Shown piece after piece: positions 1-64,000 of a stretch of DNA of 64,000 bases. Below the pieces are notes generated by a model. The model was given only the letters and a program-made list of their open reading frames with translations, was not told the DNA's origin and made no database searches. The stretch lies in the NCBI GenBank assembly GCA_964036665.1, contig OZ038527.1, forward strand, positions 15,283,835 through 15,347,834, written 5' to 3'. This DNA comes from Gordius sp. MW1. Taxonomy: Eukaryota; Nematomorpha; Gordioida; Gordea; Gordiidae. Numbering within the stretch: the stretch's first letter is position 1; each line of letters starts with the position of its first letter. The position numbers were made by a program, and so were the translations under genes.

Positions 1-1693
1 CTTATTTAAATCAAATTTGCTGTTAGCTACCATTTAGAGATGGAACCAAAAAATTTAAATACCTTCTGTTTTAATTGTTATTAATATATATGCAAAACAT
101 AATGTCATTGATCATTTTATGTGAAATTAATATAAGGTAAGGGAGTGAGCATGGATGGAGTTTTTAAACCCGACATTTAAAAATGGAGAAATTATGACCA
201 GTTATTAAAAAGTATTTTTAAATAAAACTTGCTATATATTATATTTATTTATGTTATTGCAAGAAAAAAATAAGTTGTTTTGAACGGTGTTAAATTTTCT
301 TGATATGATTCTTATGATACCTTAATAATGTTTATAATTGTAATTCGTGGCTAAGTCATACTTTATGTTTTTAAAAAATCGTATATATATATTTGATTTA
401 TTGCCATTTTAGAACCAAGGGGCTATTAAAATCTCATATTTAAGTCTCAAAATTGTCTTAAATTTGGGGTTTTATTTTTGATCTCCAATTTTGTTTTTTT
501 ATCTGGAGGAAAGGGGGAAGGCGAAAGGGAACATTTATTTATGTTAAAACTTACAATTAAAATGGGCCTCAAAAATAAATAAGGCAGGCAAATTTTTAAA
601 TGGGGAGTCGTCTTAGTTGCTGGTTTTTGTCTGTCCTTAGCTTTGGATGAAGAACTCATCAATCCCTTCTTAATTTATATATGGGATTTGAGGATTTTTA
701 TTTCGTTATAAACTTTTCTCCCTTTCCATCTATTTGCCACTCCAATGGCTACTTGTCTTCACACCGTCTTTTAATGGAGTGCTTATCGATTATCTCCATT
801 CTCGATCATAATTAGCTTTTTAATCGAGAATTGAGGCATTTTTAGGAGGATTCGTTTGGATCACTAGCATTTCGATGAATATACCCCATTATTATTAAGG
901 ATAAATATTTATTAAATTTTAGAAATGTGCGAAATGTATAAATTTTGTTGGACGAGGCATAATTAAATGTTTATACCTGTAATTTTACACGTTATGATAA
1001 CTTTAGCTATTAAGTGACGGGATCAAAATGAGGGAAAGCAATGTCCTAAGATATTTATTGAACACTCTCTAGTAAGGTTTTAATTCCAAATTTGATTTAA
1101 TAGCCCAAAAAATTAGACCTTAATTTTTTTTTCAAATATCAAGGTTACAATTTCCTTTAATATTTTTTGCTGGAAATAGCTTTAAAAAACACACATTTAT
1201 AAGTAATATAATATACTCAGGCCATAATGAGCGAGGTAATCCGGAAAGGATACCATTTAATTTGCGCAACAATTTAATCAATTTATAAGAATGGTTTACA
1301 CAGTCCAATATTTAATAAAAATAATAGGTTTGTCTTCAAACATATGAGTTTATAAGAATGGTTGATAAAAAATATCATAAAATTAATGCATATTACACCT
1401 GTGTGTCTTAAGCTAAAGTTTTCTTATATACACAGCCCAAAAATGATTTTCATATTAATACAGTATAAATGCAACCATTTATCCCTTTAATTACTATTTT
1501 ATATTTTCTGACAGTTTTCTTTAGGGGTTTTAGGATGTTTATTATTTATTTTAACTTGTACAATTGCTCGGGTTATGTATTAGAATTAAAATAGATATTT
1601 GAAGGGTTAAATACATATTGTTATGTAAATTTAGTTATATTTATATTCCATCAAGTTAATTTTATTTTAATATGGAAAAGGTTGGATTGGTAG
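1..1693. other. AT-rich sequence upstream of first recognised Sema2 exon
   Basis: I see no exon, RNA gene or transposon end I can support here. The Sema2 model starts in mid-protein at 1694, with one base carried over from an earlier exon. A signal-peptide exon must therefore lie upstream, either left of the window or unrecognised in this stretch. The 71-codon open frame on the minus strand at 447-662 shows no family resemblance and looks like chance. Confidence 0.5.
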
Positions 1694-4600
1694 CTTCACG
1701 GATGGTGTGAAATATTATAACCCAATGTATATAGATAGCCACAACTCCGCTCTTTACGTAGGATCAATGTAAGCGTTTATCATATTGAAATTAGCTGTAA
1801 TCGCAATTTACAAATCACATGTGTATCCTTTATCTCATAAATTTGAAAGATAATTTTGTCATTAAATATACATGATGCAATTATTTTAACAGGAACACCA
1901 TATACAAATTTGACCTCTATAACATATCGAGAGATAAAAACGTAAGTTAACCCTTTTTTGTAATAAGTAACATCAATTAATTGATATTTTTTAGTATTTC
2001 CACAAAACCGTTGTCCCGCTGGATTCTGACGTCGAATTATGCTTGTCCAAATTTGGGCCTGAAAATAATGTAAATTAAAACGTGTTGTATATTAAATGTT
2101 CGACATTATAGGCATATGACTGTCAAAATCATTTTCGCGTTATTGAGAAAAATGCCGATGGGAGAATATACGCTTGCGCCACCGGTTCTCATGCTCCTAA
2201 GGATTATCTTTTTGCAGTAAACTTATATATAATATTTATTATATAGGAATTTTATTTAAATGCTCAGAAGAAAGTTTAAGAATACTGAGTATTATATACT
2301 TTTAAAAACTGGAATGCTTAAAACTTTATTTTGCATCCAATTCTATGTTGAGCTTTAAAAGGGTCAAAAAATTTGTTGAGTGGAAGTATTTTTTAACTAC
2401 AAGAAAGGGGGTAATGAAAACTGGAAGTATGCTATTTATATTTTTTTAAGTGGAGAAAGTTTTTGGTTTTTAAAATGGCAAATATGTTTTAAGGATCTGA
2501 GTTCCCTTAAATTTCTCTTCATAAATATGTTTACAACTTCGTAAAGGTCCCCGTGCTAAAATTGTAGAGCCAAAACTAAAAACTGCATATTTGATAAATG
2601 AGTAACCGATTGCAGAATTATTAAAAAACGAAATTCCATCTATAACGGGATAAGTAATTTTTTTCTAACAAAATGTTGGATATCTTGTTATTATATGAAT
2701 TGATTTATTTTATTAATAAGGATAATCTTGAAAAATATACCACATATCCTCCCGAAGGCATTGGCGTTGGTAAATGCCCTTTCGATCCTAGGACATCGCA
2801 CGCCTATGTTTGGTCAAGTAAGGGAGATTTTATATCGCAGCAAATTAAATATAACGCGTTTTAATTTATCCTTGTATTAACTAAAAATTTAATCTAAAAT
2901 TGTCGTCTGAAAGATAAAGCAGCAATAATTTATAAAAACATGATTTTACCCCGCGTTAAAAACTAGTAATTAATATAAAAGGTATTTCCTACTCCTTTAA
3001 TTTTTTGTTTAATATATTATTAATGTTAAAATTGCTTTTGACGATTATGTATGTATATAATTATGCACCCATATTAAAGGCACCAATAATCCCTTCAATG
3101 CACAAACCATATATTCTGGAACGTTCAGGGATATCGATAAATTGGACGCATTTATATACCGGCCCCCCATTTATGAACAACCGGACGCTCAGAAGCAATT
3201 GATCCCTTTCATACGAACAGTTACGCAAAGCCTAAAGGTGTTAAATGGTAATACATGTTTTGTTTAATTATTCAAAGGCTTGATCGGATGATGAATCAAT
3301 AATATTTTTAATTTTTTCTATGATAGTGTTGCTTTCTAACCTCGTTCGCTTGCTTATAAGGATGAAATTTTTAAGCCCGTCTTTTTTAAGCATATACCGC
3401 TTCAAAAGTTTTTTAAAACAAATTAGAAGTTTGGGAAGGTTTTAAAAGCATGCAATTTTGACGAAAACGTTAACATTTTAGCCTATATCTGATAAATTTA
3501 CGAATTTAAAAACTAATGTTGGATATTCATTTAGAACCGGAATTCGTGAAGGCGATTGAGCTAGAGCATTGCGTCTACTTTTTTTTCAACGAAGTAGCGA
3601 TCGAATCTACGCAATGCCAGGAAAGTAACATCGTGCCTACCGTAGCCAGAATTTGTAAGAAGGATAAAGGTGGCTTGAGTGTATCGACTAATTATTGGGC
3701 AACTTACGTTAAGGCACGACTTAACTGTTCCTACACCATAACCGACCATACATCTAATTCCCATAGAGTGTATTTCAATACGTTGAAAGACGTGTACAGA
3801 TCTCACGAACCACAATATCAGAAATATCAATTCTACGCGCTCTTCGAAAATACGAGGTAAAAGCAGCCATTACTTTTAAAACCTGACGTTTTAACCTAAA
3901 TTTTAACGGGTATTAATAATGGAGTTTTTATTTGGATATAAAACAAGCTTTGTAAAAATAAGTCCCAAAACTAAATTTTATAAGGGTGAGCTTACACCCG
4001 GTTTGACGAGTTTTCGTGAATTAAATAATAATTTTAAGGTTTGGTTGGATTTACATCAAAACATACTCTGAAGGCCATAATTTCATCTATTAATATGTTT
4101 AACATTAATTTCTAAACATGGAGCGTTAGCAAAATGTTCCTCATTTTTTTAGCAAACGTTGTGAAAACACCTTTTATTTTAGTTGACAAATATTATCACC
4201 TGCTACAAATAAACGTGTCATTATCCAGCTATGGGTGTAAATTTCGCATACATTAAATCAATCTTTTTTGCCTGGTTTCAGGGAGTTATGCGGCTTTCAC
4301 ACATTATAAACCTAATATAGACAAATTTATTTCCCATTTAAAAGTATAATAGCTGAGAAAAGCTTCTTTCTAAAAGAATAATTGGGCTCTGAATTAATTT
4401 TTATTTTACAATAAAAATATCGTTTCCCGTTTTTGGTGAACCCCTTTTCTAACGCTTAAGGCCAGCCGATTGATTCAAAACTCAAAGCATTAAAAAACTA
4501 AAAACATTTTAAAAATTCTTACATTAACATCAAATGAATATTCGCTATTTTATTTAAAGGGATCAAACGACGACATCGGCCATTTGCGTTTTCAACTTTT

Positions 4601-7175
4601 TCGACGTTGACAAGGCTTTGAAAAGTAGTTTCATGAGAAGGCAACACGCCCACTCGCCTTGGGTTGCAGTACCATCAAATGAAGTACCGGGGCTCATAAG
4701 CAAAAATAGACAAGTAATTAGAGATCTTTAAAGGCTCTTTAGTAACCAAAATCAATTATATTAATTGCTATGCAATTTATGGGCTCGCTTTTGGTTGTCC
4801 GTCCTGTCCAACTTTTAATTTTCCAATAACTGCCGTGGAAACTTATACTGGGTTTTAATGGCTGTGGACTATGCTTCTGTAAAAGACCTTTATTTTGCTT
4901 TCGCAAAGAGACTCGCTAATGACTGCTTGTTGGCTTTGATTTTTTTAACTCGCCCGAACCCAATATTCATTATTGCTGTTGTGCCCGACTGATTACCTTT
5001 ATACATAAATTTCTTTGGACAACTTGTCCAGGTTGTTGCTTTTATCGAATAATTGCGAAACTGGCTAAATGATTCCGGCAAATTAATAATGACTGTTGCT
5101 TTTACTTATCTGTCCTCGGCCAAAGGCCAAAATTCTTGTTTATTGTTATTTATATTTGCTGCTTTGTGTATTTATTTTGCCAATTTGTCTAGTTTCGTGC
5201 TTTATAACGGCTGAGTGCGAAACTGGCTAAATAATTCCCCGCAAATCAATGATGACCGTTGCTTACTTTATATACTATCGTTTGTTCCATTATAACGTTA
5301 TCTAACATCTTTCGCGTTTTATTTCTTATAATTACTATGCCGGTATAATGTTGCTAAAGAAAAATCATTCAATTTAATATAAATTAGTGTACAAACGAAA
5401 CAAATACACATGAATGGAGTGAAGATGCTATATACTACATGAATGAGCATCCGTTAGTTCAAAACATTGTCCAGCAAGAACTCCAAGAACCAATTTTCGT
5501 GCGACAGAACGTAGATTTTAAAAAGATAGTTTTGGATCAAACTGTTGGTTCTGATCAAATCGAGCCATACACTTTAATATATGCCATCTCCGGTAAAAAC
5601 ATTTTAAAGGCGACCTCAATTATTAATTACTAGATAGTGGAAAACTCTACAAAATAGTTTATTGGTACGAAGAAAATGGGACATCGAAATCTAATATTAT
5701 TAGCTCACAACACGTATTCCATAATTCGGTCGTTAATCAGATAGCCATACTACCGGTATATATAAAATATGTCGATTAAATTATGTATGATTATGTGCAG
5801 GCTAAAAACATATACATAACAACGAATCACGAAGTATTGCAAATAAATGTTTATCAATGTGAAATGTATTCGCTCTGCGCTCAATGTATCAGAGATCCAC
5901 ATTGTGGATGGGATAAGTACAGTGGCGTTTGTGCGACGTGGACATCGGAACAATCAGAAAAGTAAATTTTTACTATGTCTTTTAAATCTAAAAATGTCAA
6001 TTATAAATTTTTAGTTGTTCAAACTCGTGCGATGCCGACTATTCAAATAGTTATAATTTGAGAGTTGTTCTATAATATTATGCTGTAAAACATTACTTGT
6101 TTTCAAACAAATTTTATCTTAATTTTAATCACACCATTTCTAATTAGTATCTAGATGGTATAAAAATTCTCTCTTAACAATTTTTCCCTACAAAATATGC
6201 ATTTAACAAAAAGATTTCTTAATTTTCCTTGATTGTTATAACTATAAATTTATTTTAAGAACAAATTTTTTAGCATTAAAATGCTCTAAAATTCGTACAT
6301 GTATCAAAAACATGTATTAAGCTAAATAAAAATTTAGAGTTTAAGTTAATTAGAAAATTTGTAAAAAAGCTGGAATATTTATAGTCCGCGTAACAGAATA
6401 AAATAATCTACAAGCTAATTCAGCTGTTAGTGTGGGTAATTACTTATTTTCACATATTTTTAAGTATTGTCTAAAATATGTATTTTTTATTAAACAAGGT
6501 TAATACAATCTATCAGAGCGGAGACGGATAGCCTATGTCATATAGGTAATTTATCGAGTTATTTCTTAATGTAAAAATGTATTAGATGAAAAGTTTTCCA
6601 CGTTAAAAGTTACAACGCTGGAGGCAGTATTAGGAGAATATGTGCATTTAAAATGTGATATTCCGCCTTATTTAAAACCCTCTAATGCCGTCGCAGAAAA
6701 TCCCTTCGTGGTGTGGTATCACAACGATTTAAAGATTAAATTCAACCAAGATCATATGCTACAAACCATAGACGCCGGTATAATATTACTCAACATAAAT
6801 GGGTCGAGTGCCGGTAGCTACAAATGCATGATACGGCAACAAATCATCAAAAAATACGAATTGAATATCGATCTGAGTAAATTTATTCCCATCTTAAAAA
6901 GTCCTATTTTTAATGCAATTGTTCCTAAATTATCCTCATTTAAAAACCATAAACAAACATTAGCATAACTCATATGGTATATTTTATTTATATCTGCAAC
7001 AAGTATACATTTTCTACCTTTCTTTATAGCGTCCTGCTCACTAATCAAAACGAAAGAAATGTATACGGAAAAGTACAAGGAGTGGTGCAAGGAATTCGAA
7101 AATTACAAAAGGGAATTCAGCGTATGGAAGTTACGGCACAAAGAATGTCAAACTAACATAAAAAATAATACTTGA
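1694..7175 (+). CDS. Sema2: Semaphorin-2 type secreted guidance protein (5' partial, 14 exons)
   Basis: Secreted ligand for plexins, acting in axon and cell guidance. Exons: 1694-1768, 1893-1941, 1995-2069, 2112-2216, 2721-2817, 3080-3247, 3535-3856, 4560-4713, 5388-5592, 5634-5755, 5801-5961, 6015-6049, 6586-6876, 7030-7175 (TGA 7173-7175). All junctions are in phase, giving 667 residues. The Sema domain covers about residues 1-470, with the family motifs LYVGS, GVGKCPFDP, IYSGTF and WATYVKARLNC. A PSI domain follows (CIRDPHCGWDK, exon 11), then one Ig domain (exon 13: LKCDIPP, VVWYH, GSYKCM). The C-terminal tail YKEWCKEFENYKREFSVWK is the Sema2-specific end. There is no membrane segment, as expected for Sema2. 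The protein is divergent: residues between the cysteines are often replaced. The signal peptide is missing from the model. The donor after exon 12 (GTTATA) is weak but is the only one that fits phase. Confidence 0.9.
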
Positions 7176-7273
7176 TAGTATATGGATTGGCATACAATTA
7201 GCTAGTGCAATATATATATGTACAAATATATACCATGTGAATGTATATTATTTTGTTTCGAAATATTCGATCG

Positions 7274-10200
7274 TCATAATATATTTATCTCGTTTTCGCA
7301 AAATTTATTTATCCATTCTGGACAATTTTCCTTGATTTTCTCGATGATGTGGTTCATGTCATTGCACAAATTTTGTATAGGAATTATTTGGTTGTAGTTT
7401 GATCCTGGTGAAAAGTTGTGATAAATTAAGGTGTATTAACATACTCTTAAAATGAACGAAACTTTTGATTTGATCAATGTGCCCTTCCATTCTGCCCTCT
7501 TTGATCATGTGTGACGCAATCATCTCAACCTAGAGAAAATGTTGAAAAATTGGTGTAAATATAATTTTAGAAACTTTTGTAAACGAGACTTGTGTACCAA
7601 TCTCATAAGGATTTTTGTTGGAAATTTGATAAAATCGATTTTTACAATGTGGCAAAAATTAAGGAAATTTTGTATATATAATTATTATGACAAAGTTGCA
7701 AAGTATTTATAATAGCTTAATATAAAAAAGATGACCTAAATTATGGAAGCAAAGTTGAATTTAAAACATTTGAAGACACAAATTTAAACTAAGCATCTCC
7801 GACAATTATTTTTGTTTATTAACATTACAATTTTTCAAAAGAATATCATATAATGACTATGGTTAGGTGGAAGGAGGTAGTGGGAATATTTAATAGTTAA
7901 TTTGAAAAAGTATAGTTTATGTATTTAGAATTATTTTTTAGCTTGCAGAACTCTAAAAGTTAAACGTGATGATAAAAAAACACAATTAAATTATATTTTG
8001 TATAATCTTTTACATTGAAAACGGCCTTTAATGAGTAAAAACGCTCGATAACTTTATAGATTAATGTAAACAATAATTGAGAATTAAAATTATCTACTTC
8101 TTCCGATGGTATATCTAATAATTTTGACAACTCGCTAAATGATATATTTTCGTAAATCATACTGGCCGATAGTATATTGTGCTGCACGATTGCCCTCTCT
8201 AATATAGTGGTTCCTAACAAAAAAGAAAATATATAATTAATTTCTTAGACTGCACGGTTAATCTATACAAATCCCAAATAAATTCTTGTGAACCACCAAA
8301 CTCACACTATTACAATTTTGTAGAGGCATTTAATGATTTTATTAATTTAAGAATAACCGTCCAAAGTTAATGGCATAAAAACATTAAATTGTAAAAAGCA
8401 AACTAATGCTTTTTAATAAAAAACACAATACATTTTCCCACTTATATCCATTACTAGATTCATGGGCGCGGCCAGGAGGGGGGCAAAAAGGGGCGGCTGC
8501 CCCCTCTAAATCCAAAAATTTGTTGTAATTTTCTAAATCATTATAGCCCCCCTCTAATCCCAATGCTGGCTACACCCATGACTAGATTAACAAACATGAA
8601 TAGAAGCGTTAATTTACCGTCCGTGGTCAAGGCAATTTGGTGTAGAGATAGGTGAGGTAGAAATGCTTTCATTTCTTCCCTACGTATGATACGGTTCAAG
8701 TACCTAATATTAAACAATCTCATTAAGTGAAACAATTGCTACAACGCTAAAAATAAGAAATACATATATAATAAGAGGCCTATTAATAACAAAAAAATGT
8801 ACATCTTTTCGAGAATGCCAAAACTTGGTAAACATTGACACCGTTCATCCTTATATAGGTTAGCCAACATTCTCGACCTTTGGGGTCCTAAAGTAATTTG
8901 CAAACAAAAATTAATTCAATTACCGGCCGATGCTAACACAGTACAATGAATCGCTCTGTTTAAGTATTCTAATCGCTCGTTTTCCGGCAGATCAGATTTG
9001 TAAGATATTTCCAAATAACGTTGGGCTGCTTCCAAAAACTTATGTCTATGGTCTAAGACTTTGGCATAGCACTTCTAAAAATATTTAATGATTTAATTAT
9101 AATTTATGAAGATAATGTAAATCAATTCCATTTAAAGCAAAAAGTAGTTTTATTGAGATATAGATTCTAGATAATAATTCTTCGGTTTATTCAGCTTTAA
9201 ATGCATACTAAAAAAGCGTAGACAAGCGATTCAAACTCGCACGTCTCTTTCAAGAATCCTTCGGCTTCTAACGGGTAATTTAACAAGGCCAACGTTTTTC
9301 ATTTGGTCACAACTTTTCTTAACGGAAAATGACAATGCGATGGCAGAGAAATCACAAAATAAAAGGTCGTTCTTAAAATAGTTTAGTTATTTTCCTATTG
9401 ATTTCGCTTAAAGTAAAAAACGCTAGCCTTTTTTAAAACTAATAAATTAATACATCCAACTAGACATAAAAATTATTATTTAAATGATATATATTTTACA
9501 AATTTAAAGCAAGATTATAAATTTCAAGAGTTGTTTTGAAGAAGCCGGGGTTAAAAAGAGGTATTTTAATTTTATAAAAGTCCTTCCTGAAATTTAAAAA
9601 ATATCTAAGCTGAAAATTTACAACAAAGGGGTTAGAAATCAAAACTTTCAACGTACCTTTTTTTTGCCCTGGGTCAAAAAAGCTATTTTAGTGTGTTAAT
9701 TTCCAATAACAAGGTTCATATTTTTAAACCCTGACTAGAATTCAATTAGATTTTTTTAGTTACCTCACCTTTAATTTATTTGTTGCACAAAGAAAACTTT
9801 TATTTGAAAAAATCTTAAACCGTTTAATCAAGCTAATTATTTTTCCCGATAATATTTGTAGCCCGAAAAATTATTAGGATTAAATAACATTAATAATAAA
9901 CAAAAATATCCTATAAATTGGAAATGGATTCAGGTTAAAGCTGTTTAAAGTAACGCTCTAGCCGAAAGGTCAAAATTATATTTATATCTGGATTTTGCAT
10001 GAATCTGATTTTAAAGAGCTTGATAAAGATAATAATTCACGGGGAATCGATGGTAAAATAATACAAAAAACAAAACGTACGTTAATATCAAAATAGCTCC
10101 TGTACACAAACTTAATTGGATAATATAATAAAACCGAGCAAATTCAATCAAAATATTGTTTAAAATGCTGGTTGTATCCATAATTTAAACAAGATCCTAA

Positions 10201-13200
10201 AATGGGATATAGCTGTGAATTATATAAATTACTATTAGAGGTTCAAGTTAAACAAAAGAACAAATATAACCTAGCGAGGGATCAAAATAAATTATCAGAA
10301 ATTCAATATGCAAAATTAAAATGAAAGCACTTGGATCTCACTCACCTTGTACTGTAGTTGGAGATCTTTATCCGAAAGGTCGGCTTGGAATAGGGACGCC
10401 CGGTTGATGTAGGTTTCTGCTTGAGCATCATCCCCGGCCTGAATATACAACTCCGCTATTTCCATGTATATTTTTATCTTGAACTCCTTCGAATATTGCC
10501 TTAAAAATAATATGTTTAAAACATGATTTGTAAACGAATTACAATAAAACTCCTAAAGGCATAGTACTTTATAATAACAAACGATTTAGATTGATTGGAT
10601 AATAATAGGGCAATGGTTTTACACACTACCTTCCTCAGGGGCGTACGCAGGATTTTATTTTAATTTTTTTTGGGGGGTGGGTAGAGCCCTGCACGGGCCG
10701 TCCGAGGCCCGGCCCAGAATTGTATAAAACAATCGGGCCTCGGGCTCGGATCGGGCCTGATGCGGCGGCCCGACCTGAGGCCCGAATTGAATTAAAGCAA
10801 ATTAATCTTTTATAAAATAGGATTTAAATCAACTCAACTCAATATTAATAATTATCTTCGCGCAGCCTACATTATATAGCTTCTAAACTTCAGCTTATTT
10901 CCCTTGTCTAATATAATATAACTGACTTGAATTGCAATCTTATTATATTTTATAGAATCATAGTAGCTGTTACAACTTTAGAAATAAAAAAAGTAACTAT
11001 TTCAAAAAGTTTTTATTTGAAACTGTTAAAAATTTATTTTATAAAGTTAACTTTTTAGCTTTAAATGATTAGCTGAATAAACTCTAACGAGTGGAAACGG
11101 ATTTTTTATTTCAAATTCATTCTAGTTGTAAATTAGGAGTAATAACAATGTAATGCATTTTATATCTAGATGGTGAAAAAAATTTCGGTAATATATTTTT
11201 TAAAAAATTTTATTTAGAAAATCGGGTCGGGCTCGGGCTCGGGCCTAAAATAAAAAAGTCTTTCGGGCTCGGGCCGGGCTCGGGCAAAATAAAAATTGAG
11301 AAGTCGGGCTCGGGCCGGGCTTGGGCCGAAGAAATTTCATTTTGCAGGGCTCTAGGGGTGGGGGATTTTAAAGCTTCTTCAAATAGCGAAAAAATTTATA
11401 AGAATTTTTTTTTGCATTTTGATTTAAGATCTATATACATAATGTAGCATCCATGTGATGTGAGTCTGTCCAGCCAAATGTAGATTTTAAAATCTATCGA
11501 GGCTGGTGTAAAGAAGATGAGAATATAAAAAGCTAATTTGGTATTAAAAAATTGTAACACAATACATTATTATGTTGAGGTGAAGTCTCATTTTGTAATT
11601 GTCCTTTATTTGTTTTAATAATTAAAAAAAAAATTATGTCGATAATAAATACCCACTTTTAATTTCTTAAAAAAATCTTTTTCAGGTGCTTCCCCTTTTC
11701 ACCTCGACAGCATTTAATGCCCATGATAAATGTAGATTAACATTTAAGGTTCTAAATTTGTTTATAATAACATCGGAGTAGGCGAATTTAGAGTCCTGCA
11801 AATTGTTTTTCACTGGGCTGACCTCAATCCAAGCTCGGTGTTTTTGTTATGCCCGTCCAAAAAATAATGTTTTTGAACCCTTTTAATTTTAAACAAATTA
11901 TAAATTCAGAATCTAAATTTATCCCGTAGCATACAATAAATTTAATTGCTATCAATAAGTGAGAAAAACCATGAAAATTTCAATAAATGACTTGTTAAAA
12001 ATTAAACTATTTTGCAACGGTTGAATCATCGTATTTTTCGATTGAATATATTCTTTGCTTTGCAGTTTAAAAAAATTTTTAAAAATATATTTTGAGAAGC
12101 TAGATAATTTTATCCGAGATGCAGGAATCTTCTCGAGCCCGATTAGGGCTTAAAATAGATCTAAAATTGATTTTTTTTATAATTCTCATTTAGTTGATAC
12201 AGTTGTTATTTTATTAATATCGTTTTTCTGACGTTCTGTCACCTTCTGTAAACTCTTTATATTTGCAACATTATTCCCAATGATAAAAAGATATAGGATT
12301 TGAATCTTCTCTTAATTATCAACAGAAATAATTTTCAAAGAATTTTTTTATATAAACGACCATCATAGTATCTGTTGCTTTTTGTAATGCCATTATTTAA
12401 GGGGGTGTTAATTCTAGAAGCGGTTAAGTTAGCTTCTTGATAATGCTAAAAATTGTTGTTTAATTAAATATATGGAGTCAAAAAATATATTGATATTTTT
12501 GTGAATTAATACTTAATGCACTATAAACTAAGGGTTAGAGATGATTGCGATTCAACAATATTAGAGACAAACCAATATACATCTACTAAAATTAACATTT
12601 GCAAGAGTCATGGAGATTGTCAAAGGTCTAATATGATAAAGGAGATAATGAGTTTTCGAAAAAACACAGTTGGGAATAATAATCTTTGCCTTATACTTAA
12701 TATCTGGGCATTTAGTAATAACTACAATCCAAAATTGTTCCCATATACTTAAAGAAATCAAAAACATTATTATAATAAGGCTTAGTTACCCCTAAATTAA
12801 AAATATCAAAAGCATTTAATTTATAACTTTTGTCCTGTTTCTATGGGAATTCCAATCAACGCCTCTGCTGCATCTTTCCATTTTTCCTCCTTTTTAAAGA
12901 TTTCTCCAAGCATTATCCTTATATCAACTGCCTATAATTATTATAACATTGAATTTGTGTGATTTTGATAATTAAAAATAATTTTATTACAAACTATTAA
13001 TTACTTGCTCTTCAAAAGATATGACTCTTGGCTGAATTTTTTCAAGAGTAAAAATACATATATCTTTTAAAATCCATGGAGGAGCATTTTTAAATTTGGT
13101 AAAAATTTCTGAAAATATATGTCGAGATGTTATAAGGCTAAGATTTTCACTAATCACTAGAAATATATACTACAATTTTTATAAATTCTTACACAAATTT

Positions 13201-13617
13201 ATAATCAATTTTAATCCCTCGTACAAATACTGACGGTCCATGTCATATATTGAGTCTACAAGACTTGATAACCTAGAGCAAAAATTAAAATATATGTCAG
13301 CAAGTAAAAATTTGTAATGTTGGGGCAAAAAGTTAAATATTGTTAATTTTTTTGCCACTTTTATACGCATATGAATATTATTAAGGAGAGAGACAGATAC
13401 CACTCTCTAATTTCCCTCCCACACTCATGAATATAATGCACGAGAAATATAAAAATAAAATGCCAAATTTTAAAGAAGTTGCAATGTATAAATATCGACT
13501 TATAGCTAAATAGGTATCCATAAAAAAATATATTTAAATCTCAAACTTGTCTTGTTGCAGCTTATGATTTCCATTTTCACTAATAACTTGTTTGACACCA
13601 TCCTCAATTGTCTCCAT
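7274..13617 (-). CDS. CSN4: COP9 signalosome complex subunit 4 (complete, 11 exons)
   Basis: Scaffold subunit of the COP9 signalosome, which removes NEDD8 from cullins and so regulates cullin-RING ubiquitin ligases. Exons in transcript order: 13547-13617, 13193-13272, 13005-13156, 12828-12931, 10346-10499, 8924-9074, 8803-8887, 8618-8703, 8098-8213, 7445-7529, 7274-7404. The sum is 1,215 nt, or 404 aa plus stop, against about 406 aa in human CSN4. Diagnostic stretches: [98 protein letters not shown]-terminal helical repeats are followed by the PCI domain (about residues 200-360) and the C-terminal helix [21 protein letters not shown]. The start is ATG 13617-13615 and matches the family N-terminus in length. 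Introns of 36, 36 and 40 nt coexist with one of 2.3 kb that holds transposons. The gene is convergent with Sema2. Confidence 0.95.
8461..8580. mobile_element. hAT-type MITE, CATGGGCG family subtype A
   Basis: 120 bp inside CSN4 intron 8. The ends are CATGGGCGCGGCCAGG and its near inverse CTGGCTACACCCATG. The interior has the subtype A core (CCCCCTCTAAATCCAAAAATTTGTTG). It has no coding capacity. It belongs to the family described at 31035-31201. Confidence 0.85.
10636..10681. mobile_element. Left end of a hAT-like element interrupted by another hAT
   Basis: CAGGGGCGTACGCAGG at 10636 resembles the outer end of the CATGGGCG family. Sequence that looks like its interior (TGGGGG then GATTTTAAAG) resumes at 11355, after the nested insert. 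I could not find the matching right end. It lies in CSN4 intron 4. Confidence 0.5.
10682..11354. mobile_element. Nested hAT element with GC-rich CGGGC repeats
   Basis: 673 bp with ends TAGAGCCCTGCA and TGCAGGGCTCTA, flanked on both sides by GGGGTGGG, an 8-bp target duplication. Both subterminal regions are arrays of GGGCTCGGGC-type repeats in inverted orientation, in sharp contrast to the AT-rich surroundings. The middle is AT-rich and non-coding. Relatives are at 33391-33528 (fragment) and 53231-53960. Confidence 0.85.
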
Positions 13618-14601
13618 TATGTTTAAATATTATGAATGTATGTGAAGTAATAGGTACCAATCCAAAGGCACATGTAAAAGAAAATGTTTATTAGCAATGT
13701 CTTTTAAGCTCTAAAGAATTAAATAAAAAAATCAACAAAAACTAATATTTTAATTAACTTTTAACCATAAATTGTCTAATTATATAGACCATATAGCAAC
13801 TAAAGGTAGTGGAAAAGTCTGATTATATTATTTGAACAATAAGATTCAATCATCTTTTAGACTTCACCATTTCTACATTTAACATTTCCCACTATTATAG
13901 AAGTCGAGAAAATGATTTATTGTTCTATGGATTATAAATGGATGTACATATAAACGATGTAAATAATAAGATGTAATGATATGTGTAGTGACGTAAATCC
14001 AATCAAGTTCCGAAGAGTCAATCAGTCGCAAATTGATTTTCGTAATGACGTCAATCAATATTCCTTCCTAGAAACTAATCTCTATTCTTAGATCTTCCCA
14101 GAAAATCATCGATTTACGAATATTCCAGAAAAAATTATTGATTTTTTGTCGCGGCTATATAAATTCGTTTACAAGAACTTTTTTACATAATATATTTTTA
14201 CATTCTATGTTCGCCGATTGATAAAATTAATAACAAAAAAAACTTTAGGTTATTAAATATGCGATTTTTATATATTTGAACGTTGGTGAGAAACGTTAGG
14301 GAAGAATTTAAAGTGGAAATGGTGAAGTCTGGAAGAATAAGCCTTGTTGCCCAAAAAATATATAGGCAATTACACAAAAATTTCTATACATAATATAGAC
14401 TAAATAGTTCACCACAAGTCTCAAATAAATGTCAATACTTCTATTTAGAGGCAAGAACTTTTAGAATTTACTTTTTGTTATTTTATGTGAAAGAGCTTGA
14501 AAAAATATATAAAAGTAAGCCAATTTGAGAATAATTAAATATATTATAAAGAAACTTAAAGTTCGCCTAAAAAAAGTGTCTGTCAAATAATGAATGTTAA
14601 G
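13618..14601. other. CSN4 upstream spacer
   Basis: No gene recognised. It should contain the CSN4 promoter and 5' UTR. No clear TATA box or tandem structure can be singled out in this AT-rich sequence. Confidence 0.5.
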
Positions 14602-14770
14602 CATGGGCGTACCCAAGGGGGGGGGGCAGAGAGTGGCGGCTGCCCATCTCTAAATCCAAAAATTTGTTGAAATTTAATAAAATTATGGCTAAAATTCCAA
14701 AAAATGATCATTTTGCCCCTCCTTAAATTATTATTGCCCCATTCAAATTCCAATGCTGGCTACGCCCATG
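14602..14770. mobile_element. hAT-type MITE, CATGGGCG family subtype A
   Basis: Ends are CATGGGCGTACCCAAG and CTGGCTACGCCCATG. The flanks carry a perfect 8-bp duplication, ATGTTAAG (14594-14601 and 14771-14778), which sets the insertion class as hAT. Confidence 0.9.
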
Positions 14771-15195
14771 ATGTTAAGAGTGACTATTTGAGCGTTATAA
14801 AGTAATTGAAGAGTAGGATTATCTTAGTTGAAATGAATTTGAATCAATATGATAAATTAAAGTATATATTAATGATTAGGGTATGTACTCATAGTGATGC
14901 GCAAAATTTGAGGAAAACCTCGAATTTTTCCGAAACAAGACTTTGAAAAATTGAGCTGAGATTGAGATGAGAAATTCGACCTCGAGACTATACATGATTT
15001 TATCAGCGAGATTTCGGCTTTAGACCATTTTTATTTACGATCATAATATAGTATATTTAGTTGTGTTTTTTTATTTTGTGATTTAAATTTAAGATGTTAA
15101 ATGTAAATTAATATAATTGGTATACCGTTAATATTGTGTAATTTACATACCTAACTAGCAGCGTGAAATTCAAATTTTAGTAATTTGGTCTTAAG

Positions 15196-15370
15196 CATGG
15201 GCGTAGCCAGGGGGAGGGGGTAGGTAAATGACGAAAAAAATTTCAATGCAAAAACCTTTAAAAATTAAAAAAAATTGTGTTTTGCCCCCCCACCCCCCCC
15301 CCCCTAATTGAACATTTAAACGTTTTGCCCTCCCCCCCTCCCCCTGAATCCAAACCTGGCTACACCCATG
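15196..15370. mobile_element. hAT-type MITE, CATGGGCG family subtype B
   Basis: Ends are CATGGGCGTAGCCAGG and CTGGCTACACCCATG. The interior is the subtype B core (TTTCAATGCAAAAACC) with long C runs near the right end. The flanks GTCTTAAG and GCCTTAGG are an aged 8-bp duplication. Confidence 0.85.
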
Positions 15371-15758
15371 GCCTTAGGGCATTTAAATTAAATATATTTA
15401 ATATTTATATCCTCAGCACTAATATATAAAATAATCATCACGCTTAAAATGAGTTCTTTCGAAGAAATAAACATTACTAAAGCATCTTCACATTTCGTAA
15501 CACTTGCATCATCTTTTCTGATGGGATGATATTATGAATCGGTGGTATGCTAAAAGCTACAGATTTTTTGTGCATCCCAGCGACATCTGTGCCGGCCGAA
15601 CGATTGCCTTCTAAAGCATTAGATTAAATCATGATTCTACCAAGAGCTTATTCGGCTAGAATTTATGGTACTTAAAATTCACAAGCCATAAATCACATTA
15701 TAAATTATATAACTATTTTTAATACTTTTTATAAGGTAGAATTGGCAGGTAAACTTAC

Positions 15759-16124
15759 TATCGTATCCGGAGATACGAAGATGAAGATATCTTCCCACCC
15801 CCCCCCCCCAATCTCATCTCTTTCAAAAGTTAAAGTTAAGAGTTCAACACGCGGTACAACTCTTTTGATCTTACACGTTGTACACTCATAGCGTAGACCA
15901 TTATTCTTTTACATTTAATTCCTAGTACGCGTATGTTATCCCCCCCCCCCGACGCGCTTATAAGTTTGTGTTATTTATTTCTGATACACAATGTAATTTT
16001 TCTACGTGATGAAAAAAAGAAAGAAAAATGTAACATACGTACCACGTATAGTGAGTGGCGGCGTTTCTTTTTATAAAAGAACTTGGGGGGGGGGGAAGAT
16101 ATCCTCGTATCTCCGGATACGATA
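15759..16124. mobile_element. Inverted-repeat element with 5-bp target duplication
   Basis: 366 bp with inverted ends TATCGTATCCGGAGATACGA and TCGTATCTCCGGATACGATA. Each is followed inward by GAAGATATC and then a poly-C or poly-G run. CTTAC flanks both sides. The superfamily is not recognised. The interior carries no coding sequence. Confidence 0.75.
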
Positions 16125-16894
16125 CTTACCACTCAAGTTTCTGTACGATTTTGCACTACACTAAAATATATCTTTATTTTAATAAAAAAATAGTTTAGGG
16201 CTACATTAAAGATCAGGTATATATTGGAGCATAATATGGGGCATACACCATAAAAGAATAATAGATTTTTTAAATGTAAAATATCAAAATTATATATGTG
16301 CAAAACCTCGAAGCTTCTATGTTCCTATTCTAGTAACAATGCTACTTTTATTGGTGTTTTTACAAAGTTGTAATGTGTGGAGCTAATTACTCTTGCTATT
16401 AATAATGATAAAAAGTAACAAAATGTACTTTTCTAGTTTAATAATAATACAAAACTTTCAATAAATTGTTTACGAATAAACTGATGACGGTTATATCTAA
16501 GGCTAAAACTCTTGTCATAAAAGAATTATATAAAGGCCTTAATTCTTTTTGCCAATGCTAACTGTTGATGGAAGGAATGTTGAAGAAGGAAGGAACTTTA
16601 TTTGAAAGGAGGTAACACAGCTAACGATTTATTTGGAAGGAGGTTAAACAGCTGACAAGATGCGATATATATATTCAAATTAGGTACGTAATACATACTT
16701 AATTTCACGTCACGAGGAATAACAAAATATAAATAATACATCAATCGAAACATTACACTCACGTAATCTCACAATCTTTCTACCCTCAACACTGACTAAG
16801 GCTCACAGCTAATTCAAATATGTAAATGACATATTTTTAGAGGTTTTTTAATAAAAAAATGGTGCGCAATTTTGATTTTTTAAAATTTGTAATT

Positions 16895-17885
16895 TACAGC
16901 GTTTCTCTATTTGTTTGAACATCTTAACTCCCCTCCCGCACACTAGTAGGAGAGAAAAGGGTGATCAATCAAAGCTTTTAAAAAAGAACGCCCTTTCTCT
17001 CTCCTTCCTTTGCATGCAACTTACCCCCTCCCTGACCATTTACATGCCTTCGCTACTCTTACATTATTGTTTGCCCTTTTTTTATAATTTGCTGGCTTTG
17101 GTCAGAAATATGTCGATTTTTTTTGCTAAATTTTTTGATAAAAAAGTGGCCGAAATTTTTAATTTATTGCGTAATTTTGAAACTTTTATTTTTTTAAGTA
17201 AGATTGTAATTTTCTTAAAAATTTGGTGGTTTTTTTCAGAAATTTGTCGATTTTTTTGCCACATTTTTTGATAAAAAAACGTGGTCGAAATTTTGAAAAT
17301 ATGGCGTGAAATTTTGAATAAAAAACTGTCATGTAAATTTATAAAATTTATTACAAAATTGGTATGAAGTTTGTATGAAATATTTTGAAGGTTTTAAAAA
17401 AAACTAGATATTCAAATTAGTATATATGTATAAAAATTTGCTAAAATGTCATTCTATATTCTATACTTGCAACTAAGATTTTTGCTTTTTTTTTAAATTT
17501 GGTCCCTTAAAAAATTTAGCAATAAAAAATCTCTGAAAGAACCACCAAATGTTTTAAAAAATTATAATTTTAAACTTAAAAAATAGCAGTTTTTTTTATT
17601 TAAAATCCCACGCAATGATTTAAAAATTTCGGCCACTTTTTTATCAAAAAATTTAGCAAAAAAATCGACAAATTTCTGACCAAAACCAGCAAATTATAAA
17701 AAAGGGCAAATAATAATGTAAGAGTAGCGAAGGCATGTAAATGGTTAGGGAGGGAGTAAGTTGCATGCGAAGGAAGGAGAGAGAAAGGGCGTTCTTTTTT
17801 AAACGCTTTGATTGATCACCCTTTCCTCTCCTACTAGTGTGCGGGAGGAAAGATAAGATGTTCAAATAAATAGAGAAACGCTGTA
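16895..17885. mobile_element. Foldback element, probable TA-target (Tc1/mariner-like) MITE
   Basis: 991 bp. The left arm starts TACAGCGTTTCTCTATTT and the right arm ends AAATAGAGAAACGCTGTA. The arms pair over about 250 bp (16895-17160 with 17625-17885). The outermost TA on both sides fits a duplicated TA target. Open frames on either strand inside the arms (16915-17271, 17653-17865) are mirror images of one another and not genes. Confidence 0.75.
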
Positions 17886-18470
17886 TATAATACTCTAAAT
17901 AAATTCAAAAAAAATTTGACAGCATAAAAGAAAATTTCAAAGTCGAGACAGAACAAGATTTTTCTAGGCCTAGACTATACGAAATCGAGATTCTCACATT
18001 GGCACCCGAGACGAGACAATACTTTTCCTTCGGGACCGAGACGAGATCAAAACACTATATATAAAATTAATAACATTGAAGGAGTTATACAAATTAGATA
18101 AGAGAGCGCCTTACGATTTTTAAATAAAAAGAAACTTAGCAGTGATTTGAATTCAATTTTAAAAGCTTTGACAGAGAATAATTAAAAATGCGATTATAAT
18201 TACTTTAAGTGGTTCAATATAATTTAGGTATGGAACATTTCGTGAATTGAAAAATTTCCAAAACCATATAATTTAAGGTGTTTTCAAACGTTTCCCTAAG
18301 GGCTAAGAACTTAGCCCCTTATATTTAGTATGACAAAAATCTCGTAATTTGGTATGGTGGTGCTTGAAATGCAAAATACTTCTGATGCATTTTTAAGGCA
18401 TAGAAAAAAAAATTTGAGTTAGAAGGCCAGTGTGGAAATTAAAACCCTTTTATGTTGATCGATGACACCA

Positions 18471-18984
18471 AGGATCTGCTCTAAGTTCCTCTTATTCTTT
18501 ATTGCAGTTAAGGATACGATAACGAGGGAAATCCAAAACTTTTGTATGCTATATGCCGATGATTAGTAATATGCAAAGAGACTATAAAAAGTCGTCAAAA
18601 CGGTTAGCTAGATATGGACTAAATTCAATACATGGAGCTGAACGTTACAGTCATTCCATTGCAGATCAATTAAAATACCCAGCAGACAAGTTTTAATATC
18701 TTGACTAGATATTGCATCAAACAGGAGTTTGCGAAGAAGTTAATGCCTGGGTTCAAAAGGATGGTAGGCAAGTAAAACAAGAGCGTGAACGCGATGTAAA
18801 TGATACTCTGAAGCTTTGGATGCACAAAGCTGGACCATACGAGGAATTAATGCCTTTCTATCGCGAACATGATAAAAAAAACCGGCTAAGGTGGTATGGA
18901 CATATACTAAGACGGATTGATGCAAGAATAGTATTAAATATGGACCAAGAAAAAGAATAAGAGGACGACCTTGTATTACGTAGG
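18471..18984 (+). pseudogene. Non-LTR retrotransposon reverse transcriptase 3' relic
   Basis: A decayed reverse transcriptase. LYADD, the catalytic motif, is at about 18547-18561 and is followed at once by a stop. The C-terminal stretch NRLRWYGHILRR is at about 18876-18915. Several stops and frame changes separate them. Related relics lie at 57540-57925 and 60170-61115. Confidence 0.75.
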
Positions 18985-19228
18985 CATGGGCGTACGCAGG
19001 GGCCTAAAAAAATTTTTTAATACAAAAACCCTAACATATTAAAAAAAATTTGTCTTGCCCCCCCCCTAATTAGCCGGAGGGGGCAGCCGAACCCCCTGCC
19101 CCCCCCCCCCCTTATTTGCCAGGGGGGCAGGGGGTGTGGCTGCCCACACTGCCTAATTTAGGGCAGTTGCTTTTTTTGCTCATTAATCTGCCCCCCCCCC
19201 CCTAATTCAAAACCTGCGTACGCGCATG
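18985..19228. mobile_element. hAT-type MITE, CATGGGCG family subtype B, with internal duplication
   Basis: Ends are CATGGGCGTACGCAGG and CCTGCGTACGCGCATG. It has several C-rich and G-rich runs and an internally repeated CCCCCCTAATT segment, making it longer (244 bp) than its relatives. It sits at the end of the non-LTR relic. The flanks TACGTAGG and TACGAATG are a weak 8-bp duplication. Confidence 0.75.
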
Positions 19229-20839
19229 TACGAATGTAATTTATCAAACCGATAATAGTAATAAAACCAATTTTATTATATTATGAATTGAAAGTTTCTA
19301 ATTAAATATTTAATTATATAAGGTATGTAGATTAAGGCGTGAATAATGATGCCTTTAAAAATCCATAAGTTATGCAAGTACATAATTTACGAATGTCGCC
19401 GACTAGTTGAGGCATTTTTAAAATTATACGATGAATATAAAAATATTAAGAAAAAGAATGAAGAGTTTGATAAATTAGGCCAAAATTCACTTCGCTTTTT
19501 TTCGCTTCGCGCGTCATCACGAATGCCGCCTTAGGAGGGTGCGTCTGAATACGCCATTTTGAATCTAGATTAAAAAAGCGAATGCATGTTAAAACATAGC
19601 CGCATCGAGCGTCACGTCATTTTTGTTCTATTTTTGTGTTTTTGTTCATAAAACAAATATTTATCCTTTAATTACGCTTATTAATGCTTATTCATATGGT
19701 AACTAAACTAAAATTGTTGATTCCACAACTGCGGCGGACCTCCTAAAAACAACTATTCTAGATCCCTAATTGCAGTATCTATTTAAAATATTTAAAGATA
19801 AAAAATTCTAATTGTTAAGTTAATTTTATAATCTACCTTTTTAGATAATTTAAAAATTAGCCATAAATCATGTGAATCTAAGTTTCTCATATGTCGCGTT
19901 TTGGACAAGCTGTTAGTAGAGTTAAATTATCACATCAGACAAAAGCATACTCTTCATCCCTTTATATTATCTTTTCTTTAATCATGTGCCATATCGGACT
20001 AAGCATATATTAATGGCATAAAGATAGTTGATTTCAATATATATCAGTTAAATGAGTAATCATTAATAATGGTTAACTTACCATTTCCCCAATATTAATA
20101 ATTAGGTTTATTAAATTATTATTTAAACAAATTTATATATATATATATATATGTGGACATATTTTAATATTTTCCCTATAATATTCTAAACATTTGGTAT
20201 ATGGCACTTTTTCAAATTTAAGAGGTCAATGGCCCATAGAATGTCCCGGCCAGCATACACGTAATCAATATGAAAAATGCAAAAGCCAAGAAATGTGGCT
20301 AAATTTTAATTCAAATTAAATGCACGTACTCAACAAAAATGTGGCAATTTCATCATGAAATTTAGTTTAGATTTTGGCAGAAATAATTATATAAGTTACA
20401 TGATTTCCTAGAAAAGTGATTTTTTTCATGGCTAAGGGACGATCAACAATAAGTAATGGTGCTACCTTTAGTAAATTTATACCAAAATGAGAAAATATTT
20501 TATAAGCAAATTAAAATTACCTTTTATTTATAAATACTACAAATAATATAATAGTGTGACAACATTTAAAAATATATAGATTGTGAAAGGGAATGCAAAT
20601 GGACATATAAAATATAAGCTACACTTTATTGCCTACCTGTGGCTACTCCCATATACACCCCAAAGTTTAGTTACTTTCCCTATAATAATAGAATTCCCTT
20701 TTTTATATTCTAGGATTCGTGAGATTCTTCAAAGCCTTCTAATGAGAAAAATAATTTATACGTTATTTGTGTTCTAATCATTTAAATAGTCAACATTGTT
20801 TTTGGGATACCAAAATAAATAGTTATAAACATTTATCAG
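19229..20839. other. AT-rich spacer with no recognised gene
   Basis: I see no protein family, RNA gene or complete transposon here. A short TA dinucleotide run is at about 20133-20152. The small open frame at 19346-19534 runs into repeated TTCGCTTCGCGCG sequence and has no recognisable motif. Confidence 0.5.
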
Positions 20840-22620
20840 TGTTGTAGCTGTGTTCAATTAGTTAAATCACTTAACGTTTACGCGCTTACGCAAATGAGAT
20901 AGAGTGTTGTATCTTGCCAACTAATGGTGGGAATAATGTTTAAGGTAATGGGTGTGTGTGAATAAAAGGTAATGTAATTAGTTATGTGAATAAATGGGCA
21001 CTAATCGATTGGCGCTGACAACACTAGTATTTTTATATTAATTTTAATTCTTCACAAACTTCGGTGGTATATTTAAATATTGAAGGTAAGCAAATAAATT
21101 TTTTAGTAGATTCGGGGGTCTCTATTTTGGTTATAAATAAATGTAATTTTTTAAAATTATTGCCTTTCAAAAACATTAATAAAAGTCATATTTTAGTAAA
21201 CAATGAGACGGGTCGAATGTTAAAATTTTAGGGAGTATTAGAGTTCGAGTATGTGCAGGCGAGGAAGTTTTAGAATTAGAGTTATTCGTTATAGATGAAA
21301 AAATAGATAATATTATGGGTCCTATGGTTAATTGGTGGGACATTGGTAAAAACTATGGTGATAGAAATATGAAAATCAATTGTTTAATTATTAATGCTGA
21401 TGACCATGCGACACCCGGTTTCAAGGTAGTATCTTTACGCGAGCATAAATCCTTGGTTGTTATTAATGAGGCACTGGACTCAGTTAATGAGCCAATCTCG
21501 GTGTTAGAGGCAAAAGTTTTCGATAATAAGCCTACGACCTCTGGTTGGGTTGATTGTGATGGTCAGTACTTCGGGAGACTGTGGCATTATAACATCGATG
21601 AGATTAAAACGGAGTTTATAGAAATTTTTCGGGAAAAATTAGGTTGTTTGAATGATAACGTTTTTTCTATAAAGGTTCACTCAGATGCAGTTCCTCGTTT
21701 TTGTCCTACCCGTCTAATACCTTTTATTTGGGTTGTTAAGGTCAATAACGTTATAGATGGTAAATAGATGTTTAATACCCTCTACTTAGAATCTAAATAG
21801 TTTTAGCTAATTTAAAGATTTCTAAATTATTTTCTAAAGTAGATCTTAAGAATGTCTACCTTCATTTACGTTTAGATAATAAGACGTCTGAGATGTTAAC
21901 AATAAACACCGATACAGGTGTGGTACGGAGGCCCTGCATCGACTTTCCCTTGGCCCTAGATAGGAGGTGCCGGAAAAAATGAAAGGGGAAGGTGTTGTAG
22001 CTGTGTTCAAGTAGTTGAATCACTTAACGTTTACGCGCTTATGCAAATGAGATAGCGTGTTGTATCTAGCCAACTAATGGTGGGAATAATGTTTAAGGTA
22101 ATGGGTATGTGTGAATAAAATGTAATGTAATTAGTTATGTGAATAAATGGGCACTAATTCGAAGCAGACGAATATGTAAAAGGCACGGAGATATGCAGTA
22201 CATCGAACGGTCGGCATCCCTCATGCAAATTGAGAAGTGCATCGACAAGGTTTAAATAGCGAGAAGTTATCCATGAGATAATCAGTTATTTATTTTGTTA
22301 TTTAGTACACGTTAGTCCTGCGAGGAGATATTTGTTTTTCTAATCAGGACACATTAGTCCTGCGGGGGATATGTTTTTTTTTCATTTTTAGAACACGGTG
22401 GTCCAGCGGCAATTATCTAACAAGAGCCAAACGTCTCTTAATCGAAAACCTTCCTTTTGCCCGTAGACGTTACCCATTCTAGCCTATTGATTGTACGGAT
22501 TAATCGCTCAGGCCATCGTCCCATATTTACCTTATCCGATTGATATTATATTGATTTATTTACCCCGCCAATTGTGCATATTATTTTATTGAAATAAAAG
22601 GATTTGCGAACTTATTAACC
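20840..22620 (+). mobile_element. Deleted Ty3/gypsy-like LTR retrotransposon
   Basis: About 165 bp starting TGTTGTAGCTGTGTTCAA at 20840 recurs at 21993 in direct orientation with few differences, marking 5' and 3' LTRs. The 5' copy ends soon after 21005 and most of the element is deleted. The 3' LTR is preceded by a polypurine tract (21973-21992, GGAAAAAATGAAAGGGGAAGG). Between them are an aspartic protease segment (FLVDSGVSILVINK at about 21090-21140), a spacer (21315-21767) and the first reverse transcriptase motif (FSKVDLKNVYLHLRLD at about 21832-21880). Stops interrupt the frames. The right end of the 3' LTR is not defined; 22620 is a guess from the AATAAA at 22592. Confidence 0.7.
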
Positions 22621-23118
22621 AGTAATTTTTTTATAGTGAAGTTATTTGAATTACGTTATCAAGAATCTAGCTTTGTAATAATGTCGCGAACCGTAACTCT
22701 ATAAAATTTAACGATCTCAATAAGCCATAATTTATATCCTTCGCGCAGTTGATCCCCGTAATATATTAATTTTAATAATAATCTTCATTTATACAATAGT
22801 CGACATGAATCAACTGCTATCCCGCTCTTTGTTATTAAGGACTATTAATAAAATTGTTCATAACAAATACCCTAGGGCTCTTATCTCTCAACCTCATAGG
22901 GTATTCCAACCTAGTTTTAGTCCCTGTGTTATTTAACTTTTGAGTATCCTATTTTAATGCAATAATTCTGAAGAGCACCATATATTGTTGCTCATATTTT
23001 GGAAAGTGTCAGCCATTAATTGTAGAGTATTGCAATTTTACATATGAAAATATAAAATCGCTGAATCTTAGGTATCTTGTAACATTCAATCTTTGTTACA
23101 CTTGTACTACGGCAAATC
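22621..23118. other. Spacer between LTR element and DYNC2H1
   Basis: No gene seen. The first part may still belong to the 3' LTR, whose end I could not place. Confidence 0.4.
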
Positions 23119-23271
23119 CATGGGCGTAGTCAGCAATTAGAGGGGGCAATAAATAGAGAGGGGCAATCTTTTTTTGAAATTTTAGCCATAATTTTAATGA
23201 ATTCAACAAATTTTTGGATTTAGAGGGGGCAGCCGTCCTTTTCTACCCCCCTCCCCCTGGCTACGCCCATG
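23119..23271. mobile_element. hAT-type MITE, CATGGGCG family subtype A
   Basis: Ends are CATGGGCGTAGTCAGC and CTGGCTACGCCCATG. The flanks GGCAAATC and GATAAATC are an 8-bp duplication with two changes. It lies 110 bp downstream of the DYNC2H1 stop codon, so it may be part of that gene's 3' UTR or end region. Confidence 0.85.
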
Positions 23272-23381
23272 GATAAATCTATCATTAATATGTTGTAAAT
23301 TAATATGTTATAAATGATGTTTTAACGCATATACTTTATCAATATAAAAGATTTTAAGTAATTAATAAAATGTATACAATT

Positions 23382-26300
23382 TTAAAAATATTTTATCAAT
23401 ATTGTAAGGTTGTGTAACATAGGCCATTTATCATTTTTCCTTGTCTCTAATCTATAATATAAATTTAAAATGGGTTCTAGATCCTTAAAACAAGTGTGCT
23501 GTTCATTGTATAAGTAAACTGGTAATTTTAGATAGTCTTTATTATTATCATCCCGTACCTCCTAAAACATCAAATTTATAAGTCAATATTTGTTGATTTA
23601 CCTGAATAACAAGAGGGAGTATAGATATTGAAGAAAAAAGTGGTGAATCCTTGGTGCATTTTTCCAAATACACACAATTAAGAGGATCGGATTTTAATAC
23701 AAAATTCATGGTCACGAATCCTTTAACATTTAAAGCAGTATTAATTGTTGATAATTGTTCCGATTTAATGATAAATTCCGCATAATTAGGATCGATCGAC
23801 GTTTGCCTAAATAAATGAAACTATCTATTATTTATTTTGTAATTAAAATAATAAATTTTGATAATTTTTAGTTCGTTTAATTACATTGTTATAAATTTTT
23901 TAAACCCCCAAAAATGGTAAATAGTCAAGAGCACATTAATACTCCTTTTTCACTTTCACATACATGACCATGTTTTTAAAATTCAAAATATTTGAATGTG
24001 GCATTATGAGAGATTAGTAATATATTTATGCCTGCAATTTAATTTCAGATCCAAATCTAACAGCAACTAATGAAATAAATGTTGTAAGTGCATGTGAGAA
24101 TTAATTATATAAAATAAAAGGAGTAAAATAATGTCGGCCCCAAACACCAATATTTCTAAATTTGAAAATTTATTGATTAACTCACTGACAGTAGTAAAAT
24201 TTGTAAATGTGTAGGAAAGCCTGTGGAAATCTCATGCAATTAATTTCAAAATGTGCCGTTTTGAAATAAGCTATGTTTAATTTGCTATTAAGATATTCTT
24301 GTATAATATTTATTCTGTTAAAAAGTTTGATAAAATAACTATGGCAATCATCTTGAAGATAATAAAAGCCCCCGCAGTTCCAAATTGAAGGTACCTAAAC
24401 CAGTTAATGCAGGAATAACATTATAACACGGCCAAGGGTATATGAGTATTATTTTAGCTTTATTTTAAATAAAAAACCTTATTTTTAAATAACGAAATAA
24501 GTATATCTTTATATTTTTGTTTTGATGAAGCAGTAAATTGGTTGCTATTTGTATAGATTTTTCTAATCACAGTAAGATGCCAGTGAATCATTTTAATGCT
24601 TAATAATAATTCGGAATATTCTTTATGTAAATAATTATTAATAACGTTCGCTTCATCAATAAAAGGTTTCATGTCACTAATTTCCGACTTCTAAAAAAAT
24701 GTAAAGCATTCAATTACAAATACTTTGGTCAATCTTTGCCAAAGTTTTAATAGATTATCTAAATTATCCTGATTTGAGTTTGCCAGTGAAATGGCGTCAG
24801 TTTGACATAAATTTTCTTGCAAAGTTTTCAGTTGCGTATATTCCAAAAGTTTGGTTGAATTTAAAGGAATATAATTTTCCAAACTTTGGCTTATATTTCG
24901 CATCATATCATTTACATTGGCCTGAAATTTCTAACAAACATTTGTAGTTACATTCATTAATAATGTACTTGTAATGTTAATGCATCGTCATATTCTAATA
25001 ATTTCATTGATCCACAAACTTTAAATATTTTTTGAATGTACATTTCTAAAATCTTAATATAATTAAATTATTTTTTAAAGTAACGACCAAACATTATAAT
25101 TACATAATAATATAAAAAATACCTTTTTGGCCAGAATGCAACACTACGCTTTAGCATTAAATTATATTATTTAAAATCATGATCCAATAAGTTATTTATA
25201 GTTAATCATTTCGAACAATTATGACAAAGCAGCGCAACAATATTTACACTAATCCAAAATAACTTTATTAGATAAAAAATGTCCTAAATTTATTATTAAG
25301 TACCACTCCTAGAATCAAAGCAAAAGGCAAGCAAAAAATTTTACTCAGGCTTTTTACTTTACAAGACAATCGTAGGAAGAATTGAGACTAGAACCTCCAA
25401 TCTTAATTATGATATTTAATTAAAAGAAATTTACTTGTAATCTTAAATTATATAAATTGTCCAAAAAATATGTGAAAATTTTGTTAATTAAAAATCCAAT
25501 ATACATTTTGATCGTCTGTGCTTTCCATTTGATTTCCGTACACTATTTTTTTCAGAGTTTGTAGAAAAATAACAGTCTTCCTACCATTAGACATTCGTGT
25601 TTTGTTCAATCTAAGCAGCGCCTCAAGACTCCTTCTATAATCGTGATTTGAAAGAGTGTATCGTTTACTCCAGATCTATTGAATAAATTTAATATTTTAC
25701 AGCCTAGTTCCATTACTTCACCTACATTTAATTTTATTATTAGTTACTAAGGAATAGTTTAAAATTTTACAGCTTAGTAAATAGCACTTGACCCTAGACT
25801 GACTATCCACTATATAAACTGTTTTAAAACACAATAAAAAGCTCTTGTTGCTAATTTAAGCTTTTTTTATTATAACTCGATAAAATAATAAAATTACGTT
25901 CAAGTATTTCATCCGATTTTTGAGAAGAATATGCACTACGACGCTTATCATAATAAGTGCATTGTTGGTTTTGGCGAGATCATTGCTTTTTTCTGCTAAT
26001 CTGTTTTTTATTACAAAGAATAGAATTTGACATTCATCATCAAGATAATCATCGTTATCATATACAATTTTGATGGCCTTAAAGTAGTCGGGAAATGATA
26101 TATTATTTGATGCCCTATGTTTCCTGTCAATTTCAACGATAAACCAAAATCGATGGCTATCGTTTGCTTGGCTAGTCATAAACTTTATATGATTAAATTT
26201 TTGAATCAAACAATTTGTAAATTACTTTAAAAATGCTCCAACTTGAGTAACTTGTGAGGCAGGAAACGTTAGTAAAACAGATCCAGCAAGATGAATTCGT

Positions 26301-29300
26301 AATCGTGTTGATAGTCTCTAACGCGGTTGATATGTTAAAATCGGGCATAGAAATTTTTAATAATAGAGGTACGCCTTTAGAAACAGCTAAACTATCACTG
26401 TATTCCTTGACTTGCGAGTTTGAACCAAACGTGTTGCAAAAAAGCATGTGAATTATGTCAAAAACATCCAAACTCCTATCTTGTGAGCAGTAGATTATAA
26501 CAGGAGATTGATTATAATTTAAGTCTTTTAGTTTTTGAACCAACGAGCTGGTTTGAGCTGAAAACATCTATTGTTACCATACTTGTAAACAACTTATATA
26601 CTTTTAAATTTTGGAATAAATTGCGATAATATCTTGTCCATTTTTTCCTATTAACAAGTCTAATACATATGTTATATGACTATACCTTATAACTATTTTG
26701 ACTTAGAGGGAAATCTTTTAAAGTGCGTTTATCAAGAATCAATTGGTTGAATTTTTTCAAAACTTCATTGTTCGAAATTTCTACACAAGTTAGGAGAGCT
26801 ATTATAAATGATAGTCGATCTTTGATAAATAAAGTCGGGTTAAATTCATCAATGAGATCACCAATTATATATAACATAATATTTTGGCATTCAGCTACTG
26901 GTTTGATCTGATTAATAATATACTCTTTAAAATACAACTATAGACATTTACTAATCTTGAATTAATTGATTTTTTTAAGGCTTTTAGTATTTCACTTCGG
27001 CTATACTCATATACCATCAAACTACTTCTGAAGGTTTTAATAGTAAAATAAATATTCGAACATCCCTCAATATATTCATTACATTTTTCAGGAATCTTGA
27101 AATTGTAATGTATTGAGTAGAAAATAATATTACTTCTTTCAACATATCTTGTTTTTGATTATTTCCATCGCCAGATTCAATTCCCTCATCTAATACACCT
27201 TTTAAGGTAGAGACGAAATCGGCATTAAAGATGTTCTTCTTATTATTTTTAATTGTCTATGGTTGAAGAAATAAACAAATGTTTTATAAGCTAATACACA
27301 TGGGCGAAGCAGAATTAGGGGGGGGGGGCAATAATGATTTAAGGATGGGCAAAATGATCATTTTTTTAAATTTTAGCCATAATTTTAATAAACTTCATCT
27401 AATTTTTGGATTTGGGGGGGGGGGGGGCAGGGGCAGCCTCTCCTCCCTGCCCCCCTCCCCCGGCTACGCTTATGCTAATACATATTAAGTATAATAGTAG
27501 CATAATCAAAAATAAACAGCAATTTATATGACACTATCATGCTGCAACATCAACACTATTTTGTTAATACATTGATTTTGAACTAGGAAACAAAAATAAT
27601 TTAATAAAGATGATTTTAGCTAACATCACTGACTGCTTTATAATTATTTAATTTTTTTCTCCCCACATGCATACCCTAAAAGGAGGCAACAATAGTAGCA
27701 ATAGGATTAATTAAAATTTTAAATCATATGATGTGTAAACCAAAATGGAGGGATTAAATTTTATTAATCGTAATATCATTAAATATATAAGAAAAAGTTT
27801 TGGGCAGATATCAGTTAATGGCCCCCTGGCTTCGCCCATGGTTCCAAAGGTCGTACTTTAGATTAAATTTTACAATGGAAATGAAAAAAAAATTATAAAC
27901 AAATATATGAATAAACCTAATATGTTAAAAATAAAACAACTTTATTGTATTTTATTACAATTTATGATAGATTTTTTATTGTTTCTTATTTAAAAATATT
28001 TCAACAATGTCAATACAATTATATACCTGAATTTTTAAGTTTATCTCGTGGTTTGTTTCCCAATGTAAAAAGATTTCTTTGGTGTGGCGTTGTTTATATA
28101 CGGTTTCTGAAATTATGTTGATTATCTGAAAAAAATTGACGATAATCATAATTTTATATATACTTCATTTGTAACTTCTGTAGTGGTAAAGGAATAATTA
28201 ATTGTCATCATAAAGCATCTTAAATTTTTAGGTATGTCTACGTTTTTGTTATTGGTTATTAACATGATTCTGGAAGAAATAAATTTGTATTTATTGTGTG
28301 TTTTAACTATATCTCCTTGAAACATAGAAACAATACAACAGCTATTATCATACTTTTTATCTCATATAATTTGATTAACAATCCTTCCAATTGAGCGTTA
28401 AAATTGTATATATTGTAAATTACAATTTTTGCATCCGAATTTTTGGCCACTTCTAGGATTTGAAAAAACTTTTGGTCCTAAGAATTTGTTGATACTTGGT
28501 GAATGATATTTAGCTTACTTCGATATTGAATAAACATATCTCATTTTCATTTTTTAATAAGATTTGATAATTATTTATTATATAATAATCTAAATCAATC
28601 ACAAATGATATTAAAGGTGTCTATATAATAAAAAAATAAGATTTAGAAATTTAAACTATGTAAAATGTTGAGATAAATTGTTTAAATACCTACCATTTCT
28701 GTCAAAATGGCATTAAGCCGATATCGCTCAGAAATATTATGTCCCAATATCCACGGCAAAGATGTTTTTTTCTCGTAAAACTCAGAGAATATTCTACACA
28801 GGGCTAAAATATAAAAATACTCGGTATACTCAAAATTTTAATAATGGCTTTAAATTATATTCTCTACATTTAACCCGGGCATTTTAAAAATCTTTCTCAT
28901 CATCACGTTTAACCGATTTGAAATTTTTAGAAAATTACAGTCCTTCAAACCTCGTCTGAGGCTTGGTATTTGGACCTCGGGTGTTTTTTTGTTAAACCTA
29001 GCCTCTTTTAAACGGCGAAGAGTAATGGTATTTATCTGCTATGCAATTCGGGATGGGGGGGGGGTGAGTGAAAACAAAAAATATTTATTATTTAGAGTGG
29101 ATCTGTTATTCCTCTCTATTAACACAAAGGCAAAGCTATTGATTATTCGGTCATGCATAATATGTATTTAAAATACTAGTAGAACTCAATTTCATTTTTT
29201 ACAAAAATATTCATTCTTAATTGACACATCGATTCATTAATCGGTCATGCGTGATGTTTAATCATATTAATCTTTGAAGGCGATACCTTATTTTTAATTT

Positions 29301-32300
29301 TATATATCCAGCGCACAAACATATCTAAAGAGTTATCTTACCTATCTTATCGGATATGAAGGCTTATTTATGTAGGAAGATAATAAAGGTCGCCTATCAA
29401 AGTTGAAAATTTGAAGGAATAAATTAAACGGGGCCCACGTCCGCTATCACTAGGGGGGAGGAGGTAACTAACGATAGACACGACAGGACATTTACACCCA
29501 AAGGGGGGGGGGTGGGTTGCCCGAATTGCATAGCAATTAAAATAATACAAGAGAAAATACACAAAAATTATTAATTAAGGATATTATCGATACTTCCAAA
29601 ATATATCATTTAAAAAGATCGATTTGTTCCAAAAAAAGTTTGCAACGGTTTAAATGAGACTATTTTGGCTATAAATACAGATTATGTTTTAGAGTCAATG
29701 ACATGCTTTGTAACTAATTTAATATAACGGTTAGGGCATGGACAGAAATTTGCAAGGTAATCATATATTATTTTATTTTAACCATTAAAGTTTAAATGCA
29801 AAGTAGTTAAAAATTACTTTTATATGCCCTTCGTCCAACATTCTTGTTTTTCCATATATTTGATTCTTCTAAATCTAAGCCCAGTACATAGCAGGTTGCT
29901 ATAAAGGAATCCTCCTCAAGAGAGTCTAATCCATTGTCGTATTGTTGAAGCTTATAATTGCCAGTTTTATAGTAAAAAATATATTTATACAAACCTTTTA
30001 TTATGAATATTTTAATATTATTCGCTGTATAAAAGCGGTGGGGTTGGATTAATAAAATAAGTGGGGGAAAATGGCACGCGATATTTCGAGCAAATATAGC
30101 CCATCATCAGGGGAAAAAAGTGGAGTTAAAATCACACAAAAAAACATTTTATCAATCCAACTCCACCACTTTTATACAACGAAACATATTATCATATAAA
30201 TTCTTAAGGTTTTCAACAAATTTCTTTAGCCAATTTTAAATTTATCCACGCTACTTTTGCATCAGACATAAAATAAAGCCGCAAAAATGATTGAACAAAC
30301 ATAAAATTCGTTACCTTTACCAGTTTTATTTACTACAATAGAGAATCCATTATAATTAGGGCTGCACCGATATCAAATTTTTAACCGATACCGATACCGA
30401 TACCGATACTACCGATATTTAAATAAATATACCGATACCGATACCGATATTTTACATCCTATAAAAATGACACCTGTTAATATTTATAAAGCTTTATTTA
30501 AAATATTCCAAATTTTTTTTTCATATTTATTGCAGTTATCAATTGTACAGGCTGCATAATGTGCTGAGGTCTCATCAATTATAAAATAATTCCAAATTAA
30601 TGACTTGCTTTTAGACCTAAATATAATTTAATTTAAATAAAGTCAATGTAAGGCCATTTGAATTAATAATACACAACATAGAATGTTATTCTAATTTAAA
30701 ATATTTTAAATGCTTTGTTGATAAATATTATATAATATATATATTAAAAATCGTATATACAATATATAATATAAAAATAAATACATTATATTATAAATTT
30801 TAAATATAAACTAACTTACATAATAATATAAATAAGTGGTGGTAGAAATTTGAATGAATAAATCAATGAAAAAATAAATTAGATTTAACAGCAATTAAGT
30901 AAAATTTAATTTAAAAAGTATATAGATATACAGCTCTAACAAATATAAAATATTTGTAAAAAAAGTTTCAAGTATCGGTATCGGTATCGGTACCGATTAA
31001 TTATAATTAATAGTCTTTTCCCTACATAACCCTACATGGGCGTAGCCAGCATCTGAATTAGAGGGGGGGGCAATAATGATTTAGGGAGAGGCAAAATGAT
31101 AATTCTCAAAAATTTTAGCCATAATTTTAATAAATTTGAACAAATTTATATTTAGAGGGGGGGGCCGCAGTCCCTCCCTGCCCCCCTTGGCTACGCCCAT
31201 GTAACCCTAACTTAGTTATTAAACAAAGCAAATTAAAGATTACTCTCGTAAAAATAAAATAAGAATTCTAATCTTTAGCTAAAATAAGAACTGTTACTTT
31301 ATTTTCCCAAACGGATAGTTGTTGATTAATCATCTTTAATATAGTCTCGATATAATCGCTTTTTTCTTCACCAGACAAAATAATTAGATTAGAATCCTGC
31401 AATTCTTTAACAACTCTTTCGTATCTTTCTTTATTGTATGCAGATTGCTGTTCATTAGTTTGTAAATTTTGGTGAATCAAAGACATTTCTTCTTTACTCC
31501 TTTTTAACTCACTTAAGTAAATATAACAAAATTTTGTATATTTATAAATAAAAATAATATCGTTCAAATTGTAAGCTTTATTAAACGTTTTTAATAATAA
31601 TATGCGGCATAATTAGAAAACTGTTATTTATTACAGAATCAGACAACTTAGAATAAAACGGGTTAATTATAAAATTAAATGTTGCAAAAACATTATCATA
31701 AGTTAAGTCATGGTGGCAAATATTCGGACTGAATTTTTAGAAATATTTTACATAAATGCTAGGTGTAATTTTACATAGAGACAAAATTTATTTTGATTAA
31801 AAATTAAATTACCTTTCAAGATTATTAAGCTTTTTTTCCAGTGGAATAATTTTTTGCAAAACTTCTGCATAATTTAAATTAGCTTTTACCCATAGAGCTA
31901 ATGGGCCAGCAATTACTGATGCTCTAAAAGCATTCTAAAGCGAGATCAAAATGTAGTTATAAAGGTTACCTTTTCTTCGAATGATTCTTTTTTTGAGCTA
32001 ACTAATGCTGTGACAAGTTTTTTATTTTGCTCTTTAATTGATCTGGCATCAAAATGCAAAAGTTCATCTTTAAATCCTCTTTTAGAAAGGTATCTTAAAA
32101 CATGGTTATAATAAATATTTTTTTCATAAATTATTTAAATAAAACATCATTTGATTATTTTATAATTAGAAATTTCTTGTTTTACAAATGAGAGAGTAAA
32201 TGCAGCAGGTTTATCAAAATACTATAGATCTCGAGAATTTGATTTAATATGAATTAATTGGTATTTAGTGCATGCAGAGTGATTTTAAATTAGACAAAAA

Positions 32301-35300
32301 ATGCTTAAATAGATATTAAAACATAGATATGTCATTTATCGTTTATGTTTTTTTACAAATAATTTAAATAATATTGAGCAGCACTCTAATTTTTGGGGGT
32401 GAAAAAATCTTATTTTGGGCAAAAAATGAGCGCTATGAAATAGTTCTAAAAATACTGTGATGATATGTTTTTTCAAAACTCATTGTATATTAGAAATCAT
32501 TTTTCAATATTTGAGTAATGTATATGTTTACGATTTTATATTATTCCAGGAAGTATCATAGATGCCCAAAAGTTTGAAAACGGCTTCCAAAATATCGCGT
32601 ATGATTACTGGAGGGGCTCTTAATGATCGGATTTCACACAAATCTTCCTCTCTTACGTTTGATACAGAAGATTTCGCTTCTAAAATTAAAGGCATAATTT
32701 TTTTAATTTTTGATGCGCATAAGCTTTTTTGCTTCTCAAGCTCTAGTGATTGCATTTCTATCTTAGATTGCATTTGAACAAGCTCGTGCTTTTTTATGTT
32801 TTCTTCCTAATAAATAGAATAAATATAACAAAAAATTAATTTAAAATAATTTATTTAACTAATTATATATAACACTTGTAGTTTTTTTAAATATGCCATA
32901 CAACATATTATTTGTAAGATAATCTCAAAATGGTTTTTATTTTTTTCAGCTGATTTTTTAAATAAAAATTTTTAAAAATTCATTTTAAAATTTTTTACCA
33001 TATAAATATATAATGCATTAAATTGTTATTAGATTACTCGTAATTAATAATTAGGATGAGTTTGAATTAAATTCTCATTTTCACTAGCTACAATTTATAG
33101 CTAATAATTTAAAACTGGAAATTTTACTTTATGAAATATTTTTTATCTAACAGTTCCAAATAAAAAACTTTTTAAAATATTTCCTCATTTTATTTATAAA
33201 GTAATAGCTACCATAAAAATATTTAAATACTAGAATAAGATTTTCAATTGAGGTCAAAATATTATTTACAGGGGAAAAAAGCTGAAGCTTGGAAGCTATA
33301 TTATGTATGGTGTACGAGATAATTAATTAATATCGAGTTGAGGTTGTTTAAATCATATTTTATAAAAGATTAAGTTTTCTTTAGTCATATCGGGCCGGAC
33401 TCGGGCCTCGGGTCGGGCCTCGGCTCGGGCCTCGGGTTGGGCAGCCTCATCAGGCCCGACCCGAGCCCGATTGTTTTATTAAATTCTGTCCGAGCCCGGC
33501 CCGATCCGGCAGCCCGTGCAGGGCTCTAAATATAGGTAACCACCCCGATGGCAGTCATGTAGTTAAGAATTTGTTTATATATTGTTACTTTAACACTTTC
33601 TTCGATTTGTTTCAAAAGATCATTAGCCAATTTTTGATTGGCTACATTTTGATTAAGACTTTCTTCCGTTTCTTGCTTATTATTAAAAATGTCATCTTTA
33701 AAACCTTTTAATGTTTCACATCCATCCTATTTAAATATATATTTTATAAATTAAATTAATAAAATTTATGGTACATTTAAGAGGTCAATTTTTTCCTTAT
33801 ATATAGTATGAATTCCATGAAAATATTTAAATAGAATCTGTATAAATGTTTGAAAGAGTTGAGGATTTAAGGTAATTTTCAAATTTTTGTCGTCAAAAAA
33901 AGTTGTCTCGAAATAATTCCAAATTTTGTCCAATGTAAACGAAATATCTTTTTCTTCTTCCGAATGCATTAGAATATTTTTGTGCAAACACTTAGAAATA
34001 GTAGTAAATAATATGGTTCATAAAGGTTTTTATACTTCTTTATATTGTGATTTTGACATTGTAGAAAAGTCGTAAAAGAGTGTCTTTTCATAAAGATTAG
34101 GATATTTGTATTTAATTTCATTAATAAAGCGATAATCATCTAATTTGTTGCATAAAACTACCACGTGCAATTTTTTAATCAAGTTATCATGACCTAAAGA
34201 TCGTGAAAAATATTATAGTTTATATATAATTAAATTATATAGTGAATGTTGATTGTTTTAGTTTTGCATTTAATAAATCTTAATCCATTTTAAGATTCTT
34301 TTTTTACCAAAATCTTTCACGATAGAATTTATTTCGTCTTTTTCGATGTCGCTTGTTTGGTTTTGTTCTAGCATCAATGATAAATAGCCGTAATTTATGA
34401 AATTATTCAAATGTAACAAAACGTCTGTATGAATTTCTATGTGAATTTGGTGAATTATAAGTATTAATGGGATGGCCGTTTTAGCAATAACACTTGTGGC
34501 CTAAATGCATAGAAAAAGATGAATCATATTGATTTTAAAAATACCTTTATAATTTCATCGAGTATAATGTTTTCATTGAGAGTCTCTGATATTGGGATTT
34601 CAAGTAAGTTAAAATGAAGGGCTTTTGCAGCAATAGACAAATAGTCAGTTAGATGGCTCCCACACTCATTGTAAATCACGATTAAAGGTGAATATAGTGT
34701 AATAATTTCAAGGCAATTCATTAAAGCGGTTTTGTCGTTAATCAAACCTTTTGAAATTGCACAAATATTAACTATATATTTATTGGTAATATAAAAGTAG
34801 TTAATAACGCCTAATATAAATAATGAAAATTTCCATAACTTTTTATTTAAATGGCTTTGAATTAAAAAGATGAGTCTTTATATTTGATTAAAATAAACTC
34901 GACGCAAAGACTTATCTTATCGTCTTAAATAGAATAAACTATAGATTTTAGAAATCAATAGATCAGGCCCCTGGAAAAAACAAATTAGTGAGGGTCTTTT
35001 TTAAAACCTTCCCACTTAGCCAAAACTTTTAAAGCTGATTGTTTAAGTTCATAAAAAATTAATTTTTTATTTTATTCAAACAATGTATGTTAGTAAATTA
35101 TCAATTAATAAACAACTATTACCATTTTCAATGTTCAATTTATCGATAAAATTAGAAATATCATCGTCTTCAATCTTTTGAATAAATGGATCAAAAGTGT
35201 GTGCTTCCGAGATATTGTTACAAATTATAAATGCCCTTTCTAAATTAAAAAAAAATTATGTAATTATTTATTTATTTATCAAATTACCTTTCTTGAGTTG

Positions 35301-38300
35301 AATACCAAACACATTTTCGCAAATAATGACAAAATCAGATCTCATTTTTTGATCCGATGTATTTGGAAAATATTTTGCAACATGCATTAAAAGGAGTTGT
35401 ATGTAGAGTTCCAAAAATAGTAAATTGCTCAATTTTGTCTTTATTGGCTGGATTAATTTAATTAATTGGTTTAATGTAGATTCAGTTATATTGATTAATA
35501 TCTCAAAAGCATCCCTCTGCTTTATGTCGCCATTGTCCTTTAGATGTTTTCTTATCTTAAAAACAAAATTTAGTTTACATTCATCTTAATCCGAATAATA
35601 GGCAAAATAATTATTTTGGCCCTGCTGGGTGGGACTTACTTGACTTTTAAAAACAAGTCAAGCACATCATATTTATTTCAATAGAACATTTATGGAACTT
35701 TTTACTATGAAATTAAATAAATTTACTTTATAGCTGGTGTTATTATAATTAAACAAATTCTTTCCTATTTTGAAAGTCAAATTTTTTAGAGAAATTAAGA
35801 ATTAATCTTTTAAACAGGCCCTAGGTACTAAAAAATTCTACAAATAATAGTCTTATATAATTAATTGATATAAAATTTAATTCAAATTAATTTAGATAAT
35901 TAATTTTTTCTTAGTCACATATTTATATTGAGATTTTCCATATAATTCGGAAAATTCCCCCCGCCCCCGCCTATCCCATTGAAAGTGACTATCATCCTTT
36001 AGTCTCTATCTAAATCATCAATAAGTCTACCCTACTCCCTACGCCCATAACTAATTTTGCAAAATCACAAAATAATTTTTTAAATTAGAAGTCTGTCTCT
36101 AGTATGAAGTGTTTTTAAAGAAAATAAAAAAATAAAAAGTTTGCTTTTATTTATGGTCTTTATTAAAACCAACTTTTTAAACAGTGAACCGAACATCTTT
36201 GAGTTTATTTAATAGACTTATGGTCAGGGTAAGAAATTTATATAATTTTATTAACGACGAGACCATTAATAAAGCAAACTTTCTTATGCATAACATTTTT
36301 TATTTTAACGTCGGAAGTGTTACGTCTGTAAAAACTTAATTGTGGCTTAAAACTACTATGCTTGGTGATGTTTTAATATATAGCTAAGATTAACAAATGA
36401 TATCGAAACTATAATCGTTTTTCTAAGGAACCCCGACCTATACTTTATTCGAACAATTTGACTAACCATAATAACAATTTTAATATAAATAATTCTATTT
36501 AATTATGTAAATATATTTTATAAAAAGATAGAACGGCCTATTTCTTATATGAAAAGATCGAAATTTAATATTAGAGGAACTCACATTCTCAATTGTATCG
36601 AAACAGAATGCAAAAAATGCTTCGGGACTTATATTATTTGAAAGAACATCTTGTACAATAATAGATTTGAAGAATGATTTGATCAAAGCAAGGATTACTT
36701 GTTTATATTCCATTTCATTCAATAATCTAAATTCATAAATTAAAATAATTAAAGAAAATAATAAATGATTAAAATTTATTTTAAAAAAATATAATAAAGT
36801 ATTACGGGAGTGTAATGAATACGGATCTTGATAGAAGACGCTTGTTAATGGTAAAAAAGTTATCATGATGGCATTCTTCAAGACAAGAATTATAATCCAA
36901 AAATGTGGCTAAATAAGACGTATTTTTTAATATTATCCACTCATTGTGTTTATCGTAAAAGGCTCCATAATTCAGTAACTAAAAAAAAAAAATAAGCTAC
37001 AGTATTTAACATATATTATAGTTTTATGCTAACATCATTCAGTACAATTTAAAATCCATTATAAAATAATCATGTATTACAAGTTATATAATTGCACAGG
37101 TCTACAAAAAAAAACATCCCCCTCTCTAACCTATAATTATGATAGAGAATTGCGTTTGCGTAAACCCTTCTCCTTATCAAAATTTGTCCCACGATGTCTG
37201 GTAAAAAGATTTCACTAGAGTTCATGTTTACTAACACAATCTCTCTCCCTTCACCTAATCTCCTCTCTTTCTCTTCCACTCCCGCCCCCTTCATGTGTGC
37301 TTGGATAGATATGGGGGCAGGAGTGGAAGAGATGGAGAAAGGGAGAGAGAGAGATGTGTTAGTAAACAGCGCGTGTGTAGTATGAACTCTAATGTTCTCC
37401 TTTTTCCAGACATAGCGGGGCGAATTTTGATAAGAGGAAGGGGTTTACGTAAACGCAAATAATTTTAAATATAAGGGTGATATAAAAGAAATAATGGACG
37501 TATAGATGAAACTTTAATCTACAGGAATAAATTAATATTTTTTGATATAAATTAAAAATTTCGTGGCTATTGAGCCTCAAAAAGAAGTAAAATGGGCATT
37601 TTTTGCACCTTCAACCTCGTTTATCTAAAATACGGGAAGTTTTGGGAAAAAGACACATTATTAATCAGCGCAAAATTCTCTATCAGAATTATAGGTTAGA
37701 TAACGGGATGGAATAACAAAGTCAATATTTGTAGAACTGTCTTATTAGAGCTAAACAAAATAATCTTCACTTTTTATACTATAGCCGCTATTTGAAAGGA
37801 AATAAATTATCACAAAAGCTATATTAAGTCATTATCTGATGATTTTAAATAAGCAAACACATTATATTTTTGTCCAAAGATTAATGTTGAGTGCTTATTT
37901 GTCATGTCTAAATAAAGAAACACATGCATTTGCAATCAAATCGATACTAGATTTCAACATTTATGTCAATTTAATTTCTATTATAAATAACCGATAGATT
38001 TCGTATAAGATAAGGGTTAAAACCTTTAGAAAATTCTCTAATGATGAAACACTTGGGCCGAGTGTTAACAAAAGTTCATTATTTATTTTAAATATAGTTA
38101 TTAATAAAAAATTTTAGTTTGTAAATTATATTAGGATGTTGGTTCGCAGAGAGTAATCTTAAAAATAAATATTTACTTGATACATTATTGAATTAACATA
38201 TTCAAAGTTTATGATGGGATAATTTTGAATTAAGTTAAATACAATAATTGATCCTTTTTCAGCGAAGGGTGTTAATATATATCCATCTTTGATTTCTTCA

Positions 38301-41300
38301 AACGAATAATATTTTGTAATTAGAGTTTTAAATGTTTGGACAAAGTTTGAGGCAAATGCATCAATATATATTACGTCTTTTTCGGAAGACGTTAAAAGCT
38401 CGTCGGTAAACATTCTAAGGGTGCTTAAACTTTTGCCTACAAGTAACAATAAATTATTTTTCAAAACCGAAGATGATAGATTTCGACATAATAATAACGA
38501 AATTTTGAAAAAGGGAATTATTTCTAGTAATCCATCTACCTTTGTTGATATCTAATTATGTTATTTTTTGAATGAAATTTGCTACTTGATCTATGTTATT
38601 AGCCAATTCTTTATAAAAATCATCATTCGAATCTTTAATCTTGAAAATATCAGAGTAATTATACAACAAAGCTCCAGTCATATTTAAGGTAAACCAGGCA
38701 TTTATGAGAGGATTAATTTGATCTCGAGTTTTCTCTTCATTAATATTATCATATATATCTGAGCATAGGCAAAGTAAATTATGTAATGAGCAGCTATTGA
38801 TTTGAAGCACAAAATCGTCTATTTTTAACAGTCGAGTGATTAAGCTCGTGGTGTGCTTATTTGGTAAATACATTTGTTTAATATTCGAAGTAAGGCCCTG
38901 CATATCACCATACTCTCTAAAATATATTAGTATGTTAAAAGAAGGCACTTAGGTTACATTTCATCAAAAGTAACCATCCCTAAACGAGAAACGGTTGCCG
39001 GGGAAATGAGGGATATATTGTCCGTTTCAAACATAATATTTAGTGAATATTTTGATCCACAAGTCTCTGCGGATTCTTTAAAATTTAAAATTTCCCCAGA
39101 AGCTAATATCAGAATTTGATTGTCATCGAGAATTGAGTTTAAGGATTCGATCCAATCCGGAACTAGCGTTCCATCAAAGATAATAACGCTTCCATAGCCT
39201 AAATGTAAAGTTGTCATTTTAAAAAAAATATTAAACTCATGAATATATATGAAAAACGAGAATGTTCGATTCGGCATTTCCTACAAATTTTACTATAATT
39301 TATCGCTTGTCTAGCAAAAGCTGTGAATACTCCATCATTCCATTTTTTTGAATCCATATCCATATATCCATATAATTGTTTTTGTGACAGGTAATTAGGG
39401 TTGATGATCAAAGAATGAATAATTTGGGAATTTGAACCGATGCGTTTATTTAAGACCGCAATCGTTGCTTCAATAATTAAAGTTTTTCCACTCTTACTAG
39501 GGCCATACAATATAACTCCTAGCCTATTATGTAATTGAAGGTAAAGCTGAAAACATTTTGTAGACCATAAGCCAAGGTGCTTTTGGGATATATGTGGTAG
39601 CTTATTTTTAAGTTCCACTTGAAATAATTTAATTAAATCCTCTTGTTCGGCATTTTTTACTAAGGAATCGCCTTTATTTGGTGCGCAAAGAGTTTGAATG
39701 CCATAGCGTATAATATCATTATCCCATTTCGTGGTTAGTCTGCTAAAAAATGCTATCACGAACGCCTGAAATAAGGTATCTTTAAATGCGCTAAAAGGTT
39801 CTAGGTCTGGATTGATATGCAACTTATAGGTTACATTTTTTCGACACAAATTTATAATGAATAAATAACTACGCAATCCAAAATCATGCATACATTGGTT
39901 AGATAAAGTGTTTTTTAGGAATTTCATAAGGTTCATTATGCGTTTTGGTTCGTAGCTATTAATCTTTATGGGAAATAATTTTAATAAATTTTGTATAATA
40001 TTCTCAATATTTGGATTCTGCATTGCTACAGGGATAAACATATTTTTGAGAGTCATTGGTATGATTCTTCTGTCTAAATATCGTTCGGAATGTGGATTTA
40101 AAGTTAGGAAAAACTTGGAATCCTCTTCCTAATTAAATGCTGGAGTTGGATAAAAATATTATATTGTTACAGTTTTTTGCGTGGGCTCTTTTTGATGAAA
40201 GTATTTTGATACACTTGAAATCAATTGACTATTCAATCGATTAAATTCATCAAAACATCCCCAAAAACCACAATAATTTATTCCTTGTAATAATCGATTG
40301 AAAGATTCCCATTCATATGTCTAAACAAGTTAAATTATTTTTATAATCTGCAAAAATTACTATAATCGAATTATCTTTTACCTTTAATGACTTCTACTTT
40401 TTATTATCTATTTAAAATATCCTAATATACAAATTTACAAGGAAAAGACACGCCCATTTTACCAATTAATGCTCAGTTAAATAAAATGCAGCCACATTGT
40501 TATGATAAAATTTTCACCTATGATGTGTGCTTTTAGGTTTCGCAAAAGAAATACATAAAAAGGATTAACTTTCTTTACATATTTGTTAGATCGTTGTTGT
40601 ATTAGAAATTAATTAATTTAAGACTCATTTTGTATGTTATTATCAGATTCAAAGGATCCCAAATGTTTTTTACGTTTTCTGCAAATCAAAATTTTGTGGC
40701 AGAAGTTCGGCAAATTTCAAATTTCTTATATTTTTAAATTTTCCTTTCTAATAAGCAATATGGTCAGACTTGAGGCTAAAGGCCAATATTTTTTATAAGG
40801 CTAGTTAAGCTGTTACATAATGTCTTCATGGTGTTAGTATAGAGTTTTATTACCGTTAATTGCGGAGTGCGTTATTAATTAATTAAAACATTTGCTGGTG
40901 ATTCGTCAACAATTTATGGCCTTAGGCTTGGCGAGTCGAGTATATAATGTTGGTTTGGGCGACACATTGCATTAACATATCGAGCATAAAAAAATGAAAT
41001 GTGTTTATATAAAATAACTTAGTTACAAAAAAATAACTTTACGCTAAATGTAAAAAATATTTAGACAAAATTTACTTTGTTGCAATTAAGAACTAATACT
41101 CTTTTTCCGCAAAGTCTTCCGAAGTATTTTATGCTCTCGGTCTTTCCCATCCCTGCATCGCCAAAAGGAGTTGATCCGTGCTGACAAGATATCCCTACAT
41201 ATTATTTAATTTTTCGACCATATATCATGATGTACCGAAGGCAGTAATCAAAAAGCACTTTTCGGTCAAACTTGTATAGATAAGGGGCATTATAAATTCG

Positions 41301-44300
41301 TGCATCTCAAAAGTGTATAAGATTTTAAAATTCCATATGGCTATCCAAATCTCTAGCTGATTTTTGGATTTATTGTTATAGTAAAATCTAATTAAAATCA
41401 ATGATAAATGCCCAACAATAAATATCCGCAACTTTATAGGCTTAAATGTACAACTATGTTTGCCCTATTATAATTAAAATCAAATCATATTATATAATAT
41501 CGATTTTATAAATATACTCATGTTTTTAAAACATTTCCTAATAATTTATTTTAATAATTTGATTTTATAAATCGGCAATTTCATAGAATGAAATTTAATA
41601 ATTTTTATTATAAGAATATTTAAAATTTGTAGGAAAAATATGTCCTGTTGTCATAGAGATTATATGCAGAACATCAGAGGGTTGGCATTAAATCAGCGAA
41701 TGTAGGGAAAAAATCAATTTCAATGTTAAACTATTTTAATGCCTATTATAGAAAATTGAAGGAGGTTTAAAAAAAAATGTAACAAATATTAGGCTAAATT
41801 ACATTTTGAAAATTTCTGAGTATATTTTGAGTATATGTTACCTCATATTTTTAATCCATTTCCATGCTTCAATATCCTCAACTGACTTGTCTACTAAATT
41901 TTTTGCTATTGTCATAAAGTAGAGGTGTTCTCTCATAATAGCCTTGTAATGTATATTAATAATGATTATAGAAAATTCTATAATTAAGTATAATGATGAA
42001 CATTATCATGTCATTAAAAAAGGGCAGTATTCAAGAGAATTACTAAACATAGAAAAAATCTTGGAATAAAATTTGATAAATTTATTTTAAAAATATAAAA
42101 CTCTAACGGGTTATCTAAAAAAATTTATTTAAATTTTCCTATTACTGCCACATTTTTATAATGGTATCTAGGGTCAATTGTGCCACAATCAAGAAAATAT
42201 TTTAAGGTTTTCTTATTTGCACATATCCAATTATGCAAATGTCATCCATTAAAATAAGGATTTTTTGATTAAACAAGATAAAAACCCCGGTTAATTATCT
42301 TATTTCATCATAGACATCAAGCAAAAATTATTAATTAATTTCAAAATATAAAATTTTTTATTAGATTAAAATAGTATTTGTAGTAAATGTAAACACATAT
42401 TTTTAAATACACTCATAGGGGAGACCGGGGCTAAAATAATAAAAAAAATTAATCGCGTTTTAAAAATTTATAAATTTTCAAAATATTGGTTGGAATATAT
42501 TTTTAAGATGTATTTTCAATATAGGAAAAAAGTTTGAGGACTTTTTTATAGTTTCTACAAAATGAGTTTAAACCGAACAGATATCCTAGAAAGTTTAAAA
42601 GTGCGGGAACTAGTCCTAGCCTTGCTTAGGTGGATAATTTTATTGTTTTCACTGTTTATTTAGTGTAAATATTTTGAAATTTTAATATTAACATTTTAGA
42701 AGTGCCAAATAATTACTCCTATTTTTATCCCATAATATTCCGTTAATTTGTTTGTCTTTGAATATGTTATGCTGAAATCATTGTAAGTTCCGAACGATTT
42801 TTCCAATAATTTAATGAAGGTGTCTAAGGAATTATTTTGAATCGCCTCTTCACATGATTCAGTGAATAATATGTGAAACAATAAGCTTGTTATCTAAACA
42901 TTTCATGTGTTAATATAAATCAATAGCTTTAGTCATAATACCTGGTAAGGAACATCGTTTATAAATTTCGTCAACTCCCCTAAATCTTTATTATATTCTT
43001 TAAATACAATGGGACAAAAAGTCTCGTATCCCATTTTAAATAGAGATATAAGAGTTTTGCTAATTATTTGAGATAAATTGTTTATCCACTCCTTTTATTC
43101 ATATAATAAATATAAGAATACTTAGTTACCGATGGTTTATTTGAATAATGAACAGATTTGATGAGCTTAATGTTTTCTCCTTGGAAGGTAGTAAAAGATA
43201 TAATATTTTGATTAGCAAGATCCAAAGTAAAGTTTTTAATCCCGTCATACAGTTTCGGTAAATGTTTATTAATTGTATCTTTGCAAAGTGAATCACTGCA
43301 AAATTCTAGTAAATCTTTATTGGATAGAAAATAAAATCGTGGTATCTCCTGTCGTATAGTCTATATGAAAAAGAAATGAGCTAATTAATTGAGGTAAGCG
43401 AATCATAAGAGTGAGTTTATAATATCGACGATGGTAAAATAGAATCACATCAAGATTTTATAATTAATTATCATGTTTGCGTTGCAATGTCAAATATATA
43501 TAAGATAATACAAGGCATGATGCAAAATAAAAAAACACCTAAATAACTAATTTTCATTTTATCAAGATATTTTATTTTATAAAGACCAAAACCAATGCTA
43601 AAAAGTCTATAAACATGTAGCGCACGCGCTATATTATAGGAATAAATATGTTACGGGAAATTTTTTATGTGATCTTGATTCTAACTAAGTATGAAACATA
43701 TTATTATTTGATAAAAAATAGACGTATTTTATTTTATTAAAAAATATATACCTCGAGAAATTCAGTGAGACTATTTGAAACTTGATTGAAACTTAGACCA
43801 ATTGAGTTAATATGCGATTTGAAGTGGTCAAAATTTTGATATCCATTTAAACGGAAGAAATGAGATTGATATATATCATTTAAAAAATGTTGAGATCTTT
43901 CGAATGCATCAAGAACCTTTAACCATTCCTCTTGTGCGACCTCATAAGACAAATAAATAGGTTCTCCTTCAAATAATCTATTGTGAATTAAAGGTTCTAG
44001 GTATACCCATCTTCGCTGAATATCTTTTGAGGTAGAGACAACGAATTCTGTCTTATTAAAAAAATCTCTCCATTTTTCATACGATTCACATAATGAAGTA
44101 AAATTTTTCAAAGTATCTACATTTCTTATCATATTAAATATGTATCTTTTCTCATTGATCTGCATAATAAATAAAGTTGAGGGATATAGGCAATTAATCA
44201 ACTTGAAATCCTATGGTTTCCCAATTGTCGACATACATCTTTTGAGTATCATTATACATTACATGATATTTAAACGTTAACATAGTAGTTAATGTCCAAT

Positions 44301-47300
44301 GATTAAAATACTCAAATGTCTCTGTGATTTTTCTAGCCTGCTGGTAACGTATTAACAGATCCTAAACACTTAAAAATTATTAGTGTGATTTAAAGTACCG
44401 TAAGTTCACTCTTTTTCTCGTCGATTTTAAATAAATTTTCCATAATAATTTTAAATGTAACGTTTTTTGGAGAACTTTCAACATTTTCATTATCTTCATC
44501 ATGAATAATGTTCATAATAAGGGGTAATAATTCTTTAATGGAATGTTCATTTATTAATGCTAAGTTCTGATGCAAGCTTTTAAGGCGATTTTGGAGGACA
44601 ATTATGCTTTCGCAAAATCCCTGAACCGTCTTGTCTTCAATTTTATTGGTTTTCCATATTAAAATAGTATGTATATGTTTCAAAATAACTCTATCAAACA
44701 TGTTTAAATATCGTTTATATTTTTAACGCTACTCTATATTGGCTAACGGTGTGTTACAAATATCAGCCAATTGTTTACAAATAAAGGATATTGGCTCGAA
44801 ATTTTCTAATATAATCGAAAACGCCAGGATTTGATTAATCCAATCAGCAATTTCAACAGTGCCATTTTTAAGTTTCCTGTAGTTGATTGCAAATAGACCA
44901 AATTTCTGTTTAAAGGAATTAAAATTAATCCAAAAATTGTTTATAGTTATTATGTCTTGCAAAAAGTCGTTGTCATCAGCAGAGTTTTGAAAATTAAATT
45001 TTCGATTTTTTATAGGAGTAATTTTATGCTCCCATATATTGGAAATAATTTTGAAATCAGCTTTTAAAGCATTAAATGTTTGTTGTAAATTCTGATTTAT
45101 AATATTCATTTTGGCAGCATTTTTCGAAGTCGATTGAATTATTTTCATTTGTATACTTTCCCATATCTTGGCTAAGTCCTCCCATTCTTTTACAAATGTA
45201 CATGATAAGGTTTCGTAAAACTGCTTTTTTGAACTCAATTTTTCTATTTCATTAACAATCTAAAAATGTTAAAATAATTGTGTCAATTTAGATATTCTGA
45301 ATAAGCCCATAACTTTAAATAAATGATACTTAAATAAAATAATAATTTTTGACCTCATTCTCCAACAAGTCCTCCATTGAAATATCTATAGATGTATCTT
45401 CACTTTTACCATTAGAAATTCCAATTGGCAAAATAGAGAATTTCCCAAGTCGATTTTTTAAAGTTGAGATTTGACTTCCGATTTGCTCCTTAAACTCATT
45501 AAGGAGAGTAGTGTTGTAATGTTCAAAATAAGCTTTCAATTGTTCTTTTAAGTCCTTAGTTATTATTTTAACACTTTCTTCAATTACATATTCGTCGTTA
45601 ATTTTTAATAAAAGCTCTATTTTTCTCCGTTCAAGTTCATAAAAAACGCTTTCCCACTCATCTCTCTCAAAAATAGGTTGATTTGATTTTTTTAAAGGAT
45701 ATATCATATCCTACATAATTACTATATGTGATTTTATTTAATTACCGATAATTTTTCTTTCAAATCATTTATTTGGGATAGGTGCCTCGAAGATAAGGAT
45801 GTAGCTTCATTATTTAATGTCGCCATTATATCCTGGTTAAAAAGGCTTTTTACGTGTTCAGCATATTCCGTTTCAAATAACACGCACAAATTTAATGGTG
45901 TGTTTATTATATATTTAATTTTTTCAAAAAATATTTTATCAATATTTTGAGTATCAGGGTTAAAATACAAATCAGTTTCCCTATAAATTATATTTCACAT
46001 GAATTGTTAAATACCCTAAACAAATTCCAAAAACTAATTCCACTTTTTTTAGAGCATCTTTCAATGAAAGGTGATTAAAATTGCGAGATATAATCTGAAA
46101 AAACTCCTTTTCTATAATCTTTTTTAATTCCTGTCCTTGGATCTATTGAATGCGAATAAATACCGTTTAAGTATTTTATTGAAAAATAATTTTTAACATG
46201 CCATTTAAAAATAAATATATTTATACCGATTCGTCAAAATTGGTTTTTACGAGTCTTCTTATTTCTTGATAATGCTCTTTCACAGCATTTTTATCCAAAA
46301 ATAAATTTAAGTCATTTATTTTTTCAAAGTGAATATCAATTTGTGTTCCTATCATTTTAAATGTTTCAAACTTGTTATAGGTCAGCGAAATGAGCTTTTT
46401 AATGTTTGCTTTAAATAATGCAACTTCTTCGCTCTTTGTGTTCCATTTAGGGCAATCCTAAAGATATATATTTATTGAGTTTATTTAAATTGATAATTTA
46501 AATGTAAAACTATTACATTGTCTAATGCCTCTTGAACGTTTTTTAGTTGATCAATAAATAGCGATTTAGTTCTTTCAGGTAGAGAAATTTCCAGTTGTTT
46601 ATATTCATCGAAAACCTATAAAATCGTGTATAAATAATAATTGGCTTACTTCTATAAATTCTTCAGCCATTTTTACATATTCTTTGCCCGTTTCGAGTAT
46701 CCTTTTGAATATTTGATTAAATTTTTGATCGTTCTCTAAGAAGTTTCCAATGTTCAAGGTGTTTGTGCTTAGCAATCTATTAACTTGCAGTAACATTGAT
46801 GGGTATGTTAATTCATATGTTTGAAAATCAGAGGACTTTTGCATGGCTTTTCTGAATATTTTGAAGTTGGGATTAAATCTAATTAAATATGACTATTTGT
46901 ATAAAATATGGAAAGAAATGAATAAAAATATGCTTATCACTCACCGAAAGAATTAATATATTACAAAATACATACAAAATTAACATTACTAACAACGTAA
47001 TTAAACATTTTTTAAACAAATGTAAAAAAACGATATATGTTCATATATATTTTTAACGCCATCCGTGACTACTTCTTTTGTCAATTCGATTTTTAATTAA
47101 TCCCTTCTCTCCTAGTTAGGGATAGCTTTTAGAAAAAATTAAATTTAAGCTACTAGTTAAAAAGACTTAAGATTAAAGTAATAGAGGGTAAACACATAGC
47201 CAGTTTATTAGCTGCCCCACCCCCTTTGGACGACTACTGCAATAAATTGGAAAATCACCTTAGGAGCAAAACATACATTAATGCTATTAGAAAATTGGTC

Positions 47301-50300
47301 TTATTCATTCTCGATGTGCAATAATTTTTAAACACGTTTTTTCCTCGAAAATGGGCTCATGTAGCCCAAAATATTAGAACACCATTCCACCCACTAAGCC
47401 AACGTTCTTATACAAAGTATTGAACATTTTTGAGTTTATTATTGCTATTGTAACAGATATTTCTTGGAAAGTCAAGCTCCTACCTTAATATTATTTTTTT
47501 TTTAATTTTTGGCCCCCTCAATCGGTTCTGAATTAATCCCGATTGCCCATAAAGATGCTCACTGCCAAAATTTGGATTAATATTTTAAAAGTGGATGCAA
47601 GCCTGCATTGGACTAACCATACGCGATGATCTCTTTACTAGAATTATACCTCGTTTTAGGGTCATAGTAGAGAACATCAATAATTCTTTGTTTCAAAGTT
47701 GTTTCCAATTGATTTTTATCGGCAATAGTTTTCGTTTTAAAATCATTGAAATTAATAAATAATTCACATTTTGGTTCGACGTATATTGCGACAAATAACT
47801 CGAGTTGATGTAATTGCAAAATAATTTCGCTTGTAGATTGTATATAAATTAGAATTTGTTCGATGTCCAAATGATTTGCATCCACTAAATCTAATTTTTC
47901 ATTAGAAGCCATCATGTTTAGTAATAAATTTTCAATTAATGCAGAAATATCATTATTCTTCTTTGTCCATTTAATAATAAATTTATTAATAAGAATGTCT
48001 TTATTTATTAATATCGTTTGTAAGGTCGTTTTATAACCATCATTCTCTATCATTCTCTGACATTGCATTATGAGAGATGAAACATACAAATTTGTCGCAA
48101 CGCATATTTGATCAAAATATGCCTGAATGTTGTTGTTAAATATTTCACTTTCTTTTCGATTTTTCTCAAGGTTAGAATCAACCATTTTAATTATGCTTTG
48201 ACCATAATCACAAATATTTACATGTTTAAATAGTTTGAAATTTTGGGGAACTAACATTTTTTGATCTGCACCATTATTTGATACCATTTTATAAACCTTC
48301 AAGACAGATTCGATCTAAATAAATGTAAATAAAAATATTGTTTATTGGAACATTATTTTGATTGCCAAATAATGTATTATATATAGTATTAGTAAAATAA
48401 ATTACAACATTAAATTAGCTAGTATTTTGGGAGGTAGGCACTCATTATAATTATACTTGGTCAATTTTGGAATTTACGTCTTCTTCTATGAAGGAATAGA
48501 TGTGATTTATTTCAATTGATTTGCCAATTGACGTGAAATAAATAATCGAATCTTTTAAATTATTATTCCAAACTTTTAAATATTTTCTCATAAAATGTGT
48601 TAAAGCTCTAAATTTGTCGTCCGAAAGAAACCACAAATTATAATTTCCAAAGTATTGCCCGAATATGGAATATATTTGAAAATCTATTTATAAATTAATA
48701 AACCAATATAGAAATTTGTCCAAATTTTTAAATTAGCAATCAACACATAATTATAATATTAATACTACCTACCGCAAATAAACCAAGCGTGAGATTCTTT
48801 TTTTTTCAAGGGGCCCAAATTTTTAAATAAAATTACTTAAAAATCCCCACAAATTAAGTCTCATCATAGTCTCATCGTAAAATATAAAGCGAAATTGCGT
48901 TTAAGTCTTAAATAGGAAACTATGTAGAGGAATGGAAGTTAAGGGGGTCATAGTTGTTAAGGGGCGGTAAAAGTTTAACCCAATATTTATATTAATTAAT
49001 ACTCATATAGATCTATTTTTTTATGAAATAAATTAAGAATTAAAGGCGTTTTTACAACTTTGATATAAGCAATGTCTAAGAAATTTTATTACCACATTCT
49101 TTATTTTAATACATTGCATTTTGCGGCAATATGAGATTCTATACCATATGAAAAAAATGTCTATCGAAATTAACAAAACCTTAGTCAATTATAATTCGTA
49201 ATTTTTTTTATGACCACTTGTCACATATACCGGTCGTCAGCCTTTTCAACATTAATCTTCATTTGTCTCGGTGCCCTATCAACTCGCCGAAAACCATCTG
49301 GCCTAATTTAATGTCCCCCGGTTAAAAAAGGTCTCCTATTTTAAAATCGTCCCCCAGGGGACCATTTTTAACAGGGGGACATTAAATTCGGCGAGATGCT
49401 TTTCGGCAAGTTGACGGGCCACCATTTGTCTCAATATTTAAACATTTCATTAAGTATCTTGTCTCATATCATGTTTTATTTTGTTCCTCTCATTTCCTAG
49501 TCTCTCTCTATTCGCTATTATCAGGCGCGTAGCCAGGATTTTCTCAAGGGGGGGGGGAATTTCAAAAATGTTAAGAACTTCATCGGGAGTAGGAGCTAAC
49601 TCCCGATGAATTGTCAATAAAGCCAATCCATTTAATCTATTCTTAGACATGGTATTTCTAATGTCAGTTTTTAGCCTCCTCAGCGTTGAGAAGCTATAAA
49701 AAAATATTTTTAATCTTTGCCAAGGGGGGGGGAATTTCCCGTTTTCTTCCCCCTTATTTACGCCACTGGCTATTATCTTTGTCTTTATAGACCATAGACG
49801 TATAATACCCGCTTTGACATTTAAAGCAATTTTATACGTAATATCTTATAAGAAAAGTTAATAATTAAAAATTTTATGAAATAGATCTTTTGAATACAAT
49901 TTATTTTAGCCCCTTAGTGAGTCAAATACACATTACAAAATCTAAATTCTCCCTACTTTCTACTCTCAGAAATGCCTTCTTTCATTTAATGATTATTTTT
50001 TATTTACTTTGGGAAAATTTATATAATAGGCAGTTTGGTACGATGCATATTTGACTTAAATTTTGTGACTTAATTACAGTTAAAGCACTTATTGCAGAGT
50101 CCTTGGCTTGTTAGAGATAAATATATTTTATATCCAAAATTTTTAGGAATATAAGAAATTGTTAAGATCGATAAATTCCAGCCGTTCCCACACCGATCGT
50201 AAAATTTAAGGCATAAACGCACACAAAATTATATGGGCTTGAAAATAGAAGAATTATTAAAATTGAATACTTGCAACTTCAACATATATCCCGAGCATAT

Positions 50301-53078
50301 CTCTACTATCTTCATTGGCAATTTCGGCCAAAAAATCAAATATTTTGTATATCGCTTCCTTAATGTCACCCATATCATTACAGAGGTTGAATAGATCGTG
50401 AAAAAGATTATTAAAAGATTCATTCTGCTCTAAATTCGTTGGAATTGTAAGGGTTTGCAATTTCTTCGCCTCACAATATTCCTTTAGTACCGTTTCGAAG
50501 TCTAGACCTTTTATAATAAATATTTATTATTTCTTTGATTGAAATATAAATTATTTTATATAGGCGACAAAAAATGCTTTCTGTGATAAGTTATTCGAAA
50601 ATTTTGAAATGTTTAAGAGTAGATTTAATTTTCATGCTAACATTTTTTGTTTCCAATTAATTTTTGATATTCAAAAATTTAAATTAAATTAGGAATAATG
50701 TTTTAACTTGAATAGTAGATAGGAGTAAATTATTATTATGATTTATTTATATACTGCATCACTTGGAAATCTATAGGTTACAACTATTGTTGATTAAATT
50801 TAATTTTAATATTAGCATAAAAGCTTTAGTGTAAGCTCTTTCAAATTATATTGATTGTTTTTAGAATTTGGTTCGTGGCAAATATAAAATTTTATACTAA
50901 ATAAAAAATTAAATTTTTGATGAGAATCCAAATTATTTTGTCTTTAAAACGCCTGTCAATACAATGGATATAATGTCATGGGCGTAACCAGGGGTAGGCA
51001 AGGAGGGGCGGCTGCCCCCCTCTAAATCCAAAAAATCAAAATACAATACAATTATGGCAAAAATCTCAAGAAATGATTATTTTGCCCCTCCCTAAATAAT
51101 TATTGCCCCAATTCAAATTCTGGCTACGCCCGTGTATAATGTAATTTGGTAACTGTTAGCTTCCAATATATACTTACTGAAATTCAATATTTTGCCGGAA
51201 TTTATATCTGTGCCAGGATTAAAAATAGTGTGTATCACATTTAATTTCATGCATTCCTTGTTGCATCCAATGATGTAATAGGCATCAAGTAGATCTATAT
51301 TATTTTCCAAGGATTCATTTTTGATAATTGCCAATGCTTTATCATAATTTCCCGTTTCAACCTATCAAATATTAAAAATTTGTGTGTCTAATATTTTTTT
51401 ATTTACCCTTGAAATTGTTAATAACAGAAAGCCTTTCTCATGAAAAGCTTAATGAATGTTAATGTATGCAAATTTTATCAATAATTTTTGGTTGTTAGTC
51501 ATTATTATCAGGCCTTTGTTATAAAAGAAAACAATAGCAATTAATATTTAACAAACTCCTATTACTTTATAAATTTTAATATTAAAAATTAGGGAATCTT
51601 AAAATGATTTAAGGCTGTTTGCAATTAATAAATCATAAATTTCAGCAAGATTTGTAGTATAGATTTAATAAATTAGAAGTTTTACATTAGAATTTTAAAC
51701 GTTGTTCCAAGATATTATATTGATTACTGGAGCTTACTGATGACATCAATTTTTTCGAAGTATGAGTTTATAAATTCATAACTTTTAATTTTTAAAATTT
51801 TGAAAACATTTGATTTATTAAGATAGTACGAATATTAAAAGTTTTCATATCTTCTTCTACTAAAAAATGCTTCATTTTTTGCAATCACAATTTTACAAAA
51901 ATTTTCTGTCCCAAACGCGTGATATTTTGAAACTATTTTCAATCTCTTAAGTTTTTATTTTTTTAAGCCACCTTATCCCTTTAAAAAAATGCATGAATAA
52001 CTATAAAAACAATTAATTTTAAACTTTAAAAAAGTCAAACATAACTTAACGAACACATGTTAAGCACACAGGCGTTGCGACGATTGTAACTTTAAAGAAA
52101 TTCGGTCAATTAGCATTGTTGGTCACATTCAATATAGAAGCTTAGCATTCTAACCTATTTTATCTAGAACTTTTTGCGTTGTCTGAACTTGTTTTGAAAA
52201 AACAAATCTGACAAATACATATATTAAATTTTTGAATTAAAATTTAGAGATCGACTCTCTTAAAGAAATTCATATTACTTTGACCGTATATAAAAGTTTT
52301 ATTTACGTCTTGATATATAGTCAATAATTATCTAATGTTTATATATTCTTTATCGACTATATAAAATAAAAAATTTCAGCAATTAGCAAATGTTAGTAGT
52401 TGACATGGGCGTAGCCAGGTTTTGGATTAGGGGGTGGAGGGGGGCAAAACATAAATTTTTTAATTTTTCTATGTTTTTGCATTGAAAAATTTTTTTTTTC
52501 GTAATGCCCCCCCCCCTGGCTAGGCCCATGGTTATTGACATACATCAAAATATTGCATTCAGTGGCTGAGGCAAGGGGCCCAAGGGTTGGGTTAGAACCT
52601 TCCCCCTCCTCATTTTTCCTATTTATATGGAAAAACTTTATGATAATAATAAGACTCATATTAGTGTTGCTCTGATAAAAATTATTAATTACCAATTTTA
52701 GATGAAAATCTACAAATTCTGAGACTATTTTTGCAAAATTTTCGGTCCCTAGTGCGTTTTAAAATGAGAAGAAATTTAATTCATATTTATTACTATAAAA
52801 AACTATCTTAGGGCTTGTGTTTTGAAGCCATTAAAGTTATGTAATACAAACTTTCTTAAAATTAAAAATTAAGGTCAAAACAAATTTACCTCATTTTTGT
52901 TAGAGTAGAAGGCGATAGATTTTGATTTTTGGTTAAACGCTATAATTAAGAGTTTATCGATGGTGTTTTCAAGGAAAGAATTTATTCTCATCACTTCTGC
53001 ACTTGTTAAATCCTTTGGAGACAAATTCAAGGCCTCCATTATTTTAATTGTTTGCCGATAGATTGTACTATTTTCCAT
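23382..53078 (-). CDS. DYNC2H1: Cytoplasmic dynein 2 heavy chain (complete, 57 exons)
   Basis: Minus-end motor for retrograde intraflagellar transport in cilia. The gene runs from ATG 53078-53076 to TAA 23382-23384. All 57 exons join in phase to about 4,155 aa (human protein about 4,307). Dynein-2 rather than dynein-1 or axonemal dynein is shown by [12 protein letters not shown] and [12 protein letters not shown] in AAA2, [17 protein letters not shown] in AAA3, EIRSLRAPP then [18 protein letters not shown] at the stalk, and the [10 protein letters not shown] end. The N-terminal exons also follow the DYNC2H1 tail ([24 protein letters not shown]). The protein is strongly diverged, yet the frame is open throughout, so it is probably functional. 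Exon coordinates are given in the domain entries below. The least certain junction is the intron 26568-26685, where the protein is about 60-70 aa shorter than human. Confidence 0.93.
27299..27474. mobile_element. hAT-type MITE, CATGGGCG family subtype A
   Basis: In DYNC2H1 intron 45. Flanked by a perfect 8-bp duplication CTAATACA (27291-27298, 27475-27482). It contains a long G run at about 27415-27427. The open frame reported across it is only transposon sequence. Confidence 0.9.
29037..29535. mobile_element. Inverted-repeat element with TGCTATGCAATTCGGG ends
   Basis: About 499 bp in DYNC2H1 intron 40. The ends TGCTATGCAATTCGGG and CCCGAATTGCATAGCA are perfect inverses, each next to a G run. 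Similar ends (TTTGCTATGCAATTTAAGCA-like) occur at about 57072 and 58050. No target duplication is obvious. Confidence 0.6.
30027..30177. mobile_element. Short MITE with GTATAAAAG ends
   Basis: 151 bp in DYNC2H1 intron 39. The left end GTATAAAAGCGGTGGGGTTG pairs with the right end CAACTCCACCACTTTTATAC. The interior (GCCCATCATCAGGGG) is non-coding. The superfamily is unknown. Confidence 0.7.
30358..31010. mobile_element. Element with subterminal CCGATA arrays
   Basis: In DYNC2H1 intron 39. It starts TAGGGCTGCACCGATA, a hAT-like end, followed by arrays of CCGATA at 30388-30450. The inverse array (ATCGGT repeats) is at about 30975-31000. The middle is extremely AT-rich and non-coding. The right terminal sequence is missing or decayed, so the end is approximate. 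Confidence 0.6.
31035..31201. mobile_element. hAT-type MITE, CATGGGCG family subtype A (well-preserved copy)
   Basis: Ends are CATGGGCGTAGCCAGC and TTGGCTACGCCCATG. It has a perfect 8-bp duplication TAACCCTA (31027-31034, 31202-31209). The core includes AGCCATAATTTTAATAAATT and two G runs. It lies in DYNC2H1 intron 39. Confidence 0.92.
31298..33990 (-). other. DYNC2H1: DYNC2H1 stalk and microtubule-binding domain (exons 34-39)
   Basis: Exons: 33775-33990, 33589-33726, 32532-32806, 31970-32093, 31813-31934, 31298-31511. Coiled coil CC1 ends in [19 protein letters not shown]. The start of the tip is EIRSLRAPP (about residue 2938), followed by [35 protein letters not shown] and [14 protein letters not shown], all typical of the dynein-2 tip. 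CC2 follows (LEKKLNNLE onward). This is the best conserved part of the gene. The intron 31935-31969 is 35 nt. Confidence 0.93.
33391..33528. mobile_element. Fragment of GC-rich hAT element
   Basis: Arrays of GGGCCTCGGG-type repeats end in TGCAGGGCTCTA, the right end of the 10682-11354 family. The left half is missing. It sits in DYNC2H1 intron 35. Confidence 0.75.
34036..35300 (-). other. DYNC2H1: DYNC2H1 AAA4 module with degenerate Walker motifs (exons 29-33)
   Basis: Exons: the end of 35288-35555, then 35123-35239, 34545-34747, 34308-34500, 34036-34193. The P-loop position reads [15 protein letters not shown] (about residues 2598-2612), aligned to the human LLLAG-R-S-G-V-G-R-R-T strand and loop, which already lacks the Lys. 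The Walker B position reads LILIIHQIH without acidic residues. [18 protein letters not shown] matches the strand before the stalk. The domain is retained as a structural unit only. Confidence 0.8.
35300..38551 (-). other. DYNC2H1: DYNC2H1 AAA3 module with degenerate Walker motifs (exons 26-29)
   Basis: Exons: 38177-38551, 36806-36978, 36585-36726, 35288-35555. The P-loop position, fixed by the preceding LLLLV strand, reads [10 protein letters not shown] (about residues 2256-2265, near 38437) where the family has G-P-E-G-C-G-K. The glycine spacing and the Lys before Thr/Gly are lost. The Walker B position reads [12 protein letters not shown] with no acidic pair. The next exon restores clear similarity ([12 protein letters not shown]), so the register is secure. 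This site is predicted not to bind nucleotide. Confidence 0.82.
37110..37705. mobile_element. Foldback element in DYNC2H1 intron 26
   Basis: The inner arms 37150-37245 and 37345-37460 pair (GCGTTTGCGTAAACCCTTC with its near inverse, then TGTTTACTAACACA with TGTGTTAGTAAACA). An outer segment (CTAACCTATAATTATGATAG at 37120) pairs with 37672-37705. About 200 bp of unpaired sequence interrupts the right arm. Open frames inside (37070-37294, 37194-37385) are repeat sequence. Confidence 0.65.
38586..39510 (-). other. DYNC2H1: DYNC2H1 AAA2 module (exons 23-25)
   Basis: Exons: the 3' part of 39294-40128, then 38958-39198 and 38586-38916. Walker A is GPSKSGKT (about residues 1958-1965, 39481-39504). 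The Walker B position reads VIIFDG, which is normal for dynein AAA2, which binds ATP without hydrolysing it. [11 protein letters not shown] supplies the Arg that acts on the AAA1 site. The part after this (exon 25) is poorly conserved. Confidence 0.9.
39510..41387 (-). other. DYNC2H1: DYNC2H1 AAA1 module with intact ATPase motifs (exons 20-23)
   Basis: Exons: 41236-41387, 41076-41194, 40171-40320, and the first part of 39294-40128. AAA1 is the main hydrolysis site of dynein. Walker A reads [10 protein letters not shown] (about residues 1671-1680, around 41135). Walker B is GCFDEFNRL with the catalytic Glu (about 1720-1728, around 40250). The sensor-1 Asn is in FLTLNP (about 1760, around 40100). 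[11 protein letters not shown] precedes the P-loop as in other dyneins. The usual GPAGTGKTE has Pro to Asp and Thr to Met changes, but the essential G-x4-G-K-T is kept. Confidence 0.92.
41842..44159 (-). other. DYNC2H1: DYNC2H1 linker region, exons 15-19 (residues 1254-1608)
   Basis: Exons: 43752-44159, 43130-43360, 42942-43091, 42717-42893, 41842-41942. The linker is the lever that swings during the power stroke. The dynein-wide motif [13 protein letters not shown] is near residue 1300. It is followed by [15 protein letters not shown], another dynein linker signature, and [14 protein letters not shown], which matches the segment just before AAA1. Similarity here is the strongest outside AAA1 and AAA2. 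Confidence 0.92.
49270..49423. mobile_element. Palindromic MITE with 9-bp target duplication
   Basis: 154 bp in DYNC2H1 intron 3. The ends GGTGCCCTATCAACTCGCCG and CGGCAAGTTGACGGGCCACC are inverses. It is flanked by perfect ATTTGTCTC (49261-49269 and 49424-49432). Most of the element pairs with itself, the centre being about 49347. A 9-bp duplication with GG ends suits MULE- or Merlin-type transposases. Confidence 0.8.
49520..49768 (-). mobile_element. Miniature hAT element retaining the transposase C-terminus
   Basis: 249 bp in DYNC2H1 intron 3, flanked by perfect GCTATTAT duplications. In minus-strand orientation it begins CAGTGGCGTAAATAAGGGGG and ends CCTGGCTACGCGCCTG. Between about 49700 and 49540 the minus strand encodes [20 protein letters not shown] followed by IHRE, which is the hAT C-terminal dimerisation region (ZMYM1-like group). 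The upstream catalytic part is deleted. Confidence 0.85.
50977..51134. mobile_element. hAT-type MITE, CATGGGCG family subtype A
   Basis: Ends are CATGGGCGTAACCAGG and CTGGCTACGCCCGTG, with a perfect TATAATGT duplication on both sides. It lies only 43 bp downstream of the 5' splice site of exon 2 (51177/51178), inside intron 2 of DYNC2H1. Confidence 0.9.
52404..52530. mobile_element. hAT-type MITE, CATGGGCG family subtype B
   Basis: 127 bp in DYNC2H1 intron 1. Ends are CATGGGCGTAGCCAGG and CTGGCTAGGCCCATG. The flanks GTAGTTGA and GTTATTGA are an aged 8-bp duplication. Confidence 0.85.
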
Positions 53079-53230
53079 GACTCTGTCTTATGTAATAAAT
53101 ATTTTTAAAAAAAATATTACTAAACAAAAGTATTATAATATAAATTTTTATAATTTATCCAACCGCAAATAAAATCTGAATAATATACGATTAATCTAGG
53201 AAACTACAGGCTTCTACGCTAAGCTCTGGC

Positions 53231-53960
53231 TAGAGATCTGCAAAATCGATTTTTTTAACCTGAGCCCGGAATTTAAAATGTGAAAAAATCAGACCCGGCC
53301 CGGGCCCGAGTTTTGGCATCCTTAAAAACAAGGCCCGGGCCCGGCCCGGAATTTTTATAATTGAAGAAATTTAATCAAACACAATTTTGGTAAAAATTTT
53401 TATTAAAAAACAAAACGCGCATAATAAAAGTATAAAGATAATAGAACTATTATGATGCAAAAAAACACAGGCATCAAAAATTTTTGCGTTTAAATTTGTT
53501 CTCCGGTCCATAAATCCGGCCCGCTGACGAAAAACACCTCTCATTCGAGGCAGATAAAGCAGGTGTCAAAAAAATTTTAAACACGGGAGCTAAGCGCTTG
53601 AAATTGACCACTGTGGTCTTTCTACCATTTCAATAACTATTTTTTCTCGTTGCTCATTAACTTTTAGGTGTCAATTTGTTTTACTTTATAGAATTCTTTT
53701 TGAATATTATCAACTATTAGCAGTAGAATTTTTTTATTCCATACTTAATTATTTGTATATTAGAAAAAGCGCGAAATGAATAAATGAATGTTTAATAGAT
53801 TCAATAACTTGTAATTAATTAATTTTTTGAAATTTTATAGATTGTTTTAAACAGAATATAAGACTACTTAGGCTACTACTTCTAAATTAATCCGGGCCGG
53901 GCCCATAATTTATGAATTAGGCCCGGCTTGACCCGGAATTTCCGCCCATGCAGGTCTCTA
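53231..53960. mobile_element. GC-rich hAT element, near full length
   Basis: 730 bp just upstream of DYNC2H1. Ends are TAGAGATCTGCA and TGCAGGTCTCTA, flanked by GCTCTGGC and GGCCTGGC. The subterminal CCCGGGCCCGG-type arrays match the layout of 10682-11354, while the middle is AT-rich and non-coding. It begins about 150 bp before the DYNC2H1 start codon. Confidence 0.8.
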
Positions 53961-54271
53961 GGCCTGGCTAAACCTATTTCGCAACGTTAAGGTACGTTAA
54001 AACTACATAAATATTTATAAAAAAGGAGCGATCTAGTAATTTTATACTACAAACAAAGCATCACGTCACGACAGTTGTCTTAGGACTATATAACAGCTTT
54101 CACCTTTAACTAAAAGCGCGCTGTCACAAAACCATCAAAAATATTTTTGCTACATTAGTAATTATTTTTCTGTAGAAATGAAGAGTTTAAAAAGGTTATA
54201 TTACTATGGCTATTTATTATATTTTTTTAATTTCAGGCTTGGTATAATAGTTTTTAAAGAACATTATTAAT

Positions 54272-54508
54272 CTGTTATATATGTGTTATATATATGATGT
54301 TGTATATGTGTTGTTGTATATTAGTATATCATTGTATACAGATTATATGATTGAATATTGTAAGCCAAAATCCGAGTTGGCAAAAAAGGAACATATGTTT
54401 TTATCTACTTAGCTTATACATTTCTTTTGTTCATATCTAGTTTTCCCTCCCCGGCCTTAGACAACAATAAATTCTATTATTTCCTATTCTTATGATTCTT
54501 ATTATAAA
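54272..54508. repeat. Direct repeat copy 1 (left of Helitron)
   Basis: About 237 bp, nearly identical to 59867-60111; a shorter, more diverged copy lies at 59587-59790. It starts in GTTATATATGTGTTATATAT and includes CCCTCCCCGGCCTTAGACAAC. In copy 1 the repeat stops at the Helitron and resumes at 58741, so the Helitron landed inside it. Confidence 0.9.
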
Positions 54509-55146
54509 TCTATATATATAAAAATCACGTGAAACGGTGTTAGGCATTAAACTCCTCCGAAACGGCTGGACCGATTTATATAGAAATTTCCGCGAATGAT
54601 TGGTAGGTCTGAGAATAGGTTTTTAACTATATTCCAAATTTCTAAGTGATAAGACGGTCAAGTTATTTAGCTTTATACGTTTTGACGTTTACTAAAATGT
54701 CACTCAAACGCCACCTCATGACGTATACTGCGTATCTATCGTGTTGTGCATGTATTCTTCCGCACGCAGTATTTGCAAAATATTTGTTATACATAGCAAA
54801 AAAGATATTTGTTATTTGATTAAGATGGATTGTACTTCGCTGACCTCATCTTTATAAGAACTTTTAATATATTCAATTTAGAAGGCTTATCGAAGTAAAT
54901 TCCAAAATAATTTTTTTAGGTTCACAAAAATTTGCAAATGTCTTTGTTGGTTTATGGTTTTTTATTTCCAAAAAAGTTTCATACGGACTAATGTACAACC
55001 TAACAAGTCAAATACATAAGAGAGGGAATATAAATTATATCCTGAAGACGATTTCTATCAGCATGCTCTTAATGCATGAAGAATATAAGAAATATTTGGA
55101 TTTCCATACATTTGCTACTTAAATGGAGGAGGGTCCTAAAATGACT

Positions 55147-55165
55147 TAACCCTAACCCTAACCCT
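55147..55165. repeat. Interstitial TTAGGG-type repeat
   Basis: Three consecutive CCCTAA units inside the Helitron. This is the hexamer of most animals, not the TTAGG of most arthropods. It is very short and could be chance. Confidence 0.5.
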
Positions 55166-55629
55166 ACAAAACCTGCCCTTGCGAGTCCGAAATCACAATA
55201 TGAAAACGTGAGTAAGAAATTTTGTTTATTTCTTACGATTTGTGTTTTTCCGAATGCGAAAAACACTAATCGGCGCTTTGTTATTTTTTGGATCGAATAA
55301 GAAAATGGGATGTCAGATCGCTTATACAGTACAAGAATTTGGATCGTGTAACATTAGTCCTCCTTAATCATCTTAAATTAAACTAACTAATTTTGAAATT
55401 TATATTTATAAAAGTTATATGAAATGCTGTTACAATTTATTTTTGTATTGATCATAAGTTTATTATTTCTTTAACTACCTATTTTTCTAAAAGCTTAAGT
55501 GAATTTACAATATATAGAATGTCAAACAACATGTGTTTTTTTTAATTATTTTCTTTAACTGCTTTATTGTGTCATTTATATTTATTGTTTGTTAATTCAT
55601 TAGATAATTAATATAAATTCTTTACTCAA

Positions 55630-56265
55630 TATTGTTAAAGATGAAATTACTCCCACTTAATCTTGCTACTGGCATTTAAGATGACTATCATATAAGGTTA
55701 TTATTAAGTTTTAAAAGTAAGGTATATTATTATAATCGGTTTGCATTAAGAAATATTAAAAGAAATTTTATTGGTAAGGGAATGGTTTTTAGAATATATT
55801 TCTCTAAATCCCACATCATATCTTATATTGTTAAAGATGAAATTACTCCCACTTAATCTTGCTACTGGCATTTAAGATGACTATCATATAAGTTTATTAT
55901 TAAGTTTTAAAAGTAAGGTATATTATTATAATCGGTTTGCATTAAGAAATATTAGAAGAAATTTTATTGGTAAGGGAATGGTTTTTAGAATATATTTCTC
56001 TAAATCCCACATCTTATCTTATATCATGGGCTTGAAAAATTTTTTTTTTCATAAATTAGGGGGGGGGGGCAAAGATGAAATTACTCCCACTTAATCTTGC
56101 TAATGGCATTTAAGATGACTATCATATAAGTTTATTATTAAGTTTTAAAAGTAAGGTATATTATTATAATCGGTTTGCATTAAGAAATATTAGAAGAAAT
56201 TTTATTGGTAAGGGAATGGTTTTTAGAATATATTTCTCTAAATCCCAAATCTTATCTTATATTAA
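55630..56265. repeat. Three tandem copies of a 196-bp unit
   Basis: Units start at about 55630, 55826 and 56069 with AAAGATGAAATTACTCCCAC and end near CTTATCTTATAT. They differ by a few bases. Copies 2 and 3 are separated by about 45 bp (56025-56069) that begins CATGGGCTTG and ends in a G run, a truncated CATGGGCG-family element. Confidence 0.88.
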
Positions 56266-57539
56266 TGGCCCAACTACTGCTATTTCATTTAAGCAAATGC
56301 ACAACCTGTCATCCTTTCTCCCACATATTAAGGATAGAGCCCTATAATTCTCATTAAAGAGTTTTTGCTACAATTTAATTTATATATAGTTTTTTTTATG
56401 ATCTAGCCCCCCCCCCCCCCCCGGGAGAAAATTCTGGCTACGCGTCTGATTGACCTTGAGCCTTATTAATTGTCAATGCGAATGCCAATCTAATTGGAAA
56501 TTGAATAGTTCAAAAAATATCATTTTTCCCTTCCCTAAAATCAATATATATAAGCACATGAATATTCATGAAATTAAAATATAATTTATATATACCCAGT
56601 AAATAATATATTTAAAAAGGAAAATATCTCGAAAGATATCTTAAAAGAAAGATGTACCTTTTGCCTAATAATAATGTAAGATAGAATGTCATCCAAAAAA
56701 TGCAATTTTTATTTGTTGCTGAGGGGCTGAAAATCAACAAATACAAAGCCTTTTTAACTCTAAAATTTTTTATCCCTTTGGTCGCTTCGTGTTTGGGCAC
56801 CTTTGGTAAACAGGTTTTAACCTATTTTATGTATTTTTTTTATATTTCCGCAACTATTTTTATACATATTCGAACTCCTCCCTCCCCTGAGACCAATCGC
56901 ACATATAATCCCTTACAATTCTAAGGATCCTTCTCAAGTGGACTACGCCGATTTATAATCAACATACGTATCCTCGGTTCTTTGGTGTTAGGTAGTGCCC
57001 CCGGGCCCCGTGTTGTTTTTTGTTGAGCATTTAACCTAAACTCTTCTACACTTCGTTGAAAAACATTTCATTTGCTGTGAAATTTAAGCAGGGGAGAAAA
57101 CGGACCTTTATGTTTTAGGGCTTGGCTACGCATGCTTATACCGGTTGATTCAAGTTTTAATTAATTATCTGAGTACACTGATAGCTTATTGACTAAAGTA
57201 AGGTTTGTGGGCAATTTTAAACAAACAAAAAAGATCTGCTTAGGAAGTTAAAGGATATTCGCATGTTTCGGAAATAACCGAGATTAATGATGTTGCTCCA
57301 GGCTCGATTCGGGCGCAAAAATAAAAATGGCTTTTTGCCTCGGGCCGGACTACTCATACAAATTAACGTAAGACAGTGGTCATTTTATGGAGCATTTTAA
57401 ACCTGGACTGTGGATTATTAAAATAATTAAATAAAGATAGAATACATGTGAACAACAAAGTGAGTTAAAAAAAACCTTATTTTTTTTCGAACTTGACATT
57501 ATGAAAATAAATTAATTAGGAATTAAAAATTGATTTAAG

Positions 57540-57925
57540 AATGGGCATTAAACACCAGGGAAGGAAAGCTTATAAAAGCCACAGAGATGAGAATTCTACG
57601 GTGGAGCTTGGCGTAAACTAAGCTCGACCGACTTTCTCATGTCACAAATGAATATTCAACCTATGGCGGACATGATTAACGAAAATCGATTAAGGTGTTA
57701 TGAAGATATACTAAGGGGGACACGAATGACCTAAATCGAAAAGTGCTGGACATGGAGGTGCCGGAAAAGTGAGGAAGAGGACGACCCCATGTCACATTGA
57801 AGGGGCAAGGCGATTGTTATGAAAACTAAAGAGTAGTCAAGACATGGCACTCAACCGGTCAAGATGAAAAAAACTTATCAAAACAAACCCCACGACTGTG
57901 GGACCAAATAACTGATAAAGAAGAG
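57540..57925 (+). pseudogene. Non-LTR retrotransposon 3' relic inside Helitron
   Basis: Colinear with the 3' part of 60170-61115 at DNA level (ATTCAACCTATGGCGGACATG, then AATCGATTAAGGTG), but with different indels and stops. No intact frame remains. Confidence 0.7.
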
Positions 57926-58859
57926 GAAGATTCAAACAAAGGCTTCACACCTGTACCCCGGTGGGGCTGCCCCTCTAAACCTTAAACCCCTGTCTACTTG
58001 CTGTCTTTGTGTCGCCTTATTAGGGTCTTCTAAATTCGTATGGGAGCATTCATTTGCTATGCAATTTAAGCAAGAGAAAAAATTAACGGAGAGGGAATTG
58101 AGGGTATAGGGTCGGGCTACGTCTATAATGGTACCTGTTGGCCTAAACTACACAATATATCAGCAAAACATGATAACAATGAGACCTTATTGCAATAAAG
58201 CTCGGTTGGCGGCCATTGATATACCTAAAGTTTCTAAGCTGATGTAAGCAGAATTGTAGTTTGCCCAAATTAGTGAAAAGCTGGACGCGCTTAAATATGT
58301 TCAGGCGCAAAAATAAAACAGATTTTCAGGACGGGTTGGGGTTTTGATTGAAGTCCGAAAACGGTCATTTTCCAGAATCGTGATTTTGCGGTAGGACCTA
58401 AAAAGGTTTTTAGCATCTTTAAAAAAACAAACCTGTGGCAATTTACAAATTAAATAATTCTTTAGATATGTATGAATTTATTTGACAGTATATTTATATA
58501 GGCAAAATGTGTAAAGCAAAGCAATAAAAAATTTGATGTTAAGTACTTTGCTTTATGTGTTTATATTTTGTATTTAGCGTGTTAATTCTTTCTACATTAA
58601 GTTCGTGAGTTATTTCCCGTAGGACAATTACATTTTAATCGCTCATTATATGATCGAGGCAAAACGATGAGCATGCACATCACTTATAGTATTTCAAGAA
58701 ATAATGTATATTGCAAAACAACGTTTGCCGGGTCAGCTAGTATTAGTAGATTATTAGAGATCTAATAAATGGTGATAGTGAAAGAAGAACTCAAGCCTTA
58801 ATTAAACCAAGGTAATTGGACAAAAAGAGTGAAGAAGAAATTCAAAATTCAATGCTTAA

Positions 58860-59180
58860 TTCTAAGGAGGAAAAGAGATAATAATATGAACTTATGATGA
58901 CAATTCAAGGAGAATTCAAGGGATAATAAGAACTTATGATGTTAATTTGATGGATAAGGAACATTATTATCTCATAATAATATGAACTTATGATGTTAAT
59001 TCAAGGAGAATTCAAGGGATAATAAGAACTTATGATGTTAATTCGATGGATAAGGAAACATTATTCTATGGATGTGGGGATAATTATGTTAATTCAATGA
59101 GAATCCAAAGGATAATAAGAATTCAGGATGTAAATTCATTATTCTAGGGAGATCATATCAGGATGTTAATTCATTAATCT
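58860..59180. repeat. Degenerate minisatellite, about 95-bp period
   Basis: Repeats of GGAGAATTCAAGGGATAATA then AGAACTTATGATGTTAATT recur at about 58907, 59003 and, more degenerate, 59080-59170. Function unknown. Confidence 0.75.
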
Positions 59181-59255
59181 ATGGATATGGGAGGATGGGA
59201 GTTTGCCCAACTTAAAATAGAAAACAACATATGAAATTAACCCTGCCACTAGCTT

Positions 59256-59465
59256 CCCCAAAATCCACTTGTCCAAATCCACACCCTCAAACCCCCATAT
59301 TTCTCCTTCTGACAATTTCCATCCCATCTTACCTTCCCAGCTAATCCATTCTTGGAAATAGCATCCCCAGAATCCACGTAGTTAAGTCCACACCCTCAAA
59401 CCTACAGATTTCCCTACTGATAATTTCCATCCCATCTCACCCTTACAGCTAGCCCACTTTTAAAG
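59256..59465. repeat. Tandem duplication, about 105-bp unit
   Basis: Two copies (59256-59363 and 59364-59465) share CCACACCCTCAAACC, GATAATTTCCATCCCATCT-like and CAGCTA segments with moderate divergence. Confidence 0.7.
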
Positions 59466-59586
59466 TTATGGAATGTTAAACATTGTTGTTGGAGTGAATG
59501 CTCGAAGAACAAAACCAGGAGGAACCTTCATTCTTTAAGAGGAAAGATCTTGTATATTGGTGATTCATTCTTTAAGGGGAAAGATG

Positions 59587-59790
59587 TTATATATGTGATA
59601 TATATATGATGTTGTATATGTGTTGTTGTATATTGGTATATCATTGTATACAGATTATATGATTGAAAATTGTAAGCCAAATCCCTGTTGGCGAAAAGGA
59701 ACATATGTTTTTATCTAATTAATCTTTCTTTTGTTATTCATATATATAGAGTCCCCACCCCGGCCCTAGTTATTACTTCTCCTAATCTAT
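59587..59790. repeat. Direct repeat copy 3 (partial, diverged)
   Basis: Shares GATGTTGTATATGTGTTGTT and the following 150 bp with copies 1 and 2 but with more substitutions and a missing right end. Confidence 0.8.
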
Positions 59791-59866
59791 AAAATATCAT
59801 TATACTATCTTTATCTTTACTTAATAAATGATTATCCTTAGATTAGATATTATTGATTATTTTTAA

Positions 59867-60140
59867 TAAATAAGATGTTATATATGTGTTATATATATGA
59901 TGTTGTATATGTGTTGTTGTATATTAGTATATCATTGTATACAGATTATATGATTGAATATTGTAAGCCAAAATCCGAGTTGGCAAAAAAGGAACATATG
60001 TTTTTATCTACTTAACTTATACATTTCTTTTGTTCATATCTAGTTTTCCCTCCCCGGCCTTAGACAACAATACATTCTATTATTTCCTATTCTTATGATT
60101 CTTATTATAAATATTAGTAGATTATTAGAGATCTAATATA
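59867..60140. repeat. Direct repeat copy 2 with empty Helitron site
   Basis: Continuous through the position where copy 1 is split by the Helitron (the junction lies after 60111), then continuing ATTAGTAGATTATTAGAGATC as at 58741 onward. Confidence 0.9.
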
Positions 60141-60169
60141 ATCACTATCTACGACGGTCCCAAGCCCGT

Positions 60170-61115
60170 GTACAAAAAGTGGAGGGTTGGCGTTTGAAAA
60201 ATATTTATGAAGTTCGAACTCTTGCGTTAGGACGACAGTTGGAGACTCCAAACCTTTTCGGGTTAAAATTGATTTACATCAAAAATCTGCTTTAAGTCCC
60301 TTTTTATTTAATATAATTATAGACACGATAACGAGAGATATTCAAAAGCCATCGCCATGGTGTTGCTATATGCAGATGATTGTACTCTGCGAGGAAACAA
60401 AGGAGAAAGTATTCGAAGAAGCCGAAAAGTAGTCAAGCGCTTAGCTGGATAGGGTTTAAAGGTCAACGATCGGAAAACAGTATACATGGAAATGAACGTT
60501 ACGGGCAGCCCATCGCTGGATGACCATCTAATGTACCCAAAAGTAAACAGGTTTACATAACTAGGCTCGATGCTACATCAAGAGGGAGGTTGCGCAAGAG
60601 AAGTCAATGCCCGGATCCAAAATGGATGGCTTAAATGGCGAAGTATATTAGGTGTAATGTGCGCAAGAAAATGGCAATATGGTTGAAGAGCAAAGCTTAC
60701 AAATCCAGCGTAAGACCGGTGTTACTCTGTGGAAGTGAAACATAGAAATTAAACACCACGGAAGGAAAGCTATTACACGCCACAGAGATGAGAATGATAT
60801 GGTGAGGGATATACTAAGCTAGACCATATGACGAACGACTTTCTCATGAAAAAAATGGGTATTCAACCTATGGCGGACATGATCAACGAAAATCGGCTAA
60901 GGTGGTATGGGCATATACTAAGAAGGAACACGAATGACGTAAATCGAAAAGTACTGGACATGGCGGTACCGGGGAGGAGAGGAAGGTCACGTGGAAAGGA
61001 CAGGTCGATAAAGTTATGAAAACTAAAGAGATTAGTCAAGACATGACACTCACCCGGTTTAGATTATCAAAATAAACCCTACGACTGTGGGACCAAATAA
61101 CTGATAAAGAAGAAG
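60170..61115 (+). pseudogene. Non-LTR retrotransposon reverse transcriptase relic
   Basis: SALSPFLFNIIIDT (about 60286-60330) and LYADDCT (about 60366-60386) are the B and C motifs of a reverse transcriptase palm. The C-terminal frame 60828-61019 has MINENRLRWYGHILRRN. Many stops and frame changes lie between. It belongs to the same family as 18471-18984 and 57540-57925. Confidence 0.82.
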
Positions 61116-61120
61116 ATTAA

Positions 61121-61829
61121 TTTTTACTTTAGATACTTTATTGATTTCATTCCATTTACCTAATAAACAACATTTTTCCATCCTTTGATAGATTTCTTAA
61201 TGTGTACATTGGATGTTTTCATTAAATAAATAATTTAATTATTTGCAAATCAATCGCCAAATCTATTAAATGGGAGCTATTTGGCGCCATCACATTTTAA
61301 TTACGACAAAAATCTCTTATATATTTGCAAGCCATGGTATTTAAGTTTTAATTATCCCATCATTATCAGATTTAAAACAGCGAGTCTTTAAATTTTTTTT
61401 CTATAAAATTATCGACAACTTCAATAAAATTCTTTTATATTTTCAATTATAAATATGAATTTAGGGAAGACACCAAACCAATAGAATATTAATAATTATG
61501 GAAGAAAACAAATGTTTTTGAGAAAAATTTAATCAAATTGTAAAATGATTTTAAGTTGGGAATATTTTAATTAATGGGACCAACTTTTCTTTTGAAATAG
61601 CTGCAGCTTGGAATTGAGCTAGTCCCATTATGCATAAAGAAACGATGAACAGGAAATAGTACTTTTACACGGAGTTAAGTATTTCTCACAACTTTTTTAT
61701 CTTGTTAAAAACATAATATTTTTATAAAAATAGACAGCCTTAAAACCACTCCTTTCTTGAATGAAATAAATTTATTAAATAAATTTGTATAAAAGCAAAA
61801 AGTGTTTTAAAATTTTTTCACCCAAATAA
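61121..61829. other. AT-rich spacer
   Basis: No gene, repeat or transposon recognised. Confidence 0.5.
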
Positions 61830-62660
61830 CACTGGTCTACAAATAAAGGTCTTGTGTAATCAACCGGGAAAGGGTCAACATATTCTGATAGAGTTTTTGG
61901 TGGTGAACACAAATATGTTTTTCGTTGTTTTCCTTTACGTCAAGGTTTTTTAGATATTTCGATTCAAAGTTGCGAAAATGACCGTTTTTGACCTTTTTCG
62001 ACGCTCAATAGAGCGATATTGAATGGCTAAAAAAATTTTTTAAACCTCTAAGTGGTAGAACCAACTTAGGGTAAAACATTGAAAAATGATCCCTATTGTT
62101 TTTACTTTTTCCAATATATCGAATTTAAATTAATCCCTATGTGAAGCGGCATCCTTTGAGCCTCCCTCCCTCCCTCTCAATCTAATTGGGTTTATAACAC
62201 TAAACTCTTGGTGCATGGAAGTGATTGAAGGATGATGTGGGGGTGCGTGTGTAAGAGTAGTGGCGTATACGAGCTATTCCTCTAAAAAGAGAGGGAGGAT
62301 GACAGGCGTAGTAGTAGGAATAGTTCGTATTAACCCACTACTCTTGCACCCACCACACTCATCAATCACTTACATGCACCAAGGGTACAGTGTTATATAA
62401 GCATATAAGCCAATTAGATAGAGAGGGAGGGAGGCTCAAAGGAAGCCGCGATTTCGCATAGGGACTAATTGCATTTTTGATATATTGGAAAAAGTTAAAA
62501 CAATAGGGGAAAAAATCATTTTTCAATGTTTTACCCTAAGTGGGTTATACCACTTAGAGGTTTAAAATTTTTTTTTAGCTATTCAATTTCGCTCTATTGA
62601 GCGTCAAAAACGGTCATTTTCGCAACTGAAATATCGGTTGATTTTTTTTGTAGACCAGTG
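61830..62660. mobile_element. 831-bp near-perfect palindrome (foldback transposon)
   Basis: It begins CACTGGTCTACA and ends TGTAGACCAGTG. The arms pair along most of their length: CTCAATAGAGCGATATTGAAT with its inverse at 62580-62600, GAGCCTCCCTCCCTCCC with GGGAGGGAGGCTC, and GTAAGAGTAGTGG with CCACTACTCTTGC. The centre is near 62290-62300. No open frame of note. No clear target duplication. Confidence 0.85.
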
Positions 62661-63402
62661 AATCCTGCTAAAAGTTATATTGGGTCGAAAAGGTTCAAGG
62701 AAGAAACCAGAAAAGCCCGCCCCCGGCTCGTTGTTCGGTCAAAAATTTAGATTTTCTTGAAAAATATGACAAAAGTTTTACTATTTAAAAAATCATTATT
62801 TGGACCGAGAATTTCGGACACATAGAAGGGTTAGGGCGGGCAACTTAGTAATAAAATCGGACCGAGCCGGGTCTGGGCAGAAATATTTAAACAAATATGA
62901 CGTCTGGTTCAAGGTAAAAGCTTATATATTTATTTATTGCTTGTTTGAGTATGGGTCAAAAATAATATTTTTTAGGAATTTAAATGTCTGGTGGACAAAA
63001 AAGCTTAACCTAAAGAAGTTTGAAATACCGATATTATTTAAGGTTCTAAATAACTGTAGAATTTTTTTTTGAGTCTCATTTTAAATAATAATATTTATTA
63101 ATTCAAGGGTTTAGTAGGGTTTATTATATATATTACCTTAAGGTGTTAGGGCTAGAGAAAAATCAATTTTAGACTTGGCTTGCGTAAAAAGATAAAACTT
63201 GTTTCAGGTTGGGTTAGGTTAAGGAATTTCGGTAAATTTAAGTATATATTAATATAGATTAAAATGACCTTTGAATGTTGTAATCGCGGATTTTAAAACA
63301 AATTTCCATAATAGAATTATTTGAGCTTTTAAGTATTTTGAATATAAATAATATGTTATATTAATTTTACATTAAATTAATATTAAATCTATCAATGTTT
63401 AA
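62661..63402. other. Spacer with a possible GC-rich transposon fragment
   Basis: CGGACCGAGCCGGGTCTGGGCAG at about 62856 recalls the GC-rich hAT family, but there are no ends. The 90-codon open frame 62800-63072 spans this fragment and shows no family motif. Confidence 0.4.
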
Positions 63403-63563
63403 CATGGGCGTAGCCAGGGGGCGGCAGGGAGAGACGGCTGCCCCCTCTAAGCCCAATTTCTTTAAATTTAATACAATTATGGCCTAAAGTTAAAAAAATT
63501 ATCATTTTGCCCCTCCCTAAAGCATTAGTGCTTCCCTCTGTTTAAATCATGTCTACGCCCTTG
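63403..63563. mobile_element. hAT-type MITE, CATGGGCG family subtype A
   Basis: Ends are CATGGGCGTAGCCAGG and TGTCTACGCCCTTG. It has the subtype A core. The flanks are too decayed for a clean duplication. Confidence 0.8.
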
Positions 63564-64000
63564 AGCTTAATATAAACTTTTAACTATCAGAGTTAAGAAA
63601 TATAAATTTATTAAGAAAAAGCTTGTTTTTTTGTTCAATAAAAAGTACCATGGTCGAATCTGATTTTATACTCAGATTTTGAAAATTAGGATTTTCGCTC
63701 TTTTTCATACATACGCATTTAGATTCTAAGCTTTTAAAAGGAATGCCGTTTGGTAATCCCTACCAGACAAAATTGCAAATTATGAATGGCTTTTATAGGC
63801 GATAAGATTTTTAAGTTAAAGCACACGCTAACCAAATGTTAACTGTGTGAAAACACTATGTATCAAGCATTCGAACATTTGTATTTACAAAAAACATTTA
63901 ATCTACTATAGAAACTTTTACGAGATTATAACATATACCTAGTCTAAAATATTTTGTAGGTAAGCGTACAATAAGAATATTTATAAAATCCCCTAAAGGA
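63564..64000. other. AT-rich sequence to window end
   Basis: Nothing recognised. Confidence 0.5.

Follow-up and report, generated by a model that had tools for sequence, protein, structure and literature searches.

A recently multiplied non-autonomous Helitron in Gordius sp. MW1, its empty site, and a Rep-helicase element with related ends

A non-autonomous Helitron of 4232 bp, bounded by TC...CTAG, occupies positions 54509 to 58740 (plus strand) of the 64,000-nucleotide stretch of Gordius sp. MW1 DNA analyzed here, referred to below as the window (C1:15283835-15347834; the genome comprises 211.8 Mb in 12 contigs). Sister copies carry the same ends, and an empty counterpart of its insertion site is found at 60111|60112. 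The ends, the empty site, the family, and a Rep-helicase element with related ends were all observed directly, and they bear out the sequence-only reading, which had described a complete non-autonomous Helitron with its empty site nearby. We are highly confident that the element is a canonical (Helitron1-type) non-autonomous Helitron, presumably moved by the Rep-helicase of a partner, whose interior was acquired as cargo before the family expanded and which received a MITE insertion later.

The element starts with TCTATATATATAAAAATC (its first 18 bases) and terminates with GGGTCAGCTAG; an A precedes it and a T comes after it. The 5' TC, the 3' CTAG, and the insertion between A and T are thus as first described, and all three recur in sister copies. 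The earlier claim that the ends are fixed to the base holds only in part: the empty site exists, but it defines the ends only up to one base, because T is both the first base of the element (54509) and base 58741; by convention the element is read as TC...CTAG flanked by A and T. A short subterminal hairpin is likewise present before the 3' end (58713 to 58728, plus strand, 12 nt from the terminus), with a 5-bp stem formed by 58713-58717 and 58724-58728. It is weak, however, with a folding energy of -2.7 kcal/mol, and 89 of 200 shuffled sequences were at least as stable. Twenty-two stop-to-stop ORFs of at least 50 amino acids overlap the element; a Pfam scan of six of these gave no match at an E value of 0.001, and the element apparently encodes no protein. 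The truncated hAT fragment proposed for the interior was not confirmed, since the six scanned ORFs lack a Pfam match and the sole similarity of the hAT candidate elsewhere in the window extends over 38 bp, at 49520-49557.

With the terminal 200 bp of each end as query, 722 candidates were obtained for the 5' end and 858 for the 3' end, 40 of each being scored. From the scored candidates we paired by eye at least 24 copies with both ends in the correct order and on the correct strand. Twenty of the 24 paired copies, that of the window included, span 3.5 to 4.7 kb, and the other four measure 6.1, 7.3, 9.7, and 12.0 kb. The two longest of these were considered as autonomous elements on account of their length and rejected, as both carry nested insertions. 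Ends at other positions in the copies would have undermined the boundaries, but the copies did not bear this out: in all eight 5' loci the element begins at one and the same base, just past an A, and CTAG|T stands at 29 of 30 3' loci, the exception (L038) being an end that reads CTA|T, which was excluded from the flank table. Over the last 1.6 kb, pairwise divergence among 24 loci averaged 1.4% (median, 1.2%; range, 0.2 to 6.0%), a low value that indicates a recent expansion of the family; a more distant group (L032, L034, L036, and L037) shows 89 to 91% identity over the last 1.5 kb. A 26-mer pattern for the 3' end, allowing up to two mismatches, matched 1151 sites in the genome and a 23-mer pattern for the 5' end matched 109, with no match for either reversed-pattern control; the 3' end is therefore common to many more elements than the family of the window element. 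At one locus (L023), two family copies lie head to tail with 4 bp between them. The copy at C6:23020824-23032833 (L077 and L078) contains a nested insertion of ∼7.4 kb with a 1254-amino-acid open frame inside.

The sequence-only reading had left it undecided whether the interior pieces are captured cargo or later insertions; comparison with the sister copies assigns the 196-bp array and the non-LTR relic to the cargo and positions 55135 to 55359 to a later MITE. The three tandem units of ∼196 bp (55637 to 56269, plus strand) are real, and so is the non-LTR retrotransposon relic (57547 to 57924, plus strand), which aligns over 390 columns, at 78.5% identity, with 60748-61113, a region outside the element; a peptide from the latter region matches the relic in tblastn with an E value of 2e-14. 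When the element was compared with its copies by BLAST, the array and the 3' 1.7 kb, which includes the relic, were found at the same position in sister copies, mostly at 97 to 99% identity. The number of 196-bp units varies, with three in the window and five matched in both L071 and the 12.0-kb copy. The outside region belongs to a decayed non-LTR retrotransposon at 60211-61113, kin of the relic inside the Helitron, with fragments resembling reverse transcriptase; its YADD string we read as reverse-transcriptase-like, and a 73-amino-acid piece of it gave no Pfam match.

The remaining piece, a left-truncated MITE of 225 bp (55135 to 55359), has a different history. The uninterrupted site, without the 225-bp stretch, was matched in 10 copies, placing the insertion after the family had spread; in three further copies (L003, L006, and L007) the motif for the uninterrupted site was unmatched, yet these also lack a copy of the insert. 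Among the loci examined, the insert is present only in the window copy (L001) and in L002, where it sits at a different place. The L002 insert (1945-2264, reverse complement) is a complete MITE of 320 bp; its inverted ends are 28 bp long (27 of 28 positions equal), a 9-bp duplication, TTATTGGTT, flanks it, and it contains an inner run of CCCTAA units. A 9-bp target duplication points to a Mutator-like source, and that of the L002 insert suggests such a source, rather than hAT, for the MITE at 55135-55359. A hAT-like insert does occur in the 9.7-kb copy (L069), with an 8-bp duplication (CATTAGAT), CAGTGGTTCTTAACC-type ends, and a 653-amino-acid frame that weakly matches DUF4371 and the hAT dimerization domain, with scores under the curated cut-offs. 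The alternative that the internal pieces in general are later insertions into the window copy is thus correct for 55135-55359, and nested insertions such as that in L069 lend it some plausibility; since sister copies have both the array and the relic-bearing 3' 1.7 kb in the same place, we consider it very improbable as an account of the interior.

A non-autonomous element calls for a partner, and the proposed search for an autonomous element with the same ends yielded a candidate on the minus strand of C1 (5' end at 10902616, 3' end at 10890709; 11,908 bp), flanked by A and T. Its resemblance to the window element is confined to the ends. The 5' terminal region of the window element (54509 to 54756, plus strand) is common to Rep-bearing elements and is 87.8% identical to the C1 candidate over 237 bp and 92.7% identical to a second element, L075, over 248 bp. 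The 3' terminal region (58703 to 58740, plus strand), recovered by the 26-mer pattern search, matches both as well, with 97.0% identity to the C1 candidate over the last 33 bp and 92.5% to L075 over the last 38 bp. The C1 candidate contains a complete match to the Helitron Rep profile PF14214 (1-191) and a nearly complete match to PIF1 helicase (2-220), each in a stop-free frame of 1046 amino acids; 701 amino acids of the frame were read, part of the interior being covered by L057, L080, and L081, and the PF14214 match has an E value of 2e-57. Translations of L057 and of another locus, L079, contain the strings HAH and YICKY, which we take to be the HUH Rep and two-tyrosine motifs of the kind of protein that mobilizes canonical Helitrons through a circle. 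Judged from its termini and its coding content, the C1 element is likely to be the partner of the window Helitron.

Other candidates were set aside. L075 and L044 combine Rep with related ends but have no helicase among the matches listed nearby, and they were counted as derivatives. L079, a Rep-helicase frame on C6, was dropped, as beyond the first 18 bases it gave only short and weak matches to the element. In its own right, L079 encodes (3947-8260) a stop-free Rep-helicase protein of 1437 to 1441 amino acids, part of another Helitron-like element, with TCTATATATATAAAAATC occurring twice upstream. Across the genome, the Rep profile gave at least 150 scored matches and the PIF1 helicase profile (PF05970) gave 154. 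We asked how often such matches lie within 8 kb of the 5' ends, using 150 matches for each profile (out of 154 for helicase) and 100 of the 109 5' ends, so that the counts are lower bounds. For helicase, among the 100 ends listed, at least seven had a match downstream on the same strand, against none upstream and one on the opposite strand. For Rep, the corresponding counts were at least seven, two, and two; the Rep linkage thus amounts to no more than 7 as compared with 2 and 2 in the controls, and we count this against the favored explanation.

Several features that define Helitron1-type elements are found here. The 5' TC and 3' CTRR termini occur in the window element, at 8 of 8 5' loci, and at 29 of 30 3' loci; the genome contains a Rep-helicase element with related ends, and helicase matches are linked to the 5' ends (7 of 100, against 0 and 1). 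Insertion between A and T without target duplication is seen at the empty site and in the flanks: T comes next after 790 of 800 exact 3' ends (CGTTTGCCGGGTCAGCTAG) and a different base after the other 10, the T background in the window being 35%, and all 16 of the 5' flanks examined, those of the C1 partner and L075 among them, terminate in A. Internal tandem arrays are reminiscent of DINE-type elements, and the array at 55637-56269 is the only feature that speaks for placing the element in the Helitron2/Helentron/DINE branch rather than among the canonical Helitrons. As described, Helitron2 inserts at TTTT|T or C and Helentrons insert within TT (PMC5148889), a rule that the A|T insertion and the TC/CTAG ends contradict, and there is little chance that the element belongs to that branch.

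Set beside known systems as these are described, the element recalls the bat Helraiser/Helibat1 and HelibatN (PMC4778049), which share TC...CTAG ends, A|T insertion, a Rep-helicase partner with non-autonomous kin, and a preference for AT that is strongest on the 3' flank. The host differs, and the hairpin is weaker here than the 19-bp palindrome described for Helraiser; furthermore, the copies studied here are natural ones, and their 3' flank shows, a few bases in, a definite motif of the ATATA type. The insect Helitrons Hel-2 and BmHel-2 (PMC4344730) are alike in their TC/CTAG ends, flanking A and T, lack of protein, and internal tandem arrays, but the Hel-2 consensus as described is ∼250 bp, far from the 3.5 to 4.7 kb of most paired copies here. 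The Lep1 Helitrons (PMC4038834) are likewise non-autonomous, insert between A and T, and have gained sequence; their description differs in having CTRY termini and acquired 3' sequence that ends in CTRR.

The host sequence interrupted by the Helitron is an LTR-like repeat, LTR1, with its left part at 54273-54508 and its right part at 58741-58767 (both on the plus strand). As the sequence-only reading proposed, this repeat is split at 54508/58741 and has an intact copy nearby: LTR2 (59876 to 60138, plus strand) is uninterrupted, with the junction at 60111|60112, and differs from LTR1 at 2 of 263 positions. Outside the pair, TAATC stands as a direct repeat of 5 bp (54268-54272 and 60139-60143), and by this layout of 263-bp repeats with TAATC outside them the Helitron-bearing segment at 54268-60143 is a small LTR-type element, for which TRIM is presumably a suitable label. 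The LTR-like repeat is dispersed, with at least 44 matches in the genome among those listed. Two matches on C3 (query 7-274 and 11-273; 96 to 97% identity) cross the insertion point, 246|247, so that the uninterrupted site is present in three copies. The idea that the "empty site" is a misassembled copy or a chance repeat, and the ends not real, has in its favor that the repeat copies are 98 to 99% alike and that the uninterrupted one starts ∼1.1 kb past the element, but it can be dismissed almost entirely, given the two differences in 263 positions, the two C3 copies of a dispersed repeat that cross the empty junction, and the finding of the same ends in sister copies whose flanks are unrelated. 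Relatives of the LTR-type element elsewhere also lie in pairs, with four direct pairs 830 to 932 bp apart and some pairs in opposite orientation, and a third, diverged partial copy of the repeat lies at 59581-59770, shortly before LTR2.

Beyond the A and T themselves, the flanks show a one-sided preference. Within 32 3' flanks, ATATA was found in the first 16 bases of 21 and in the next 16 bases of none, against a background of 6.3% at AT sites in the window; on the other side, 1 of 16 5' flanks had it within the last 16 bases. Genome-wide, 424 matches placed ATATA 2 to 8 bases past the T and 49 placed it at 30 to 36 bases, both figures including overlapping duplicates. A hand count of the first 100 of the 790 ends (on C1) gave 38 with ATATA 2 to 8 bases past the T and 2 further out; compared with 4.1% of AT sites in the window, the 38 correspond to a p value of 6e-27, which serves only as a guide because the copies are partly dependent. 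The one-sidedness agrees with the behavior of Helraiser and sharpens it: its 1,751 insertions in HeLa cells favored AT and AT-rich DNA within ∼20 bp, most strongly on the 3' flank (PMC4778049).

The ATATA motif in the 3' flank resembles the 5' end of the element itself. Moreover, 19 of the 3' ends join exactly to a Helitron-like 5' start, TCT(A/T)ATATATAAA. At L020, the junction is followed by sequence resembling a Helitron 5' end (TCTTATATATAAAAATG...CAGACCGATTT); the 1.5 kb past this junction yielded no second 3' end (CTAG preceding T or A), so that the second sequence at L020 is Helitron-like by its start only. The second sequences at L020 and in two further matches of the ATATA search diverge from one another within 40 bp, which suggests that they represent separate events. 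A CTAG directly joined to a TC start has been described for adjacent head-to-tail Helitrons in maize (PMC2267711), as one case against the 19 exact junctions to Helitron-like starts here. The description leaves the order of insertion in the maize pair open; among the options it names is canonical insertion at an AT composed of an A from the host and the T of the resident element. A Helitron of Fusarium sits 2 bp upstream of another (PMC5148889), and tandem arrays have been cited in support of rolling circles (PMC5876387). For Helraiser, an AT-rich stretch near the cleavage site at the left end has been described (PMC4778049). We tentatively raise the possibility, which we regard as rather doubtful, that the Helitron protein selects sites that mimic the place of cleavage at its own left end (A|T and then TATATAAA-like DNA). 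The 5' termini of resident Helitrons would therefore be favored for landing, and some of the head-to-tail Helitron arrays would be products of such canonical insertion and not of rolling-circle read-through. Left-end mimicry as a target rule was not found in the titles and abstract openings searched, which cover few subscription journals and are weak evidence of absence.

For the window element, the canonical Helitron explanation would run as follows, with the partner's role inferred and the rolling-circle steps modeled on the Helraiser work. A Rep-helicase protein made by the partner would nick the 5' TC end, one strand would be peeled off up to a stop at the 3' CTAG end, and the copy would be joined between the bases of an AT dinucleotide, with no duplication of the target. 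In this way the window copy would have entered the 5' LTR of the small LTR-like element, between an A and a T. The 196-bp units, the non-LTR relic, and other apparently non-coding DNA of the interior would have been acquired before the family multiplied and would travel along, and the MITE would have jumped into the window copy afterwards. Besides the Rep linkage, we count against this explanation the ordinary hairpin energy, the likeness of partner and window element at their ends alone, the CTA|T end of L038, and the 10 of 800 ends that do not precede T.

We conclude that the element is an ordinary, recently multiplied canonical non-autonomous Helitron, and that the sequence-only reading was right in the main. 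Its value lies in the natural data set that it opens up: hundreds of exact 3' ends, an empty site within the window itself, and a Rep-helicase element whose ends are related. The flanks supply a one-sided natural target motif, in agreement with the 3'-side AT preference of Helraiser in human cells, and have a bearing on the formation of tandem Helitrons. It is the target preference that deserves to be pursued, as these Helitrons often sit just before AT-rich stretches that resemble the front end of the element itself.
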